Shown here piece by piece: positions 1 through 58,338 of a stretch of 58,338 nucleotides of DNA. The notes beneath the pieces are model-generated. The model searched no databases. It worked only from the letters and a program-made list of their open reading frames with translations, and was not told where the DNA came from. Within the stretch, counting starts at the first letter, position 1. Each line of letters starts with the position of its first letter. The translations under genes were made by a program, and so were the position numbers. The stretch is from NCBI GenBank assembly GCA_007127105.1, contig SLAA01000117.1:1-58338 (forward strand), written 5' to 3'. The stretch is from Spirochaetales bacterium. GTDB taxonomy: Bacteria > Spirochaetota > Spirochaetia > DSM-27196 > SLAA01.

Positions 1-203
1 CGAAAGGCCTCCGCCGGGTGGATCCGCAACCAGAGCCTGAACACGTCTTGTTGAGAATACGAAAAGCTGTTGTCGGTTCCCCTGTGTCGAATCTCGGTAC
101 GATTGTCAAAGTTCAGCCCGTACTCAAGAGCATGGATCTTGGGGCTTCCGGCAAGAGCTGCGAATAGTATGAAGAACACGCTCAGGAGCCAGAAACGCCT
201 CAC
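1..203 (-). CDS. exported protein, probable envelope protein (C-terminal part outside the window)
   Basis: The reading frame begins at a GTG (203-201) that overlaps the TGA stop of the upstream gene in a GTGA arrangement, with GGGGAGA about eight bases ahead of it. The first 25 or so residues form a clear signal peptide: two arginines, then a hydrophobic stretch, ending near Ile-His-Ala. The mature part opens with LEYGLNFDNRTEIRHRG, an alternating polar/hydrophobic pattern of the kind seen in outer-membrane beta-strand proteins. The gene runs off the left edge, so only 67 codons are visible. The family cannot be named; an outer-membrane or periplasmic location is an inference from the signal peptide and the strand pattern. 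Confidence 0.7.
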   Translation of the reverse strand, partial: MRRFWLLSVFFILFAALAGSPKIHALEYGLNFDNRTEIRHRGTDNSFSYSQQDVFRLWLRIHPAEAF

Positions 204-715
204 GCCGTAGTCTCCCCATATCGGCGCACTGTTCGCTCAAGAATCCGGACAGCGCGCTCGCCGGAGAGAGGGCTCCCCGGGGCTGAACGCCCCTGCACCA
301 GACCACGAAAGCGTAGTTCGCGCAATGCGTATCGGCGGACTGGAAACAGGCTGTACATGGGGCCTCCTCGCAACGCAAAGACACGCATAGTCATGAGGCT
401 GTAGCTCCCGAGCGTCACGTTATCTTGTGGCGACAATCGAGACAGTCCCCAACCTCTTTCCTCATAGAATCGCAGAGCCTCGCTGGGGCTGAGCTCATCA
501 TCTATGACTCCGGCGCCGAGCAGCAGAAGATAGGCCGCATCTTGATAGCTTAAGTGTTCGCTCTGGAGCACAGAGTCAAGGTAGGATGCGGACTGGGGCC
601 AGACCCCGATGACAGGAAGCCAAAGAAACAGCACAAGAAAACATGCGCGTAGAGAAGATGGTGCCAAGCGTCTGGAGGCTGGTGCTCCCGCAGCAAGGAA
701 TTGAGACGTATACAT
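200..715 (-). CDS. conserved-looking exported protein of unknown function
   Basis: A 171-residue protein. The ATG at 715 is chosen because GGAGGGG lies six bases upstream and the residues that follow form a signal peptide (Arg-Arg near residue 16, then a hydrophobic core ending before Gln-Ser-Ala). A longer reading frame exists upstream, but its extra part looks like non-coding translation. The mature protein contains a Ser/Tyr/Asp-rich helical stretch and no catalytic motif I recognise. It is translationally coupled to the next exported protein through a GTGA overlap, so the two probably work in the same envelope process. A TATACT box overlaps the ribosome-binding site (726-731), but no good -35 sits at standard spacing. 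Confidence 0.7.
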   Translation of the reverse strand: MYTSQFLAAGAPASRRLAPSSLRACFLVLFLWLPVIGVWPQSASYLDSVLQSEHLSYQDAAYLLLLGAGVIDDELSPSEALRFYEERGWGLSRLSPQDNVTLGSYSLMTMRVFALRGGPMYSLFPVRRYALRELRFRGLVQGRSAPGSPLSGERAVRILERTVRRYGETTA

Positions 716-879
716 AGACCCCTCCAGTATACGCGGCCCCTTCAGATGAGGCTCAAAAAAGGCGTCATCCGGTTTCGCATAGGGAAATATAGCCGTTTTT
801 TGCGTGATCGACCACACCACATGCAAGGACTCCCGTTGGGTGGCTCGCGCACATTGGCAAGAAACCCGCCTGGGAACAT

Positions 880-925
880 CAATCACACATTGCACTACAC
901 ATGAACACGGTGTGATTGGTATCTT
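880..925 (+). promoter_or_regulatory. 9-bp inverted repeat overlapping a possible extended -10 promoter upstream of fbaB
   Basis: CAATCACAC (880-888) and GTGTGATTG (910-918) are perfect inverted copies with centres 30 bp apart, about three helical turns. Directly behind the right arm is TGG-TATCTT (917-925), which fits an extended -10 (TG-N-TATnnT). If this is the promoter, the leader to the aldolase ATG is about 64 bases and the repeat lies between roughly -52 and -14. A dimeric regulator is a reasonable reading. The promoter assignment is inferred. Confidence 0.4.
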
Positions 926-995
926 ATGGAATATAGATACATGGTTACACCCTGTGCGGGCCCTCGCGAAAGAGCAAAGCAAGAAGGAGACGAAC

Positions 996-2066
996 ATGGC
1001 CACGACAGACATTCAGCAAATTTTAGGACAGGAAGCAGAAAGCCTACTCGGGCATAGCTGTAAAACCGTGCCCAAGGAATCACTTCACCTGCCCGGCCCA
1101 GATCATGTAGATACCGTCTGGGCACATTCGGACCGTAACAACAAAGTGCTGCGAAATCTTCAGTCACTCTATGACCATGGACGGCTCGGCGGCTCCGGAT
1201 ATCTCTCCATTCTTCCGGTAGATCAAGGAATTGAGCACTCAGGTGGAGCCTCCTTTGCAAAAAACCCTGCCTATTTCGACCCCGAGAACATAGTAAAACT
1301 TGCCGTTGAGGGTGGTTGTAACGCAGTAGCGTCAACCTTTGGGGTCCTGGGTGCGGTTTCTCGGAAGTACGCGCATCGGATCCCCTTCATTGTGAAGATC
1401 AACCACAACGAGTTGCTCACCTACCCAAACAAGCATCAGCAAATCTTGTTTGGTACCGTCAAGGAGGCCTACAATATGGGTGCGGCCGCAGTCGGCGCCA
1501 CGATCTACTTTGGCTCCGACGACGCCTCACGGGAAATCATAGAGATTGCCGAGGCCTTTCACTCTGCACATGAGCTGGGGATGGCTACGGTGCTGTGGTG
1601 CTACCTGCGCAACAGCGCCTTTAAGCTCGAAGGAACCGACTACCATACCGCCGCCGACCTCACCGCGCAGGCCAACCACCTGGGAGTGACAATTGAGGCC
1701 GATATCATTAAGCAGAAATTGCCGGATACCAACGGCGGATACAAAGCCCTCAACACCGGCGGCTCTTCCTATGGCAAACTTGATGAGCGCATCTACAGTG
1801 AGCTGACAAGTGACCACCCCATAGATCTGTGCCGCTACCAGGTGGTGAACTGTTACATGGGCCGGGCAAGTCTGATAAACTCCGGGGGAGCGTCCGGAAA
1901 AAACGACATGGCCGAGGCCGTTCGCACCGCGGTGATCAACAAGCGTGCAGGTGGCGCAGGTCTCATTAGTGGGCGCAAAGCCTTTCAGCGACCAATGGAG
2001 GAAGGGGTGAAACTCTTGAACGCGATACAGGACGTGTACCTCGACAGCTCGGTCGACATTGCCTAA
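996..2066 (+). CDS. fbaB: class I fructose-bisphosphate aldolase (FbaB/DhnA type)
   Basis: Cleaves fructose 1,6-bisphosphate to dihydroxyacetone phosphate and glyceraldehyde 3-phosphate through a lysine Schiff base, in glycolysis and gluconeogenesis in the cytoplasm. The 356-residue protein follows E. coli FbaB almost from end to end, with the same N-terminal [14 protein letters not shown]-type segment, [12 protein letters not shown] near residue 70, [10 protein letters not shown] at 165-174 and GRKAF near the end. The TIM-barrel lysine region is IIKQK at 237-241. The ATG at 996 is preceded by AAGGAGA at five-base spacing; the open frame further upstream lacks homology. The stop lies about 20 bases before the aminopeptidase gene, so the two are probably cotranscribed. 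Identification is near certain. Confidence 0.96.
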
Positions 2067-2086
2067 GGAGTGAGTACGTACCTACC

Positions 2087-3316
2087 ATGATGAACAACTT
2101 TGACAAACAGGCCCGCGTGTACGCGCGGGTTCTTCTTCGAAAAGGGCTGAACCTCCAGCCCGGACAGCGCCTCTTTGTCCGGAAGGCCCCGGTTGAGGCT
2201 GCTGCGTTTATTCGAATCCTGACCGAGGTTGCATACCAGGAAGGGGCACGCTACGTGGCTCTGTTCTGGGAGGACTCGGCGGCAACCCGAATTCGCTACG
2301 AACAGGCTCCTGAGGACTCCTTCGAGGAGTTTCCCCATTGGCAAACAGATGCCCTGGTTCAGGGGGCGGAGCAGAACGACGCCTTTCTGGTCTTCAGCTG
2401 CGAGGATCCACAGCTGACTGCAGGAATACCATCTGAACGGGTTAGCACAACGGTACGCACCGCCAACCGCCACATGGAGCCGTTTCGTCGTTACGTCATG
2501 AATAACGACATTGCCTGGTTGGTCGCAGCAGTACCGACACCCGGTTGGGCGCAGGCAATCTTTTCGGGTGTTCCGGCGGACGAGGCTGTGGACAAGCTCT
2601 GGGAAACAATCTTCCAACTGTGCAGGGTGGATCAACCCAGCCCGGAAGCAGCGTGGGACGAGCATGCACGGCTAACAGCAGAACGTGTGCGCTTTCTGGA
2701 TGAGCGCAGTTACCACGCCCTGCATTTTCGGGGCCCCGGCACCGACCTTGTAGTAGGCTTGGCCGACGGACATGAGTGGCATGGGGTGGGCTCAACCAAC
2801 AAAGCAGGTGTGTTCTTCATACCCAATATGCCGACAGAGGAAGTGTTCACCGCCCCACACCGTGGTCGAGTAAATGGTACGGTTCGCAACACTCGGCCTC
2901 TGGTAGTAGATGGAACCACTATTGACGAGTTCGAGTTGGAGTTTCGCGAAGGCAAGGTCATTCGAGCTGTGGCCGCCAAAGGACAGGAGGCTCTTACATC
3001 GCTGCTGGAAACCGATGAAGGTGCGTGCTATCTAGGTGAGGTGGCTTTAGTTCCCAACAGTTCTCCGGTTTCACGCTCGGGACTCATGTTTCACAACACC
3101 CTGTTTGATGAAAACGCATCCTGCCACCTTGCTCTTGGACGCGCATACCCTTTCTGTGTGGAACACGAGGGTGAAGACGACTTTCTTGCGCGCGGTGGAA
3201 ACCGGAGTCTCATTCACTATGACTTCATGATTGGGTCCGGAGAAACCGATGTAATTGGAGTGGCTGCAGATGGAACCGAGGAAACGCTGATTCATAAGGG
3301 TGAATGGGTGGTGTGA
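2087..3316 (+). CDS. M29 family aminopeptidase (AmpS/PepS-like)
   Basis: A 409-residue metallo-aminopeptidase that removes N-terminal residues from cytoplasmic peptides. The C-terminal half carries the expected M29 metal and catalytic segments in order: NMPTEEVFTAPH (about 247-258), YLGEVALVP (about 310), FDENASCHLALG (about 340) and HYDFMIGS (about 375). The N-terminal half is the family's substrate-lid domain. Two ATG codons stand in tandem (2087 and 2090). AAGGAG lies 16 bases upstream, longer than usual, so initiation may depend on coupling with fbaB. The next gene begins four bases after the stop. Peptide specificity cannot be predicted. Confidence 0.93.
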   Translation: MMNNFDKQARVYARVLLRKGLNLQPGQRLFVRKAPVEAAAFIRILTEVAYQEGARYVALFWEDSAATRIRYEQAPEDSFEEFPHWQTDALVQGAEQNDAFLVFSCEDPQLTAGIPSERVSTTVRTANRHMEPFRRYVMNNDIAWLVAAVPTPGWAQAIFSGVPADEAVDKLWETIFQLCRVDQPSPEAAWDEHARLTAERVRFLDERSYHALHFRGPGTDLVVGLADGHEWHGVGSTNKAGVFFIPNMPTEEVFTAPHRGRVNGTVRNTRPLVVDGTTIDEFELEFREGKVIRAVAAKGQEALTSLLETDEGACYLGEVALVPNSSPVSRSGLMFHNTLFDENASCHLALGRAYPFCVEHEGEDDFLARGGNRSLIHYDFMIGSGETDVIGVAADGTEETLIHKGEWVV

Positions 3317-3319
3317 TTC

Positions 3320-4399
3320 ATGAGTCGTGTCGACGAACTGGAGAAGGAGAACTTTGACCTCCGTCAACTGTTGGAGATAGGCAAGAGTCTCAACTCGACC
3401 CTTGAGTACAACCGGCTCATCGACGCAATTCTCCACACCTGCTTGGCCCAGATGCGCGTGTTGCAGGCAGGTGTCTTTGTCCGGCGGGAAGCAGACCATG
3501 CCGAACTCATTCTGAATCGTGACTACATTGGTTTTGAACTGGACCACTCTATTCCGTATACCATTCCGCCCAATCACCCCCTGCGGCAACAGCTCATAGA
3601 CCGCGTAGACTGTTACACACCAGAAGAACTCAACGCAGCCATACCCGCCGAGAGTCCGGACTGCGGACTCTCGCACATGCCCTATCAGTTGGTGGTGCCT
3701 TTGGTTGCACGATCGGACCTACAGGGAATTATTGTACTTGGTCGCCGAATTGATGACACCGAGTTCACCGCCGATGAACGCCGGTATGCATTGGATATGG
3801 GAGGACTCGCCGCCATAGCGGTGTACAATGCCTACCTTTTTGACCGCGCCACTATAGACTCCTTGACCCGGCTGAAACAACGGCATGTGCTTGAGGAGCG
3901 CATGCTGCAACTCTTTAAGCACCACGGGGAACAGGAACAGGAACAGGAACAAGAACCAAAGCAGACGCCTGATCCGGACAGTCTCTCGTTTCTCATGCTT
4001 GATGTCGACTACTTCAAACCGGTAAACGATACCTACGGTCATAAGTTCGGTGATGATGTCTTACGCAGAATCGCTGAGATCGTCGTTCAGTACACTCGCC
4101 CGGTAGACATCGCGGCCCGCTATGGGGGTGAGGAGTTCGTCGTCATGCTCCCTAATCTGGACGCAGAGGGAGGTGCCGAGGTAGCCGAACGCATTCGGAG
4201 GGCGGTAGAGGAAAACCGTTTTTGCCACGGCGACAAGGAACTGAACATCACCGTCTCAATTGGCGTGGCCGAGTACACACCCACCCTGGACCAGCTGCCG
4301 GGAGATCTTATGGCACGTGCAGATGAGGCAATGTACGAGGCAAAAAGCAGCGGGCGAAATAGAGTGGTTGTTGCGCGGGACAATCGTCAGTCGGATTGA
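3320..4399 (+). CDS. GAF-GGDEF diguanylate cyclase
   Basis: A 359-residue cytoplasmic protein predicted to make cyclic di-GMP from two GTP. Residues about 15-175 form a GAF sensor domain and about 185-355 the GGDEF domain. The active-site loop is GGEEF (269-273), and an RPVD motif (260-263) sits five residues before it, the spacing of the inhibitory I-site, so feedback by c-di-GMP is expected. No transmembrane segment is seen, so the signal is probably an intracellular small molecule bound by GAF. Oddity: a Glu-Gln repeat (about 204-212), encoded by four GGAACA units at 3928-3951, interrupts the early GGDEF fold between the first helix and the LMLDVDYFKPVND strand. It is the last gene of the fbaB run. 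Confidence 0.93.
   Translation: MSRVDELEKENFDLRQLLEIGKSLNSTLEYNRLIDAILHTCLAQMRVLQAGVFVRREADHAELILNRDYIGFELDHSIPYTIPPNHPLRQQLIDRVDCYTPEELNAAIPAESPDCGLSHMPYQLVVPLVARSDLQGIIVLGRRIDDTEFTADERRYALDMGGLAAIAVYNAYLFDRATIDSLTRLKQRHVLEERMLQLFKHHGEQEQEQEQEPKQTPDPDSLSFLMLDVDYFKPVNDTYGHKFGDDVLRRIAEIVVQYTRPVDIAARYGGEEFVVMLPNLDAEGGAEVAERIRRAVEENRFCHGDKELNITVSIGVAEYTPTLDQLPGDLMARADEAMYEAKSSGRNRVVVARDNRQSD
3928..3951 (+). repeat. four tandem GGAACA hexamers in the diguanylate cyclase gene
   Basis: Four perfect GGAACA copies encode the Glu-Gln stretch. Because the unit is six bases, changes in copy number would keep the frame and only alter the loop length. Confidence 0.9.
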
Positions 4400-4406
4400 T
4401 CCGCGG

Positions 4407-5012
4407 TTATCGGAAGGGCTCCGGGTCACAGTGATCTGTAGTCGCATCGCATCCAATTTGCATCCAGTCGTAGAACATCTCAGGATCTCCATCAAAAGCG
4501 TAACGGATCTGAGATACCCCAGCCGTGGCACGCATGGTGTGCTCAACCTGGGCAAAAAAACTCAGGCTGCCACAGCTACTATTGGCTCCAGCGAGTGCAT
4601 GGCGCAGATCCTGGAGGTCGATGTATGCGATTCGCTCCCTGCTCCCTTCTATGTGGACAGAGCGCATGAGATTGGAGGTCTCGGATGAAAAAAACGAACT
4701 GAATCCCTGGCGCTCTTCCTCCGCGGTCGGTCCCGCAAACAGTTCAGTGAGCACCGCGGCGGCTCGTCCTTCGGCGTTGTGTGCGTCCTCGGCCGACGCG
4801 AAGGACACAGTTCGTTCCACCGGGAATACAACATCACAATTGCCAATCGGATCCAGGTCGATGTTGGAATAAAAGAGCGTTCGCACCTCAGCATGGTGTC
4901 CAGGATCTGTCGGCGCGGTGCGGTGCATGAATAAGAAGGCAAGAGCAAGACCGATCGCTATCCCAAGGCTAGCGGCTGCTATCACCACGAGCACCTTAGC
5001 ATGGGAGTTCAC
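4407..5012 (-). CDS. membrane-anchored GerMN-domain protein
   Basis: A 201-residue protein with one N-terminal transmembrane anchor (about 7-28), then an extracytoplasmic GerMN (sporulation/spore germination) domain. The diagnostic stretch is VFPVERTVSF, then a helix with LTELFAGPTAEEERQGF, then Ile-Asp-Leu after a short beta hairpin. GerMN domains occur in many non-sporulating bacteria and are thought to bind other envelope components; no enzymatic role is known. The ATG at 5012 overlaps the stop of the STAS gene (ATGA), with GGAAGG upstream. Four cysteines in the mature part (about 59, 147, 188 and 196) could form disulfides in the periplasm. It is the last gene of the rarD-nfo-phosphatase-STAS run. 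Confidence 0.8.
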   Translation of the reverse strand: MNSHAKVLVVIAAASLGIAIGLALAFLFMHRTAPTDPGHHAEVRTLFYSNIDLDPIGNCDVVFPVERTVSFASAEDAHNAEGRAAAVLTELFAGPTAEEERQGFSSFFSSETSNLMRSVHIEGSRERIAYIDLQDLRHALAGANSSCGSLSFFAQVEHTMRATAGVSQIRYAFDGDPEMFYDWMQIGCDATTDHCDPEPFR

Positions 5013-5401
5013 ATTCGGCCGCCTTCCGGAGGGTTGTCGTCCACTTCGTTGCAGTCGCCGCCGGATCCCGCAAGATCAAGTAAAGCGTCTTCTGTAGTGC
5101 GGCAGAGCGGCAGGTAGTTCAACAACTTGGTCAGCTCAAGCACCCGCCGAACCGGCTCCTGAACAGCCGTGATCCGCAGCGGAATATTCTTCTTCTCGCA
5201 GTAAGACCGTGCCATAAGCAAAATGCCCACACCGCTTGAGTCCATATACATAACCCCGCCCAGATCAATAACGAGACCTGAGTTGTCGGCATGGGTTTCT
5301 TCAAGTATTGCAGTCTTCAGCGCGGTGCCCTGAAAAAGGTCCACGTCACCCTGGACGCGTAACACCGCAACGCTGCCTTCAAACGTGCGTTCAAGATCCA
5401 T
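5009..5401 (-). CDS. STAS-domain anti-sigma factor antagonist
   Basis: A 130-residue single STAS domain of the SpoIIAA/RsbV kind. The phospho-acceptor region is MYMDSSGVGIL (about residue 58), and the preceding strand VIDLGGV is typical. In this family the dephosphorylated form sequesters an anti-sigma kinase, and a PP2C phosphatase such as the one encoded just upstream removes the phosphate. The ATG at 5401 follows the phosphatase stop by four bases with little Shine-Dalgarno sequence, which suggests translational coupling. A 27-codon extension upstream would overlap the phosphatase gene and has no family similarity. The cognate kinase is not adjacent; an ATPase-HDOD protein at 34697-36181 carries a kinase-like ATPase domain, but pairing is speculation. 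Confidence 0.9.
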   Translation of the reverse strand: MDLERTFEGSVAVLRVQGDVDLFQGTALKTAILEETHADNSGLVIDLGGVMYMDSSGVGILLMARSYCEKKNIPLRITAVQEPVRRVLELTKLLNYLPLCRTTEDALLDLAGSGGDCNEVDDNPPEGGRM

Positions 5402-5405
5402 ATAC

Positions 5406-7364
5406 TTAAGTATCGTCGCTTTTCGGCACAAACTCCAGAACCAATAGGGTCTGGTCGTCATGCTGTTTCCTGCCAGCCACAAACTCTTTCAGTCGCGTGC
5501 ATACCGCCTGTCGCACAGCCTCGGCGCCTTTATGAGCATTTTCTAGAACCGTTGCAACAAGCCGTTCGGTTCCAAACTGCTCTCCAGCCGGACTCAGCGC
5601 CTCGGTTATTCCGTCGGTATACAGAAGCACCATGTCTCCCGGAGTGATCCGAGTCGTAATGCTTTCATACTCGATATCGGCGTCGACCCCTATCGGGAGT
5701 CCTTGCGTGTCCAAGTACTCTATTGCGCCTGGACTCGCTTCCCCGGCCCCCGGCTTTCTATACACCATAAGCGGATGATGGGCCGCATTCGCATACTCGA
5801 GCGCGCCGCTCACCAGGTTTATGTGACACAAACCCGCGGTCGCATAGTGCTCGGCTGCTGTCCGCCGCGTGATCCCTATGTTGACAGCCCTGAGGGTGAG
5901 CGCCGGATCCAGGTGAGCTCCCGATTCGCTGTCCATGAGCGTATTGATCATTACCATGACGAGGGCGGCTGGAACTCCTTTGCCGGCAACATCACATATC
6001 ATGAGCCGAGCGGTCTGCTCATCAATCTGAGAGTACTCGTAGTAGTCACCACCGACCTCACGAACAGGGTTGGAAAACGTGGCACAAACCAGCCCGGTGA
6101 TTGCTGTTGGTGAGTCCGGCAACAACTTCCGCTGTATCCCGGCTGCAATATTGAGCTCACTCTCAATCTCCTTCTTTTCAAGGAGTTCAAGGTAAGCAAC
6201 AGTCATGTCTATGGTGAGTGCCGCATAGTCTGCAAAGGTTTGCAGGTGGCGGAAATCACGCTCAGCGAAACGCCGGAGGCGTCGAGTGCGGACTATGGCT
6301 AATACACCAAGAACCCTGCCGGAGATGATGAGTGGCACCGCTATGAGCGAGCTTATATAGCAGCTGTCCTCAGGGTCGTGATTGGCGTGCAGGCGTGGAT
6401 CCTGGTCGGCGTCGGAAATGAAGGTCGGCGAGGCCGAGTCTGCGGTCATACCAATGACCGTAACACCCATTCTGATTGGTGTAGAACGCACGTAGTTCTC
6501 AAGACGCACCGCCCGTTCCTTGACCACCGGTGAGACCGGATATGGCGGAGGGAAGGTTCCATGGAGTGCCCGCAGCTGAAGCTCCGACCTGTCGCGTGAG
6601 ACAAGAAAGACCGCCCCACCGTTCGCTCCTGTTTCTCCCACAGCATCTTCAACGATGTAGTTCAGGATGCTGTCAAGATCAATCTGGGTGCTAATTGCGG
6701 ACTCAACACGGTGCATGAACCCATACAAGCGCTCCTTTTCCTCTTCGGCCCGTTTGGCGGCCTCAAAGCCAGCCAGGTAACTGCGACGGAAGTAGAGTAG
6801 GAGAACCGCTACATGCACGATATACGAAGCCGGATAAAACAGCGCATGCGTGAGTGTGGAGTCGTGTCCGAATATGAAAATGAGCACCTGCGTATAGAAC
6901 GTACCAAGCAGCACAACGTCACGTGTATCGGTTACGGTGCGCGAAAGACCCACGTCGTCGGTGGTAGCATCAAAAAACGTGGTTCCGGCAAGCACAAAGG
7001 CCGCAGCAAAGGCGACGGCGTAGCTCAGGCGGGGAAAAGGCACACCAAACCGTATGTCAAGGACGGTCGCCCCCACAGACAGAAGCACAACAAATGCAAG
7101 AAAGAAACGTCCTGCTTCACGCCGCTCAAGCACTGTCTCAAGCCAGTATAGATAGAGCAGCAGAATGAAAATATCGCTTAAGACCAACAGCGCCTGGTAG
7201 GGAAAGAACAGAGAGAGCAGATCACGAATGAGGAGAAACCATAACGCCATCGCCGGGACAGAGGCAGATCTCTCGGCACCAACCCCACGAAGCACCCTAT
7301 AGGTGAGTAGTCCTGCAATGAGCACCGCAATGCGCGGGGCCACGTACCACAGGCTCGGGCCCAC
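5406..7364 (-). CDS. membrane-bound GAF-SpoIIE (PP2C) serine phosphatase
   Basis: A 652-residue protein with about six hydrophobic membrane helices in the first 200 residues, a coiled linker, a GAF domain (about 215-385), a second linker, and a C-terminal SpoIIE/RsbU PP2C phosphatase domain (about 430-645). Metal-binding segments are visible as VGGDYYEY, VAGKGVPAAL, LLYTDGITEA and HDDQTLL. Such enzymes dephosphorylate STAS antagonists, and the STAS gene begins four bases downstream, so the substrate is very likely that protein. The GTG at 7364 directly follows the nfo stop, and its GGAGGG ribosome-binding site lies inside the end of nfo. The membrane region suggests that an envelope signal is combined with a GAF ligand. 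Confidence 0.93.
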   Translation of the reverse strand: MGPSLWYVAPRIAVLIAGLLTYRVLRGVGAERSASVPAMALWFLLIRDLLSLFFPYQALLVLSDIFILLLYLYWLETVLERREAGRFFLAFVVLLSVGATVLDIRFGVPFPRLSYAVAFAAAFVLAGTTFFDATTDDVGLSRTVTDTRDVVLLGTFYTQVLIFIFGHDSTLTHALFYPASYIVHVAVLLLYFRRSYLAGFEAAKRAEEEKERLYGFMHRVESAISTQIDLDSILNYIVEDAVGETGANGGAVFLVSRDRSELQLRALHGTFPPPYPVSPVVKERAVRLENYVRSTPIRMGVTVIGMTADSASPTFISDADQDPRLHANHDPEDSCYISSLIAVPLIISGRVLGVLAIVRTRRLRRFAERDFRHLQTFADYAALTIDMTVAYLELLEKKEIESELNIAAGIQRKLLPDSPTAITGLVCATFSNPVREVGGDYYEYSQIDEQTARLMICDVAGKGVPAALVMVMINTLMDSESGAHLDPALTLRAVNIGITRRTAAEHYATAGLCHINLVSGALEYANAAHHPLMVYRKPGAGEASPGAIEYLDTQGLPIGVDADIEYESITTRITPGDMVLLYTDGITEALSPAGEQFGTERLVATVLENAHKGAEAVRQAVCTRLKEFVAGRKQHDDQTLLVLEFVPKSDDT

Positions 7365-8306
7365 TTATCCCTCCCCGACTATTCGTCGAACTCGTTCTAT
7401 GTTTTCCTTGTCCGGGCCTTCGCCCTCTACCCCCGGCACCTCGAGAATAATAGGCAGGTGTTTAAGTGCTTCATAGTTAAGAAAGTAAGAGAGATCACTG
7501 GGGTCAATGAGCCCGTCCCCTATGTCGGCGTGACGGTCACGTCCGGATCCTCGTTCATCCCTACTATCGTTTACATGGATACATACAAGCTCATCCCAGA
7601 GGTTCAGTCGCTCAATCTCCGCTATTGCCGAACCGGCATCCCGTGCATCGTTTGCTCCAACCGGAGTATGGCCTTGGCCTGCTGGATCGCCTATGTGGAA
7701 CCCGGCCGCATGCGCATGGCAGGTATCAAGGCACCAGCCCAAGGCCGGAGAGGCTATCTCGTCCAGCAGAATGCGAATTTCCGCGAGATCACTTGAAAGT
7801 TTTCCGTTCTGCCCGGCCGAGTTCTCTATGAGGAAGCGTGATCCGGCCGGAGCATCTGTGAGGATTGCGGTGATGCGGTCACGAAGCACAGCTCGAACCG
7901 CCTCCCAGCCGCGCCCCTGGTGACTCCCCAGGTGTACTACCACCCCAGACCCCCCTAGCAGAGCATCAAAGCGCATATCGTAGCGCAGGGCGTCCATAGA
8001 CTTCTCCACTAACGACGGGTCCTCGGACACCAGGTTTATGAGGTAGAGGGCATGAGTAATGACCGGCCTCACCCCGTGGGCCGCACATGCCTGCGCGACC
8101 GCCTCAGCGTCAAGTTCCTCAATGGGCTTGCGTTTCCACCCGCGGGGACTGCCGGAGAACACCTGCACACAGTTCGCTCCTATGGCCGCGGCGCGCTCAA
8201 CCGCCTTATGCGGACCGCCAGCCGCCGATACATGACCGCCAATCCTGCGCCCTTGCACGGTGTCGCTCGCTACATCAACCCTGGGCCCGCTATCTGTAGT
8301 ATTCAT
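7365..8306 (-). CDS. nfo: endonuclease IV (AP endonuclease)
   Basis: A 313-residue zinc-dependent apurinic/apyrimidinic endonuclease of base-excision repair, cutting the backbone 5' of abasic sites. The three-zinc ligand set is present: HLGSHQG, FLIENSAGQ, CLDTCHAHAAG, HVNDS, GRDRHADIGDG and ILEVPG occur in family order. The N-terminus has about 20 extra residues before IGGHVSAAGG. The ATG at 8306 shares an ATGA overlap with rarD and has GAGG four to five bases upstream. Its place between a transporter and a signalling phosphatase seems to reflect operon packing more than shared function. Confidence 0.96.
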   Translation of the reverse strand: MNTTDSGPRVDVASDTVQGRRIGGHVSAAGGPHKAVERAAAIGANCVQVFSGSPRGWKRKPIEELDAEAVAQACAAHGVRPVITHALYLINLVSEDPSLVEKSMDALRYDMRFDALLGGSGVVVHLGSHQGRGWEAVRAVLRDRITAILTDAPAGSRFLIENSAGQNGKLSSDLAEIRILLDEIASPALGWCLDTCHAHAAGFHIGDPAGQGHTPVGANDARDAGSAIAEIERLNLWDELVCIHVNDSRDERGSGRDRHADIGDGLIDPSDLSYFLNYEALKHLPIILEVPGVEGEGPDKENIERVRRIVGEG

Positions 8307-9280
8307 CTTGCCTCATCCTGATGTGTTTCCAAGCCCAGCGGCGCGTTTCCTTCCGGCAAATCTATTCCCGGTTCGGTTACAACCGGGGCCGCCATGCTCC
8401 GCATAACTGTAGAGAGAGTATAAAGTGCCAAAGCAAACCATACCAGTAGAAACCCCGGCAGACGGGTCGCTTCAAAGGGCTCGCCAAACACAAAAACCCC
8501 AATCAGCAACATCAGTGTCGGAGCGAGATATTGGATAAATCCGACACTTGACAGCGGGATTCGCCGTGTTGCGGCCGAGAACAACAGCAAGGGCAGGAGC
8601 GTAGCCACCCCAGCACCCATCAACAAGAGGCTCACCAGGAGCCCGGATGCCCCAAAGGAGGGAGAGCCGCTTAGACTGCGAAACACAAGAATGGCCAGTG
8701 CTGGCGGCGCAATAAAGGCTAACTCGCCCGCCATTCCCTCCACGGCACGTACCGCCGGACGCCGTTTTTTCAACAGTCCGTAGAGCCCAAAACTGAAGGC
8801 CAGGATCAGGCTGACCCACGGTGCGGCACCATGCTGCATGGTCAAGTACAGTACACCAAGGGTGGCCGAAATGAGGGCCGCCCACTGGAGACGTGAGAGC
8901 TTCTCCCCCAGAAACAGCATTCCAAGGAGAATACTGACCAGAGGATTAATGTAGTAACCAAGGCTGGCATCCAGGGTGCGCCCAGTGGCAATTGCCGCAA
9001 CATAGGTGAACCAGTTCACGGCCAGGAGCACCCCGGCAATGAGAAAGCTTGGGAGCATCTCACGCCTGAACATCTGGCGAGGCAAAGCCCCTGCTCGTCC
9101 CCGCAGAAAAAGAATCACCCAGGCAAGCAGACAGCTCCACACAATTCGGTGCATTGCAACCTCAAGTGAAGCCGTACCCCGCAGCATGTACCAGTAGAGT
9201 GGCAAGAGCCCCCAAATGCCAAATGCAGCAAGCGCAAAGCCTATACCAGCCACAAACGATGTATCATTGGAACGTTTCAC
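8303..9280 (-). CDS. rarD: RarD/EamA-family ten-helix transporter
   Basis: A 325-residue inner-membrane protein with about ten hydrophobic helices in two EamA repeats. The RarD signature is visible: FGIWGLLPLYWYML near the N-terminus, SLGYYINPLVSILLG after helix four, and VGFIQYLAPTLMLLIGVF in the second half. These match proteins annotated as chloramphenicol-sensitivity protein RarD; the natural substrate is unknown. The GTG at 9280 is chosen because GAGGTG stands five bases upstream; the open frame beyond it has no family similarity. The C-terminus has a hydrophilic tail of about 30 residues. First gene of the rarD-nfo-phosphatase-STAS-GerMN operon. Confidence 0.9.
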   Translation of the reverse strand: MKRSNDTSFVAGIGFALAAFGIWGLLPLYWYMLRGTASLEVAMHRIVWSCLLAWVILFLRGRAGALPRQMFRREMLPSFLIAGVLLAVNWFTYVAAIATGRTLDASLGYYINPLVSILLGMLFLGEKLSRLQWAALISATLGVLYLTMQHGAAPWVSLILAFSFGLYGLLKKRRPAVRAVEGMAGELAFIAPPALAILVFRSLSGSPSFGASGLLVSLLLMGAGVATLLPLLLFSAATRRIPLSSVGFIQYLAPTLMLLIGVFVFGEPFEATRLPGFLLVWFALALYTLSTVMRSMAAPVVTEPGIDLPEGNAPLGLETHQDEAR

Positions 9281-9298
9281 GGACACCTCACACCTGCC

Positions 9299-9327
9299 AG
9301 CATAGCCTGCTCGTAGAATCGGCGCAA
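9299..9327 (-). promoter_or_regulatory. candidate sigma-70 promoter of the rarD operon
   Basis: On the minus strand TTGCGC (9327-9322), 17 bases, then TATGCT (9304-9299), ending 18 bases before the GTG start. Both boxes are partial matches, so this is a suggestion only. Confidence 0.3.
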
Positions 9328-9344
9328 CATTGGGCAATCCAGCC

Positions 9345-9374
9345 TTGGACATAGCCCCATACTCTCGGTATATT
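9345..9374 (+). promoter_or_regulatory. candidate sigma-70 promoter of the exported protein gene at 9399
   Basis: TTGGAC, 18 bases, then TATATT (9369-9374). The predicted transcript start near 9381 leaves an 18-base leader that contains the GAGG ribosome-binding site. Confidence 0.35.
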
Positions 9375-9398
9375 TGGGTGATCAAAGCGAGGCTGCTA

Positions 9399-9914
9399 AT
9401 GAAAATCGCAAATCACGTATTTACCAGGGCTTTTCGAGGCTGTCTCCTAGCCAGCGTGGCGCTACTGATGGTGCCGGTGGCAGCGAGTACCGTGACACCC
9501 GAGGAGTTTCGCCAGGTTGTCGCCTTCGACGTCACCGTTGCGTCGCTTGCCGAGGCTGCCGAGAACGATCCCGAAGCGCTCCTGAACGACAGTCGCATGT
9601 TCATTGTTGACGGTGTGGTCGGCTCGGTTACCGTCATTGACGACAACCCGGACAGCTACTTGGTTCAACTTGAACTGGTAGACGGGCGTTGGTACGGCAC
9701 CCAGCGAATTGATGTTTTCCGAGTGTACGTGCTCGCCGAAGGGCCTGAATACGAGGCGTTCTTTCCGGCACGACCCGCGGCAGATGCCGGAGGCTCGGTA
9801 ATCCAACGCAATGAGCGTGTGCTTATTGCGGCCCGAATAGCCGACATCTTTGAGGATCAGCGTGGTGGTCGGTATGCTGTATTGGCTGCGCAGGAGCTGC
9901 GGGTTATCCGTTAA
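9399..9914 (+). CDS. exported protein of unknown function
   Basis: A 171-residue protein with an N-terminal signal peptide (Lys/Arg-rich start, hydrophobic core, cleavage probably after Val-Ala-Ala-Ser). The mature region is acidic and beta-rich: VDGVVGSVTVIDDNP, then a Tyr/Val strand pattern and an EAFFPARP loop. The last 40 residues read like an OB or beta-barrel strand series. No family is recognised. The ATG at 9399 has GAGG at six-base spacing. The gene converges on the NtrC-like gene, and their TAA stops overlap in the palindromic TTAA at 9911-9914. Periplasmic location is inferred from the signal peptide. Confidence 0.75.
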   Translation: MKIANHVFTRAFRGCLLASVALLMVPVAASTVTPEEFRQVVAFDVTVASLAEAAENDPEALLNDSRMFIVDGVVGSVTVIDDNPDSYLVQLELVDGRWYGTQRIDVFRVYVLAEGPEYEAFFPARPAADAGGSVIQRNERVLIAARIADIFEDQRGGRYAVLAAQELRVIR

Positions 9915-11095
9915 CTCAAAAGCCGAATGTCCGTGGCCCTAAGTTCCACGCGATCACTATGTTGAATTGATCTTTCTAGGACGTTCATGACTTCTCGGAC
10001 ATTGCCCGGCCAGGTCTGCTGCATAAGAAAGTGGAGCGCTTCCTCACTGAGGTACCGTCTTGGTGGCTGATGTCCGTTTCTTACCCGAGCCAACGCAGTT
10101 TCATGCAAATTCTGAAGTATGTGGTCGGCGAGTAAGGGAATGTCCTCAACGCGCTCTCGTAAAGGTCTAAGTCGATGTACGAGTACCGTCAGCCGATGGT
10201 ACAGATCGTTGCGGAACTTCCCGGCTCGAACCTCAGCGGCCAGATCTCTATTTGTCGCTGCAACAACCCTCACATCTACCACTCGACTACGAGTAGCTCC
10301 TACCCTGCGCACCTGGCCCTCCTCAAGCACACGCAGCAGTTTCGCCTGTGCCAGGAGGCTCATTTCACCGATTTCGTCTAGAAAGAGGGTTCCGCGATGG
10401 GCAGTTTCAAAAAGCCCTGGACGGCTAACCGCGTCGGTGTAGGCGCCCCGTTCCGATCCAAACAGTTCACTCTCTGCAAGCGAATCTGGAATGGCACCAC
10501 AGTTCTGGGCATGGAAGGGACCGGCATTCCGATGAGAGAGCTCATGCAGCGCCCGTGCTGCAAGGTCCTTTCCCGTGCCACTCTCGCCAAGAAACAGGAC
10601 AGGTGAGTCAGACAGGCAGTAGCGCTGGAGTACGCGTCTCAGTTCAACCGAAGCATCGCTGAGACCGACAATAGCTCCAAGCGGACCCGGCTCGGGTTGG
10701 CTTGGCGTAGAGTGACGGGGCACGAGTGGTAAGGCGGCATGGACGTGCTCTACAACCTTCTCCGGCGTCGCCGGAAGGAACACACAGTCATGTACACCCA
10801 TTCGCATGAGTTTCACGACAAGATCGGGCACCAGGCTCGGACTCAAAGCTATAACGCGGGGGCTACTGGAATGAATTCCACATTCGGACAAAACGGAGGA
10901 GGTCACGGCAATTGCCAAGGCGTTTGCCGGGACGCCAATGAGAACAACGTCCGGAGAACTTCTCTGGAGAACTTTCGGGAGGTCGGAAGACTCAGCAACA
11001 GGAATTACCGCGAAATGCTCCTCAAGGAGGTACGGTAGTTCGGTTCCAATCACATCTTCGGTATCGCAGATTGCGACCTTGGGAAGGTATCGCAT
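9911..11095 (-). CDS. degenerate NtrC-family AAA+ protein (pseudo-receiver, altered GAFTGA, no HTH)
   Basis: A 394-residue protein with a receiver-like domain (about 4-120) and a sigma-54-activator AAA+ domain (about 140-385). The ATPase core looks sound: Walker A GESGTGKD (170-177), Walker B TLFLDEIGEM (236-245), and an arginine-finger/sensor stretch followed by WPGNVRE. Three features are abnormal. The receiver has Gly54 in place of the phospho-acceptor Asp and lacks the acidic pair and the conserved Lys. The GAFTGA loop reads GAYTDA (217-222). The protein stops just after the AAA+ C-subdomain, with no Fis-type DNA-binding helix-turn-helix. The ATG at 11095 has GAGG six bases upstream; a longer frame would add 19 unlikely residues. 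It may be an ATPase that acts on another regulator. No sigma-54 gene lies in the window. Confidence 0.88.
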   Translation of the reverse strand: MRYLPKVAICDTEDVIGTELPYLLEEHFAVIPVAESSDLPKVLQRSSPDVVLIGVPANALAIAVTSSVLSECGIHSSSPRVIALSPSLVPDLVVKLMRMGVHDCVFLPATPEKVVEHVHAALPLVPRHSTPSQPEPGPLGAIVGLSDASVELRRVLQRYCLSDSPVLFLGESGTGKDLAARALHELSHRNAGPFHAQNCGAIPDSLAESELFGSERGAYTDAVSRPGLFETAHRGTLFLDEIGEMSLLAQAKLLRVLEEGQVRRVGATRSRVVDVRVVAATNRDLAAEVRAGKFRNDLYHRLTVLVHRLRPLRERVEDIPLLADHILQNLHETALARVRNGHQPPRRYLSEEALHFLMQQTWPGNVREVMNVLERSIQHSDRVELRATDIRLLS

Positions 11096-11192
11096 CACAG
11101 GCCTCACATGGGTACATGGACTGTGCGACAGGTAAGTGAAAATGAAGTTCAAAGGCCAGCCAAATGGAGCTGCTCCCGGTAGAGATGCGCCT

Positions 11193-11238
11193 TAACCACC
11201 GCGAGTGAGATTATATAGAGCAGCGTGAGCGGTGGTTA
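11193..11238. repeat. 10-bp inverted repeat between divergent genes
   Basis: TAACCACCGC (11193-11202) and GCGGTGGTTA (11229-11238) are perfect inverted copies with 26 bases between them. They sit in the 272-base region between the NtrC-like gene and fxsA, too far from either stop to be a terminator. A bipartite operator or a structured leader is possible. Confidence 0.6.
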
Positions 11239-11327
11239 GAGCGAAAACAGCAATTTCAACGAAATTCATGAAAAATTTGGGCCTGGATGCCAGGACACGG
11301 TCGCTTCACAGGATGATGAAAGATCTG

Positions 11328-11357
11328 TTGGCAATTGGGTCTCACTCGGCATAGAGT
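11328..11357 (+). promoter_or_regulatory. candidate sigma-70 promoter of fxsA
   Basis: TTGGCA, 18 bases, TAGAGT. The predicted transcript start near 11364 leaves a leader of only about four bases before the ATG at 11368, although AAGG at 11360-11363 could otherwise serve as a weak ribosome-binding site. Confidence 0.35.
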
Positions 11358-11367
11358 GTAAGGCAAC

Positions 11368-11892
11368 ATGCGCAACGAAAACCTCCGGGCCTACTTCGAT
11401 GAAGCTCGTATTCTGCGGCTTTTTTTTCTCGAGTTACTCGTCGCGCTCCTGATCATTGCCGACACCTTTGTCTATATCCTGCTGTCTGAGTATGTCGGGG
11501 TATTTATCTTACTTGCCGCTGGTGGCGTAACCGCCCTGCCTGGAATCTACATTGTCTATAACTCAATTCAGAACACCCTTGGCGCGGTACGAGCACGCGT
11601 GCGCATGGGCCGGTATCCTCGCCTTGAGTACGCCGGTCTTGCCGGTCTCCTTTTGTCCGGAATACTGCTTGTCCTACCGGGCTTCTTCTCAGACATCATT
11701 GGCGTGCTGCTCTACATTCTACCAATACGGCTCGCGGTTGGCTTATTGATTTGCTCCCGGCTTGAGGCCCCGCTCAATGACGCCTACGAGCATCTTAAGC
11801 TTGAAGAGTACACCGGCCTCTCAACGCATCCCGCCGTGCCTGCCGCCGAGACTCAAAGTAACGACGAAACACTCACTCAAGAACCGTCCTGA
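11368..11892 (+). CDS. fxsA: FxsA-family membrane protein
   Basis: A 174-residue integral membrane protein. FxsA proteins are small inner-membrane proteins with three to four helices; E. coli FxsA is known for relieving phage T7 F-exclusion when overproduced, and its normal role is unknown. The family signature appears as LPGFFSDIIGVLLYILPIR (about 103-121), preceded by two hydrophobic helices (about 17-60). The soluble C-terminal tail is acidic and Thr/Ser-rich. The last 20 bases overlap the 3' end of the convergent addA gene (11873-11892), so each transcript can be antisense to the other's end. Confidence 0.88.
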   Translation: MRNENLRAYFDEARILRLFFLELLVALLIIADTFVYILLSEYVGVFILLAAGGVTALPGIYIVYNSIQNTLGAVRARVRMGRYPRLEYAGLAGLLLSGILLVLPGFFSDIIGVLLYILPIRLAVGLLICSRLEAPLNDAYEHLKLEEYTGLSTHPAVPAAETQSNDETLTQEPS

Positions 11893-14800
11893 GCGCCTGC
11901 TCCGGAAGCTCCGGTTGTGGTGCCACCAGTTGCTCTCGTCCGGAACGGAGGTAGTACAGAAACACGTCTGGTTCCTCGCCAAATAGCTCGGCTGCGGCCC
12001 GTCGGTACAGCTCCAACTGCACCGCATAGTTCTCCGGTTTTTCAACAAGGTCGGTCTTGTAGTCCACAACCACCCGCTTCCCACGATATCGAAATGACAG
12101 GTCAATACTCCCGTTAAGCACAATATGCTCGTAGGGGGAGTCCGGCCGGAAAACGAACTCCAACTCAGTCTCGCGTGCCGGGTCTGCAATGGCCTGTAGC
12201 CCCACAGGTGATCCTAGAAAGGCCTCCACGGCAGTTTCCGCCTCGGCATGCAGGAGGGCGCGCTCAGGCTCGCTCAGCCTGGAGAAAAGCTGCCTGCTCA
12301 GACGTTCATCCTGCTCTACCGGCTCAACGGGAGAAGCGGCTGTTTCGGACGCGGGGACTGGGCCGAGCACCGTTTCGGACGCGCGGGCTGGGCCAGGGGC
12401 AGGTGACAGGCCTGGATCCAGGGCCCGCTCCAGCAATGCGTGCACATAGGTGCCAAAGGCTGCCTCAAGACCGTGATCGTGAAGGAGCGTCTCAAGACGT
12501 CCCGGGGTACCGGTGTCCGGCTTTGCCGCAGTCCCCGCCTCCGCAGTACCTGGGCCCTCCTCGGTCGCTTCACGATACATCGCATTGAGTTCACTAACCG
12601 CAAAGGCATAGCGCTCCGCAGGGCGACGCACAACTGACTCTGGTTCAGGCAGCTTCTCTACCGCGACCGAAAACCGGTTGGATGTGGCGTGTTTGAGTCC
12701 AGCCGTCTGCAGCTGTTTCTGCGTGACGGGAGCTATGAGTTTGAGCGGCACCTCTGCGTGTTGGAGCATGAGCAGATGACAGTTGCTGGTGGTCGCGCCA
12801 TGCTTGTTCAGGACGCCCGTCACAACCAGGTGGTACTGAGCCCGGGTCAGCGCCACATACAAGAGCCGCTTGAGTTCGGCAGTATCCTTGGCGGACTCTT
12901 CCTCCCTGGCACGTCTATAGAAATAGTTCGAGGCGCCCTGGCTGTGCAAGCGTTCGCCCGACCTGAGGCGCAAGCAGGGGCCAAACTGCTCGGAAATATA
13001 GCATGGCGCCCCACCGTCCGAGTTCCTGCCTTTGTTCCCGGTATTGGCCAGGAAAACAATAGGGAACTGGAGACCTTTGGATCGATGTATTGTCAGCAGC
13101 TGAACTCCCGTCTCCTCTTCGCGCAGTATTGAGGCATCTTCAAACTTCTTGTAGTCGCCCAGGTTTGCACGCAGTACAGCAAGGAACTCCCACACGGTTT
13201 GCGTCGGATCCCCGGCAGCCAGCGCAAAGAGGTAGTCGTAGTACTCCAGATAGGGGTGATAGTCCGAGTCAGCCACCAGATAGTAGCGGTAGCCATAGAG
13301 GTACCAAATATCCTCCAACAACTCAGTCACCGGCACCCGCCCGGCCTTGTCACGTAGAGCAGAGTACATCTCAACCCCACGCGCAAAGCGCTGGCCGTCC
13401 TCGCCCTCATGAAGGTTGACACCAAAGGGCACTCCGCTGAACGCTACCAACTCACGCACCATCGCTTCATCCGAGAGTGCTACCAATGGCCCACGCAGAA
13501 CGGCCGCGTAGGATAGAGATTCCTCCGGATACAGAACTAGCCTAAGGAGATGGTAGATGTCGTAACTCGGCGCCTCGAGGAACAGGCTGCGGACGTCTCC
13601 GGAGTTGTACGGAACCCCAAAGCGCCGCAGAAGTCGCTCATAGCGAATCTGGTTTGAGCCAGACCGCATGAGTATTGCTATATCCCGGTACTCGGCCGGA
13701 CGCACGGTACCGTCTTCCTCCGCAACGCTCCAGCGGCCGGAGCGAATGCCCTCACTAATGGTAGAGGCTACGAAATACGCCTCAATGTCGTCGGATGCGG
13801 CCAGCTCCTCTTCGTCGACTGCGTCCTGCGGCTGATCGTAAGCATACACAGATATCTCTGGCTCAATTCCGGGGGTGGCCTCCCGTGACTCCAGCGGACG
13901 AAACTCTGCCTCCCATGGTTGACGCTGCCCATCGGCCGCTTCCATCACCGTGGGGAACACCTCGTTGCAGAACTCCACCAGCGCAGGCTCGCTGCGATAG
14001 TTGGCCGCGAGTTCCAGGACAACTCCACCCACCGATCTCAGCTCCTCGGCAAGCGTGCGGAACACGGCGACATCGGCTCCGCGAAACCGATAAATGGACT
14101 GCTTGTCGTCGCCTACAAAGAACAACTTGCTCGCCTCCAGTTCGACCGCACGCGGAACCGCTTCACCACAGAGATCGTTACGCTCGGAGAGAAGATACAG
14201 CAGCTCCTTCTGCAACGGATCGTTGTCCTGAAACTCATCAATCAGCAGGGCGCGGAACCGTTTCTTGTAGTAGCTCCGCAGCTCAGACGACCGCCGGAGC
14301 GCTTCAACCGCAAGAAGCACAACATCGCGATACGACAACACCGCCTGAGATCGTTTGCGCTCTAGAATGCGGCTCTGCAGCTCGGCAAAAAGGGTAAACA
14401 GCTCTGCGAGCCGCGGCCTCAACTCCAGGGTTGCGAGCGCCTCTGCCAGGTTTTCGCGCTCCTGTTTGAGAACTGGTTGCAACTCCTTGTATGACTCGGC
14501 CGCGCTACTCGTCTGGCGACCCCGCAGGCCACTGAAGGTCTCAAGCTCCGATGCAGCTCGCAACAGTTCCTCCGGACTACAGTCGCCGTCACCCCACACC
14601 GGGTCACTCCGCAGCCTGTCAGCGGTTTCAATGAGGCCACTCAAGCTTGGCGGTGCAGGGCCGTCAATGCGCGAGATGTTATACAGCAACTCAGCGACGG
14701 CGCTGCGCGCGCGGGCGATGTCCCTTTCCAGGGTCTTCATTTGCAGGGAGTGCAGTGCCGCGAAGTCTGTTGGACGAGCAGGCGACATCAGCTGTGTAGC

Positions 14801-15289
14801 AAGCGGCACAAAGCATCCGTGGAGTGCGGCGTCGACTCCTTGCTCGGCTATCAGCCGTTTCAGGGCCGAATGCCCGGCACGCTCCCTGAGGAACGCGAGA
14901 CTGCTTTCCTCGGCAAGCTGCGACACGGCCGCCGGGTCAACGGTGAAGGAGGGAGGGAGGCCAAACTCAGGTGCTGCACTCGCAGCGACCTCGGAACAGA
15001 AACTGTCAAGGGTTGCAATGGTCGCTTCATCAAAACGCTCCAGCTCACGCCGAACAAACTCGTCCTCGGCGTGAGCGGCGAGACCAGCGTAAATGCGTTC
15101 GTACATCTCCATTGCGGCCTTGCGAGTAAAGGTAAGCGTAAGAATGCTCCGTACTGGAATTCGGTCCTGCAGGACAAGCCGTAGATATCGCTCGGCCAGG
15201 ACACGAGTTTTTCCCGACCCTGCCCCTGCAAGAACTACGGTGTTCCGCTGTTCGTTGACAGCGGCTTGTTGTGCCTGACTCATCTGCAT
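11873..15289 (-). CDS. addA: AddA-type helicase-nuclease (UvrD superfamily)
   Basis: A 1138-residue SF1A helicase with a C-terminal PD-(D/E)XK nuclease, the AddA subunit of the AddAB enzyme that resects double-strand ends for RecA. The helicase motifs appear in order: Walker A AGAGSGKT near residue 20, Walker B LLIDEFQDNDP, FFVGDDKQSIYRFRGAD, LTIHRSKGLQFP and LLYVALTRAQYHL. The nuclease carries GSIDLSF, then VVVDYKTD near the C-terminus, followed by QLELYR. The ATG at 15289 has AAGGAG at eight-base spacing. It lies 29 bases after the addB stop. Between the helicase and nuclease parts is an Ala/Pro/Gly-rich linker with an imperfect repeat (TVLGPVPASETAASP), of the same low-complexity type as other insertions in this window. 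Confidence 0.94.
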   Translation of the reverse strand: MQMSQAQQAAVNEQRNTVVLAGAGSGKTRVLAERYLRLVLQDRIPVRSILTLTFTRKAAMEMYERIYAGLAAHAEDEFVRRELERFDEATIATLDSFCSEVAASAAPEFGLPPSFTVDPAAVSQLAEESSLAFLRERAGHSALKRLIAEQGVDAALHGCFVPLATQLMSPARPTDFAALHSLQMKTLERDIARARSAVAELLYNISRIDGPAPPSLSGLIETADRLRSDPVWGDGDCSPEELLRAASELETFSGLRGRQTSSAAESYKELQPVLKQERENLAEALATLELRPRLAELFTLFAELQSRILERKRSQAVLSYRDVVLLAVEALRRSSELRSYYKKRFRALLIDEFQDNDPLQKELLYLLSERNDLCGEAVPRAVELEASKLFFVGDDKQSIYRFRGADVAVFRTLAEELRSVGGVVLELAANYRSEPALVEFCNEVFPTVMEAADGQRQPWEAEFRPLESREATPGIEPEISVYAYDQPQDAVDEEELAASDDIEAYFVASTISEGIRSGRWSVAEEDGTVRPAEYRDIAILMRSGSNQIRYERLLRRFGVPYNSGDVRSLFLEAPSYDIYHLLRLVLYPEESLSYAAVLRGPLVALSDEAMVRELVAFSGVPFGVNLHEGEDGQRFARGVEMYSALRDKAGRVPVTELLEDIWYLYGYRYYLVADSDYHPYLEYYDYLFALAAGDPTQTVWEFLAVLRANLGDYKKFEDASILREEETGVQLLTIHRSKGLQFPIVFLANTGNKGRNSDGGAPCYISEQFGPCLRLRSGERLHSQGASNYFYRRAREEESAKDTAELKRLLYVALTRAQYHLVVTGVLNKHGATTSNCHLLMLQHAEVPLKLIAPVTQKQLQTAGLKHATSNRFSVAVEKLPEPESVVRRPAERYAFAVSELNAMYREATEEGPGTAEAGTAAKPDTGTPGRLETLLHDHGLEAAFGTYVHALLERALDPGLSPAPGPARASETVLGPVPASETAASPVEPVEQDERLSRQLFSRLSEPERALLHAEAETAVEAFLGSPVGLQAIADPARETELEFVFRPDSPYEHIVLNGSIDLSFRYRGKRVVVDYKTDLVEKPENYAVQLELYRRAAAELFGEEPDVFLYYLRSGREQLVAPQPELPEQALRTVLE

Positions 15290-15318
15290 TGTGTTGACTC
15301 CTTGCTTCCGGTAGAGGC

Positions 15319-18066
15319 TTAGGCGAATCGAAGGTGAAACTTCGCCCGACATATCCCGGGGAAGGCGCAGTTTTCACAACCGGCCGCGTCAGGCATTTGA
15401 TACTCGCCTGCCTGTATTCCGGCAACACAGGTGTGTATGAGGGTCCGCACAGATTGTACAGCTGCTTCTCGATCCTCCGAGTCCAGGTAGCTCTTGCGCT
15501 CGGCGGGCCCAAATACCGCTTCATACCTGGTCGACTCAATCCCCACATAGTACGCCGCCTTGGCTGGCCGACCATATTCCTCCCGCAGCATGAGATCATA
15601 CAGAGGTATCTGAAGGCTCTCGGGCCCGTCCTCACCTGGGGTCAGCTGCCTGGACTTAGGAATGTTCTTGCGCTTGTAGTCCAGAAACACGTACTCACCG
15701 TCGGACAACGCTCCTATCCTGTCTACCCGCCCGGTAAGAACTACCGGATGCTCAGCAAGCTCTATGTGCAGGCTTTTCTCCAGCTCCATGACCGAGACGC
15801 CCTCAAGCAGCTCCACCTCCTGTTCAAGGAGTTCCCACAGGTAGTCGGCCGCTCTGAGCGCGGAGGCGGGATAGGCTGCCGAGTCCAACTCCAGCTGCGC
15901 GGGAGCCCAGGACTCCAGGGTCTCTCGAATTGCGTCCTCAAGATAGACCTTGTAAACGGGGAGTTGGGAGCTGCGAAAGGCTCCATCTGATGTGGACTCT
16001 GCGGCAATGCGCCGAAAGAGTACTTCAAGAATTCGGTGGTAGAGCGTTCCGGTATCAAGGGCAGACTCGTACTCCCGCTCGGAGCTCACTTCACGCAGTT
16101 TCAGTCCATACTGCAAAAGATATCCAAAGGGGCAGTTGCGATATGCCTCAATAGGGCCGGAGGACAGCGCAATGCGGGCCTTTTCCGCCTCGGTGGCAAC
16201 GCCGGACTGTGGGCGTGGGCGTGGCGTCACGACCGCACGCAACGCTTCGGAAAGCGGTGTAAGGTTCAGCCCCGGCGGGCGGGTGTTCGGCTGCACATCC
16301 CGGAGTCTGCTCCGAGACAACTGCTGTACCGGATACCGAGCTTTTTTCGAGAGCGGATCGGACAGTTCGTCAATATATCGATCCTTACTACGGTCACGGT
16401 GAAATGCCTGAGCAGCATGTGCGAGTGAGAAGGCTGGCTCGGGCAACTCGGCCCCATGAAAGCCCTCTCGAGAGGCGCTAAACACCACCCGCTCGCCCGA
16501 CGTCGCATACAGGCGCAGCACCGCCTCGCTTTGATCTGTGGTGGACAGTCCTAACGCGGCCTTGTGATCCTCACGCACAAAGGAAAAGGGGTCGCTCTTC
16601 AGGCGGCAGTTGCGCTGGGTTGTTCCCATGACAAAGTGGAGCCGCGGTGCGCTTCCAGCCGCCACCCGGTACGAGTACACCGGAATACCGGAGGCAGGGC
16701 GGCGTGGAACATAAGACTCCTTGCGCAGCAACGACACCCAGATGCGAGCGGCATGGAGCTTGTGCTCGCCTATATACTCGGCCGCACCAACAAGCTCTTG
16801 CAGCAGAACCAGGGCGCGCTCATAGACACGCTCACTCTCTGTGTCCCATGCGCTAGAGTCCAAAAGTTCACGGCCAAACTCCATGACCGCGGTTTGCAAA
16901 GCTCGGAAACTCCCTGCCCTCGCTATAGCCTCAAGAGGGCGGGAAAACCGCTCAAAGGTTCGCAGCAGGGCGGCGCCGGTACGGGGATGGTGCCTGGCAA
17001 CAGCCTTCAACCGCGTGCGAACCTCGGTCGCTCGCCCTTCGGCGCCGTGTTCTACCATCCCGTCAAGCATGGTGAACATTTCCTCAGGGTTGCGCCACGG
17101 CACAGCCGGATTGCGAATGAGCGCAGCAAGTGCTGTAACGGTATATCCGCCCTCTGCGGCCTCAAGCAGACGAGGAAAAATGCCAGCTCCAATGGAGTCG
17201 GTGAGCGGGGACCCACCCCGGAACTGCAGCGGTATCTCCCGCAGGCGCGCCTCGGACTCAAGAAAGGGGCGGATTGAGTCAGCATTCCCAACAGTCAGCA
17301 TGATCTCGTGCTGTGCGATACCCGAATCAAGCGCCTGTTCAATCTCATCCAGCACGGCCCGAATCTCTTCAATAGCCGTTCCGTACACTCTCAGCTCGGG
17401 CAAGGGCAGGTTGGCAGTCGGTACTATACTAATGTCTTTGCAGTCGGCAACAATCGAGCTAAACATGTTGAAGTCGTCTATGGTGTCAGAAAAGAAAATG
17501 TAGGTGTGCCGAGCCGGTGACAGCCGTTCCGGCCGGAGTGATCCGGGTTCAAAAAGTCCGTGCTGATCCAGGAAGTCCTGATACTCGGCAGACAGGCGTT
17601 GATAGTCCTCAAATACTGCCGTTTCAAGAAGAGGCGTGTCGGCCTCCTTTGTCTCATCTAACAGAGCAGCGAGCGAGGGCAGGATTGCGGAGATGTACTC
17701 CGCAAAGGCTCCCGAGTTGGCCGCAAAGCTACGCGGGACAAGCGCTTCAAGAAAGGGCTCGTTGAGATTCTGGATGGTCAGCAGCTCGGCAAAGAGCCGC
17801 CGAATGAGGGAGTTTACAGGACGGCGCTCAGATCGGAGGAAGAACGCAGACTCTTTGAAGCTGTCCCAGGACAGGAACCTATTCGCACGAACCGCACGCG
17901 CTCTGCCTGGAGAGTGAGCCGTAGTTGAGGTTGAGGTTGAGGTTGAGGCAGCGGCAGTGGCGGCGTTACGCCGGTCACGCGCAACGGTCTCGGAGGGAAA
18001 CACGAAATCGCATTCCTGACCTACCTCGGCAATGAGCTTTGCTACGGCATCCTGATACTGGCCCAT
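15319..18066 (-). CDS. addB: AddB-type exonuclease subunit with Fe-S nuclease domain
   Basis: A 915-residue partner of AddA. The N-terminal two thirds is the helicase-like scaffold, but no P-loop (GxxGxGK) is present near the start, so it should not hydrolyse ATP. The C-terminal nuclease has GRVDRIG, then YVFLDYKRKN, and the four cysteines of an iron-sulphur staple: one in RNCPFG and three in CENCAFPGIC (C-x2-C-x5-C). The ATG at 18066 follows AAGGGGGAT by a few bases; 13 codons upstream are not needed. A Ser-Thr run near residue 45 comes from a short DNA repeat. Order addB then addA matches the classic Firmicutes operon. Confidence 0.88.
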   Translation of the reverse strand: MGQYQDAVAKLIAEVGQECDFVFPSETVARDRRNAATAAASTSTSTSTTAHSPGRARAVRANRFLSWDSFKESAFFLRSERRPVNSLIRRLFAELLTIQNLNEPFLEALVPRSFAANSGAFAEYISAILPSLAALLDETKEADTPLLETAVFEDYQRLSAEYQDFLDQHGLFEPGSLRPERLSPARHTYIFFSDTIDDFNMFSSIVADCKDISIVPTANLPLPELRVYGTAIEEIRAVLDEIEQALDSGIAQHEIMLTVGNADSIRPFLESEARLREIPLQFRGGSPLTDSIGAGIFPRLLEAAEGGYTVTALAALIRNPAVPWRNPEEMFTMLDGMVEHGAEGRATEVRTRLKAVARHHPRTGAALLRTFERFSRPLEAIARAGSFRALQTAVMEFGRELLDSSAWDTESERVYERALVLLQELVGAAEYIGEHKLHAARIWVSLLRKESYVPRRPASGIPVYSYRVAAGSAPRLHFVMGTTQRNCRLKSDPFSFVREDHKAALGLSTTDQSEAVLRLYATSGERVVFSASREGFHGAELPEPAFSLAHAAQAFHRDRSKDRYIDELSDPLSKKARYPVQQLSRSRLRDVQPNTRPPGLNLTPLSEALRAVVTPRPRPQSGVATEAEKARIALSSGPIEAYRNCPFGYLLQYGLKLREVSSEREYESALDTGTLYHRILEVLFRRIAAESTSDGAFRSSQLPVYKVYLEDAIRETLESWAPAQLELDSAAYPASALRAADYLWELLEQEVELLEGVSVMELEKSLHIELAEHPVVLTGRVDRIGALSDGEYVFLDYKRKNIPKSRQLTPGEDGPESLQIPLYDLMLREEYGRPAKAAYYVGIESTRYEAVFGPAERKSYLDSEDREAAVQSVRTLIHTCVAGIQAGEYQMPDAAGCENCAFPGICRAKFHLRFA
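17925..17948 (-). repeat. four tandem hexamers in addB
   Basis: Four perfect TTGAGG units (plus-strand reading) encode the alternating Ser-Thr run near the N-terminus of AddB. The six-base unit keeps the frame if copy number changes. Confidence 0.9.
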
Positions 18067-18151
18067 ATATCCCCCTTCCTGGACCCGGAAATCCCGGTGC
18101 CGCATTCAGAACCGGCCGAGCTATGCCCGCCGAATCTCGGCCTCTTAACCG

Positions 18152-18179
18152 TAAACGATCGTAGCAACTGCGCCGATAA
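18152..18179 (+). promoter_or_regulatory. sigma-28 (FliA)-like promoter of the 76-residue protein gene
   Basis: TAAA (18152-18155), 16 bases, then GCCGATAA (18172-18179). The -10 is a full match to the sigma-28 consensus, and the spacing is within the 14-16 range reported for SigD/FliA promoters. The start codon at 18203 and its GGAGG lie shortly downstream. Confidence 0.6.
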
Positions 18180-18202
18180 TAAGAAAGGGAGGAACACAAA
18201 GG

Positions 18203-18433
18203 ATGACAGATTCAACGCATGGAGCTCGGTACAAAGTTAAAGGGATCGACGGTGTGGAGACCTACATTCGCGTGCTTGCCGACCATGGTGACGGGTTCGA
18301 CATCCTCATCACCAGTGTCAGCAATGGTCGGATCAAGGAGTCAAGCGAGTTCATTGCTCGCGAGCTGCTCGAGGCCTGTCTCCGCACGGGATATATCTGC
18401 CCTGCTCCCGCAGAGAAAGTAGCTATAGCATAA
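18203..18433 (+). CDS. small cytoplasmic protein of unknown function, likely in the sigma-28 regulon
   Basis: A 76-residue protein without signal peptide or membrane segment. The N-terminal half is beta-like (ARYKVKGIDGVETYIRVL, then FDILITSV), followed by one amphipathic helix (SEFIARELLEACLRTGY) and a short Pro/Ala tail. GGAGG lies ten bases before the ATG. I do not recognise a family. The gene stands alone between divergent addB and the TPR lipoprotein gene. The sigma-28-like promoter just upstream suggests a role in motility or chemotaxis; that link rests only on the promoter. Confidence 0.75.
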   Translation: MTDSTHGARYKVKGIDGVETYIRVLADHGDGFDILITSVSNGRIKESSEFIARELLEACLRTGYICPAPAEKVAIA

Positions 18434-18493
18434 CACCATCGGCGGGAGTGAGCGGAGCCTTTTCCCGTCTCAAAATTACCTTGGCCTACACCC

Positions 18494-18522
18494 TTGTCTT
18501 AAAGAATAAGCATAGTTATCAT
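18494..18522 (+). promoter_or_regulatory. sigma-70 promoter of the TPR lipoprotein gene, close to leaderless
   Basis: TTGTCT, 17 bases, TATCAT (18517-18522). The -10 ends eight bases before the ATG at 18531, so the leader would be zero to two bases. No convincing ribosome-binding site precedes the start. Confidence 0.45.
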
Positions 18523-18530
18523 GGGCCGGT

Positions 18531-19922
18531 ATGATTCAATTACGAAGCACTGCCGCGCTGATAGTAGTGACGGCACTTTTTTTTGGCTGCCGAACGGCTC
18601 CGGAGCCAATCCCGGAAGCCCCGCCAGCGGAACCCGAGATCGAACTTGAGCTCGATGCCTACCAGAGCATTAGTTTGTTCGTTGCCGCCGGAGACCCTGA
18701 AGAGGCAATCCGGGCCTACCAGGAAGCTCGCCTCGACGACCCGGACCAACCGGATACAATCGTACTCCTCGCAGGACTGTACCTCTCCGCCGGAGAGTTG
18801 AGTGAAGCAGCGCGTAATCTTGAGCTGGTCTTGAGTCGTGATCCGGACAACGTAGACGGCTTATATCTCAGTGCGTTGCTAGAGGGCTTTCGTGGGGACA
18901 AAAAAGAACAGGAACAACGCCTGCGACGGGTACTGGAGCTCGTACCGGGTGATTCCCGAGCCCATGCGGCACTCGGCGAGCTCCTTCTCGAACAACGCCG
19001 ATACCGTGAGGCACGAACCGAGTTTGAAGCTGTCCTTGAAGGCACCCCGGACGACTTTGTATCCCTCATAGGCCTTGGGAATGTTCACATGCGGACTTCG
19101 CGCCACGAAGAAGCGGAGGAAGTGTTAACCCGCGCGATTGAGGTAGAGCCGGACTTTTCATTTGCGTACCTTGACCGCAGTCGCAGCCGTGTTTTGCAAC
19201 AGAATCTTCACGGAGCCGAGACTGATTTAGACAGGGCCATTGAGCTCGAACCCGGCTTTGTGTGGAACTATCTCGACCGGGGCCGTGTTCGTTTGCAGCG
19301 AAACAACCTTGAAGGGGCTCGCGCCGACTTCACTCGTGTCATTGAGCAAGACCCGGGCATTTTCCTGGCATATGCCTACCGCGCGCGCGCTGCAGATGGA
19401 CTGGGCCTGCGAGCCGAAGCCATTGCCGATTACGAGCGGGTACTTGAAATCCGGCCCGACTACCACGCTGCCTATACGCCACTCGGCACGCTGTACTACG
19501 AGACCGAGCAGTGGAACAAAGCCTTTGAAATGTACAGAAGAGCCGCCCAACAGGATCAAAGCAATGAGAGTCTACCGCTGCTCGCTGCCCTGTCACTCCA
19601 GCGTGCAGGTGAGCAACGGCGCGCCGCAGAATACCTTGGACGCGCAACTCAGCACATACGCCGGGACGGGTCCTTTTACCAAATGGTTAGATACTACATG
19701 AACCCCACCTCAGATACATTAATATTTCGCACGGTTGACCGTGAGCAGGAACGAGTGACGAAAGCACGACTTCAGTTCTTCCTGGCCTCACAGTATCGAA
19801 TACAAGGACGACACAACTCAGCCAACGCCGTAATGCGGCTGGCCGAGGAAAACGGCATTCCGGGTCTCATTGAGACGCGCCTGGCCAAACACGACCTCGA
19901 TGCATATCGAGACGAGAGGTGA
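18531..19922 (+). CDS. TPR-repeat lipoprotein
   Basis: A 463-residue lipoprotein. The signal peptide ends in the lipobox LFFGC, with the acylated Cys at residue 20, then a Pro/Glu-rich spacer. From about residue 50 to 380 there are nine or ten tetratricopeptide repeats, recognisable by the spacing of Ala/Gly/Tyr/Pro positions (for example DFVSLIGLGNVHMRTSRHEE and FAYLDRSRSRVLQQN). The final 80 residues depart from the repeat pattern. TPR lipoproteins scaffold envelope complexes; the partner is unknown. The stop overlaps a GTG that could be read as a start of the next gene, and the two genes are clearly in one operon. Confidence 0.9.
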   Translation: MIQLRSTAALIVVTALFFGCRTAPEPIPEAPPAEPEIELELDAYQSISLFVAAGDPEEAIRAYQEARLDDPDQPDTIVLLAGLYLSAGELSEAARNLELVLSRDPDNVDGLYLSALLEGFRGDKKEQEQRLRRVLELVPGDSRAHAALGELLLEQRRYREARTEFEAVLEGTPDDFVSLIGLGNVHMRTSRHEEAEEVLTRAIEVEPDFSFAYLDRSRSRVLQQNLHGAETDLDRAIELEPGFVWNYLDRGRVRLQRNNLEGARADFTRVIEQDPGIFLAYAYRARAADGLGLRAEAIADYERVLEIRPDYHAAYTPLGTLYYETEQWNKAFEMYRRAAQQDQSNESLPLLAALSLQRAGEQRRAAEYLGRATQHIRRDGSFYQMVRYYMNPTSDTLIFRTVDREQERVTKARLQFFLASQYRIQGRHNSANAVMRLAEENGIPGLIETRLAKHDLDAYRDER

Positions 19923-19927
19923 TCACC

Positions 19928-20884
19928 ATGCCGGGACTGCCGGAGCTTATTTCGCACCTGGATACCAATCGACATATTGTTATTCAGGCCCATGACTTTC
20001 CGGATCACGATGCGGTCGCGGCGGCCTTTGGTCTGGCGCGACTGCTGAGTCAGAAAGGACTCACCTCAACCCTCTGTTACGGAGGAGAGATTCAGAGCGA
20101 CTCATTGGTAGAGGCGGTGCGAGTTCTGGAAATTCCCATTGCTACCGCGGTTGGTCTTGAACTTGAGGACGACGCTCAGATCGTCATTGTGGACGGGTTT
20201 GTGGGCAACAAAAACATGTCCGGCATTCCCGGAGAGGTAGTCGGCGTCATTGACCATCACAGCCCACCGCGCACACCGGACTGCAAGTTTTTTGATATTC
20301 GCGAGGACTACGGTTCCTGTAGTACGATCATTTTTGATTACTACCGTGAGGCCGGGGCGGAGATGGATCCCTCGGTGGCAACCGCTCTGCTAATGGGTAT
20401 CATGATGGATACCGCCTTTATGACCCGTGGTGTGTCGAAGTTGGATCTTGAGGCGTTCTCGACGCTCTTTTTCAAGGGTGACTGGGAAACCGGTAGTCGG
20501 CTCCTGAAGAACTCGCTCTCGTTGCGAGACCTGGGTGTCTTTCGTGAGGCAATAAACAGCTGCATAGTTGCCGAAGGTTTCTGTTTTGTGCCTATTCAGA
20601 AGGAATGCAGTGCCGAGGTGATGGCCCTGGTTGCGGACTTCTTTCTTGGGCTCCGCGAAATTCATTTTGTAGTGGTAGTCGAGCCCGACCGCGACGCCTA
20701 CAGGCTCTCGGTTCGCAGCGAAGACCACCGCTATCCGAGTGACGTAGTAGTGCGCGAGGCCCTTAACGGCATAGGCTCCGGCGGCGGCCACATTCACATG
20801 GGTGGCGGTGCCATTCCCACAGATCTTTATCCCGGCGAAGAAGGTCTACGACGACGTTTCCTCAGCGCCCTTGGAATTGAGTAA
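19928..20884 (+). CDS. DHH/DHHA1 phosphoesterase (NrnA-like oligoribonuclease/pAp phosphatase)
   Basis: A 318-residue manganese phosphoesterase. The DHH domain shows DFPDHDAVAAAFGL (about 23-36) and VIDHHSPP (about 109-116), and the DHHA1 domain ends with the substrate-binding GSGGGHIHMGGGAIP. NrnA proteins degrade two- to five-base RNA fragments and dephosphorylate 3'-phosphoadenosine 5'-phosphate; the exact activity here is inferred. The ATG at 19928 is preferred to the GTG at 19919 because the latter lies within GAGGTGA, which fits as the ribosome-binding site for 19928. Followed seven bases later by TraB. Confidence 0.9.
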   Translation: MPGLPELISHLDTNRHIVIQAHDFPDHDAVAAAFGLARLLSQKGLTSTLCYGGEIQSDSLVEAVRVLEIPIATAVGLELEDDAQIVIVDGFVGNKNMSGIPGEVVGVIDHHSPPRTPDCKFFDIREDYGSCSTIIFDYYREAGAEMDPSVATALLMGIMMDTAFMTRGVSKLDLEAFSTLFFKGDWETGSRLLKNSLSLRDLGVFREAINSCIVAEGFCFVPIQKECSAEVMALVADFFLGLREIHFVVVVEPDRDAYRLSVRSEDHRYPSDVVVREALNGIGSGGGHIHMGGGAIPTDLYPGEEGLRRRFLSALGIE

Positions 20885-20890
20885 CACAGC

Positions 20891-22096
20891 ATGAAGGTAA
20901 CACAGACATCCGACTCGTTAACTCGACTCAGGTACACCGACGCCGATGGGCAGGATCGTGAGATCGTCCTCCTTGGTACAGCGCACGTCTCGCACGCGAG
21001 TGTGGATGAGACCCGAGAGCTCATCACGAACGAGTCGCCCGACAGGGTTTGCGTAGAGATTGATGCGGCCCGATATGAGTCGCTTACCAAGCCCGACGGC
21101 TGGAGATCACTCGACATCTACCAAGTGCTGCGCCGTAAACAGGGATTCCTGCTGTTGGGCAACTTGGTTCTTTCTTCGTTCCAAAAACGCATGGGGCTGG
21201 ACCTGGGTATTAAACCTGGAGCCGAGATGCTTGAAGCCATCCGCTGTGCAGAGGAACTGGGCCTTCCCTTCAGCCTTTGTGACCGTCAGATACAGATTAC
21301 ACTGCGCCGCGCCTGGGCTAAGAGCTCGCTGTGGGGCAAGAACAAGATGCTGGCGGCCTTGCTGGCGTCGGTCTTCAGCAACGAGAAACTCAGTGACGAG
21401 GAAATTGAGGCATTGAAGAGCCGTGGAACGGTAGAAAGCATGATGGAGGAACTTGCCGAGTACCTTCCCCATGCCAAAGAGGCGCTCATAGATGAGCGAG
21501 ACCGTTACCTTGCCACCCGCATATTCGAGGCAGAAGGATCAAAACTGGTGGCGATTATAGGGGCCGGTCACGTCCCCGGAATAGTCCGTCATTTGGAGAT
21601 GCTGACCGAAGGTCGCCTCGACACCAATCTAGACGACCTTGATATTATTCCACCCCCTTCGCGTCTCACGAAGGCGCTGCCCTACCTTGTTCCGGCGGCG
21701 GTTATTGGACTTATTACCTGGGGTTTCGTTCAAGGGGGCTTTGACGCGGGTTTTCGCTCACTCACGCGCTGGGTGCTCATTAACGGCACTCTGTCGGCGG
21801 TCGGCGCCGCGGCGGCCTTTGCGCATCCGCTGACTATCATTGCATCCTTTCTGGCCGCACCAATTACCTCAATGAATCCCACAATTGGTGTGGGCTTTGT
21901 CGCGGGTATTCTGGAGTCCTTCTTTCGCAAACCCAGGGTATCGGATTTTGAGAATCTTCAGGACGATATAACCGGACTGCGTGGGTTTTTCCGCAACAGA
22001 ATCACTCGTATTCTGCTGGTGTTTCTCTTTACCACCATTGGAAGCGCAATAGGAACCTTCATAGCCATTCCGCTGCTGTTCCCCGGAGCGGCGTAG
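20891..22096 (+). CDS. TraB/PrgY-family membrane protein
   Basis: A 401-residue protein with a soluble TraB domain and about four C-terminal membrane helices. The conserved motifs are LLGTAHVSHAS (about 27-37), EIDAARYE, DERDRYLA and IGAGHVPGI (about 217-225). Family members occur in bacteria, archaea and organelles, and the Enterococcus members TraB/PrgY limit pheromone activity. The GxxH and ERD residues resemble metalloprotease-like active sites, but activity is unproven. It follows nrnA by seven bases. The gene ends 16 bases from the convergent radA stop. Confidence 0.9.
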   Translation: MKVTQTSDSLTRLRYTDADGQDREIVLLGTAHVSHASVDETRELITNESPDRVCVEIDAARYESLTKPDGWRSLDIYQVLRRKQGFLLLGNLVLSSFQKRMGLDLGIKPGAEMLEAIRCAEELGLPFSLCDRQIQITLRRAWAKSSLWGKNKMLAALLASVFSNEKLSDEEIEALKSRGTVESMMEELAEYLPHAKEALIDERDRYLATRIFEAEGSKLVAIIGAGHVPGIVRHLEMLTEGRLDTNLDDLDIIPPPSRLTKALPYLVPAAVIGLITWGFVQGGFDAGFRSLTRWVLINGTLSAVGAAAAFAHPLTIIASFLAAPITSMNPTIGVGFVAGILESFFRKPRVSDFENLQDDITGLRGFFRNRITRILLVFLFTTIGSAIGTFIAIPLLFPGAA

Positions 22097-22116
22097 GTAG
22101 CCGACGCTGAGGCTAC
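22097..22116. terminator. hairpin between convergent traB and radA genes
   Basis: GTAGCC (22097-22102) and GGCTAC (22111-22116) form a 6-bp stem with an 8-base loop that overlaps the last codons of radA. No T-run follows on either strand, so rho-independent termination is doubtful. Confidence 0.25.
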
Positions 22117-23504
22117 TCCGTGCCAAAAACTCGACGAACTGCCTCGGAGATACTCTCAGTCTTTTCCCAGTCCTCGGGACTCGGTTCTCCCTGCCTCACC
22201 TGTTTCGGGCCAATAAACCGTGAGTAGCCAAGCGCGGCCGCCGCCTTGCGGCGCCGGTCAAACTGCGCGGCCGGGCGTAGCTCACCGGTAAGACTCAACT
22301 CACCGGCCGAGGCGAGATTGGAAGGAACCGGGCGCCCACTGTAGGCGGAGTAGAGCGCCAAGGCCAAAGGAAGCTCAACTCCTACATCCGCCACCCGCAT
22401 TCCGCCAGCCACATTCACATATATGTCCAGGCTCGAGAAGGCCGGGCCTATGTGTTTTTCCAACACTGCGGCAATGCGCGCAACTCGGCGCGAGTCGACC
22501 CGGTCGGCAAATACACGCGAAACCCCACCTTTCGCAGGCACTGTTAAGGCCTGTAACTCCAGCATAAGGATACGCGAGCCCTCGTAGACAGGTGCCGCCG
22601 CAATCCCGGCAGGCATGCCTCCGCTGCGCCGCACCAAGAATACTGCGGTCGGGTCGGTGATCTCGACCAGGCCCTCGGCCTGCATCGCAAAGAGCCCAAC
22701 CTCCTCCACAGCGCCAAAACGGTTCTTACTTGCTCGAACGAACCTGAGGTCGTTCTCGGACTGCTCAAAGTACAGCACCGCGTCTACCATGTGCTCCACG
22801 GCCTTGGGGCCCGCTATACTACCGTCCTTGGTTACATGAGCCACAAAGAATACAGGAACATTGTGTGCCCGTGCCCAGTCTATGAGTTCATAACAGCCAT
22901 ACTTAATCTGATTCACCGTGCCTGGGACATCACCCGCCTCGGCAGAGAACAGTGTTTGAACCGAGTCAATCACAAACAGTTCAGGAAGGATTTTGTCGAG
23001 GGCGGCCGTAATGCGTCCGGTATCGGTCTCGGCAAGCAGCGTTACATGTGCCTTCTCCACTCCAAGCCTACGTGCTCGCATAGCCACCTGCGCCGGGGAT
23101 TCCTCACCGGTTATGTAGAGAACGCGACGGCCGCTGCCCGCGGCGGCCTGCAGCATAAGGGTGCTCTTTCCAATGCCCGGCTCACCACCAATCATGACTG
23201 CGGCACCAAGCGGCATGCCTCCGCCCAGGACACGGTCGAGTTCACCAATGCCGGTGCTCATTCGCGAGCCTTCCTCGGTGGGTAGCTCGGCCAGGGTTGC
23301 GGCAACTGCCGGTGGCCGGGTAGCTCGACCGCTCGCACTGCCTGCAGCCCCGCCGCGTCGGCTCCCCGCGGCAGATCCTGCCGCTACTGGGGACTCCTCG
23401 TTCAGAGTGTTCCACTCACCACAGCTTGAACATCGCCCCGACCACTTGGCCTCAAGATGCCCGCAACTCGAACACCGAAACTGGGGGGCGCCTCTTTTGG
23501 CCAC
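22113..23504 (-). CDS. radA: DNA repair protein RadA/Sms
   Basis: A 463-residue branch-migration helicase. The N-terminal zinc finger is C-x2-C ... C-x2-C (CSSCGHLE and CSSCGEWN), then a RecA-like ATPase with Walker A GEPGIGKST, the RadA-specific KNRFG motif (RASKNRFGAVEE), and a C-terminal Lon-like domain with VAGGMRVADVGVELPLALAL. It processes recombination intermediates after RecA strand exchange. It starts with GTG at 23504, three bases after the stop of the peptidyl-prolyl isomerase gene, with weak ribosome-binding sequence, so coupling is likely. A Gly/Ala/Arg-rich linker follows the zinc finger. Last gene of the aspS operon. Confidence 0.96.
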   Translation of the reverse strand: MAKRGAPQFRCSSCGHLEAKWSGRCSSCGEWNTLNEESPVAAGSAAGSRRGGAAGSASGRATRPPAVAATLAELPTEEGSRMSTGIGELDRVLGGGMPLGAAVMIGGEPGIGKSTLMLQAAAGSGRRVLYITGEESPAQVAMRARRLGVEKAHVTLLAETDTGRITAALDKILPELFVIDSVQTLFSAEAGDVPGTVNQIKYGCYELIDWARAHNVPVFFVAHVTKDGSIAGPKAVEHMVDAVLYFEQSENDLRFVRASKNRFGAVEEVGLFAMQAEGLVEITDPTAVFLVRRSGGMPAGIAAAPVYEGSRILMLELQALTVPAKGGVSRVFADRVDSRRVARIAAVLEKHIGPAFSSLDIYVNVAGGMRVADVGVELPLALALYSAYSGRPVPSNLASAGELSLTGELRPAAQFDRRRKAAAALGYSRFIGPKQVRQGEPSPEDWEKTESISEAVRRVFGTE

Positions 23505-23507
23505 CGG

Positions 23508-24128
23508 TCAGCGTCTTTCGCTGCGCAAACGGTCAAACATCGCCTGGTCGGGCCTGAAGTTTTCGGCGGCAGTTCCGCGCCGGACAATCTCTATCCGCTC
23601 AATTCGGTCACCCTGGCGCACTGCATTCACTACGTCCATGCCAGCAACCACGTAGCCAAAGACAGCGTGCCCGCCGTCCAACCAGGGGGTCGGAACATGC
23701 GTTATGAAAAACTGGCTGCCGTTTGTGTTCGGGCCGCGATTAGCCATAGAAAGCACACCGGGGCGGTCATGGCGCAGCGACGGATGTATCTCGTCACGAA
23801 AGGTATAGCCAGGCCCGCCGGTACCGTTGCCCAGGGGGTCTCCAGTCTGTATCATAAAGTTGTCTATGACGCGGTGAAACACCAGCCCGTCGTAGAACCG
23901 AACCCCTCGACGGCGGTTCGTCTCCAGACTGCCTTCTGCGAGACCAACGAAGTTCGTCACGGTGAGCGGCGCCTTCTCAAACTCAAGCTCCAGCACGATA
24001 TCACCACGGTTTGTGACGATACGGGCGTACAAGCCATGTGCTTGGGGGACATCGGCCCAAGCCATGGTCGCCACCAACAAAAAGAACGCCGAAACACAGA
24101 CTGTCGTATTTACCCTAAGGAACTTCAT
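23508..24128 (-). CDS. exported cyclophilin-type peptidyl-prolyl cis-trans isomerase
   Basis: A 206-residue cyclophilin with a signal peptide (residues 1-23, cleavage near Ala-Trp-Ala), so it acts in the periplasm on proline bonds of secreted proteins. The core shows [21 protein letters not shown], then GSQFFITHV and [12 protein letters not shown], in cyclophilin order; the catalytic Arg is in FHRV. The ATG at 24128 follows GAGAGGGGAGAA. A longer frame adds 24 residues that overlap serA without similarity. It lies 31 bases after serA and three before radA. Confidence 0.94.
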
Positions 24129-24159
24129 TTCTCCCCTCTCTTGCTTGCGAACGTGGTCT

Positions 24160-25326
24160 TTAGTACACAAAACGGGCCGCGAGCACCCCATCAATGCCAC
24201 TGAGACGGCTCATCGTGCGTTCATTTGGTGCTTCACTCAGATCTATGATGTTGTACGCTACATCTTCACGGTGTTTATTTATCAGGTCTTCTATGTTGTG
24301 CCCTGCAGACGCGAGCAAGGTAGTGATCTGACCAACCATGTTTGGAACATTCCGGTTTGCAATGGTAATGCGATGTCGTCCACCGCGATCCATACTACAG
24401 CGCGGATAATTCACCGAACTCTCGACGTTGCCGGTTTCCAGGTAGGTCTTGAGCAGTCGTACCGCTGTGACGGCACAGTTGTCCTCGGCCTCCGGAGTTG
24501 AGGCGCCAATGTGTGGAGTCAACAGTACTGACTCATGCCCGGCAAGCCCAGGCTCCGGCAGGTCACTCATGTAGCAGGCAACCTTCCCGTCCTTAAGGGC
24601 GCTAATGAGAGCACTGTGTTGTACTAAGCCTTCACGGCTGAGGTTCAGGATCCGGACTCCGTACTTCATGAGCCTGATGCTGTCTTCATCTATCATGTTG
24701 CGGGTCGTGTCGTTCAAGGGAACATGAATGCTGACGTAGTCGGCCTGCTCATATAAAGATTGCAGCTCGTCGGCACGTTCTACCGACTGGGACAGTTCCC
24801 ATGCGTGCGGGATGGAGATATAGGGGTCATATCCAATGACGCGCATCCCTAACTGCTCGGCGGCGTTACAGACCAAAACACCAACCGAGCCAAGCCCAAC
24901 AACCCCAAGGGTTTTGCCAGCAATCTCCGGCCCGCCAAAGCGCCGCTTCTCACGCTCTACCAGCGCGGGAAGCTCGTCACCTTTGTGAGCGTTGCTGCGC
25001 ACCCACTCCACTCCCTCACAAATACGACGGGAGGACAGCAGAAGCCCGGCAATTACCATCTCTTTGACTGCGTTCGCGTTAGCACCCGGAGTATTGAAGA
25101 CCGGTATCCCGGCGGCGGTGCAGCGGTCAAGGGGGATATTGTCCACACCGGCGCCCGCGCGTGCTATAGCCTTGAGCTGTGAAGGGAGCTCGCGATCATG
25201 GAGCGAGGTGCTCCGAATAAGGTACGCATCCGGGTTTTCCATCTCGGCGCCAGTTGAGTAGTGTTCCGAGTCAAGCAGACTCAGCCCCTTGTCCGAGATA
25301 GTATTAAGCGTCTGGATTCGATACAT
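24160..25326 (-). CDS. serA: D-3-phosphoglycerate dehydrogenase with C-terminal ACT domain
   Basis: A 388-residue enzyme for the first step of serine synthesis, oxidising 3-phosphoglycerate with NAD. The Rossmann core has [16 protein letters not shown] (about 141-156). The catalytic Arg is in LSREGLV, Glu in SDLPEPG, and His in [10 protein letters not shown]. The last 75 residues form an ACT domain ([20 protein letters not shown]), which in this family can bind serine. The ATG at 25326 is preferred because GGAGG stands six bases upstream inside aspS; the two genes overlap by 23 bases. The SDLPEP sequence follows the shorter SerA type found in Firmicutes and many spirochaetes. Confidence 0.92.
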
Positions 25327-27124
25327 CGGCACCCTCCGCTTGAACCCCTGCCTGGTCCAACTCCGCGGTTGTCTTCAGCCCCAGTTCCCTGAGCTGCTGC
25401 TCGTCAACCTCGGCTGGCGAGCCGTCCATGGGTGAAACGGCAACCGCGTTCTTGGGAAAAGCAATGACTTCACGGATGCTTGACTCACCAGCCATAATCA
25501 TGACAAGTCGGTCAAGACCGGGGGCTATACCGCCATGTGGCGGTGGGCCATACCGAAAGGCCTCAAGCAGGAATCCAAAGCGGCGGTGGGCCTCCTCTTC
25601 AGAGAAACCAACAATCTTGAAGACCCGCTTTTGAAGCTCCGGATCATGAATACGAATTGAGCCGGAGGCAAGTTCAAAACCGTTGCACACCAGGTCGTAG
25701 AGATCTCCCTTGACCTCACCAGGATTCGCCTCCATGGTTTCCAGGTACTGTTCCTGCGGCATACTAAACATGTGGTGTGCTGCGTCCCATCCCTGCTCAT
25801 CCTCGTTCCATTCAAAGAGCGGAAAGTCCACAATCCAGGCAAACCGAAACAAGGAGGGATCAATCAGGCCAAGCTCATGCCCAAGTCTCGAGCGCACCGC
25901 TCCAAGAGCTGTGCAGGCAGTTCGCCAGTCGGCACCAACAAACAGCAGAAGGTCTCCGGGCTTAGCCCCATACGCCTCAATAATCTCGGCCGCCACGCCT
26001 TCATAGAAACGCGCGACTCCACCCTCAAGGCCCTGCTCCGTTACCTTCATCCATGCAAGCCCGCCAGCCCCGTAAATCTTTGCAGTCTCTTCCAGGTCAG
26101 TAATCTGCTTGCGTGAGTAGCTTCCACAGCCCTCGGCCTTGAGAACGCGAACCGCACCCCCGGACCCGAGCACCTGTTGGAAAACGGAGAACTCACCCTT
26201 GGGTACAAACTCGGCAAAGTCCTGCAGTTCAAGTCCAAAGCGCAGATCCGGCTTGTCGCTACCGTAAAGGTTCATGGCATCATGGTAGGAAATGCGGGGG
26301 AACGGAGTTTCAAGCCGCAGATCCAGACATCGCTCAAAAACAAAAGAGAACATGCCTTCCATGACCGCAAATACATCATCGCGACCGACAAAGCTCATCT
26401 CTACATCAATCTGAGTGTGCTCAGGCTGTCGGTCACCACGGGCGTCCTCGTCCCGAAAACAATGCGCAAGTTGGAAATAGCGGTCGAATCCCGAGACCAT
26501 CAGCAGCTGCTTGAAGAGCTGTGGCGACTGCGGGAGGGCATAGAACTTGCCGGGATGAAGACGTGAGGGGACCAGAAAGTCACGGGCTCCTTCCGGTGTT
26601 GAGCGAATCATGCTTGGGGTCTCAATCTCGTAGAAGCCCTGGCCGCTCAAATACTCGCGAACGCTCAACATGACCTCATGGCGCAGTTTAATCTTGCGCT
26701 GCATGGAGAAAGACCGCAGGTCGAGGTAGCGATAGCGCAAACGCAGATCGTCTTTCGCATCCGAGCGTTCGTCAATGACGAATGGGGGAACCTCGGACTT
26801 TGAGAGCAGGTGAATCTCGGTCGCGGCAACCTCTATATCTCCGGTCGCCATCTCGGAGTTTTTCATAGCGTCCGGTCGTGCCCGCACCCGACCACGCACC
26901 GCAACGCAGTATTCCGGCTTTAATGCTGCACCGGCACTTTGCAAAACCTCGGGAGCGTCCTGGTCGATAACAACCTGTGTAAGGCCGTATCGATCCCGGA
27001 GGTTAATAAACTGTATTCCGCCGTGATCGCGATTGCGATGCACCCAACCGTTAAGTACAACCTCTTTTTCAAGGTCGGCGGCGCGCAGTTCGCCGCAAGT
27101 TACGCTACGTTTCATGCTCTCCAT
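25304..27124 (-). CDS. aspS: aspartyl-tRNA synthetase, bacterial type
   Basis: A 606-residue class II synthetase that charges tRNA-Asp. Visible parts are the N-terminal OB anticodon-binding domain (LNGWVHRNRDHGGIQF), motif 2 with FRDEDARGDRQPEHTQIDVE, the bacterial GAD insertion (about residues 290-420), and motif 3 GIAPGLDRLVM. There are two possible starts. The ATG at 27124 (MESMKRS) has no Shine-Dalgarno sequence but a fitting promoter for leaderless translation. The ATG at 27115 (MKRS) starts closer to the family's usual N-terminus and has a closely spaced GGAG. Its 3' end overlaps serA. First gene of aspS-serA-PPIase-radA. Confidence 0.96.
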   Translation of the reverse strand: MESMKRSVTCGELRAADLEKEVVLNGWVHRNRDHGGIQFINLRDRYGLTQVVIDQDAPEVLQSAGAALKPEYCVAVRGRVRARPDAMKNSEMATGDIEVAATEIHLLSKSEVPPFVIDERSDAKDDLRLRYRYLDLRSFSMQRKIKLRHEVMLSVREYLSGQGFYEIETPSMIRSTPEGARDFLVPSRLHPGKFYALPQSPQLFKQLLMVSGFDRYFQLAHCFRDEDARGDRQPEHTQIDVEMSFVGRDDVFAVMEGMFSFVFERCLDLRLETPFPRISYHDAMNLYGSDKPDLRFGLELQDFAEFVPKGEFSVFQQVLGSGGAVRVLKAEGCGSYSRKQITDLEETAKIYGAGGLAWMKVTEQGLEGGVARFYEGVAAEIIEAYGAKPGDLLLFVGADWRTACTALGAVRSRLGHELGLIDPSLFRFAWIVDFPLFEWNEDEQGWDAAHHMFSMPQEQYLETMEANPGEVKGDLYDLVCNGFELASGSIRIHDPELQKRVFKIVGFSEEEAHRRFGFLLEAFRYGPPPHGGIAPGLDRLVMIMAGESSIREVIAFPKNAVAVSPMDGSPAEVDEQQLRELGLKTTAELDQAGVQAEGADVSNPDA

Positions 27125-27131
27125 TGAGCGG

Positions 27132-27160
27132 ATGCTATCGAAGCAGCGCTAATTCTGCAA
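27132..27160 (-). promoter_or_regulatory. sigma-70-like promoter of aspS with leaderless geometry
   Basis: On the minus strand TTGCAG (27160-27155), 17 bases, TAGCAT (27137-27132), then seven bases to the ATG at 27124. The -35 is a poor match. Support comes from exact spacing, the missing ribosome-binding site and the same layout at other unit-leading genes here. Confidence 0.4.
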
Positions 27161-27224
27161 GCCCCGTAGCGGTCGCGGTTGCTATGCAGGGCCGGTGCAC
27201 CGGGCCTCGTTCCAAACTGCTCCC

Positions 27225-27572
27225 TTAACCTGGTGGCCACTCCATACCACGCCCACCAAGAATATGGGCGTGAATGTACTCCACGGTTTGCAGGGCGTCT
27301 GGGCCGGTATTGAAGACCACCCGGAATCCTCGCTCTGTCAGCCCCAGCTCTGCGGCAACGCGCGAAACGCCAATCATGAGATGCCCCACCGTTTCAGCGT
27401 CACCGTCTTTGAGCTCGGTCACGTTGCGGAATCGGGCCTTGGGTACCACCAGCACATGTACGGGCGCCTGCGGGTTGATGTCCTCAAAAGCAAGAACATG
27501 CTCGTCCTCATACACAACCTCGGCCGGGATTTCTTTGCGCAGAATTTTGTCAAAAAGGGTGTCGTCACTCAT
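27225..27572 (-). CDS. HIT-family nucleotide hydrolase/transferase (Hint-like)
   Basis: A 115-residue histidine-triad protein, probably a purine-nucleotide phosphoramidase. The start MSDDTLFDKILRKEIPAEVVYEDE is typical of Hint proteins, and the catalytic triad sits in EYIHAHILGG near residue 103. A helix with NPQAPVHVLVVPK is also as expected. The ATG at 27572 overlaps the end of the YihY gene by eight bases and has GGAGG eleven bases upstream plus AGGAA directly before it. It is the last gene of the transporter run. Confidence 0.95.
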   Translation of the reverse strand: MSDDTLFDKILRKEIPAEVVYEDEHVLAFEDINPQAPVHVLVVPKARFRNVTELKDGDAETVGHLMIGVSRVAAELGLTERGFRVVFNTGPDALQTVEYIHAHILGGRGMEWPPG

Positions 27573-28491
27573 TTCCTGTAACCCTCCAGGGTAGTTGCTG
27601 CGGAGCCACTTCCTTGTTCGACTCCAAGAGCCGGAGAATTTCCTCTTCCTCGGTGGGAGAGAAACGTCCGACGACGATACTTGCAAAAATAATTATATCC
27701 GCCAGTATACGCATAAACATAAGAAAAATCACGGCCCAGGCCACTGCTCCGTAAATGAGATAACGGGAACCAACCGCCCTCATAGCAATGCCTACAACCC
27801 TGCCAGCAACCTGCCAGGCGAAAGCCGCAACAAGGCAAACTCCAAAGGTAGATTTTCGCCTTAGTGGGCGCCGTGCGAATAAGCGCAGGAGTCCATAGAA
27901 CATGACCGCAAAGAGAAGGCCGGTAATTCCATGAGCATACCAGGTGGTGAGTCCAGGAGTGAGGTTTGTCAGTTCAACCGGTAAGCGCACGAGTGGAGCC
28001 GCTACCGCAGCAGCATAGAATAATGTGACAACACCGACCATAAGACCAAGTGAGATTACCTTTCGGAAATGGGCATGCCGGCGACGGCTGCCGAGCATGG
28101 TAGACATGGCCAGTTCCAGGGAATCAAACATGGATATGACCGCGACAATCAGCGCAAATACAGTGATGACCCCAGGCAATGCGCCACCCCCAACACGGGC
28201 CAGTTGCATAAGGAGGTCGTAACGCATGTCCGGAGGAAGGAAACCCAGCACCTGCTCGGAAACCAAGGTGCGAACCCGTGGCGTCAGCGGCGAGTCGAGC
28301 CGCAGCAGAAATACACCAAACAGCAAAGGGACAGTTCCCCAGACAAAGCTGAATGCAAGGCCCTTTGCCAGGAGAGCGCCACGATCTGCCTTGTAGCGAC
28401 GTACCACCGCACGCCAGAACACAACAATTCGTCGCAGTCGCCGAGGAAGTCGGTCTTGTATAGCCAGTAGCCTAAGTCGAAGCACCTGCAT
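27565..28491 (-). CDS. YihY/BrkB-family membrane protein
   Basis: A 308-residue inner-membrane protein with six hydrophobic helices. The YihY pattern is clear: a first helix with LAKGLAFSFVWGTVPLLFGVFLL, a cytoplasmic loop, a pair of helices around ITVFALIVAVISMFDSLELAM, and a last section with GSRYLIYGAVAWAVIFLMFM. The family is annotated as putative ribonuclease BN by error; its true function is unknown. The ATG at 28491 is the first plausible start, within the last 20 bases of the transporter gene. A longer frame exists upstream but reads as shadow. It overlaps HIT at its end. Confidence 0.88.
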   Translation of the reverse strand: MQVLRLRLLAIQDRLPRRLRRIVVFWRAVVRRYKADRGALLAKGLAFSFVWGTVPLLFGVFLLRLDSPLTPRVRTLVSEQVLGFLPPDMRYDLLMQLARVGGGALPGVITVFALIVAVISMFDSLELAMSTMLGSRRRHAHFRKVISLGLMVGVVTLFYAAAVAAPLVRLPVELTNLTPGLTTWYAHGITGLLFAVMFYGLLRLFARRPLRRKSTFGVCLVAAFAWQVAGRVVGIAMRAVGSRYLIYGAVAWAVIFLMFMRILADIIIFASIVVGRFSPTEEEEILRLLESNKEVAPQQLPWRVTGNE

Positions 28492-29863
28492 CGCGTCGCG
28501 CAATCCTATCCATAATTTCCTGGTACCGCACCGTGTTGATGGGGTACTGCAGTAACACCACAATCCCGATAACAAAAAAGACCGCAGGAATGGGCCCAAC
28601 CAGAAGTCGAATGCCAAACTGAGCAGCCTCAGTCTGCACCGGAGCGGGCACACCCGCAACCGACTCCTGGTAACCAAACCAGGTCAACACCCAACCGTTC
28701 AAGGCAATACCAAAGGCCTGCCCCATCTTGCTCACAAAGGTCCAGAGCCCGTAGAAGACACCTTCGCGCCGCACCCCGGTATCCGCAAAGTCATACTCGA
28801 CTACATCCGGAACTATGGCAAAGGGCATAACGTACTGGGTGGCAAAACCGATTCCAGCAATGAACATGAGCACATATGCGAGCTCCACACCTGCCAGGTG
28901 TCCAAACAGGAAAAAGCAAATCACGGTGACCGCAAAAATGCCCATTCCAATATTATAGCTGGCCTTTTTTCCAATACGGCCGGAGATCTTCACCCAGATT
29001 GGGATAAAGAACATGCTACTTCCCAGGAGTATAGGTAACGCAATCTGAAATCCGGCCTCAAAGCCGTAAATGACCCGGAAATAGTACAGAAGCGATGCCT
29101 GAATAATGTTGATTCCGGTAATGTGGCAGGCCCATGGAATAAGTGCCGTCACGAATGGTTTCATCCGCAACACCTCGAAATAGGAGCGGAATACGTTTAT
29201 CCCGGGTCCCGCTGGCGGATGCGGTTCTTCTTTCACCGTGAAGAAGGTGATGAGCGCGGTTACCGCCATCACCGCCCCCATAACCACTCCGACCATGGTC
29301 CAGCCGAGATCGCCACCACCAAAGGCTCCCAGCAGTGGCAGCACTGCTGCAGCACCCACAAAGGTGCCCACCACCGCAAAAACCATTCGATAACCATTGA
29401 GCACAGTTCGCTCGTAGAAGTCGGTGGTGATTTCGGGAGTCAAGGCCCCGTAGGGAATATTGATCAAGGTGTAGGCTGTGTTCAGCACACAGTAGGTGAA
29501 GCCCACCCACAGAAACAGCGCCGTCTGACTTGTCAGGCCAATATTCGTGAACATGAGAATCATGGAAAAGAACAAGGCTATAGACCCCAGAAAAATGTAC
29601 GGCCGACGGCGCCCCCAGCGCGTTCTCGTTCGGTCCGACAGGTAGCCTACCGCCGGGTCAGTTACCGCGTCCCAGGCCTTTCCAATCATGAGTGCAGTAC
29701 CGGCAAGTCCCGCTCGCAATCCCAGATGGTCGGTCAAGAAGAAGAGCATATAAAAGCCCATGACCGTGAAGAAGAGGTTTCCCCCAAGATCACAAACACC
29801 AAAGCCGAGTTTGAGTCCCACCGGAAGCCGTGTTCCAGGGGACCGCGCAACCCGACTGCTCAC
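28472..29863 (-). CDS. GPH-family sugar:cation symporter (MelB-like MFS)
   Basis: A 463-residue membrane protein with twelve predicted helices. Marks of the GPH (glycoside-pentoside-hexuronide) family are YMLFFLTDHLGL in helix one, the DAVTDPAVGYLSDRTRTRWGRRRPYI loop (about 65-90), and PYGALTPEITTDFYER (about 137-152). It is predicted to import a glycoside or uronide with sodium or protons. The GTG at 29863 shares a GTGA overlap with the DUF4097 gene and has a GGGGGTGG ribosome-binding site. No sugar-catabolic gene is adjacent, so the substrate is open. Confidence 0.92.
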   Translation of the reverse strand: MSSRVARSPGTRLPVGLKLGFGVCDLGGNLFFTVMGFYMLFFLTDHLGLRAGLAGTALMIGKAWDAVTDPAVGYLSDRTRTRWGRRRPYIFLGSIALFFSMILMFTNIGLTSQTALFLWVGFTYCVLNTAYTLINIPYGALTPEITTDFYERTVLNGYRMVFAVVGTFVGAAAVLPLLGAFGGGDLGWTMVGVVMGAVMAVTALITFFTVKEEPHPPAGPGINVFRSYFEVLRMKPFVTALIPWACHITGINIIQASLLYYFRVIYGFEAGFQIALPILLGSSMFFIPIWVKISGRIGKKASYNIGMGIFAVTVICFFLFGHLAGVELAYVLMFIAGIGFATQYVMPFAIVPDVVEYDFADTGVRREGVFYGLWTFVSKMGQAFGIALNGWVLTWFGYQESVAGVPAPVQTEAAQFGIRLLVGPIPAVFFVIGIVVLLQYPINTVRYQEIMDRIARRDAGAST

Positions 29864-30912
29864 TGTCCACCCCCGTCAGTGTAGAGGTCCAGTACCCCGG
29901 CTCCGACATACACACGTAACTCCGGCAGTGTCTCGGTAGTCTCGGCAGGCTCGGAGTCCTCAGGAACTTCGGCAGTCGCGGCGTGCTCGGCATCTTGAAC
30001 AGGCGATTGTAGACCGGGCTCAACCTCGGACCCGTTAAGCATAAGCCTTCCCAGCACCCCAGCCTGTAGATCCAGCAGCAGCCCCGTCAATGAGTTCCTG
30101 AGACGCAGTCGCATATCACCGGATAGCGAACGGATATCAGAGGGGCCGGTCATTAACAACTCGTCGGCGTAGATAGCGCCATGGGTGCTCGTCAGCCTGA
30201 GTTCGGCCTCGACATTCTCCAGGAACAGATCGCCAGAGTTGGTCGAGATTGACAATGCTCCGCGCACATCGGAATACCACTGCGAGCCAAGTGTTGTATG
30301 AGCCGTAAGAGCCCCTTCGAACCCCCTCACCACTATCTCTCCCTGTCCGGCGGTCAAGACGGCGTCTCCATTGACGTTCTCAACCTGCAGCTCTCCGGAC
30401 TCAGTTTCAAGCACAAGATCTCCTACCGAGTTCATGACATGTATGTTTCCTGTACCCGATACCAGCTGCAACGGCCCGGAACTAACGCCTTTTACCGAAA
30501 TATCACCATAGTTCGTGCTTGCAATTATGCGTAGATGCGGCGGCACCTTTAAGTAGACACGCGCACGATCTAGCGAGGCTGCCGGTGAGTCATCACCAAC
30601 CACCCGAATCCGCAGCACCCCTCCGTCTCGTTCACTTTCTACACGGTACCGGGTGGGGAGATCCACCCCCTCAACCGAGATGTACAAGGCGTCCGGGTCG
30701 GCTTCAAAATGCATGGAAAGCGTTCGACTGTTGATTGAGACCGTGTGAACGCCAAAATATCGGGCGCCAGCAATCTCGCTGTAACCCAAAGCGGCTAACT
30801 GTGGCGAAAGGCTCATAAGCAATGCGCAGCCAACAAACATGGTGGCGAGACGCGAACAAGACCTAAAGAGGTATCTATGGGACTGGGACCGTATTCTTTT
30901 AATCAACTTCAC
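29860..30912 (-). CDS. exported DUF4097-type beta-strand repeat protein
   Basis: A 350-residue protein with a signal sequence (Lys/Arg-rich start, hydrophobic core near residues 25-43) and a body of regular beta repeats of the DUF4097/putative adhesin type: STNYGDISVKGV, SGTGNIHVMNSVGDLVLE, ESGELQVENVNGD and TNSGDLFLENV repeat about every 20 residues. The C-terminal 60 residues are acidic and Glu/Thr-rich. Such beta-helix proteins occur outside the cytoplasmic membrane; their function is mostly unknown. The GTG at 30912 fits a GGAG at six-base spacing. It follows the CxxC protein gene and is coupled to the symporter by GTGA. Confidence 0.87.
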   Translation of the reverse strand: MKLIKRIRSQSHRYLFRSCSRLATMFVGCALLMSLSPQLAALGYSEIAGARYFGVHTVSINSRTLSMHFEADPDALYISVEGVDLPTRYRVESERDGGVLRIRVVGDDSPAASLDRARVYLKVPPHLRIIASTNYGDISVKGVSSGPLQLVSGTGNIHVMNSVGDLVLETESGELQVENVNGDAVLTAGQGEIVVRGFEGALTAHTTLGSQWYSDVRGALSISTNSGDLFLENVEAELRLTSTHGAIYADELLMTGPSDIRSLSGDMRLRLRNSLTGLLLDLQAGVLGRLMLNGSEVEPGLQSPVQDAEHAATAEVPEDSEPAETTETLPELRVYVGAGVLDLYTDGGGQ

Positions 30913-30944
30913 CACAATCTCCCACCGGGTCCGACCAACGCCCC

Positions 30945-31472
30945 TCACGTTTCCGGCGTACCCTTGTTCGCATCATTGGTGCCAAGTACAGCGGACGAGC
31001 TTTTGAGCGTAGTTCGTCGAGCTCCGCTACGGCATTCAGTACACCCAAGGACGTGAATATGCTTACGTCCCTCGCGCTCGAACATTCGGGCGACCACGTA
31101 CGCTTCTTTCGGAAGTGTAGCACGACACACCGGACAGATGCGAGCATTCGCGGTAGCGGACGAGGAACCTGGTTTGCAGTAGGGGCACCCAAACATGTGA
31201 GTAATTGCGTCACGAACCTCACCGCGTCGAGCTACGCCTTGCCGGGGTGGTGCGCCGGAATACACGACGGTGTGCACTCGTTCACCTCGCCGAAGCATGG
31301 TACGACACAAGGGGCATGGACGTAGAACCTCAAGCCCATTGTTGCCGGATGCGCGTGCTCCGCTCGCGTGAGTCTTGCCAGGAAGCACCCCACCCCCTTT
31401 GCCGAAACGCAGCAAACTGTAGATCAGGAGTGCAACCACAATACCAACGAAGGTGAGTACGAAAAAATGGAT
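30945..31472 (-). CDS. membrane-anchored protein with four CxxC motifs (zinc-ribbon-like), probable ATC start
   Basis: A 175-residue protein if read from an ATC at 31472. It starts with one transmembrane helix (HFFVLTFVGIVVALLIYSLL), a Gly/Lys linker, then a cytoplasmic or periplasmic domain with four CxxC pairs: CPLC, CPYC, CPVC and CTEC. The second and fourth are preceded by similar Thr/Val-His-x-x-Gly-Cys segments, so the domain is an internal duplication that could bind two zinc ions. AGGAGG lies seven bases before the ATC, while no ATG, GTG or TTG is in range. A GTG at 31439 would start inside the helix and leave half of it outside. Family not recognised. First gene of the DUF4097-symporter run. 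Confidence 0.7.
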   Translation of the reverse strand: MHFFVLTFVGIVVALLIYSLLRFGKGGGVLPGKTHASGARASGNNGLEVLRPCPLCRTMLRRGERVHTVVYSGAPPRQGVARRGEVRDAITHMFGCPYCKPGSSSATANARICPVCRATLPKEAYVVARMFEREGRKHIHVLGCTECRSGARRTTLKSSSAVLGTNDANKGTPET

Positions 31473-31526
31473 AGTTGAGCCTCCTGATGACCTATCGGCT
31501 CAAATGGTAGTCGTACAATAGGGGGA

Positions 31527-31555
31527 TAGGCAAGCCGAGAGAGGGCGACTACACT
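31527..31555 (+). promoter_or_regulatory. sigma-70 promoter of rsmI with leaderless geometry
   Basis: TAGGCA, 17 bases, TACACT (31550-31555), then six bases to the ATG at 31562. No ribosome-binding site is present, so transcription probably starts at the A of the start codon. Confidence 0.45.
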
Positions 31556-31561
31556 CAATTC

Positions 31562-32242
31562 ATGGGTCGTGTATACATGGTTGCTACACCAATTGGAAAT
31601 CTGAAAGACATCACCTACCGCGCGGTTGAAATTCTCCATTCCGTGAACCTTATCCTGTGTGAAGACACCAGACATAGCCGCAAGTTGTTCCAAGCCTACG
31701 ATATTCGAGCAGAACTCTGGAGCTGCCCTCAGCAGCATCAACGCCGGGTCGCCGAGCAGCTTTGCGAACGCCTTGGCGAGGATGGCGAAGCAGCGTATGT
31801 CAGCGACGCCGGAACTCCGGGAATAAGCGATCCAGGAAGTGCCTTGGTTGAGGTGCTGTACAAGGCTGGGCATGAAGTGGTCCCCATTCCAGGCCCTTCC
31901 GCGCTTTCGGCCATCCTGAGCATTGATCCTTTCCCGGGAAAGACAGTAATTTTTGAAGGTTTTTTGTCGATCAAACGAGGAAAACGCCGATCTAGAATAA
32001 ACGAGTTGCTTGCCAGCGGTGATAAGTTTATCCTGTACGAGTCACCGTATCGTATAGTTGCAGCATTGGCCGATATGGCCGACGCTGAACCGGAGCGGCA
32101 GCTGGTGCTTGGTAGGGAAATGACTAAAATTCATGAGGAGTATCGTTTTGGCACGAGCGCTGAGATCCACAACGACTTCGCCCGACGTGATTCCATTAAG
32201 GGTGAGTTCGCACTGCTTGTATCGGGTGCAAAAAAGCGTTAA
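31562..32242 (+). CDS. rsmI: 16S rRNA (cytidine-2'-O)-methyltransferase
   Basis: A 226-residue SAM-dependent enzyme that methylates the ribose of C1402 in 16S rRNA at the ribosomal P site. The tetrapyrrole-methylase fold is clear: VATPIGNLKDITYRAVEIL at the N-terminus, CEDTRHSRKL, AYVSDAGTPGISDPGS (SAM site), and PIPGPSALSAIL. The family average is about 280 residues; this one ends soon after GEFALLVSG, so it has the short C-terminus. It begins a transcription unit, and its stop TAA lies inside the -35 element of the flgM promoter. Confidence 0.96.
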   Translation: MGRVYMVATPIGNLKDITYRAVEILHSVNLILCEDTRHSRKLFQAYDIRAELWSCPQQHQRRVAEQLCERLGEDGEAAYVSDAGTPGISDPGSALVEVLYKAGHEVVPIPGPSALSAILSIDPFPGKTVIFEGFLSIKRGKRRSRINELLASGDKFILYESPYRIVAALADMADAEPERQLVLGREMTKIHEEYRFGTSAEIHNDFARRDSIKGEFALLVSGAKKR

Positions 32243-32266
32243 AATTAAGACACCGGATGCCGATAC
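32240..32266 (+). promoter_or_regulatory. sigma-28 (FliA) promoter of flgM
   Basis: TAAAATTA (32240-32247), 11 bases, GCCGATAC (32259-32266). This matches the TAAAGTTT-N11-GCCGATAA consensus with exact spacing. The predicted start is near 32273, giving an 18-base leader with AAGGAAGG before the ATG. Confidence 0.85.
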
Positions 32267-32290
32267 TACAAATGAAAGGAAGGCTCTGCG

Positions 32291-32575
32291 ATGACAATCG
32301 ACAGGCTTGGTCCGATAGACCCGGTGCAAAAGTTTCAGAAAGCTCAAGGCGATGCGAATGCTCGTCGTAAAGAAAGCGGTGACTCAATCGCATTCTCGGA
32401 CGAGGCACGGCTCAAGTCAGAGTTGCTGCGAGCACAAGATGCTGTACGAGCTGGACAAGATGTACGGGCAGACCGTGTAGCCGAAGTTGCTAAAAAGCTT
32501 GAGGATCCCAACTATATTGACAACAAGGTTCTTGGTGTAGTTGCCGACCGGATAATGGATGTCTTTGACTTATAA
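32291..32575 (+). CDS. flgM: anti-sigma-28 factor FlgM
   Basis: A 94-residue inhibitor that binds FliA (sigma-28) until the flagellar hook is finished. The N-terminus TIDRLGPIDPVQKFQ and C-terminus DPNYIDNKVLGVVADRIMDVF follow the spirochaete FlgM pattern; the last helix pair is the part that contacts sigma. The central region is charged and low in hydrophobic residues, as expected of a partly unfolded protein. Its own sigma-28 promoter gives negative feedback. No other flagellar gene is in the window. AAGGAAGG lies close upstream of the start. Confidence 0.93.
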   Translation: MTIDRLGPIDPVQKFQKAQGDANARRKESGDSIAFSDEARLKSELLRAQDAVRAGQDVRADRVAEVAKKLEDPNYIDNKVLGVVADRIMDVFDL

Positions 32576-32622
32576 AATTCCGCGTTAGCCCATGGCCGAC
32601 GGATGCATTGGCCTGCCCTTAA

Positions 32623-32636
32623 GGCCGAAAACGGCC
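32623..32636 (+). terminator. short hairpin after flgM
   Basis: GGCCG-AAAA-CGGCC makes a 5-bp GC-only stem with a 4-base loop, 48 bases after the flgM stop. No T-run follows. It could slow polymerase or protect the 3' end of flgM mRNA. Confidence 0.3.
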
Positions 32637-32672
32637 ACAGTGGCAGAACGGACCTAACAAGGCGGATGGCTA

Positions 32673-33824
32673 ATGCCGGATAGCGTTTTTCACGTACCCG
32701 CACGAATCACCTTTGGAGTCGACGTACTCAATAGACTCGGCGTCATAGCCTCGACTTACGGAACGCGAGCTCTTCTTGTTACAGAACCCAACCTCCGTGA
32801 TCCAGGGCACATTCGCAGAGTACAAGACCTGCTTTCCAAAAAAGGGATAGATGTCATCCTCCACGATGAGCTTTTGAGCGGTGCTCAAGCTGGTTCGATG
32901 GATGAAGCCATAGGGCTTGCCCGGGCCGGAAAGGTTCAAATGGTTATTGGACTCGGCGGTATGAATGCGGTATTGGCGGCCCGTTGTGCCTCGGTTGCTG
33001 CACCTAATCAGGAGGCTGGCAGCGCTACCCTTCTGAGTGGAGCTCCACACCCCAAGCCCGCGCTTCCTTGTATTGCTATTCCCACCGCGATCCGAGATCA
33101 CTTTCTTTTTACCGAGGACGTTGTACTGGTAGACAGTTCTTCAAAAACTGCACGTTCGGTACGTCTGGGGCCGAGCAGTATTCGTGAAGTACTGGTAGAT
33201 CCGCGCCTCAACCTCAGCCTGTCAAAGAAGGCGGTTGGTGCTGCGCTTCTGGATACGCTGTCCGCCGCCTGCGAAGGCTATTTGTCAAAAAAGAATACCT
33301 TTCTCTCCGAAACGCTCTTCTTGGAGAGCTGCCGTGCCGTCCATGATGCGGTTGAACTCATACATCGACAGTCGGAGGATCTTCGAGGACGATTTCGCGC
33401 ATGTGAGGCAGGCATGGCCTGTTCAATTGCGTTGTCATCCTCGGTGCAAGGACCGGCGGGTGCCCTGACCTATGCTATCAATGCGAAATACGGCATACCC
33501 AAAGCCTGGGTGGCAACCGTACTGTTGCCGCACATGCTTGACTATGCGGTAGCTCCGCGAACCGACAGGCTGGTGAAGATTGCGGAAGCCCTTGGTGAGG
33601 AAGCCGACGGTCTGGACATTAACGACGACGCCAGCCGTGCGGCCTCGGCGGTACGTCGCATCATGGGACGCCTGGGGCTAACCTCTCGCCTGCGCGACTT
33701 CGACATCCGCCTGGACGACATGTTCGAAATGTCGGAAATTGCGGCCGGACTCGAAATGAGCGGGTACAGCCCGGTTGCACATTCGTCCGAGGACATCTAC
33801 GAAATGGTTAAGGCCGCCTTTTAG
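32673..33824 (+). CDS. Fe-ADH-fold protein lacking metal ligands (probable pseudoenzyme)
   Basis: A 383-residue protein that follows iron-containing alcohol dehydrogenases along its whole length: FHVPARITFGVDVLNRLG at the start, VDPRLNLSLSKKAVGAALLD in the middle and LLPHMLDY. The active site is lost. Of the four canonical metal ligands only Asp194 remains; the positions of the three His carry Ala198, Gly263 and Lys277. The GGGSxxD nucleotide-binding motif reads GGMNAVL (95-101). It is therefore unlikely to be a metal-dependent dehydrogenase. AAGGCGGAT lies nine bases before the ATG. The reading frame is intact, without internal stops, which suggests a selected non-enzymatic or altered function. 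It stands between flgM and a SpoU methyltransferase. Confidence 0.82.
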   Translation: MPDSVFHVPARITFGVDVLNRLGVIASTYGTRALLVTEPNLRDPGHIRRVQDLLSKKGIDVILHDELLSGAQAGSMDEAIGLARAGKVQMVIGLGGMNAVLAARCASVAAPNQEAGSATLLSGAPHPKPALPCIAIPTAIRDHFLFTEDVVLVDSSSKTARSVRLGPSSIREVLVDPRLNLSLSKKAVGAALLDTLSAACEGYLSKKNTFLSETLFLESCRAVHDAVELIHRQSEDLRGRFRACEAGMACSIALSSSVQGPAGALTYAINAKYGIPKAWVATVLLPHMLDYAVAPRTDRLVKIAEALGEEADGLDINDDASRAASAVRRIMGRLGLTSRLRDFDIRLDDMFEMSEIAAGLEMSGYSPVAHSSEDIYEMVKAAF

Positions 33825-33827
33825 CCT

Positions 33828-34682
33828 GTGATCTCGCCACGAAAGTTTCGTCGTTTACCCTACTCCACTCGACTACGAAAAAGTTACCGCCTGGTGCTTG
33901 ATATTCAACGGTGTCTTCGCCGTGGCGAACAGCCGGATACCGGCATGGTGGCGCTTTTGCACGCTGCCACTGAACTTGGGCAGGAAGACACCACTGCCCG
34001 GGAAGCCTCGAGTTGGCTCGCGGCGCTGGCTACCGCGTTGGGAGACGACCAAAACACCGCACAGGCTGGCCTTGAGCGGCTCTGTGAACAGGCTGCTTCC
34101 GCTCTTGAGGCCCTGTGTGGCATAGCCCCAGCCGACTGGGATCTCCTTCCGCCGCTCGAGGCGCAGTCACCTCTCCTGCAGCCGCTGCAGCAGCCGCTGG
34201 CAAATGGATCTGCGTCGGGCACCCGCCCGGAAACGGCCCACACTGCGGACATCAGCCTGTACCTTGAGGATCTACGTTCGCCCTTTAACATCGGTTCAGT
34301 CATCCGCAGCGCCGCCGCCTTTGGGTGTCGTGCGTTGTATCTGTCTCCTGGGTGTGCAGATGAACGGCACCCTCGCTGCCAGCGGGCCGCAATGGGAGCA
34401 CACCAGATGCTGGATATTACGCGTATCTCCTTAAGCGAGCTGAGGGAGAGGCAGCCGGAGGCGAGTATTGTGGCCCTGGAAACCGGTGGAACTCCCATAA
34501 ACGAGTTTGAGTTTCCCCGGCAGGGAGTTCTGGTGTTAGGCAATGAGGAACTGGGTATTGAGTCTTCAACGCTTGCTGCCCCGGATGTCCTCCGGCTCAG
34601 CATTCCCTGCTATGGCCACAAAGCAACCCTCAATGTGGGAGTTGCCGCTGGAATAGCTCTGTCGTGGTGGCGTGCCAGATAA
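33828..34682 (+). CDS. SpoU/TrmH-family RNA 2'-O-methyltransferase
   Basis: A 284-residue SPOUT methyltransferase. The three trefoil-knot motifs are present: LRSPFNIGSVIRSAAAFG (about 150-168), GVLVLGNEELGIES (about 229-242) and IPCYGHKATLNVGVAAGIAL (about 258-277). The conserved Asn and Arg of motif one are kept. The last motif has Lys-Ala-Thr-Leu-Asn in place of the common Ser-Leu-Asn. The N-terminal 130 residues are helical and family-specific, with a Gln/Leu/Pro repeat (LLQPLQQPLAN). The start is GTG at 33828, four bases after the previous stop, with weak ribosome-binding sequence. Substrate (tRNA or rRNA) cannot be told. Confidence 0.88.
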   Translation: MISPRKFRRLPYSTRLRKSYRLVLDIQRCLRRGEQPDTGMVALLHAATELGQEDTTAREASSWLAALATALGDDQNTAQAGLERLCEQAASALEALCGIAPADWDLLPPLEAQSPLLQPLQQPLANGSASGTRPETAHTADISLYLEDLRSPFNIGSVIRSAAAFGCRALYLSPGCADERHPRCQRAAMGAHQMLDITRISLSELRERQPEASIVALETGGTPINEFEFPRQGVLVLGNEELGIESSTLAAPDVLRLSIPCYGHKATLNVGVAAGIALSWWRAR

Positions 34683-34696
34683 CGGCGGACTGGCGC

Positions 34697-36181
34697 CTAA
34701 CCGCGGGCGTCCCGGTCAAAGGCCTCGGTGAGCCGCGCCTCGACCTTGAGCAGATCTTCTTCATTCTGCATTCGAAACTCACGCAGTGCCGGAAGGTATA
34801 CCTGGTCAAAGGAAAGGCGGTCTTCCTTGTAGTGGCATAGCGTATTTGCCATGTACACCGCTAAAGCAACTTCTTGGAACTCTTCAGGCGCATCGAGCGG
34901 GTGGTGGTGATACTTAATGGCATTCACCAAGGCGTCCGGGAAGTTCCAGTTTTGAGCCACAATGCCGCCTATCTCGGCATGATTGACCCCGTTGGCCAAA
35001 TCCTCAAAGAGCTCTATAGATAAGCCCTTCTCACGACAGAATGTCTCCATTTTGCCGTGAACCTCAGGGTGCACCGATGAGAATATGATCTTCCCCATGT
35101 CATGGAGAATTCCGCCTACATAGACATCATCCAGCAGGTGCTTCTTACGGGTAATGTTCTTCGTCAGGTTGTAGGCATAGAACGCAGTCCGGTACGAATG
35201 CTCCCACAGCTCCTTCGTTTCAGGAGTATCCACACCCAGAATCTTCTGAGTTCCGTATGAGTAGAGCAGATTGCGAAGCCCTCGCAAACCGACAAGTTTG
35301 ACTGCCTCAACAATATTGTCTACCCGCTTTGGCAGCATAAACTGTGCACTGTTAACTACCTTGAGCAGATCGGCCGTAAGAGCTGGGTCCGTGGATATCT
35401 GGCGAGCAATTTCATGCAGTTCGGAGTCTGGGTCTGAAATCGCTTTCTGCAGGTTGGTTATGTTCTCGGGGAAGCGCGGAAGCCCCTCTATGTGCTTGGC
35501 CAACTGATGCGAAATAATGTCAAGGTTCTCGCTGCGCACCTCAGACATTGGTATGTTCAGTTCCGCCACGGTTTCGCCATTGCGCGAGTCAATATCAAAG
35601 GCGTCTTCATCCAGCCCAATTTTCTTGAGCATGAGCACCAGAATGACAATTCCCAGTCCGGCTCCTTCGGAGTCGTCCAGTACCGTGGTGAGCGCTTCCT
35701 CCAGGGAGTCAAAAGCTCGCGAGCGAGCAATGCGGTCGTATACACGAATTTGTTCTTTTTTGTTGATCTCGGAGTTGTTTGCTACGGAAATTACCAGCTC
35801 GTTTCCGCGTGCGTGGAAGGTAATCTTTATGTAAAGACCAGCCTCCTTCTGCTTCTTTAAGTAGTAGTCGATGTTGTCGAGTGTTTCCTGCTTGAACTTC
35901 TCCATACCAGCCTGGTAGTCGGCGTCGGAGTTCATGTTCAAGCCTTTTTCCTGGAAGTAAACGCGCTTTGTGTTTGCCTTCTTGGCATTCACCGCAATTT
36001 CTCGCAAACAGTAGGCCAAAGGGTCCCGCAGCTTCTCTTGCCCCATTTCATTGAGGAACACGGCAAGCACGTCTTCTAACTGAACCTCGGTTTCATGAGG
36101 CAGGGTGTAGGTCTTGACGGTAATGGGAATACCGCTCCTGGCCGCCTGCAGGATTTTCTGCGTGTCTACTTTCTTAGCCAT
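34697..36181 (-). CDS. histidine-kinase-like ATPase fused to an HDOD domain
   Basis: A 494-residue cytoplasmic signalling protein. Residues about 35-210 read as a GHKL ATPase: N-box CLREIAVNAKKANTK (Glu61, Asn65), an Asn-Asn-Ser segment (about 135) where the G1 box should be, and a G2 box SEGAGLGIVILVLML (171-185). No histidine phospho-acceptor domain is seen. Residues about 230-430 form an HDOD domain that keeps HD-like residues in LHDMGKIIF, HAEIGG and YHHHP. HDOD proteins act in c-di-GMP-linked or stress signalling. A consensus promoter sits upstream. This is the only kinase-like ATPase in the window, and it could in principle belong to a partner-switching system with the STAS protein at 5009, which is speculation. 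Confidence 0.85.
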   Translation of the reverse strand: MAKKVDTQKILQAARSGIPITVKTYTLPHETEVQLEDVLAVFLNEMGQEKLRDPLAYCLREIAVNAKKANTKRVYFQEKGLNMNSDADYQAGMEKFKQETLDNIDYYLKKQKEAGLYIKITFHARGNELVISVANNSEINKKEQIRVYDRIARSRAFDSLEEALTTVLDDSEGAGLGIVILVLMLKKIGLDEDAFDIDSRNGETVAELNIPMSEVRSENLDIISHQLAKHIEGLPRFPENITNLQKAISDPDSELHEIARQISTDPALTADLLKVVNSAQFMLPKRVDNIVEAVKLVGLRGLRNLLYSYGTQKILGVDTPETKELWEHSYRTAFYAYNLTKNITRKKHLLDDVYVGGILHDMGKIIFSSVHPEVHGKMETFCREKGLSIELFEDLANGVNHAEIGGIVAQNWNFPDALVNAIKYHHHPLDAPEEFQEVALAVYMANTLCHYKEDRLSFDQVYLPALREFRMQNEEDLLKVEARLTEAFDRDARG

Positions 36182-36218
36182 ACTCGACCAACACCTTCAC
36201 TTTATTTTGCTACTGAAG

Positions 36219-36246
36219 ATTATAGACTCCATATCCCTTGTGTCAA
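36219..36246 (-). promoter_or_regulatory. strong sigma-70 promoter of the ATPase-HDOD gene
   Basis: On the minus strand TTGACA (36246-36241), 16 bases, TATAAT (36224-36219). Both hexamers match the consensus perfectly. The predicted start near 36212 leaves a leader of about 31 bases with AAGGTG. Confidence 0.85.
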
Positions 36247-36296
36247 GTTTTGCGAGGGAATCAGTGGCAAAGTCTAGACTTGGGGCTCCAGATTGA

Positions 36297-38813
36297 CTAC
36301 AGCGCCCCGAAACTCTTCATCTGCAGAGCCATTTCCCGTAGCCGTCGTTCCACCAGGGCATTCACACTGCCTCCACGGTAGCCGCCCTTTAAGGTCCGGC
36401 CGCCCGCTTCCAGGCCGGTCAGGATTTCCATGGCCTCATCTACGGTCGCCACCGACCATACATGGAACATACCTTCATCAAGGGCCGCTTGCAGAGCTCT
36501 TGAAGGCATGAGGTTGGCAAGGTTGCCTCGGGGAATAATAACCCCCTGCGACCCGCTGAGTCCCAGCTTGCAGCAAACCTCATAAAAACCTTCAATTTTC
36601 TCGTTGATCCCGCCCACAGCCTGTATCTGCCCCATCTGGTTGACCGATCCGGTGACAGCTATGTCCTGCCGCAATGGCAACTCTGCAATAGAGCTGAGCA
36701 GCACATAGACCTCGCTTGAGGAGGCCGAGTCTCCATCTACCTCGATATAGGACTGTTCAAAACAGATTGATCCGCGCACCGAGAGCGGAAAGTCCTGGGC
36801 GTACTTCGAGCGGAGATATCCCTCCAGTATGTACACTCCCTTGTCATGAATCTCTCCAGAGAGCCCGGACTCGCGTTCAATATTGACAATGCCCTCGCTC
36901 CCGGGTGCGGTGCGCGCCGTGATAAGCATGGGCCGTGCAAAGGCGTAGTACCCACGGTCAAGTATTGCGAGCCCGTTAATGCGTCCTACCGCCATCCCGG
37001 AAACGGCCACGAGCAGCTCTCCCGAGAGTATCTGTTCGTCAATTTTTTCTTGCGGCAGGTTTGAAAGAAAGGCCCGTTCGGTCACGGCCGCCTCGACCGA
37101 TTCTCGGGTAATTGTGCTGTCCTTGCTCCGGCGGGCACAGTAGTCGGACTCACGCAGGAGGTCAGCAATGCGGGAGAAGCGCGTGCTGTACAAATTCCGG
37201 AACTCACCAAGCCGAACTGCGTGCTCAAGAATAGCGGCAATCCCACTTGCTTCGGGCTCAAGCAATGACTCCTGGACCGCGATCATGCGTACAAAAGCAA
37301 TGTAGCGCGCAGTGGTGTCGGCGTTACGTGGCATAACGGAGTCAAACTCAGCGGTGACCTTGAAGAGCTTCCCAAAGTCGTCGTCACCGTAATAGAGGGC
37401 GTCGTAGACATGCTCGGCGGCAGTCACAATGAGCTTAAAGCGTACCTCAATCGGTTCCGGCCTGAGAAACCCCGTATGGGCCTGCGGGCCGGGCACGGTA
37501 CGAATCTCGGTTATTCCGTCCTGCAGCACCCGCTTACAGGCTTGCCACACATCTTCTTGGGTGAAAAGGTCCTCGGCCCGGAGCACAAGAAAGCCACCGG
37601 ACGCCTTGGCGACCGCACCTACACGTAAACTCCGGTAGTCGGGAACAGCGGACTCATCACCGCTCTGCATAGACTCAATACTGCCGAACATCGTCTGGTA
37701 GTCCGGATTGCTCTCAAATACAACCGGTGCGGAACGAGAGTCGGTGTGATCAACCACGATATTCACGCCGTATCGCTGGAGCTGCTCGGAGCTGCTGGGG
37801 CCTCCCCCGGCGTCCAGGCCTCCATTCTCACCATCAACCACGAATAGCTGCAGGTTTTCCAGGATGTCCCTGGTGAAGGCATCCAGATAGGTCTTCACGG
37901 CTGGAGCCGAAAAGCGCGCACTCAAACGACCCGTAGCAGCACGCAGGTGCGGCTCAATGGCCTTCCTGCGCAGTTCGGAAAGCTGCGCGTCAATGTTTTC
38001 ACGGTCAAGTCGGAGACGAAGCATGATGCGATGCATCTCTTCCAGGTACGCGTAATACCGTGTACGAGTTTCTTCCAGTCCTGCTCGCTCACGTTTTCCC
38101 GACGAAACTTCCCGCTCGAGCTCTGCGAAGCTTGCCGGTTCGCCTTCTATGAGAGGCACGAGCTCAGCCTTAGCTGCCTCTCCGGGTGAAGCGACAACCC
38201 GGAAACCCTCTCGGCCTATTCGATCCTCGAACTCTGCAATCGTTTGTGCCTCACGGGTCTGAACCGATTGAAGCAAGGCGTCGCGCTCCGAGATGAATTC
38301 CTGATCCTCGGTGAGCAGTTCAATGCTGCGGCGTATCTGGGCCACGCAGTCGCCTAGCCCTGTCCGAAACTCGCGAGCGCTTCCGGGCTCGAAATACAGA
38401 ACCCGTGGCTCGTAGGGGCAACTGAAATTATGGACATAGGCAATGTCACGCAGGCCCGAAATGTCACCGGAGAACTCGGCGAGCACGCGTTCTACGGCGG
38501 TCCGCTTACCGACCCCAGATGGGCCGGTGACTATGACGTTGTAACCCCTGTTTCGTATTTCTAGAGCCATGCGCAAGGCTCGCAAGGCCCGGGGTTGCCC
38601 AATGATACCAAACTCGCCGTTCTCACCCTGGTCGGGCAGCTCGGCCTCGGTTGTGTTCCGCGCCTGCTCGGCGGCAGTTATGCCAGCGTTAACTTCTTCT
38701 GGGTCAATGGTGAATGTGTAGTCCTGCGATTGTGCTCTCAAGCGCTGTTCGGCGGGTAGCTCTTCACCGGAACTCCCAAGTTGCGAGCCGGTGCTGTAGT
38801 TCTTCTCAATCAT
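36297..38813 (-). CDS. LonC-type AAA-fused serine protease
   Basis: An 838-residue Lon-family protease of the type with an unusual AAA module (AAA_32) and a long coiled-coil insert. Walker A is GPSGVGKRT near residue 95 and the insert spans about 165-300. The protease domain at the C-terminus has catalytic Ser in IEVDGDSASSSE and Lys in INEKIEGFYEVC, with ITGS-like AVTGSVNQMGQIQAVGG between them. In related proteins the AAA part is often catalytically weak. The ATG at 38813 is chosen; a TTG at 38834 with GGGG upstream is the alternative. A -10 TATGAT lies nine bases before the ATG, which would give a very short leader. Confidence 0.9.
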   Translation of the reverse strand: MIEKNYSTGSQLGSSGEELPAEQRLRAQSQDYTFTIDPEEVNAGITAAEQARNTTEAELPDQGENGEFGIIGQPRALRALRMALEIRNRGYNVIVTGPSGVGKRTAVERVLAEFSGDISGLRDIAYVHNFSCPYEPRVLYFEPGSAREFRTGLGDCVAQIRRSIELLTEDQEFISERDALLQSVQTREAQTIAEFEDRIGREGFRVVASPGEAAKAELVPLIEGEPASFAELEREVSSGKRERAGLEETRTRYYAYLEEMHRIMLRLRLDRENIDAQLSELRRKAIEPHLRAATGRLSARFSAPAVKTYLDAFTRDILENLQLFVVDGENGGLDAGGGPSSSEQLQRYGVNIVVDHTDSRSAPVVFESNPDYQTMFGSIESMQSGDESAVPDYRSLRVGAVAKASGGFLVLRAEDLFTQEDVWQACKRVLQDGITEIRTVPGPQAHTGFLRPEPIEVRFKLIVTAAEHVYDALYYGDDDFGKLFKVTAEFDSVMPRNADTTARYIAFVRMIAVQESLLEPEASGIAAILEHAVRLGEFRNLYSTRFSRIADLLRESDYCARRSKDSTITRESVEAAVTERAFLSNLPQEKIDEQILSGELLVAVSGMAVGRINGLAILDRGYYAFARPMLITARTAPGSEGIVNIERESGLSGEIHDKGVYILEGYLRSKYAQDFPLSVRGSICFEQSYIEVDGDSASSSEVYVLLSSIAELPLRQDIAVTGSVNQMGQIQAVGGINEKIEGFYEVCCKLGLSGSQGVIIPRGNLANLMPSRALQAALDEGMFHVWSVATVDEAMEILTGLEAGGRTLKGGYRGGSVNALVERRLREMALQMKSFGAL

Positions 38814-38898
38814 GTGACTCGTATCATATCCCAAAGCAGCCCCAGCTGGCCAGAGTCCCGATGCGTTGCCTGCCAGGCTTTCGGTGCTTCATAATGGC

Positions 38899-38927
38899 TT
38901 GGAAAAAGCCAACAGGCGTTCTATACT
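38899..38927 (+). promoter_or_regulatory. sigma-70 promoter of nif3 with leaderless geometry
   Basis: TTGGAA, 17 bases, TATACT (38922-38927), then six bases to the ATG at 38934. The expected transcript start is the A of the ATG. There is no ribosome-binding site. Confidence 0.6.
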
Positions 38928-38933
38928 GCCTCC

Positions 38934-39695
38934 ATGCTACTTCAAGAACTGGATCACTATCTGCGATCGCACTTGGCTATTGATGAGCTGCAGGCTGTCG
39001 ACAAAAGCCTCAACGGTATTCAGGTGGGACGACGCACACAGGATGTACGCCGCGTTGCATGCGCAGTCGACGCCTGCGCCGAAACCTTTGACCGTGCCGC
39101 CGAATGGGGTGCCGACGTGCTTGTTGTGCATCATGGTTTGTACTGGGGGCGCGTGCTCCCTTTAACCGGTGAGCACTATGAGCGCATTCGGAAGCTCATG
39201 GATGCCGATATCGCACTGTACGCAGTGCATCTGCCCTTAGATATGCACCCCGAGTTCGGCAACAACGCCGAAATGGCGAAGGCTCTTCATCTCAAGGAGA
39301 CGAAACCTTTTGGGAAGTATCATGGCTACGAGATAGGGGTTTCGGGGCGCCTTGAACCCGCGGTTCGCAGAGAGGAAGTTGTTGACAGCCTGTTCGCCGA
39401 CCTCGGGAATCCGCTTGCGGTACTCCCTTTTGGCCCGGAAATGGTCAGCAGTGTGGGAATTGTTTCGGGTGGTGCAGTCTTCGAGGTGGAGCAAGCCATT
39501 GAGCAAGGGCTCGATCTCTACATCACCGGTGATGCCTCGCACACTGTTTACCATCGTTGCATGGAGGCCGGAATCAATGTAGTTTTTGGTGGCCATTACG
39601 CAACGGAAGTCTGGGGGCCACGCGCGCTCGGGGAACGAGTGGCTAAAGACCTGGGACTCGAAACGAGCTTCATTGACGTGCCAACCGGCCTCTAA
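38934..39695 (+). CDS. Nif3/YbgI-family metal-binding protein
   Basis: A 253-residue member of the Nif3-like (YbgI, DUF34) family with a dinuclear metal site. The ligands are in VVHHGLYWG (about 62), AVHLPLDMHPEFGNN (about 97-111) and GGHYATE (about 217-223). The family has been described as GTP cyclohydrolase I type 2-like, but the real activity is not settled. The gene is the first of a run with lspA and a small membrane protein. It is short for the family because it lacks the inserted PII-like domain seen in longer members. Confidence 0.9.
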   Translation: MLLQELDHYLRSHLAIDELQAVDKSLNGIQVGRRTQDVRRVACAVDACAETFDRAAEWGADVLVVHHGLYWGRVLPLTGEHYERIRKLMDADIALYAVHLPLDMHPEFGNNAEMAKALHLKETKPFGKYHGYEIGVSGRLEPAVRREEVVDSLFADLGNPLAVLPFGPEMVSSVGIVSGGAVFEVEQAIEQGLDLYITGDASHTVYHRCMEAGINVVFGGHYATEVWGPRALGERVAKDLGLETSFIDVPTGL

Positions 39696-39736
39696 GCGGC
39701 ATGCGCCAACCATTTTTCGGGAGAAAACCTACTGCC

Positions 39737-40309
39737 ATGATCAATCGTGAACAACTGAAGCCCCTTTTCCTGGTACCGATTATCGCGATAATCGACCAGA
39801 TCACCAAGCACATTGTGGTCTTGCGCATTGAACCCATTTATGCAGGTGGAGAGATCATTGAGGTCGTCGGCGACTTCATCCGCATTATTCACGCTCGCAA
39901 TCCTGGAATTGCATTCAGCATTGGGCGTGATCTTCCAGATCCTTTCCGAGGAATTCTCTTCACTGCCGTTCCGCTCCTGGTACTCGCCGCACTACTGGCC
40001 TACTACCTCCACACTAAGGATCTGCCCCTGCCGTATCGCTACGCCGTGGCCGGGATACTTGGCGGTGGGGCGGGGAACCTCATAGACCGCATCTTTCGAC
40101 CGGACGGAGTGGTGGACTTCATTGATGTCCGTTTCTACGGACTACTGGGAATGGAGCGCTGGCCTACCTTCAACGTGGCGGATGCGTGTGTTGTTATGGC
40201 GGGTGTCCTGCTCTTCGTTGCAATGCTTCGTGACGAGTTTCATGGGAAAGGCTCGGAACAAGACAAGGACTCGGAACAAGACAAGGAACAGATAAACCGT
40301 GAAGTTTAA
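39737..40309 (+). CDS. lspA: lipoprotein signal peptidase (signal peptidase II)
   Basis: A 190-residue inner-membrane aspartic protease that cuts signal peptides of prolipoproteins such as the TPR lipoprotein in this window. It has four hydrophobic helices. The catalytic Asp pair is in GNLIDRIFRPDGVVDFIDVRF and FNVADACVV. The ATG at 39737 gives the usual short N-terminus; an in-frame ATG at 39701 would add 12 residues. GGGAG lies about 13 bases before 39737. The C-terminus has a charged tail with an imperfect tandem repeat (GSEQDKDSEQDKEQ). The gene overlaps the next by 11 bases. Confidence 0.94.
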   Translation: MINREQLKPLFLVPIIAIIDQITKHIVVLRIEPIYAGGEIIEVVGDFIRIIHARNPGIAFSIGRDLPDPFRGILFTAVPLLVLAALLAYYLHTKDLPLPYRYAVAGILGGGAGNLIDRIFRPDGVVDFIDVRFYGLLGMERWPTFNVADACVVMAGVLLFVAMLRDEFHGKGSEQDKDSEQDKEQINREV

Positions 40310-40598
40310 GAGTAAGAGACTTAACACCATACTCCTGGTGTTTGCCGCAACAGTTTTGAACCTCGTAGTAATGGCGGTGCTGTACTTTGGACTGGTACTA
40401 CTCTACGGACGCTTCGGAGCACCCTACATTCCGCCCGAGTATGGGGCACCAATACTGGTTGGGTTGTTCCTGTTTGTGGCGGCGCTCACCTACTTCGGTT
40501 ACTACCATCTTATGCGGATACTTGCACAGCGCTACGATATGGAACGCTACTTCGACCCTGTCTTCCCCAAAAGCAAACCCAGGAATGGAACTCAGTAG
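40299..40598 (+). CDS. small two-helix membrane protein of unknown function
   Basis: A 99-residue protein starting at GTG 40299, inside the end of lspA. Two transmembrane helices (about 8-36 and 48-70) frame a Gly/Pro/Tyr-rich loop (RFGAPYIPPEYGAP), and a basic, Tyr-rich tail follows. The start has AAGGAA about ten bases upstream. It overlaps the end of the convergent coiled-coil protein gene by seven bases (40592-40598). Its fixed place after lspA suggests a job in lipoprotein or envelope handling, but no family is recognised. Confidence 0.75.
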   Translation: MKFKSKRLNTILLVFAATVLNLVVMAVLYFGLVLLYGRFGAPYIPPEYGAPILVGLFLFVAALTYFGYYHLMRILAQRYDMERYFDPVFPKSKPRNGTQ

Positions 40599-42247
40599 CC
40601 GTCGGACATGGCGCGATTCTGGTCCTTCTTATAAAGCTCCTGGTACACAAATCCGCGGTTCTTGAGCTTGTCCTTCACCTCTTGGGGAAAGGGTAGATAT
40701 CGCCAGAAGATATCACGCACCTCGCGATCAAGCTTCTGTGTACCTTCGCTTTCTTTGGTAATCCAGAGTATGTAGTCGCCTATGAAGGCATCTTTGACAT
40801 CACCCTTCATTTTCCGGTCGCTAAACCACTGGTAGTACCAACCGGTGAGACCTTCCTCCATCCAGTAGTGCTGTGCCTTTTCCTTAGCGACCTGCCACCT
40901 GAGGTCTCCCACCGCAGCAATGATTGCCACCCTCAGATCCTTAGGGTACATAGCAACGGCAAGCCGTCCTCGACTTCCGGCACGATTAAAGCGCTCAAAC
41001 GGCTCCCAGCACACGCCGTACTCGCCGTAGCATGGAACAAGCACAATGTTCGGCACAATGCGGTTCGTCTGCTGCTTAAAGGTACGAAGAAAGATACCGG
41101 GATCCAGATACTCTATGCCAATGAGCGTGTTTATCACGTTTTCTCGGGTACCAAGATCCTGGATGCCCCCGCGATAGTACTGTTTCAGGAGGAGCGGGAA
41201 ATGATTTCCTTGACGGCCGACCACGAGCTTGGCCATTTGTCGCACAGTGTTTAACTCATCTACAACCGTCTTTGCGTCGACGCGATAGTTGTTATCCTCG
41301 TCTTCATCTCCATCTGCGTCCTTGGCCGTCAACTCGTCGAGTTGCTCCTGAAGCGACTCAAGCTCACGGAGCTGACGCTCAAGTTCCCGATTCATGGTTG
41401 CCAGCTTGCGCGTGAGATTGCCAATTTCGGTCAGTGAGGCCTTACGGCCATCGTCGTAGGGTTGCCGGACTCCCCCGAGATCGTCACGGACATCTGTATC
41501 TTTGAGACTTTCTGCATGTCCACTCAACGCGTTCTCAAGAATCTCCATCTCCTCGGTGTGATTGCGAATGAGCGCCGCCTGAGCCTGAAACTTACCGCGT
41601 GTCTTTTCGAGCTGAGCATTCAGCCGTTGCCCGGCCTGCCTTGCTGCTGCCTTGGTTTCGTCGGTAGCCGAGGCGTTCACCCTGCCACGGGCAACCAGAG
41701 TCAACCACTCATCTACGTAGTAGATCGGTTCACCAGTCTTGTTCTCAGGCACAACCCTTGAGAGAATGTCACGTTGCTCAGCATCGATCATGGTCGGTAG
41801 CAGAACAGAGAATCGCAGAAAGAGCTTCTTTTCAATGGAGAGTGCGTTGATCTTTCGGGCAAGGCCAGCAAGGAGATCCCAGTAGGCAGGTATCAGTCGC
41901 CCTCGATAGAGCGAGCGATCTTCCGAGGTCTTTGAGTTCAGAAATGAGCTGAGGAGCGAGTGCACCTTCTTGGATACCTCGCCCTCGCCGGTAAGAACAT
42001 TTTTGTAGTAGTCTTTGCTGTTGAAATGGTCATGTGGTTCGGCTTGCAGCTGTGCAGGTTGGGTAAAGCCACGGGAACTAAAGGTGTCGTGGGTCTCTAC
42101 GCCTTCTAGTCCGGCGTCTCCGGAGCCTTCATCGCCAAAGAGCTCGGTGAAGTCCGGCATCCCTTCATCATGCTCAACGCCAATGAGATCGGCAAGGTCG
42201 TCATCGAGTTCACCTGAGAATCGACTTCTGCTTTGCTCATTACTCAT
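40592..42247 (-). CDS. coiled-coil protein of unknown function
   Basis: A 551-residue soluble protein without signal peptide. The first 70 residues are acidic and disordered (Asp/Glu/Gly-rich), followed by a helical domain (about 80-190), a long coiled coil (about 190-320, ending in an Asp/Glu-rich break DADGDEDEDNN), and a folded C-terminal part with a conserved-looking NIVLVPCYGEYGVCWEPFERFN and KAQHYWMEEGLTGWYYQWF. I do not recognise the family. The ATG at 42247 lacks a ribosome-binding site. The gene begins 38 bases after the tRNA-Ala gene with no terminator between, so it is probably read from the same promoter. Confidence 0.8.
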   Translation of the reverse strand: MSNEQSRSRFSGELDDDLADLIGVEHDEGMPDFTELFGDEGSGDAGLEGVETHDTFSSRGFTQPAQLQAEPHDHFNSKDYYKNVLTGEGEVSKKVHSLLSSFLNSKTSEDRSLYRGRLIPAYWDLLAGLARKINALSIEKKLFLRFSVLLPTMIDAEQRDILSRVVPENKTGEPIYYVDEWLTLVARGRVNASATDETKAAARQAGQRLNAQLEKTRGKFQAQAALIRNHTEEMEILENALSGHAESLKDTDVRDDLGGVRQPYDDGRKASLTEIGNLTRKLATMNRELERQLRELESLQEQLDELTAKDADGDEDEDNNYRVDAKTVVDELNTVRQMAKLVVGRQGNHFPLLLKQYYRGGIQDLGTRENVINTLIGIEYLDPGIFLRTFKQQTNRIVPNIVLVPCYGEYGVCWEPFERFNRAGSRGRLAVAMYPKDLRVAIIAAVGDLRWQVAKEKAQHYWMEEGLTGWYYQWFSDRKMKGDVKDAFIGDYILWITKESEGTQKLDREVRDIFWRYLPFPQEVKDKLKNRGFVYQELYKKDQNRAMSDGY

Positions 42248-42285
42248 TAGGTTTGTTCTACACGTTTCGACAATAGGCGAAGATA

Positions 42286-42359
42286 TGGAGGTGACGGGAT
42301 TCGAACCCGTGACCCCTTGAATGCCATTCAAGTACTCTAGCCAACTGAGCTACACCCCC
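42286..42359 (-). tRNA. tRNA-Ala (anticodon GGC)
   Basis: A 74-base cloverleaf on the minus strand. The acceptor stem pairs GGGGGTG with CACCTCC and contains the G3-U70 pair that identifies alanine tRNAs. The D arm has AGCTCAGTTGGCTAGAGT, the anticodon stem CTTGA/TCAAG holds the loop ATGGCAT with anticodon GGC (reads GCC and GCU), and the T arm has GGTTCGAATCC. The discriminator is A at 42286. CCA is not encoded. Confidence 0.97.
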
Positions 42360-42405
42360 AAATCTGTATAGTACTTAACCATGCTCTAAGTTACTGTACG
42401 ATGGC

Positions 42406-42434
42406 ATTCTTTCCGTATTTGGGGGCCTTGTCAA
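42406..42434 (-). promoter_or_regulatory. promoter of the tRNA-Ala unit
   Basis: On the minus strand TTGACA (42434-42429), 17 bases, AAGAAT (42411-42406). The -35 is perfect and the -10 has four of six bases. Predicted start near 42399, about 40 bases before the tRNA. A second TACTAT box at 42373-42368 lies nearer the tRNA but has no good -35. Confidence 0.6.
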
Positions 42435-42519
42435 CAGGTTTCTACCACTTTGTAGCTACTCGCCGCAGGGGGCACCGTATCCATTCGCGAGCTCAGCTAA
42501 GGCAGGACGTAAAGCCCCC

Positions 42520-42548
42520 TTGCGACGGCTCGCGCTCTTAGATAGACT
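42520..42548 (+). promoter_or_regulatory. candidate promoter of the membrane-anchored protein gene at 42585
   Basis: TTGCGA, 17 bases, TAGACT (42543-42548), each four of six to consensus. Predicted start near 42555, leader about 30 bases with only weak ribosome-binding sequence. Confidence 0.4.
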
Positions 42549-42584
42549 GCCTTTACAATGCCCATACGATGCGAGCGCAAATAG

Positions 42585-44420
42585 ATGAAGAGTCGGATCA
42601 AGAAGGCCTATTTTTTTATACCGGCCGTATACATCGTCATTCTCCTTGGCCTGGTTGCACTGCAATTCGCTACTACGCAGCGTTTTAGCGATGCCCGGCA
42701 AGGGCTTTCCTTGAGTGGCAGACGTGAACTCCATACCGACATGGAACGCGCACCTATACGCGAGCTCCAGCTCAGCTACCGCGGAATCATTTTTGCGTTC
42801 TCTACTGAGAACCCCCTCACCATTCGTGATACCGAGAATGCCGAGCGGCATCTCACGCTCGTGGGCTACACTCCTCTTGACAATGGCTTTGAGGTCCACT
42901 TCAGCGATGATATCTCGGTACGGTTTGCGGTCGTTGGAGAGGAACTCAATGAACTCGCGGTGCAGCCGTTCCTGCCACAAGACCCCGCCCCGGCCGTCGA
43001 GCTATTTCTTCCCTACCAGTTCGCTTCCGGTGCAAGCGGATCCTTGGACTCGTCAGGCGTGTTTGAAGTAAACCACAACGGTCGTGGATTCTATCTTGCT
43101 GCGCCACCTCGGGCGCGGATCAACGAACAAGAGCGTCGTATTGAGCTCCCTGGGGATGTAGATCTGCAGACAGTGCGTTACTATGCGGCACCCATAGAGG
43201 TTGAGAGCGTAACCGAGCGCTTCTTTCAGGACGGTGAGTTTGAAATCTCGTCCCAAGCCTACCTGGCCGCACGGAACGCTTATATCGACACCGCGTATCG
43301 GGGTTGGGGAGACACTCGTTTCAACGGTGGCTCAGGAACCTGGACTCGACTCGGGGCTACACCAGCCTTTGACGAGCGTATTCTCACCGCCTACCTTGCC
43401 GAGGCATGGTATCGCAACGACTACACCGGCGCCTTTAACGACATGCGCCGTGCAGCAGATCAACACCCAAATGAGGTCGGTCTGCTTTCGAGCCCCTTCC
43501 TTGGCGATCTCAACACTGTTCGTGCTCGATTCCTGGAAGCAGACTCGGCGCGTGCAAGCGAGTTGTTGCGCCGAGTGCGCAATAACGATGTAGGTGTGTT
43601 CAGGACACCACACATTCTCCAGTTTGCTCGTGACAGGGCAGGGAGTGAACTGCTCCAAGGCCTTATGGCCATGGCCGAACGCATAGATCCCCGTGAACTG
43701 GACATGCCAACCGCAATTGGTGTCTTTCGGGCAGCGGTCGAAAGCCGCAACTTAGGCCTGGGAATGGCTACGCCAATGTCACGGTTTCTCAGTATTGCCG
43801 AGGAGCAAATACTGCCCGAGATTATCCGGGTTGAGGAAGGCTTTTTTCTCCGCACTGGCACCGGTCAGATCGAGCTCGAGCACTCGGTGCGAGCCGGGGT
43901 GCTCCTGAACGAACTCGGAGAGATGCAGGATAATGCAGTGCTCCGGCGCGCCGGACGCAACCTTGTAAGCTCGGCTCTTTCTCTCGCCGACCAAGAGGGC
44001 TTCCTTCCGCGGATTCTCCTCGTACGCTCCAATGAGCTTCACGGCTCGGAAGGAGTCTTGGGCCCGGAGGAACTGTATGAGGATATTCATGAGAACCCCA
44101 ACTATCCGTATTTCATTTCGCTCCATGGTGAGCTGGGGCCCGGCTCATGGGTATACACAATCGCAGATTTCGACCCGGTCGAACAGGTTCAGAACGAGAC
44201 TCGTTTCACCTTACGATATCCGCGAAACCGTACCCACTACATCATCATGCAGGGGATTGACCCTTTCGCCGAGATGGAGCTATTCGGACAGGTATGGCGC
44301 AACGACCCATTCTTTGAGTCCTATATCAAAGGCCGGAACTACGTGGCGTCTTCACGGACACTGCTGATCAAGTACAATGACAACTCGGTCGAGCGTGACA
44401 TCATCATTCGGTATAACTAA
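42585..44420 (+). CDS. membrane-anchored extracytoplasmic protein of unknown function
   Basis: A 611-residue protein with an N-terminal signal anchor (basic start, then FFIPAVYIVILLGLVALQF), the rest outside the membrane. Residues 50-200 are beta-rich (LQLSYRGIIFAFS, HLTLVGYTPLDNGFEVHF), residues 210-460 helical with a TPR- or glycosyl-hydrolase-like alpha/alpha character (LTAYLAEAWYRNDYTGAFNDM, VRAGVLLNELGEMQDN), and the C-terminus returns to beta strands. This looks like a long envelope protein typical of spirochaetes, but I cannot name it. The histidine phosphatase gene starts 13 bases after its stop. Confidence 0.8.
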   Translation: MKSRIKKAYFFIPAVYIVILLGLVALQFATTQRFSDARQGLSLSGRRELHTDMERAPIRELQLSYRGIIFAFSTENPLTIRDTENAERHLTLVGYTPLDNGFEVHFSDDISVRFAVVGEELNELAVQPFLPQDPAPAVELFLPYQFASGASGSLDSSGVFEVNHNGRGFYLAAPPRARINEQERRIELPGDVDLQTVRYYAAPIEVESVTERFFQDGEFEISSQAYLAARNAYIDTAYRGWGDTRFNGGSGTWTRLGATPAFDERILTAYLAEAWYRNDYTGAFNDMRRAADQHPNEVGLLSSPFLGDLNTVRARFLEADSARASELLRRVRNNDVGVFRTPHILQFARDRAGSELLQGLMAMAERIDPRELDMPTAIGVFRAAVESRNLGLGMATPMSRFLSIAEEQILPEIIRVEEGFFLRTGTGQIELEHSVRAGVLLNELGEMQDNAVLRRAGRNLVSSALSLADQEGFLPRILLVRSNELHGSEGVLGPEELYEDIHENPNYPYFISLHGELGPGSWVYTIADFDPVEQVQNETRFTLRYPRNRTHYIIMQGIDPFAEMELFGQVWRNDPFFESYIKGRNYVASSRTLLIKYNDNSVERDIIIRYN

Positions 44421-44433
44421 CAAGGCACACATC

Positions 44434-45108
44434 ATGAAACCCAGTTTCCCGACCTTAACCGCAGCTACAACCTTCTATTTTGTGCGCCACGGCGAGAGTG
44501 AGGCCAACCTGGACGGCCGCATGCAGGGCCGCACCGAGTCGCCACTTACTCCAGCTGGACGAGCGCAGGCAACCCGGACCGGCTCCTTCTTTCGCGGACG
44601 TGGAATAACCAAGCTTCTGAGTTCTCCCCTTGGACGGGCTCGCGAGACTGCTGCACTGCTTAGGCTCGGAGGGGAGCTGCCGGAGCCAGAAATTGTTCCC
44701 GATCTTCAGGAACTGGATCTTGGAATGTTCTCTAACCTCAGGTATGAGGAACTATCCACCCTGCACCCACGTGAGTTTCGGGCCTTTCAGGCCAAAAGCT
44801 GGGCTGCGGTACCAGACGCTGAGCCAAACGCTGAACTCCGCCGCCGTGCGGGTCGGGTCTGGGCACATCTGATAGAACTTGCACAATCAGGCCATACCGA
44901 GATCCTGAGTGTCAGTCACGGGGGATTTCTCCAGTGGATCATTAAGGAAACGTTTGGTAATGGGAGCGAAGATTGGATGCCAATGGTGGAAGCCCAGAAC
45001 TGCGGAATATTCATTTTTGAAGCCCGCCCTGTGCCCCCAGCCGAGCCTGGCGAATCTCCGTCCTACTATGGAATCTGGCGGCGGATGAATTACCAGGTGC
45101 CAGAATAG
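44434..45108 (+). CDS. histidine phosphatase superfamily protein (phosphoglycerate mutase-like)
   Basis: A 224-residue branch-one histidine phosphatase. The catalytic motif is VRHGESEAN near residue 16, with the second Arg in [10 protein letters not shown] and the second His in [10 protein letters not shown] (about 159). The family includes phosphoglycerate mutases, phosphatases acting on fructose 2,6-bisphosphate and alpha-ribazole phosphatases; the substrate cannot be chosen from sequence alone. The ATG at 44434 follows AAGG by eight bases and avoids 19 residues overlapping the previous gene. Next downstream is leuB, unrelated in pathway. Confidence 0.9.
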
Positions 45109-45170
45109 AGTCCTTATCTGCGAGGGCAGTTTTGGGCAGAATAGGTTTCAAAAATAAGGAGCAGCGTATC

Positions 45171-46271
45171 ATGCGGACAGTTCGAATTGCAGTCCTGCCG
45201 GGCGACGGAATAGGACCTGAAATTATGGCAGAAGCCGAGAAAGTACTCGACCGGGTCGGAGAGCGAGTTGGTTTTCAGATAGAGAAGACACCAGCTGATG
45301 TTGGGGGAGTCGCTATTGATAATCACGGTGAAGCCCTACCGCAATCAACGGTAGATGTGTGCAAGGCTTCAGAGGCTATTCTTTTCGGCTCCATCGGTGG
45401 CCCAAAGTGGGAGAACCTACCGCCGGAAAAACAGCCCGAACGCGCCGCGTTGCTACCCTTACGCAAGCAGTTTGGTCTCTATGCGAATTTGCGTCCGGCA
45501 GTGATTTTTCCCGCGCTCAGAGATGCCTCACCACTCCGCCCGGAAGTCATTGGCGAGTCACTTGACCTCCTGGTTGTGCGCGAACTCACCGGCGGCATCT
45601 ACTTTGGCACTCCCAAAGGTCGCGACGGAGACCGCGCATACGACACACTGGTGTATTCACGGCCTGAGATTGAACGCATTGCACGTGTTGCATTTGAGGC
45701 GGCACGAGCACGCCGCAAATCTGTTACATCAATAGACAAGGCTAATGTGTTAGTGTCCATGGTCCTCTGGCGCGAGGTGGTAACCGAGGTCGCAAAGGAC
45801 TACCCGGATATTCAGCTGAACCACATGTACGTGGATAACGCGGCCATGCAGCTGGTACGTAATCCAAGGCAGTTCGATGTAATCCTGTGTGGGAACATGT
45901 TCGGTGACATTCTCTCGGACGAGTCGGCCATGATTACCGGCTCCTTGGGAATGCTCCCGAGTGCTTCCCTCGCAGGGGCGCCCTCCGGGGGCGGAAGCTT
46001 TGGCTTGTACGAGCCTTCTGGAGGTTCGGCCCCGGATATCGCCGGACAGGGCGTAGCAAATCCTATTGCGCAAGTTCTTTCTGCCGCAATGATGTTGAAG
46101 TACAGCTTTGGCATGGACGATGCGTACGACATGATTTTCGCGGCTATTGGCTCGGTGCTGGAGGCTGGCTTTCGAACGCAGGATATTGCAGGCCCAAGTG
46201 GAAAGGACACGGTCATCTCAACCTCACAGATGGGCGACAAGATTGTTGAGTCTATTTCCAGTTCTCACTAG
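45171..46271 (+). CDS. leuB: 3-isopropylmalate dehydrogenase
   Basis: A 366-residue NAD-dependent enzyme of leucine synthesis, oxidising and decarboxylating 3-isopropylmalate. Typical sequences are [14 protein letters not shown] at the start, [38 protein letters not shown], and [32 protein letters not shown] at nine-base spacing fixes the ATG at 45171. No other leu gene is in the window, so the leucine pathway is split. The decline of the family pattern near the end is normal. Confidence 0.97.
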
Positions 46272-46327
46272 AGGCGTTCTCTCGGAATACGCGTGATACC
46301 AGGATATGGCAGCTGCGCGGTGCGGTA

Positions 46328-46957
46328 TTATTCGCGACCGCGCAGAACGTCCATCACCTCTTGTACTGGAATGTCACAGACCTCAAGCAGAACCAGGAGG
46401 TGGTAGATTAAGTCCGCGGCTTCGTTGCGAATATCCTCGGTCTTGTTGGCAAGAATCAGCTCTATTGCTTCCTCGCCAGTCTTCTTGCGAATCTTGTCTT
46501 CGCCTTCACGGAAAAGGTAGCTGGTGTAGGAACCTTCTGGCATGTCTCTACGCCTGGCGCCAATAATATTTGCGAGGCGTTCAAGCGTTGCGTCCGACGG
46601 CATTCCCGGGACAGCCGTCTCGGCACTATTAACAGCAGCAGCATCAACCGCGGTGGTGGGGATGTGATCTCCGCGCTCTGGCAGGGAAGTCTGGCCTTCT
46701 CCTCCCTCTCCAGAACCGCGTCCAGAGAGGGATACAACGGCTTCATACCAGGTGTCGCGGTCATGCAGCTCCCGGAGCTCGTTGTTTCCGTTGTCGTAAG
46801 GCAGCACCCGGCCGCCCTCAGGTTGATACACCCACAGCTCATTGTTCTCCAGGCTTTTGCGGAAGGCCTTTGCGTTCTGCAATGCGGCTGCGACGACATC
46901 GCCATTGGACGCTCGAATGACCAGAGCTTTTATGTCGCTTTCCTGTACAGGAATCAC
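46328..46957 (-). CDS. hisIE: HisIE-like protein with intact HisE and degenerate HisI part
   Basis: A 209-residue protein. The C-terminal 90 residues are a complete phosphoribosyl-ATP pyrophosphatase (HisE): LERLANIIGARRRDMPEGSY, EGEDKIRKKTGEEAIELI, and EAADLIYHLLVLLEV. The N-terminal 80 residues keep the outline of phosphoribosyl-AMP cyclohydrolase (VVAAALQNAKAFRKSLENNE) but contain no cysteine, while HisI needs three for its zinc site. A Gly/Ser/Pro-rich linker joins them. The GTG at 46957 shares GTGA with hisA, and GGAGGA lies upstream. The HisE activity is well supported; HisI activity is unlikely. Confidence 0.88.
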   Translation of the reverse strand: MIPVQESDIKALVIRASNGDVVAAALQNAKAFRKSLENNELWVYQPEGGRVLPYDNGNNELRELHDRDTWYEAVVSLSGRGSGEGGEGQTSLPERGDHIPTTAVDAAAVNSAETAVPGMPSDATLERLANIIGARRRDMPEGSYTSYLFREGEDKIRKKTGEEAIELILANKTEDIRNEAADLIYHLLVLLEVCDIPVQEVMDVLRGRE

Positions 46958-47700
46958 CAGCTTACTTCCTCCGAGCCTGAAGGCCGTTGCGCAAAAAACG
47001 CGGCCAGATCCAGCTTAGCTTCATAGACTGCGCGACCGGCAATAACCCCAACAATATTCTTGTGGCCCTCGGCGAGCACCTTCTCTACATCCTCAGCCGA
47101 GGAGATCCCACCGGACAGAATAACCGGCAAGCCACAGCTCTCGGCAATGAGGTTGGTGCGCGCAATATCCGGCCCCTGCAGAGCACCATCTTTCTCAATA
47201 TTGGTGTAGATAATTCCACAGGCCCCTAACTCCCGGGCTCGTTTTGCAAGAGTTATGTCGTCCAGCCCGGAGTCTTCTTCCCAGCCCGAGACCTGAACCT
47301 TGCCGTTGCGCGCATCAATACCCGCAAGAAAAATTCCGCCATAGTGCGCGGTCCAGCCCTCAACAATCTCTGGCCGCCGGGCAAAGGCCGTTCCCACCAC
47401 GAATCTATCAATCCCGAGATCAAGCAGTTCCTCTATATCGTCCTCGGAACGAATGCCGCCACCGAGCTGCAAAGTACACTGCACCGCACGCCGAATCTTC
47501 CGGATTTTTGCTCGATTCAGCCCGCTATCGCCACGTGCTGCATCGAGGTCTACCAAGTGAATTCGACGAGCACCCGCAGCCTCGAACTCTCGAGCTACAG
47601 CAACCGGATCCTTGTCATAGATGGTGGCCTCGTCGAAGTCACCTTGGAGAAGCCGCACACATTTTCCACCCAGTATGTCGATAGATGGGATTAAGGTCAT
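46954..47700 (-). CDS. hisA: phosphoribosylformimino-AICAR ribotide isomerase
   Basis: A 248-residue TIM-barrel isomerase of histidine synthesis, converting ProFAR to PRFAR by an Amadori rearrangement. The two catalytic Asp are in SIDILGGKCVRLLQG (residue 8) and LAGIDARNGKV (about 127), with phosphate-binding GGGIRS and LSGGISS. AAGGAG at eight-base spacing fixes the ATG. The 135 bases between hisA and pyrC show no other gene. Coupled to hisIE by a GTGA overlap. Confidence 0.97.
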   Translation of the reverse strand: MTLIPSIDILGGKCVRLLQGDFDEATIYDKDPVAVAREFEAAGARRIHLVDLDAARGDSGLNRAKIRKIRRAVQCTLQLGGGIRSEDDIEELLDLGIDRFVVGTAFARRPEIVEGWTAHYGGIFLAGIDARNGKVQVSGWEEDSGLDDITLAKRARELGACGIIYTNIEKDGALQGPDIARTNLIAESCGLPVILSGGISSAEDVEKVLAEGHKNIVGVIAGRAVYEAKLDLAAFFAQRPSGSEEVSW

Positions 47701-47835
47701 CGTTGATCTCCTTGCTGAAGTTCTTCATGTAGTATGTGGGGTTCCGTCGCAACGCCTCGTAGACAACGGCCACAAAGCATGACACGCCAAGTGTACGCAC
47801 TCCGTGAGGACAAGGCAAGTGAGGGAGCGGCCTGT

Positions 47836-49194
47836 CTAGTCTTCTCGCAGGGCACGAAACTGAAGCTCTTCACCAGCGCAGAACGGGACAACCCCGTGAT
47901 ACTCTGCCGGAACAGTCCACGGTTGGCGCTCAAGTCTCAGATACCCGGAGTTTAGGGGCAGCCGGTAGAACTCCGCCCCATAACGTGAAACAAAAGCCTC
48001 CATCGCCTCCACCCACGCCGGACGATGCACCTCTCCACCCGCACTCAAAACCCCGGCGCCCGCCTGGGAGTCGCTCGAACCTCTCCTATCACCGTTTCCA
48101 TTACCGTTCCCATTACCGCTTCCGTTTCCGTTGCCTCCTCCGGCCTGACCACTGCCACTTCCGGTGCCAGCGCCGCCAGCGCCGCCACGGCCGCCACTTC
48201 CGGCGCCGAGCCCTCCGACACCTATATGCGCCTCAAAAAAGCTCGCGAGTAAGGGGAGCGATACCGGCGCGGTGTACAACCCGGCGCAACCACAGTCACA
48301 CTCCTTATGCTCACGGGTATGCGGGGCGCTATCCGAACCAAAAAAGAACTTGGGCTCGCCGTTGAGGACAACTTCACGCAGCATCGCTCGATCAGCCGGT
48401 GTTTTCACGACCGGTTTGCAGAAGTGATGCGGCCGGAGTTCACCACCAATGAGGTCGTCAAGCGTCAGCAGAAGATGGTGCACCGTTATGGTGGCAGACA
48501 CGCGGGGTGGTAAATCACGCACCGCCCGTACGGCGTCAGCGGTAGAAAGGTGTTCCAGCACGACTCGCAGGCCCGGAAAGCGCGTCACGATGGTCTCCAG
48601 CTTGGAGAGAAAAGCCGTCTCCCGCTCCAGGCAAAAGGCGTCCGGAACCTCGCCATGAATGCATAGAACAATATCGTGTTCCTGCATTGCCTCAAGCGCT
48701 GGAAATATCGACTCAATGGTACGAACACCGTCCTCGGAGTTCGTCGTAACACCGGCAGGATAGAGCTTGCCGGCCTTTACGCCGCCGCCAGCCAGCGCCG
48801 TTACCGCCTCTGCATCATGTCGCGGGGCAAGTTTGAAGCTCATAAGCGGTTGGAAGCGGGGGGGATTCGGCCCAAGACCCTCGACAATCTGGCTTCGATA
48901 CCGTTCAAGATCGTCAGCAGTCGAGACCGGTGGTAAGGTATTAGGCATAACCAAGGCACGCGCAAATCCAGCAGCAAGATCCTGCGTGTAAGCCGCTAAG
49001 GCTGTGCCTTGACGCAAGTGGACGTGGAAGTCATCCGGTGTACGGAGGTGATATGTCTCGAAGGCCTCGCCCGGCACCTCCGGCTCCGGTGAGACCACAG
49101 CAGCTGGAGCAGCAGCTGGAGCAGCAGCAGGGCGGCCACTTTGTGCTATGGCTTCGGTGCCGGACTCGTACATTACTACGCTTTTGAGCTTCAT
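47836..49194 (-). CDS. pyrC: dihydroorotase (PyrC type) with Gly/Asn-rich insertion
   Basis: A 452-residue zinc enzyme closing N-carbamoyl-aspartate to dihydroorotate in pyrimidine synthesis. Family length is about 345. Active-site parts are FHVHLR (His57, His59), KAGKLYPAG (Lys143, carboxylated in the family), CIHGE (His180), LEHLST (His215), and FFFGSDSAPH (Asp288). Two low-complexity regions are added: an Ala/Pro run at the N-terminus (about 23-45) and a Gly/Asn/Ser-rich stretch (about 325-388), after the catalytic Asp. The start is ATG 49194 or the in-frame ATG 49173, neither with a strong ribosome-binding site. Confidence 0.93.
   Translation of the reverse strand: MKLKSVVMYESGTEAIAQSGRPAAAPAAAPAAVVSPEPEVPGEAFETYHLRTPDDFHVHLRQGTALAAYTQDLAAGFARALVMPNTLPPVSTADDLERYRSQIVEGLGPNPPRFQPLMSFKLAPRHDAEAVTALAGGGVKAGKLYPAGVTTNSEDGVRTIESIFPALEAMQEHDIVLCIHGEVPDAFCLERETAFLSKLETIVTRFPGLRVVLEHLSTADAVRAVRDLPPRVSATITVHHLLLTLDDLIGGELRPHHFCKPVVKTPADRAMLREVVLNGEPKFFFGSDSAPHTREHKECDCGCAGLYTAPVSLPLLASFFEAHIGVGGLGAGSGGRGGAGGAGTGSGSGQAGGGNGNGSGNGNGNGNGDRRGSSDSQAGAGVLSAGGEVHRPAWVEAMEAFVSRYGAEFYRLPLNSGYLRLERQPWTVPAEYHGVVPFCAGEELQFRALRED
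48034..48222 (-). repeat. low-complexity Gly/Asn insertion in pyrC
   Basis: About 63 codons rich in Gly, Asn and Ser, with a near-regular Gly-Asn alternation encoded by repeated CCGTTTC/CCATTAC-type hexamers (48091-48135, plus-strand reading). The frame is kept. Confidence 0.85.
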
Positions 49195-49308
49195 ATGGCC
49201 CGAGCATATCCCTGCGCCGGGCTTTCGGCAAGCCTTTTGAACTACTCTGCAGTACCTGCAGCCTGGGGGAAGAGTGGTCCTGGCTTCCTCGCGAGTACTG
49301 GCCCGCAC

Positions 49309-49337
49309 TTGACGAGCACCGCTGGCCCCGGCATGCT
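49309..49337 (+). promoter_or_regulatory. possible leaderless promoter of the DUF4954 gene
   Basis: TTGACG, 17 bases, CATGCT (49332-49337), then six bases to the ATG at 49344. The -10 matches only half of the consensus, and no ribosome-binding site is present. Confidence 0.35.
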
Positions 49338-49343
49338 CATACT

Positions 49344-51263
49344 ATGATACCTTCCGAACTCGCCGCAAGCGACCGCATTGAGTTACTCCTGAACGCGCCC
49401 GAGATGAACAGGTGTGCACAGAAGATTGCCTCGTTGAGTGCTCGACGTGAGGAAGTATTGCGTCTCTGTAGGCCTGCTGATGCGGAACAGATTCGCCTTT
49501 TGAAGGCGAACGGAAACATCTGTGAGGACTGGAGTCAACTTCTTCTGGGGCCCTTATTCGATCCGGACCGAGTACACGGCTCTCAGTTCCTGGGACGCTG
49601 TGCCCTCATGGGTACCAACCCCAAGGACGCCGTTGAGGCCGGAGCGCTCGGCTCGCCTGCCAACCAAACAGAAACATCCGCAGCGCACACCTCCGGATAT
49701 CCGCAACTCCCGGCTGGCATCTACAACTCAACCCTGCAGGACTGTGTGGTAGACCACACCGTCTCGCTCTACCACTGCCCGGCGCTCATGGGCTACTACA
49801 TTGGGCACGACTGTAGCATTACCGCGTCGCGACTTGTGGCAATACCGCTGGAACGTCGTATGGACAGCCCGGAGCTGTATGCCGCAAACGCGCTGAGCCC
49901 CACCAATCTTGTGGAGGCCGGGCTGGAAACCGGTGGACGGTCTCTACCTTTTCTTCCAGAAATGACGCTCGAACTCGCATGTCTCATAGCGGAGAATCCC
50001 GTAGATCCAGACTGCCTGAAGGCACTTGAGCAGACACTCAACGCACGCAGCACCCAACAAGCAGAAGGATACCGCCTCATTGGCCCCGGCTCATGGATAA
50101 GTCACTGCCGCTTGCTCCGCAATAGTTATGTTGCCAGCACCACAGTTATTGACGGTGCGGAGTACATTACTGAGTCAGTTCTTCTGTCGGCAGTGAGTAG
50201 CGGTACGCGGGTAAGCGGCGGCGCAGGCATAGCCGGAGCAGTTCTGCAAGAGGGTGTCACGGTAGACACCGCAGCGCGGGTTCGTTCCTCTTTACTGCTC
50301 AGTGGCTCAGGCGCCGAGGACGGAGCACGGATACGGGACTGCCTTATTGCCGGTGGCACCGTAGTCGCGGCAGGCGAGGCTACAGCGAGCTTCATTGGAC
50401 CTTTTGTCGGAATGCACCATAGCTCCTTGCTCATTGCCGCCTACTGGCCCGAGGGAAGGGGAAACATTGGATATGGGGCAAATGTGGGATCCAACCATAC
50501 ATCCCGCATGCCGGACCAGGAAATCCATCCTGGCGAAGGCATGTTCTTTGGCCTGGACACCGTGGTTAAGTTTCCGGCACATTTTCGAAGGGCGCCGTAC
50601 ACCGTACTTGCTTCCGGCGTAAGCACCCTGCCGCAACGTCTTGAGTTACCTTTCTCGCTGATCCTGGAAGACACCCCGCCGCCGGGTTCGGGCGCCGGAT
50701 TAACGCGCATTATCCCAGGGTGGATGCTGCGTGAGAACCTCTACGCCGTTATTCGTACCGAGCATAAGCTCAAACGCCGATGCGGTTCATTTGTCGCGCA
50801 AGACTTTGATCCAAGTCCCTTTCGACCGAGCATTGCCGAGTATGTACGGGCGGCGCTCAAAGGCCTTCGGAGTCTATCCGAGGCCTCTTGGTATCTACCC
50901 AAGGACCTTGCCGCACTCGGTAAGAACTACATGCGTGGAGAGGACCTTGCCCCTGCAATTGCCGCCTATGAAGAGTACCTAAGCGTAGTAGAAGGGCGCG
51001 AACTGACACGGGAAAAGGCTACTGACAACAGCCCTGTGACCACAGCGCAGCGACAGCTGCTGCTACGCTACATCGAAATTCTTGGCGCCTATCCGGAAAG
51101 GGCAACTGCTTCACGCCGTAAGGATATGGACCGCGGAATCAGGATCATCCCGGACTATGAATGCACCCACCAGCCTCCCGAGGAGGAGCCCTTGCTGCAG
51201 GAGTTCCGGTTAGAGACAGCCAAGGAACGAGAGCAGGCCAAGGATATGCTCACGAGACAGTGA
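49344..51263 (+). CDS. DUF4954 left-handed beta-helix protein
   Basis: A 639-residue cytoplasmic protein with a large hexapeptide-repeat (LbH) section. Repeats of the IxGxxxI type appear at about 130-160 and 255-365 (GPGSWISHCRLLRNSYVAST, RVRSSLLLSGSGAEDGARIR, DCLIAGGTVVAA). The N- and C-terminal parts are helical and family-specific. Members occur mainly in spirochaetes and Bacteroidetes and resemble sugar-nucleotide transferases in the repeat fold, but the activity is not known. The ATG at 49344 has no ribosome-binding site; the HD-domain gene begins 17 bases after its stop. Confidence 0.88.
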   Translation: MIPSELAASDRIELLLNAPEMNRCAQKIASLSARREEVLRLCRPADAEQIRLLKANGNICEDWSQLLLGPLFDPDRVHGSQFLGRCALMGTNPKDAVEAGALGSPANQTETSAAHTSGYPQLPAGIYNSTLQDCVVDHTVSLYHCPALMGYYIGHDCSITASRLVAIPLERRMDSPELYAANALSPTNLVEAGLETGGRSLPFLPEMTLELACLIAENPVDPDCLKALEQTLNARSTQQAEGYRLIGPGSWISHCRLLRNSYVASTTVIDGAEYITESVLLSAVSSGTRVSGGAGIAGAVLQEGVTVDTAARVRSSLLLSGSGAEDGARIRDCLIAGGTVVAAGEATASFIGPFVGMHHSSLLIAAYWPEGRGNIGYGANVGSNHTSRMPDQEIHPGEGMFFGLDTVVKFPAHFRRAPYTVLASGVSTLPQRLELPFSLILEDTPPPGSGAGLTRIIPGWMLRENLYAVIRTEHKLKRRCGSFVAQDFDPSPFRPSIAEYVRAALKGLRSLSEASWYLPKDLAALGKNYMRGEDLAPAIAAYEEYLSVVEGRELTREKATDNSPVTTAQRQLLLRYIEILGAYPERATASRRKDMDRGIRIIPDYECTHQPPEEEPLLQEFRLETAKEREQAKDMLTRQ

Positions 51264-51280
51264 GAGGCACAGGAGTAGAT

Positions 51281-52381
51281 GTGGTTGAGGCACAACTGCA
51301 ATCAGCCGGAGTTGAGTACTACCGGGCGGAAACATCGGCGCTGGACGCCTACTTCGACATTTCGAATCCCTATCACCGTTACCTCTACGCTCGTGTCGAT
51401 CTCGTCGAGCTGGTACGCATCATGGACGAGCCCGATTTCCCCGGCATTAATGGGTGGGATGTCGCGGTAGGGAAGCCGGAGTACAATGCCCCTATTGTCC
51501 ACACCGAGATATCTCCACGAGTGTACATTCGTTGTTTGGACGAGCAGAGCGCCTTTCCACAGGAAGAGCCCAAGGTATTCTCGTTTCTCTATGATCCGGT
51601 TGGCGACCGATATCTGGACAAACAGGGCGTGTATCACTCAATACGGGAGCGCAAACTCGACAGCGCCGGAGATCTACGCTCCACGGCAGTGCTGATTGCT
51701 CGTTACGGCTTTGATCCGGGACCCCTTGCAGCCTTGGAGGCTTCGCATGAAACCCTGACGGTCGAGGAACAGCGCCTTCTTCTTGGCGATATTCTCACCG
51801 GACGGCATCCCCAAAAGGCACTCGACTTCCTGCTGGAAACCGGTTTTGTTGCGAGGTTCTGGCCAGAACTACCGGCAATGGATCTCACCGAACACAGCAA
51901 GGAATATCACCCGGAGGGGAACGTCTGGCGCCATACGCTCGAGACCCTGAGATATCGCAAATCCACGGACCTCCGTCTGTCCCTTGCGCTGTTGCTGCAT
52001 GACATTGGCAAACCACTTTCAAGCCGCAGTGAAGAGAATGAGTTCGAAAGCCACGCCGAACTTGGAGCTAAGGCCGCAACCCGCTTTCTCAGGCAACTGG
52101 GATATGGTGAGCCCGTTGTACAGGATGTTCGCTTTCTCATTCGCTATCATATGTTTCCCGGAGCGATCTCGCGCATGCCGGTTCATCGCAGCGGCCCTAT
52201 CATGTCAAACAAACTGTTTCCGCTGTTGCTGGAACTCTACCGCTGTGATCTGTCGTCCACCTTCCGTGGTCCGGAGGGTTACTATAAGGCCTGTAGTACC
52301 TACCGCAGCTTTCTTAAGAACAACGCGAATCCTTTCCGTGATGCGGAAGGAAAGAAACTCTTACGCCTCTACGTTGAGTAA
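51281..52381 (+). CDS. HD-domain protein of the tRNA nucleotidyltransferase/poly(A) polymerase type, without a clear transferase site
   Basis: A 366-residue protein. The C-terminal half is a metal-dependent HD phosphohydrolase (NVWRHTLETL, LLLHDIGKPL, ESHAELGAK, LIRYHMFPG) with surrounding helices as in CCA-adding enzymes. The segment KALDFLLETGFVARFWPELPAM also matches that family. In the N-terminal half the usual GGxxRD and DxD nucleotidyltransferase motifs are not seen, only a remnant DPVGDRYLDKQGVYHSIRERKL. It may act as a phosphohydrolase only. The GTG at 51281 has AGGAG five bases upstream and follows the DUF4954 stop. Confidence 0.8.
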   Translation: MVEAQLQSAGVEYYRAETSALDAYFDISNPYHRYLYARVDLVELVRIMDEPDFPGINGWDVAVGKPEYNAPIVHTEISPRVYIRCLDEQSAFPQEEPKVFSFLYDPVGDRYLDKQGVYHSIRERKLDSAGDLRSTAVLIARYGFDPGPLAALEASHETLTVEEQRLLLGDILTGRHPQKALDFLLETGFVARFWPELPAMDLTEHSKEYHPEGNVWRHTLETLRYRKSTDLRLSLALLLHDIGKPLSSRSEENEFESHAELGAKAATRFLRQLGYGEPVVQDVRFLIRYHMFPGAISRMPVHRSGPIMSNKLFPLLLELYRCDLSSTFRGPEGYYKACSTYRSFLKNNANPFRDAEGKKLLRLYVE

Positions 52382-52407
52382 CCCGGAGTCGCGTAACCCG
52401 GAGTCGA
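52378..52407. repeat. two 15-bp tandem repeats at the end of the HD-domain gene
   Basis: GTAACCCGGAGTCG with one variable last base occurs twice in tandem; the first copy contains the TAA stop. No function is suggested. Confidence 0.8.
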
Positions 52408-52426
52408 GTGTCCCGCAAGCAGCCCC

Positions 52427-53758
52427 TCAGACCGAGGATCGGCGAAAGCTGTCCCCATATCGGTCGGCCAGAAACTCAAGAAGCCCGGTTGAGTTCGGCG
52501 GAACCAGAGTCGCCTGTTTGGGAAGTTGCAGGGACTCGGCCAGTCGCTCCGGTATCTCGGGTGCAATACCCACGGCACGCTCAACGGTTTCTACAAACTT
52601 TGCCGGATGAGCGGTTGCCAGCGTAACCACATGTGCATTGGGATTCCGTGAAAGATACTGTTCGGCGGCAAAGGTGCCCGTGGCGGTATGGGGGCACACA
52701 AAGTAGTCGTACGAACTGTGCACTCGCCGGATTTCGGACAGTGTTTGCTCATCATCTGCGACTTCGGACTCCATCATCTCGGTCATGGGCATCTCGAGGG
52801 AGGCAAAGATCGAGGCTAAACGTTCGAAGTTGCTGGGATTCCCAACATCCATTGCGTTGGATAGCGTCTGCACCGAGGGCCGTGGCCGGTACACGCCGCT
52901 TGCAAGATACTCGGGCACAACATCGTTCGCATTGGTCGCGGCCACAAATCTCCGAGCTGGCATTCCCCAACGCCACGCCAACACACCGGCGCACACATTG
53001 CCAAAGTTCCCGCTGGGCACAGAGAAGACTGGCTCTGGTGCAATGGGCCGTAGTCGAACTGCGGCGTAGAGGTAGTACAGCGCCTGCGGCAGCAGACGTC
53101 CCAGGTTGATAGAGTTGGCCGAGGTGAGCGAGTAACGCTCTCGAGCCTGCTCATTCTGAAAGACTTCCTTGACCATCGCCTGGCAGTCGTCAAAGGAACC
53201 CTGCACCTCAAGTGCGCACACATTCCCACCAAGAGTAGTGAGCTGCTGCTCTTGCAGGTGGCTCACACGTCCCGAGGGGTAAAGGATGACTACCTCAAGA
53301 TTGTCACGACCATGAAAGGCGCGCGCGACGGCACTACCGGTGTCGCCACTGGTAGCCGTAAGGATTACCGCCTTCTCTCCTCCCTTGCCCAGATAGTGCT
53401 CCATCATGTGCGCCAGAAATGAGGCTCCAAAATCTTTAAATGCGCATGAGGGGCCGTGAAAGAGCTCCAGTACCGAAAGCCGCTCATGGAGCTGGTGGAT
53501 CTGCGGAGCAAAAGGAAAGGCGGTCCGGGCAACATCTGCCGCGGTGCGCTCATCAATATCGTCCGGAAAAATGAGCGGCAGCACTCGTTCGCTAAGCTCA
53601 ACGAAGGATATGTCGGAACCACAGCTTTCCAGGGCATTGGAAAGCATCGGTGTCTCCGTTGGCATGTACAGGCCGCCGTCCGGAGCCAGGCCCCGAAACA
53701 CCACACTACGGAACTCGGCTGAGATGGAGGAATCTCGTGTGCTCACATAACGACTCAC
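52427..53758 (-). CDS. thrC: threonine synthase
   Basis: A 443-residue pyridoxal-phosphate enzyme turning O-phosphohomoserine into threonine. The PLP lysine is in GPSCAFKDFGASF (about residue 110), with ATSGDTGSAVARAF and SVPSGNFGNVCAG binding the phosphate of the cofactor. N-terminal RGLAPDGGLYMP and the S-F-D-D-C/V-like segment GSFDDCQAM are typical of ThrC. It begins with GTG at 53758, sharing GTGA with lysC, with a GGAGGTGA ribosome-binding site. It directly follows aspartokinase, so the two ends of the threonine branch are cotranscribed. Confidence 0.96.
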   Translation of the reverse strand: MSRYVSTRDSSISAEFRSVVFRGLAPDGGLYMPTETPMLSNALESCGSDISFVELSERVLPLIFPDDIDERTAADVARTAFPFAPQIHQLHERLSVLELFHGPSCAFKDFGASFLAHMMEHYLGKGGEKAVILTATSGDTGSAVARAFHGRDNLEVVILYPSGRVSHLQEQQLTTLGGNVCALEVQGSFDDCQAMVKEVFQNEQARERYSLTSANSINLGRLLPQALYYLYAAVRLRPIAPEPVFSVPSGNFGNVCAGVLAWRWGMPARRFVAATNANDVVPEYLASGVYRPRPSVQTLSNAMDVGNPSNFERLASIFASLEMPMTEMMESEVADDEQTLSEIRRVHSSYDYFVCPHTATGTFAAEQYLSRNPNAHVVTLATAHPAKFVETVERAVGIAPEIPERLAESLQLPKQATLVPPNSTGLLEFLADRYGDSFRRSSV

Positions 53759-55230
53759 CCCTTCACCTCCGTTGCGGGGGCTCCCTGAACTGGCTCCTGC
53801 GTCGAGTGTGTGAAGAACGCAGAATGCACCACGTTTAATACCTGTTTGCGCGCCGCCATCTCCACCACAAAGGATATGTTCATCTCGGACGAGCCCTGCG
53901 CAATTGCAAGAATGTTCACCTGTGCCTCTCCTAAGGCGCTAAAGATTTTACCGGCAATCCCCGGAGTGCCTCGCATACATGCGCCTATAACGGCAACAAT
54001 CTCAAGGTTGTGGATGAGCTCAAGCTGCCCAATGCGGCGGGACTCAAGCTCATGCGCGAGCTCCCGTTCAAGCGCCTTCATTGCGGGCTGCGCGTCATGC
54101 CGTCGACAGACGACGCAGATGCTGTGCTCGGAGGAAGCCTGAGATATCATGATAATGTTTACACTTGCGGAGGCAAGCGCCGAGAATACCCGAGATGCAA
54201 TTCCTGGGACACCCACCATGCCCCCACCTTCAACATTAATGAGCGCGACATCTCCTATGGAGGCGATCCCGGTAATGGTGTCAATTCCGCGGTCTTCACC
54301 GCGCCCATCGTGTGAAATAAGAGTTCCCGGGGCGTGAGGATTGAGAGTGTTTTTGATTCGAATGGGAACCCGACGCTCAACTGCCGGAAGCATGGTGTAT
54401 GGGTGCAGTACCTCGGCCCCGAAATAGGCAAGCTCCATAGCTTCTTCCACCGTGATGGTGGGAATGACAAAAGCGTCCTTGACATGGCGCGGGTCAGCGC
54501 TCAGCACTCCGTCTACATCGGTCCAGATCTCAATCACATCGGCGTGTAATCCAGCACCCAATAAACTCGCTGTATAGTCCGAACCATTGCGTCCAAGCGT
54601 GGTCGTAACGCCGTCCTCGGTAGCCGCAATAAAGCCGGTGACAATGGGCAGTTCCTGTTCATGATGTATAAGTGCCCGTGCACGTTCAAAACTCTTCTCA
54701 AGCAAGACGGTGGCTGAACCGTGCTCCGCCTCGGTAACAATAACCCGCCGAGCATCGACCATTACTGCATCTTCTCCCAGAAAACACAGATAGGCGCTCA
54801 TGAGCGTACAGGACATCCGCTCGCCAAATCCCGCTATGAGATCGCGACTTCGTGGAGAACACTCCCTCACCAACTCAATGCCATGGAGGATATCGCCAAG
54901 CTCATGGTGCAGCGCGGTGAGCTTCCCAATCAGCTGTCCCGCTTGGGAATAATCTTCGCTTACGTCTTCCGAAACAGGGAGCTCCGCAGCGAACAAAGTC
55001 TTGATTGCCTTCTCATGAGTGTCCATGACACGCTCATAGAGTAGGCGGAACTCCGGGTCCGCATTCTCGGCAAGATCGGCCGCAGCCAGGAGCGTATCGG
55101 TGATCCCTTTCATAGCGGAAAGCACAACCACCACCGAACCGGCGGCGGCCTCGGCACGCACGATCTCGGCAACAGCCGCTATGCGGCCTGCGTCCGCAAG
55201 CGAACTTCCTCCAAATTTCATTACTTTCAT
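53755..55230 (-). CDS. lysC: aspartokinase
   Basis: A 491-residue monofunctional aspartate kinase, the first step to lysine, threonine and methionine. It begins MKVMKFGGSSLADAG, with further motifs FGERMSCTLMSAYL, GFIAATEDGVTTTLGRNGSDYTASL, and HPYTMLPA. Two ACT domains at the C-terminus (about 340-480) are for feedback by end-product amino acids. The ATG at 55230 is preceded by GAGG eleven bases away; a TTG at 55236 is an alternative. TACAAT lies upstream (near 55257) without a good -35. The distance to the divergent gene is too short for a lysine riboswitch. Confidence 0.95.
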   Translation of the reverse strand: MKVMKFGGSSLADAGRIAAVAEIVRAEAAAGSVVVVLSAMKGITDTLLAAADLAENADPEFRLLYERVMDTHEKAIKTLFAAELPVSEDVSEDYSQAGQLIGKLTALHHELGDILHGIELVRECSPRSRDLIAGFGERMSCTLMSAYLCFLGEDAVMVDARRVIVTEAEHGSATVLLEKSFERARALIHHEQELPIVTGFIAATEDGVTTTLGRNGSDYTASLLGAGLHADVIEIWTDVDGVLSADPRHVKDAFVIPTITVEEAMELAYFGAEVLHPYTMLPAVERRVPIRIKNTLNPHAPGTLISHDGRGEDRGIDTITGIASIGDVALINVEGGGMVGVPGIASRVFSALASASVNIIMISQASSEHSICVVCRRHDAQPAMKALERELAHELESRRIGQLELIHNLEIVAVIGACMRGTPGIAGKIFSALGEAQVNILAIAQGSSEMNISFVVEMAARKQVLNVVHSAFFTHSTQEPVQGAPATEVKG

Positions 55231-55320
55231 GATCAACCAGCCTCTGCGCTAAATTGTAGCAGAAAGCATCGAAGATGAGTATGATACAAGCATGATTCTG
55301 CCTGGAGAGGGAGTCGAAAT

Positions 55321-56412
55321 TTGAAACATCTTCGGTTCCTCTTGCCACTATTCCTTGTTGCACTTCACCTGAACGCGCTTGTTTTCATTGGACGGGCGGC
55401 CGGTGAGACACCCTTCTCCGACTCGGAATACATTGTGCGCCGAGCACTTCAACTCCTGCCGGACGACTACTCCCCCATACTCTCCAACGGCGAGGCACAT
55501 GCCCTCGTTCGTGACCTTCATGGGGAAGGCATGGTCGATGTAGTCATAGCAGCCGTTCGCGGAAAGAACGTTGAGAACCGGCTCGAGGTACTTGCCGATA
55601 TCTCACGCCTGTATGTTCGCGGATTGAGTTCACCCGAACTCTTCGTTTTTGTCTACACAAGCACCCGGCACCGACTCGAAGAGCGCGGCCGCTACTCCAT
55701 TGGCGATCCACCGGTGTTTGAAGGCCTCCATTTTCGACGGCTGGCGCGACCCGAAGCTCCCATGTCGGTGAACGCAGTTATCGTTGAGACCTTGCGCAGT
55801 ACGGGACGGGTTGAGGAATGGTTAATATTCGGCCCAGGGGTAGAGCAGCCAACGCGAATGACTATTCGCAACACCCACTCGGAACGCTGGCGCAGCACCG
55901 AAGGAGGGGAGCAGGGGGTGCTTGAGTTGCTCCGGTATCAAACCGCGTACGAGCAGGGCTCGGGAATTGAGACATTTATAACCCGTTATACCTGGGATGG
56001 GCGGCAGTATCGTGGTGAGGAGTCGCTTGCGGTGGTACGAAGTCTGAACTCCTTCCTTGAACGCTGCGAGACCCTGCTCAACAACCATGAGTATGATGCC
56101 TTTGTTGAGTTTGCCTTAGCTCCACACAAAGTCGACAGACCCGAGACCGCGCTGCAACAAACCTTCATACCGGTGGCGGACGAGTTTGAGGCCAAGGCCG
56201 AGCATCCGTTTCCGAGTGGCGATATTAATGCTGAACTCACTCATAGATATATCTTGCCTCGGGTCTTACAGAATCCCTTCCCTCTCGTTGACTCACCATC
56301 CTTTGAGATCTACGTCCGGACCCTTGGGCCACATCAGGGACTCTACCGTGCCCGTGTCAGAATGGCTGAGGACCCATTCTCGGACTCGCCCTACTTCCTC
56401 ACCAGGCCTTAA
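55321..56412 (+). CDS. exported protein of unknown function
   Basis: A 363-residue protein with a signal peptide (Lys-His-Arg start, core LLPLFLVALHLNALVF, cleavage near Gly-Arg-Ala-Ala-Gly). The start is TTG at 55321 with AGGGAG seven bases upstream, and no ATG closer to the signal peptide. The mature part has helices around residues 35-100 and beta-rich regions after that. Stretches such as VEEWLIFGPGVEQPTRMTIRN suggest a lipocalin-like or beta-barrel fold, but no family is named. It stands alone between lysC and murA. Confidence 0.75.
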   Translation: MKHLRFLLPLFLVALHLNALVFIGRAAGETPFSDSEYIVRRALQLLPDDYSPILSNGEAHALVRDLHGEGMVDVVIAAVRGKNVENRLEVLADISRLYVRGLSSPELFVFVYTSTRHRLEERGRYSIGDPPVFEGLHFRRLARPEAPMSVNAVIVETLRSTGRVEEWLIFGPGVEQPTRMTIRNTHSERWRSTEGGEQGVLELLRYQTAYEQGSGIETFITRYTWDGRQYRGEESLAVVRSLNSFLERCETLLNNHEYDAFVEFALAPHKVDRPETALQQTFIPVADEFEAKAEHPFPSGDINAELTHRYILPRVLQNPFPLVDSPSFEIYVRTLGPHQGLYRARVRMAEDPFSDSPYFLTRP

Positions 56413-56457
56413 GCCCACCATGCTGGTGTCGGTGAAGCCAGTACAAGCCTCTACCAC

Positions 56458-56475
56458 CCGGTATTTTTTTACCGG
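56458..56475 (+). terminator. CCGGTA hairpin with T loop between the exported protein gene and murA
   Basis: CCGGTA (56458-56463), a loop of six T, then TACCGG (56470-56475). The T-run sits in the loop instead of after the stem, so it is not a classical terminator. It directly precedes the murA -35. Confidence 0.25.
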
Positions 56476-56479
56476 TCTG

Positions 56480-56508
56480 TTGACAACGGCCGAGCCCGCC
56501 GATACCAT
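56480..56508 (+). promoter_or_regulatory. sigma-70 promoter of murA with leaderless geometry
   Basis: TTGACA, 17 bases, TACCAT (56503-56508), then six bases to the ATG at 56515. The -35 and spacing are ideal and no ribosome-binding site is present, so transcription should start at or next to the start codon. Confidence 0.65.
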
Positions 56509-56514
56509 GCGCCC

Positions 56515-57798
56515 ATGTATCGATACCAGATTGAAGGCGGTATCCCCGTAAAGGGACGAATACGCGCCGCAGGAAATAAGAACGCTGCCCTACCCTGTAT
56601 CGCGGCAGCTTTGCTCACAGATGAGACTGTCCGTCTTCGAAACATACCAGATATCGAGGACGCGCATGTCATGTTTGAAATCCTTGAGAAGCTCGGCGCC
56701 ACGGTGAACCGCCTTGAGACCAAGGGTGAGTACGAAGTGACCACACATGACATTGTCGGTTCGGAACTTCCGGTCGACCTCGCGCGCAAAATCAGGGCAT
56801 CAATTCTCTTTGCCGGGCCAATGCTCGCTCGCACCGGAAAGGTCGTGCTCCCACCACCCGGCGGTGACGTAATTGGACGCCGGCGTCTTGACAGCCACTT
56901 TCTGGCACTTTCGGCGCTTGGTGCGCGGGTTGAAGTTGACGGCGCCTATAGGCTTACCGCCAACAAACTCAAGGGAGCCGACATATTCATGGATGAAGCG
57001 TCGGTAACCGCTACCGAGAATGCCCTTATGGCGGCAGTCCTCGCCGAAGGCAGTACCGTCATTGAAAACGCCGCCTCTGAACCCCACATACAGGATCTCT
57101 GCAACATGCTCAACGCAATGGGAGCATCAATAAGTGGAATTGGCTCAAACATCCTCCGTATTGAGGGACGCGATAAACTCCACGGAGCGGACTTCACTAT
57201 TGGGGCCGACTTCATGGAGGTTGGATCCTTTATTGGGCTGGCTGCCGTTACGCGTGGAGAACTCACCATTGAGAACGCAGCCCCACACCATTTGAAAATG
57301 GTCAAGATTGCGTTTGCCAAGCTTGGCATCTACTGGGAGGTCGACGGTGAGGACCTGCACATTCCCGCTCATCAGGAGTTGCGAGTTCATCCCGATATGG
57401 GTGGCATGATTCCCAAAATCGACGACGCTCCATGGCCGGGATTCCCACCGGATCTCACCAGCATCATGACGGTTGTTGCAACTCAGGTAGAAGGCACCGT
57501 ATTGGTACACGAGAAGATGTTTGAGTCGCGCATGTTTTTCGTGGACAAGCTCATTGGTATGGGGGCCAGAATTGTTCTGTGCGATCCGCACCGAGCTGTG
57601 GTCAGCGGGCCTTCACGGCTGAGCGGTTCAGAGCTCGTTTCACCCGACGTACGTGCAGGTATGGCCATGCTGCTCGCGGCGCTCTGTGCCGAAGGTTCCA
57701 GCACTATTCACAACGTATACCAGATTGAACGTGGCTACGAGAACCTCACGGTTCGTCTGCAGAGTCTGGGGGCCCGAATTGAGCGGGTGCCTTCATAG
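56515..57798 (+). CDS. murA: UDP-N-acetylglucosamine 1-carboxyvinyltransferase with Cys-to-Asp exchange
   Basis: A 427-residue enzyme of peptidoglycan synthesis, adding enolpyruvate to UDP-GlcNAc. Family sequences are GRIRAAGNKNAALPCIAAALL, ILFAGPMLARTGKV, EVGSFIGLAAVTRG, and TDLTSI-like PDLTSIMTVVATQVEG. In most bacteria the loop PGGCxIG carries the catalytic Cys that fosfomycin alkylates; here it is PGGDVIG with Asp118, so the enzyme should be active but fosfomycin-resistant, as described for mycobacteria, chlamydiae and Borrelia. No ribosome-binding site precedes the ATG. Confidence 0.97.
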   Translation: MYRYQIEGGIPVKGRIRAAGNKNAALPCIAAALLTDETVRLRNIPDIEDAHVMFEILEKLGATVNRLETKGEYEVTTHDIVGSELPVDLARKIRASILFAGPMLARTGKVVLPPPGGDVIGRRRLDSHFLALSALGARVEVDGAYRLTANKLKGADIFMDEASVTATENALMAAVLAEGSTVIENAASEPHIQDLCNMLNAMGASISGIGSNILRIEGRDKLHGADFTIGADFMEVGSFIGLAAVTRGELTIENAAPHHLKMVKIAFAKLGIYWEVDGEDLHIPAHQELRVHPDMGGMIPKIDDAPWPGFPPDLTSIMTVVATQVEGTVLVHEKMFESRMFFVDKLIGMGARIVLCDPHRAVVSGPSRLSGSELVSPDVRAGMAMLLAALCAEGSSTIHNVYQIERGYENLTVRLQSLGARIERVPS

Positions 57799-57828
57799 GC
57801 TCCGCCTTTACTGGGGACGCCGGGACGC

Positions 57829-58338
57829 TTAGGAGGGATCCTCACCAAGTTCTCTACTGAGCGTCTTGTACGCTTCTTGTATGCGGAGAAATGCCTCGTT
57901 TGTCATGCGCTGCTGGTCTTCAGTGAGTCCCTGAGCAAGGTCGGGGTGAAACTCCGCCGCAAGGCGACGATAGACCTTCTTGAGCCTTGCCAGGTCGATA
58001 TCCGCATCCACGCCAAGTACCGCGCGGGCTTCAGCATTGAGGCTACGCAGTGGTCGCAACATGGTGCCTATGTCGTCGGGGTCGAGCCCAAGTCCGGCCC
58101 CAATACCTTCTAGTTGCGAAATTCGTACCGGCGAAAAGCTCGGGCCGTCACTGAGCGCCACCCGCAGAAGCGCGCCAAAGATCTCAGCTTTCACAACAGG
58201 TGACTCGGCATCCAGAAGGCTCACAACGCGGGCTGTATCGATACGAGTACCCAAGACCACCGCTTCCTGCATTACCGCCTCCACCTGGCGCGCGGATCTG
58301 GCAATCAGCGGATACCGTCCTCGGAGCTCACGTTGAAG
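57829..58338 (-). CDS. J-domain co-chaperone, N-terminus outside the window
   Basis: At least 169 residues, open to the right edge, so the start is missing. Residues near the C-terminus form a J domain: LGVDADIDLARLKKVYRRLAAEFHPDLAQ, with the HPD motif that stimulates DnaK, and a last helix EAFLRIQEAYKTL. Before it lies a helical region (VVKAEIFGALLRVALSDGPSFSPVR) that resembles the TerB-like part of DjlA-type proteins. An internal GTG at 58284 is not needed as a start because upstream codons continue with similar composition (LQRELRGRYPLIARSARQ). Confidence 0.85.
   Translation of the reverse strand, partial: LQRELRGRYPLIARSARQVEAVMQEAVVLGTRIDTARVVSLLDAESPVVKAEIFGALLRVALSDGPSFSPVRISQLEGIGAGLGLDPDDIGTMLRPLRSLNAEARAVLGVDADIDLARLKKVYRRLAAEFHPDLAQGLTEDQQRMTNEAFLRIQEAYKTLSRELGEDPS

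Follow-up and report, generated by a model that had tools for sequence, protein, structure and literature searches.

A stand-alone small protein family restricted to Spirochaetia is a probable member of the FliA (sigma-28) regulon

Introduction

Under the FliA/FlgM switch, the sigma factor FliA (sigma-28) becomes active after the hook-basal body has been completed and FlgM, a largely disordered helical protein, has been exported. The classical spacing of sigma-28 promoters is TAAA-N15-GCCGATAA, and FliA regulons include many filament-stage chaperones and accessory proteins; of the flagellar chaperones, FliS, FlgN and FliT consist of helices alone. How spirochaetes control the late flagellar stage has been little explored. 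Sigma-28 is missing from Borrelia and present in other spirochaetes (PMC11607428), and of the filament genes of Treponema denticola only flaB2 has been assigned to it, with a mapped start behind a −35 TTAA and a −10 CCGATAA and with preliminary data for its dependence on FliA (PMC9481697). FlgV (BB0268) is a broadly conserved spirochaetal flagellar protein which modulates the filament stage and, outside Borrelia, is conserved together with sigma-28 (PMC11607428).

Here we describe a gene for a 76-amino-acid protein in a 58,338-nt stretch of a Spirochaetales genome (contig SLAA01000117.1; hereafter the window). The gene resembles FliA class III genes, such as flgM of the window and T. denticola flaB2, in having the same TAAA/TTAA and (G)CCGATAA boxes 15–16 nt apart and in being likewise distributed with FliA. 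However, its product is no relative of flagellin, FlgM, Mot or Che and falls into no Pfam or NCBIfam family, and the gene lies on its own, away from flagellar clusters. Like FlgM of the same genome, the product is small and apparently cytosolic, with the same promoter type and the same 51-nt distance from promoter to start codon, but FlgM matches PF04316, whereas neither the 76-aa protein nor any of 36 family members does, and a folded, beta-rich domain is predicted for the protein in place of a largely disordered helical one. FlgV is also small and linked to flagella; it has two membrane helices and occurs in Borrelia, whereas the 76-aa protein has no membrane helix or other hydrophobic segment, and no homologue was found in the 36 Borreliaceae-like genomes of family f27. 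FlbD/SwrD (PF06289) and CsrA (PF02599) are further small, beta-rich, flagella-tied proteins of these genomes, but they are separate genes in 20 of 20 genomes checked, and kinship with either was rejected on the lack of a Pfam match and on an hhalign probability of 0.1% against the spirochaetal members of each.

Results and discussion

The initial annotation of the window had placed an unrecognised 76-residue protein, standing alone, behind TAAA-N16-GCCGATAA, and on direct reading its coordinates, motif and length all proved correct (Table 1). The site, which begins 51 nt before the ATG, matches at 12 of 12 positions, and its GCCGATAA box ends 23 nt 5′ of the start codon. Among four members of the genus the ORF differs at 14–40 nt, mainly in third codon positions (from 13 of 14 to 29 of 40), with dN of 0.006–0.07 against dS of 0.29–0.97. 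Since this third-position bias is accompanied by dN well below dS, the substitution pattern indicates that the ORF is real and under strong purifying selection. An intrinsic terminator was looked for 3′ of the ORF and none was found; the gene may therefore be co-transcribed with the downstream TPR gene, from which it is separated by a stretch that includes a weak sigma-70-like box. An Rfam search of the region around the ORF gave no match. In the upstream AddB-like gene, a short tandem repeat of GTTGAG units (17924-17948) lies in the N-terminal region and encodes a Ser-Thr run, STSTSTST.

Table 1 Features of the 76-aa gene locus and of flgM in the window
Feature	Coordinates	Strand	Remarks
AddB-like PD-(D/E)XK nuclease, upstream of 76-aa ORF	15319-18105	opposite	PF12705
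Sigma-28-type promoter, −35 element TAAA	18152..18155	+	read from sequence; conserved in relatives
Promoter spacer, 16 nt	18156..18171	+	invariant in four genus members
Sigma-28-type promoter, −10 element GCCGATAA	18172..18179	+	read from sequence; conserved in relatives
GGGAGG, Shine-Dalgarno-like	18187..18192	+	read from sequence; conserved in genus
76-aa ORF, new Spirochaetia-specific family	18203..18433	+	ATG 18203, stop 18431-18433
Weak sigma-70-like box between 76-aa ORF and TPR gene	18494-18522		
TPR protein, downstream of 76-aa ORF	starts 18531		98 nt after ORF
Second sigma-28-type promoter, TAAA-N15-GCCGATAC, before flgM	32240..32266	+	
flgM, anti-sigma-28 factor, 94 aa	32291..32575	+	Pfam PF04316, E 1.7e-6, above curated cut-off

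A single motif of this kind is not decisive because its looser form, TAAA-N15..17-CCGATA, is no commoner in the 3.08-Mb genome than a reversed control (8 against 12 matches); TAAA-N14..17-GCCGATAA occurs there twice, the second time within a gene. Loci of 128 homologues from 25 families were gathered, and for 122 homologues we scored the best TAAA-N15/16-GCCGATAA match within 140 nt upstream (maximum 12), with 200 other genes of the same loci as controls. A score of at least 10 was reached by 69 of the 122 homologues and by 1 of the 200 control genes, and p≤0.01 in a dinucleotide shuffle by 41 and 0, respectively, in agreement with a simple-shuffle run. At p≤0.02, 13 of the 23 scored families have at least one positive member, counting with the proviso that sequences of the same genus are not independent; the ten families without such a site comprise one to three members each, except f4. 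By the same scoring a convincing site is absent from about 40% of homologues; all nine members of the window's own family have the promoter, as do members of many further families. N16 exceeds the classical spacing by one base and is yet usual here, since the 69 strong sites divide into 35 with N15 and 34 with N16. The base following TAAA, which was left out of the scoring, is C or G in 58 of them.

Genus members vary in three columns of the 51-base stretch that runs from TAAA to the ATG, the −10 element reading GCCGACAA in two members, and the approximately 80 bases 5′ of TAAA have no ungapped similarity. The promoter also persists while its surroundings vary. AddB lies divergently beside the homologue only in families f1-f7, the homologue of a T. 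denticola-like genome lies beside TatD/EF-P and that of a T. pallidum-sized genome beside signal peptidase; in the loci read, with AddB, TatD, EF-P, signal peptidase and others as neighbours, no flagellar cluster surrounds the gene. Based on the invariance within the genus, the excess of strong sites over controls and the persistence beside changing neighbours, we accept the promoter as real, and consider its conservation across species decisive. The spacer is more conserved among the four genus members than a plain spacer requires, and a regulatory site overlapping it is possible.

A sigma factor to read this promoter is at hand, as the initial annotation had supposed from a second sigma-28 promoter in the window, which it correctly gave to flgM (Table 1): a profile search finds FliA in the genome (E 1e-87), and the distance from promoter to ATG in flgM, at 51 nt, equals that of the 76-aa gene. 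The long ORFs adjoining flgM in the window are non-flagellar. In a close relative, the same scan placed TTAA-N15-TCCGATAA ahead of the flagellin, and it gave similar sites before several other flagellins.

To relate the protein to FliA, we used a profile search of 297 Spirochaetia genomes, in which FliA was called by TIGR02479 (E<1e-70) and flagellation was judged by FlhA. The protein was found in 134 of them, spanning Treponema-like, Spirochaeta-like and environmental lineages, and a phylum-wide profile search of sampled genomes gave no convincing homologue outside the class Spirochaetia. Both protein and FliA occur in 131 genomes, FliA only in 66, the protein only in 3 and neither in 97, and for the 225 genomes that are at least 90% complete the corresponding counts are 99, 41, 0 and 85; these are plain, not tree-based, counts, to which a few large clades (f16, f27) give much of the weight. 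The exceptions, three positives without FliA and two without FlhA, are metagenome-assembled genomes 63–85% complete. The homologue is absent from f27, whose 36 small Borreliaceae-like genomes have FlhA and lack FliA, and from the 53 genomes of f10, f11, f16 and f25, which lack both; 43 of these are the Sphaerochaeta-like genomes of f16. FliA thus looks necessary but not sufficient for the presence of the protein, and the absence from Borrelia fits the loss of FliA there. Since 66 FliA-bearing genomes have no detectable homologue, the protein is not required for flagella as such. The proposal that the gene belongs to the motility regulon had named homologues in non-flagellated relatives, or loss of the promoter in close relatives, as observations that would count against it. 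Neither was encountered, in the 53 genomes above or in the nine family members, and the suggested search for spirochaete homologues that keep the TAAA/GCCGATAA pair came out in its favour.

The protein lacked recognition in the libraries as well: searches of Pfam, NCBIfam and PHROGs with it and 36 relatives gave scattered weak single hits and no family, and PDB sequence profiles held no relative. The best PDB profile match, RecF (E 0.02), was judged to be chance, and a viral structure library gave one uninformative match (E 7e-4), to a Bacillus phage protein that is itself uncharacterised. Literature searched under presumed, not established, locus tags close to the homologues of T. denticola and T. 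pallidum yielded nothing usable; the T. denticola homologue lies at about 992.37–992.58 kb of the 2,843,201-bp genome G214. The family shares the consensus Y-x-[VI]-K-G...T-Y...DGY-x-[VI]-x-[IL]...E-x-[IM]-S-[RK]-x-L-F-[DE]-x-C-[LVI]-R-T-G-Y-[LI], in which, by the numbering of the window protein, T62 is shared by all of 75 sequences and L55, C59 and Y64 by nearly all. Two distant members (76 and 70 aa) were modelled with AlphaFold from 36- and 75-row alignments; the models reached pLDDT values of 83 and 82, and both have the order beta-beta-beta-beta-alpha-beta followed by a flexible tail. The predicted helix bears the family signature [IM]S[RK]xLF[DE]xC[LIV]RTGY[LI]. No signal peptide or membrane helix is visible in the 76-aa sequence, and from sequence and models together we infer a small, soluble, cytosolic protein composed of a four-stranded sheet followed by a helix.

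Of 123 homologues, 99 have Ala as their last residue, compared with 8.8% of 432 other long open frames at the same loci, and Ala-ending members are the majority in 16 of 23 families. The usual tail is hydrophobic-x-Ala, as in VAIA, AVNA, VLTA, SVVA and LMTA (for example, loci L104, L007 and L080), which suggests that the conserved terminal Ala marks a functional tail, which we read as a putative carboxyl-end recognition signal and possibly a weak degron. In E. coli the key determinant for ClpXP is a terminal Ala-Ala (PMC7652416). The genomes' own tmRNA (ssrA) tags have this AA ending, whereas none of the 123 homologues ends in Ala-Ala; this weakens a degron reading, excludes the tail from the ssrA-like class of ClpXP C-degrons and leaves a role in turnover rather doubtful.

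Based on the promoter conserved before a conserved protein and on the confinement of that protein to FliA-bearing genomes, it is very likely that the 76-aa gene, which is restricted to Spirochaetia, belongs to the FliA regulon as a stand-alone member. The family is new and unnamed, its type of regulon being already known, and the same comparisons indicate that it very probably represents an undescribed late-stage motility protein. Under the FliA/FlgM switch, FliA-RNA polymerase would transcribe the gene only after completion of the hook-basal body and export of FlgM, alongside the filament and chemotaxis genes. The product might then bind a partner, either protein or RNA, via its helix/RTGY face, and the hydrophobic-x-Ala terminus might act as a recognition tail, possibly for turnover. 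Given its absence from many FliA-bearing spirochaetes, the protein should tune motility rather than form a core part, and from its size, fold and regulon we tentatively picture a cytosolic regulator or adaptor acting at the late flagellar stage, a role to which we give slightly less than an even chance. The account as a whole, joining regulon, regulator or adaptor and tail, seems to us reasonably probable.

The competing explanations differ mostly in what the product does. That the promoter is a chance match or serves another factor, the protein being an ordinary lineage-specific gene, would agree with the failure of the looser motif to exceed its reversed control in the genome, but the contrast between 69 of 122 homologues and 1 of 200 controls, across many families and changing neighbours, and the co-occurrence with FliA make this very improbable. 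A FliA-driven output other than motility, for instance in metabolism or in envelope physiology coupled to the swimming state, would suit a stand-alone gene with non-flagellar neighbours that many flagellated, FliA-bearing genomes do without. We regard it as unlikely, given that the protein is confined to flagellated genomes with FliA and matches no catalytic or transport family. Somewhat better placed, although still not favoured, is a late assembly factor or structural accessory within the FliA regulon, such as a cytosolic export chaperone or a motor-associated protein of the periplasmic flagella. Chaperones and accessory proteins are common in FliA regulons, and the protein is small, soluble and limited to flagellated lineages; however, it is predicted to be mostly beta, whereas FliS, FlgN and FliT are all-helical, it lacks a signal peptide, and it is missing from 66 FliA-bearing genomes and unlinked to flagellar genes in the loci read.

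A more specific proposal, which overlaps with the regulator or adaptor so that the likelihoods of the two are not exclusive, is a PUR-like homodimer that binds nucleic acid and adjusts the translation of motility mRNAs in the manner of Borrelia BpuR. The predicted beta-beta-beta-beta-alpha order is that of the PUR repeat found in Pur-alpha, BpuR and DUF3276 (PF11680) proteins, and the Pur-alpha repeat 5fgo is the top PDB fold match of both independent models, at non-significant E-values of 0.075 and 0.061, with Borrelia Pur-alpha (3n8b) ranked second by Foldseek for one of them. However, the TM-scores of these matches are 0.33–0.42 and no E-value falls below 0.001. Homology by sequence was rejected, as hhalign against spirochaetal PUR proteins gave a probability of 0.2–0.3%, at chance level, and 55 of 200 column-shuffled PUR profiles score equally high. 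Moreover, 109 of the 118 Spirochaetia genomes sampled encode a separate, true PUR-domain protein (DUF3276, BpuR-like), and we consider a PUR-like role improbable. In four f31 genomes (L092, L093, L096, L098) the homologue lies about 0.7–2 kb from a PUR-domain gene, possibly by coincidence.

With a FliA-regulon regulator or adaptor as the preferred reading, the family offers a concrete, unstudied subject for late flagellar control in spirochaetes, with a test organism at hand. As annotation libraries contain no model for it, many genomes may have it overlooked or labelled as hypothetical. A bolder form, which we think unlikely, would make the protein a class-wide spirochaetal checkpoint factor that is induced by FliA and feeds back on late flagellar gene expression, its new small beta-beta-beta-beta-alpha fold binding mRNA, FliA or FlgM. 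If true, spirochaetes with periplasmic flagella would have an additional regulatory layer of their own, one still kept by the reduced genome of the syphilis group. The homologue of that genome, which at 1.14 Mb matches T. pallidum Nichols in size, has 70 aa (locus L069, 5915-6127), adjoins the signal peptidase gene and has a degenerate promoter, CAAA-N15-ACCGAAAT. Duplicates were seen in two genomes: G042 carries two copies of the protein on two contigs, and G225 (L164) has two copies about 1 kb apart, one of the matches containing an in-frame stop.

Follow-up and report, generated by a model that had tools for sequence, protein, structure and literature searches.

The murA gene of this Spirochaetales bacterium is very probably expressed from a leaderless mRNA, transcribed from a sigma-70-type promoter whose spacing would place the transcript start on the A of the ATG start codon or one or two bases from it. 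The gene lies near one end of a 58,338-nucleotide stretch of DNA (contig SLAA01000117.1), which we refer to as the window. A preliminary description of the window had interpreted murA in this way, and two kinds of sequence evidence support that interpretation: an excess of the same promoter-to-start-codon geometry in the genome and its conservation at orthologous genes.

The murA promoter and start codon

We define d as the number of bases between the end of the -10 hexamer and the start codon and a Shine-Dalgarno (SD) core as AGGA, GGAG, or GAGG at positions -18 to -4. The layout first described for murA, TTGACA-N17-TACCAT followed after six bases by ATG and lacking an SD sequence, proved correct to the base when the sequence was read again (Table 1); none of the three SD cores occurs within 18 bases upstream of the ATG. 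Against TIGR01072 the translated gene scored 517.7 bits (cutoff, 392.7), with residues 1 to 424 aligned to profile positions 1 to 416 of 416, a full-length match above the equivalog cutoff. The start codon is well fixed, because the frame holds no ATG, GTG, or TTG between the upstream in-frame stop at 56410 to 56412 and position 56515, and because starting instead at 56611, the next in-frame start inside the gene, would cost the matched domain 32 residues.

Promoters were scored with a generic sigma-70 matrix, the weights of which were not fitted to this organism, and a score of at least 5 was counted as a promoter. The murA promoter scored 13.4; in the genome sample described below, both strands included, 29 of 1,453,564 positions attained that value. 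Both hexamers and the spacer, which lies within the expected 17 ± 1 bp, are those of a sigma-70-type promoter, the sigma factor itself being a prediction. A -35 hexamer that begins at -35 and a -10 hexamer that occupies -12 to -7 correspond to the textbook register for transcription beginning at the A. The gene has the features expected of leaderless genes: a core promoter whose -10 element ends about 5 to 8 bases before the start codon (d = 6), an AUG start codon, rarely replaced by GUG in such genes, and no SD site.

We propose that the housekeeping (sigma-70-type) RNA polymerase would read murA from TTGACA-N17-TACCAT and that transcription would begin at the A of the start codon or within one or two bases of it. 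A start on the A would yield an mRNA with neither a 5′ leader nor an SD site, and a ribosome carrying initiator tRNA would then, by analogy with known leaderless mRNAs, bind the 5′-terminal AUG. Initiation of this kind is favored by IF2 and 70S ribosomes and is spared by kasugamycin.

An open reading frame on the same strand, at 55321 to 56412 (363 amino acids), precedes murA across a 102-bp gap. Its stop codon falls in the murA frame, and it had no match in NCBIfam or Pfam at an E value of 0.001. Given the shared strand and the 102-bp gap, read-through from this frame could yield some leadered murA mRNA. Directly upstream of the murA -35 element, at 56458 to 56475, lies a perfect 6-bp inverted repeat (CCGGTA/TACCGG) with six T residues between its arms; it may mark where the preceding unit ends or act as an operator, and the predicted fold of the region is no better than that of shuffled sequences (z = -0.35).

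Table 1. Predicted promoter elements, start codons, and genes in the window
Feature	Position	Strand	Basis or remark
-35 element TTGACA of murA promoter	56480-56485	+	Starts at -35 (A of ATG, +1)
Spacer of murA promoter	56486-56502	+	17 nt
-10 element TACCAT of murA promoter	56503-56508	+	-12 to -7; ends 6 bases before ATG
GCGCCC between murA -10 and start codon	56509-56514	+	Read from sequence
murA start codon ATG	56515-56517	+	Read from sequence
Predicted murA transcript start (+1)	56515	+	A of start codon, C at -1; predicted from promoter spacing
murA, UDP-N-acetylglucosamine 1-carboxyvinyltransferase, 427 aa	56515-57798	+	TIGR01072 and translation
TTGGAA-N17-TATACT-6-ATG, Nif3-like gene (38934-39695)	38899-38936	+	Sequence; relatives
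TTGACG-N17-CATGCT-6-ATG, DUF4954/hexapeptide gene (49344-51263)	49309-49346	+	
TACACT (31550-31555), 6 bases, ATG, tetrapyrrole-methylase-family gene (31562-32242)	31527-31564	+	Weak -35
TTGCAG-N17-TAGCAT-7-ATG, class II (D/K/N) tRNA synthetase with GAD domain (25304-27124), probably aspS	27122-27160	-	
TTGTCT-N17-TATCAT-8-ATG, TPR protein gene (18531-19922)	18494-18533	+	
TTGCCG-N17-TATGCT-8-ATG, dihydroorotase gene	49192-49231	-	Start codon less certain

Other genes in the window

The preliminary description had seen the same layout at four or five other unit-leading genes of the window. We recovered this recurrence, with d = 6 at 31562, 38934, and 49344, d = 7 at 27124 (minus strand), and d = 8 at 18531 and 49194 (minus strand). 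Two further promoter-like pairs have wider spacings, one with d = 9 at 38813 (minus strand), before a LonB-like protease gene, and one with d = 10 at 11368 (plus strand), before an FxsA-like gene; judged by their spacing, these would give leaders of about 3 to 4 bases. Scores of the recurrences, d = 9 and d = 10 sites included, ranged from 7.7 to 11.2. In the longest form of the dihydroorotase-like open reading frame (47836 to 49308, minus strand), the match to the family profile does not begin until residue 87; our script placed the start at 49194, and the gene may in fact start further in.

Promoter spacing across the genome

The draft genome is incomplete and comprises 3,080,707 bases in 264 contigs, of which the window is contig 161. 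We sampled the window and 60 further stretches, together 729,222 bases (54.5% G+C, about a quarter of the genome), in which 577 genes were called by a codon-usage script that is blind to upstream sequence; the script is simple and its starts are imperfect. Genes that were divergent from their neighbor or separated by more than 60 bases from a preceding gene on the same strand were classed as unit leading (n = 267) and those with a gap of 30 bases or less as operon internal (n = 184), while the 126 calls in neither class were not counted.

Promoters at exactly d = 6 preceded 21 of the 267 unit-leading genes, compared with 0 to 9 genes at any other distance from 0 to 45. At d = 5 to 8 the count was 40/267, against 14 to 18 in each of seven further 4-base bins that together reach to 36 bases. 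In 200 dinucleotide shuffles of the leading upstream regions, the corresponding counts averaged 2.3 (maximum, 6) at d = 6 and 9.4 (maximum, 17) at d = 5 to 8. Operon-internal genes had no excess (5/184 at d = 5 to 8, 4 to 8 in other bins), nor did 300 kb of Escherichia coli K-12 treated with the same script (0/151 at d = 6; 6/151 at d = 5 to 8 and 2 to 9 in other bins). One batch of stretches included some that had been picked in the knowledge of a match; without that batch the d = 6 count was 14/136, and it was 10/111 when the window was removed as well.

Over the whole genome, exact matches to TTGACA and TANNNT followed by ATG numbered 28 at d = 4 to 8 versus 9 at d = 20 to 24. Within 0 to 30 bases there were 82 such matches, 26 of them at d = 4 to 8; the four 5-base bins that follow held 13, 7, 11, and 9, and the single distance d = 6 accounted for 11 of the matches. 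The totals of 28 and 26 differ because a second ATG at two promoters is listed in one count only. A reversed-pattern control (28 versus 2 in this genome) was set aside as weak, since any real promoter beats it; distances were compared instead, and the excess is then real but smaller. The check proposed at the outset, to count the geometry genome-wide against a shuffled control, thus returned a clear excess, obtained in the sampled quarter and with exact patterns on the whole genome.

The excess over the other bins amounts to about 25 of 267, which suggests that close to 10% of unit-leading genes are detectably leaderless. Because the score threshold misses weak promoters and the start calls are imperfect, we estimate the leaderless share of unit-leading genes in this genome, as predicted from promoter geometry, at 10 to 25%.

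Translation signals differed in parallel with promoter spacing. Where a leading gene had a promoter at d = 5 to 9, an SD core was rare (2/47), whereas 89 of the 220 other leading genes had one (Fisher P = 3e-7). Operon-internal genes had been credited with clear ribosome-binding sites, which is true of most (SD core in 114/184) and not of all. ATG was the start codon in 39/40 leading genes with a promoter at d = 5 to 8 versus 333/411 other leading and internal genes (P = 0.007), and a pyrimidine at -1 was modestly commoner at d = 6 (16/21) than in other leading and internal genes (237/411). We did not find a 16S rRNA gene in this incomplete genome; the anti-SD sequence listed for Spirochaetia is CCUCCUU (PMC10783764). 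These patterns suggest a leaderless mode that would serve a minority of unit-leading genes, with ordinary SD-led translation alongside it and commonest inside operons.

Conservation at murA relatives

For comparison we took the best 80 of 581 murA matches in named genomes. Four loci (L040, L063, L077, and L106), in which the match did not begin at a start codon, were dropped to leave 76 anchored on the start codon, and removal of 5 near-copies left 71. All are labeled Spirochaetota except one Holophagaceae bacterium. The closest murA among the named loci listed (L029) encodes a 98% identical protein and comes from a MAG labeled Spirochaetaceae bacterium PLM2.Bin37.

TANNNT stood exactly at d = 6 in 35 of the 71 nonredundant relatives, while at 40 other distances (0 to 40) it was found in 1.25 on average and at most 4; promoters with a score of at least 5 ended at d = 6 in 39/71. 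TTGAC was found again at the -35 position in many relatives. A locus from a genome labeled Gracilinema caldarium (L076), a cultured spirochaete, has TTGACC-N17-TATGGT-6-ATG before murA. In the 45 relatives with a promoter at d = 5 to 8, little information resides in the spacer or in the six bases ahead of the start codon; the exceptions are G at -14 (0.46 bits), C at -17 and -16 (weaker), and C or T at -2 and -1 (0.41 bits at each position). The -35 and -10 columns are informative in these rows as a product of how the rows were selected. A fixed register amid drifting intervening bases would be the expected trace of selection on spacing.

A promoter at d = 5 to 8 is missing in 26 of the 71 nonredundant relatives, and in the window's own part of the murA tree such promoterless relatives include L030, L034, L036, L038, L044, and L053. 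Of these 26, 19 are no more than 39 bases from an upstream open frame on the same strand and 15 carry an SD core, whereas among the 45 promoter-bearing relatives 15 lie within 36 bases of such a frame and 8 have an SD-like core. When the leaderless label was placed on a murA tree of 77 rows, the 49 rows that carry it fell on both sides of the midpoint, and their distribution required 11 changes, compared with 22.8 for shuffled labels. The predicted leaderless state of murA is thus clustered on the tree and has been lost or gained several times.

These comparisons bear on other explanations of the murA layout. One is that murA is transcribed mainly from a promoter upstream of the open reading frame at 55321 to 56412, together with that frame, so that its mRNA has a leader and is translated independently of an SD site or by coupling, and the box pair before the ATG is minor or silent. 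The shared strand, the 102-bp gap, and a murA frame that is open back to the stop of the preceding frame are all in keeping with this arrangement. The position of 19/26 promoterless relatives close behind a same-strand frame indicates that murA does join operons, although some of these frames may be spurious. Against cotranscription here stand the lack of an SD core before murA and the inverted repeat between the two frames, though its folding is unremarkable beside shuffles, and a distant promoter leaves the register of -10 element and ATG in 35/71 relatives unexplained. We regard this arrangement as improbable.

Slightly less probable still is a very short 5′ untranslated region, with the murA transcript starting 3 to 8 bases before the ATG. 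In bacteria, start sites scatter over a few bases, and layouts with d = 7 to 10 are also present, but d = 6 is the commonest spacing both in this genome and among murA relatives, so that the usual +1 would fall on the A. That a good promoter match merely happens to lie near the start codon, at a meaningless distance, has a negligible chance of being true: promoter-like strings are common and TACCAT agrees with TATAAT at only 4 of 6 positions, but so high a score is rare in the sample, the exact register recurs in about half of the relatives, and d = 6 is overrepresented relative to shuffled sequences, other distances, operon-internal genes, and E. coli.

Leaderless transcription of murA therefore remains our preferred reading, and the register on which it draws is also conserved at a second gene of the window. 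We looked for the Nif3-like gene in 46 genomes of the order and detected it in 40, of which the best 30 loci were used (the window's own included and near-copies kept). TANNNT stood at d = 6, 7, or 8 in 22/30 of these loci and at other distances from 0 to 30 in at most 1 each; the other 8 loci scored at most 0.3 at d = 5 to 8.

Breadth across Spirochaetota

Breadth was assessed with an exact pattern, TTGACA-N16-18-TANNNT, with ATG at the stated distance. In 61 genomes (this genome and near relatives), there were 1,572 matches at d = 4 to 8 versus 797 at d = 20 to 24, and the nearer spacing was the more frequent in 56 of the 61. The excess was lacking in five near relatives, with equal counts in G009 and G027 and lower counts in G040, G051, and G054. 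The last three belong to the same class or order and offer a contrast set for the question of why leaderless genes are missing from some lineages.

Across the phylum, the spacing excess (d = 5 to 7 versus d = 17 to 19) was present in 120 of 149 Spirochaetota genomes. The organism's own class had 800 matches versus 356 (29/33 genomes higher), and other classes had 3,010 versus 1,853 (91/116 genomes higher); the excess was lacking in 29/149 genomes, 4/33 in the own class and 25/116 in other classes. Five families in the phylum sample had a ratio below 1. Fifteen of 16 genomes behind named murA loci gave 383 matches at d = 5 to 7 versus 26 for the reversed pattern, which is a weak control. Three Spirochaetota genomes, G169, G179, and G186, had 129, 100, and 66 matches at d = 5 to 7 versus 43, 43, and 35 at d = 17 to 19 and perhaps represent lineages with heavy leaderless use.

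Discussion

Leaderless expression is itself known, also within this phylum; what is new here is its breadth and its gene-by-gene conservation. Leptospira interrogans belongs to another class of the phylum. In that organism, differential RNA sequencing revealed leaderless transcripts as a common feature, with the majority of mapped primary starts 0 to 10 bases from the start codon according to the abstract, 430 to 450 genes having a primary start within 10 bases of it, and 184 and 170 genes starting exactly on it at two temperatures (PMC5243855). Starts were measured there and are predicted here, and the promoter motif is plain in our genome, whereas the sections concerned of the Leptospira study give none outside sigma-54 (PMC5243855).

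According to the predictions of Zheng et al. (2011), 6 of 18 spirochaete genomes contain leaderless genes, which make up 3.9% of genes on average (PMC3160421). Theirs is likewise a computational signal, and the passages on these genes are silent on conservation at orthologous genes, which we see for murA (PMC3160421). A 2023 paper on the Borrelia ribosome states that leaderless transcripts are frequent in B. burgdorferi (PMC10618245). The initial remark that leaderless mRNAs have had little attention in spirochaetes was therefore too strong, given work published in 2011 (PMC3160421), 2017 (PMC5243855), and 2023 (PMC10618245). Our searches of the open-licence literature found no other spirochaete start-site study besides the Leptospira one (Treponema, Borrelia burgdorferi, and Brachyspira were sought) and no description of a conserved leaderless murA or of such breadth over uncultured Spirochaetales.

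Outside the phylum, there is a resemblance to Deinococcus-Thermus, where TANNNT a few bases before the open reading frame, the layout shared with spirochaete murA, was tested and acts as a real promoter that gives leaderless mRNA (PMC12340547). There the -10 element alone suffices and an added -35 element strengthens it, whereas the murA promoter in our genome combines a complete TTGACA with a 17-bp spacer; the motif is found on about 30% of open reading frames in that group (PMC12340547), and the share here looks lower. Mycobacterium tuberculosis, of yet another phylum, has an extensive leaderless transcriptome that was measured, whereas ours is predicted (PMC3898074).

These results offer an exact, testable start-site prediction for a cell wall gene across many spirochaetes, most of which are represented only by metagenomes. 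A register conserved among orthologues, in which promoter and ATG are fixed and most bases between them are free, is a strong sign of leaderless transcription that can be read from sequence where RNA data are absent. Gene callers that rely on SD sites may misplace the starts of some unit-leading genes.

More speculatively, leaderless expression may be an old, phylum-wide second mode of expression, in which murA and the Nif3-like gene are held, across deep sequence divergence, by selection for leaderlessness itself; we consider this idea possible but rather doubtful. If it is true, selected leaderlessness could, for example, allow translation for cell wall synthesis to continue while SD-led initiation is reduced. 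The conservation described above raises the question of why particular genes remain leaderless for so long.
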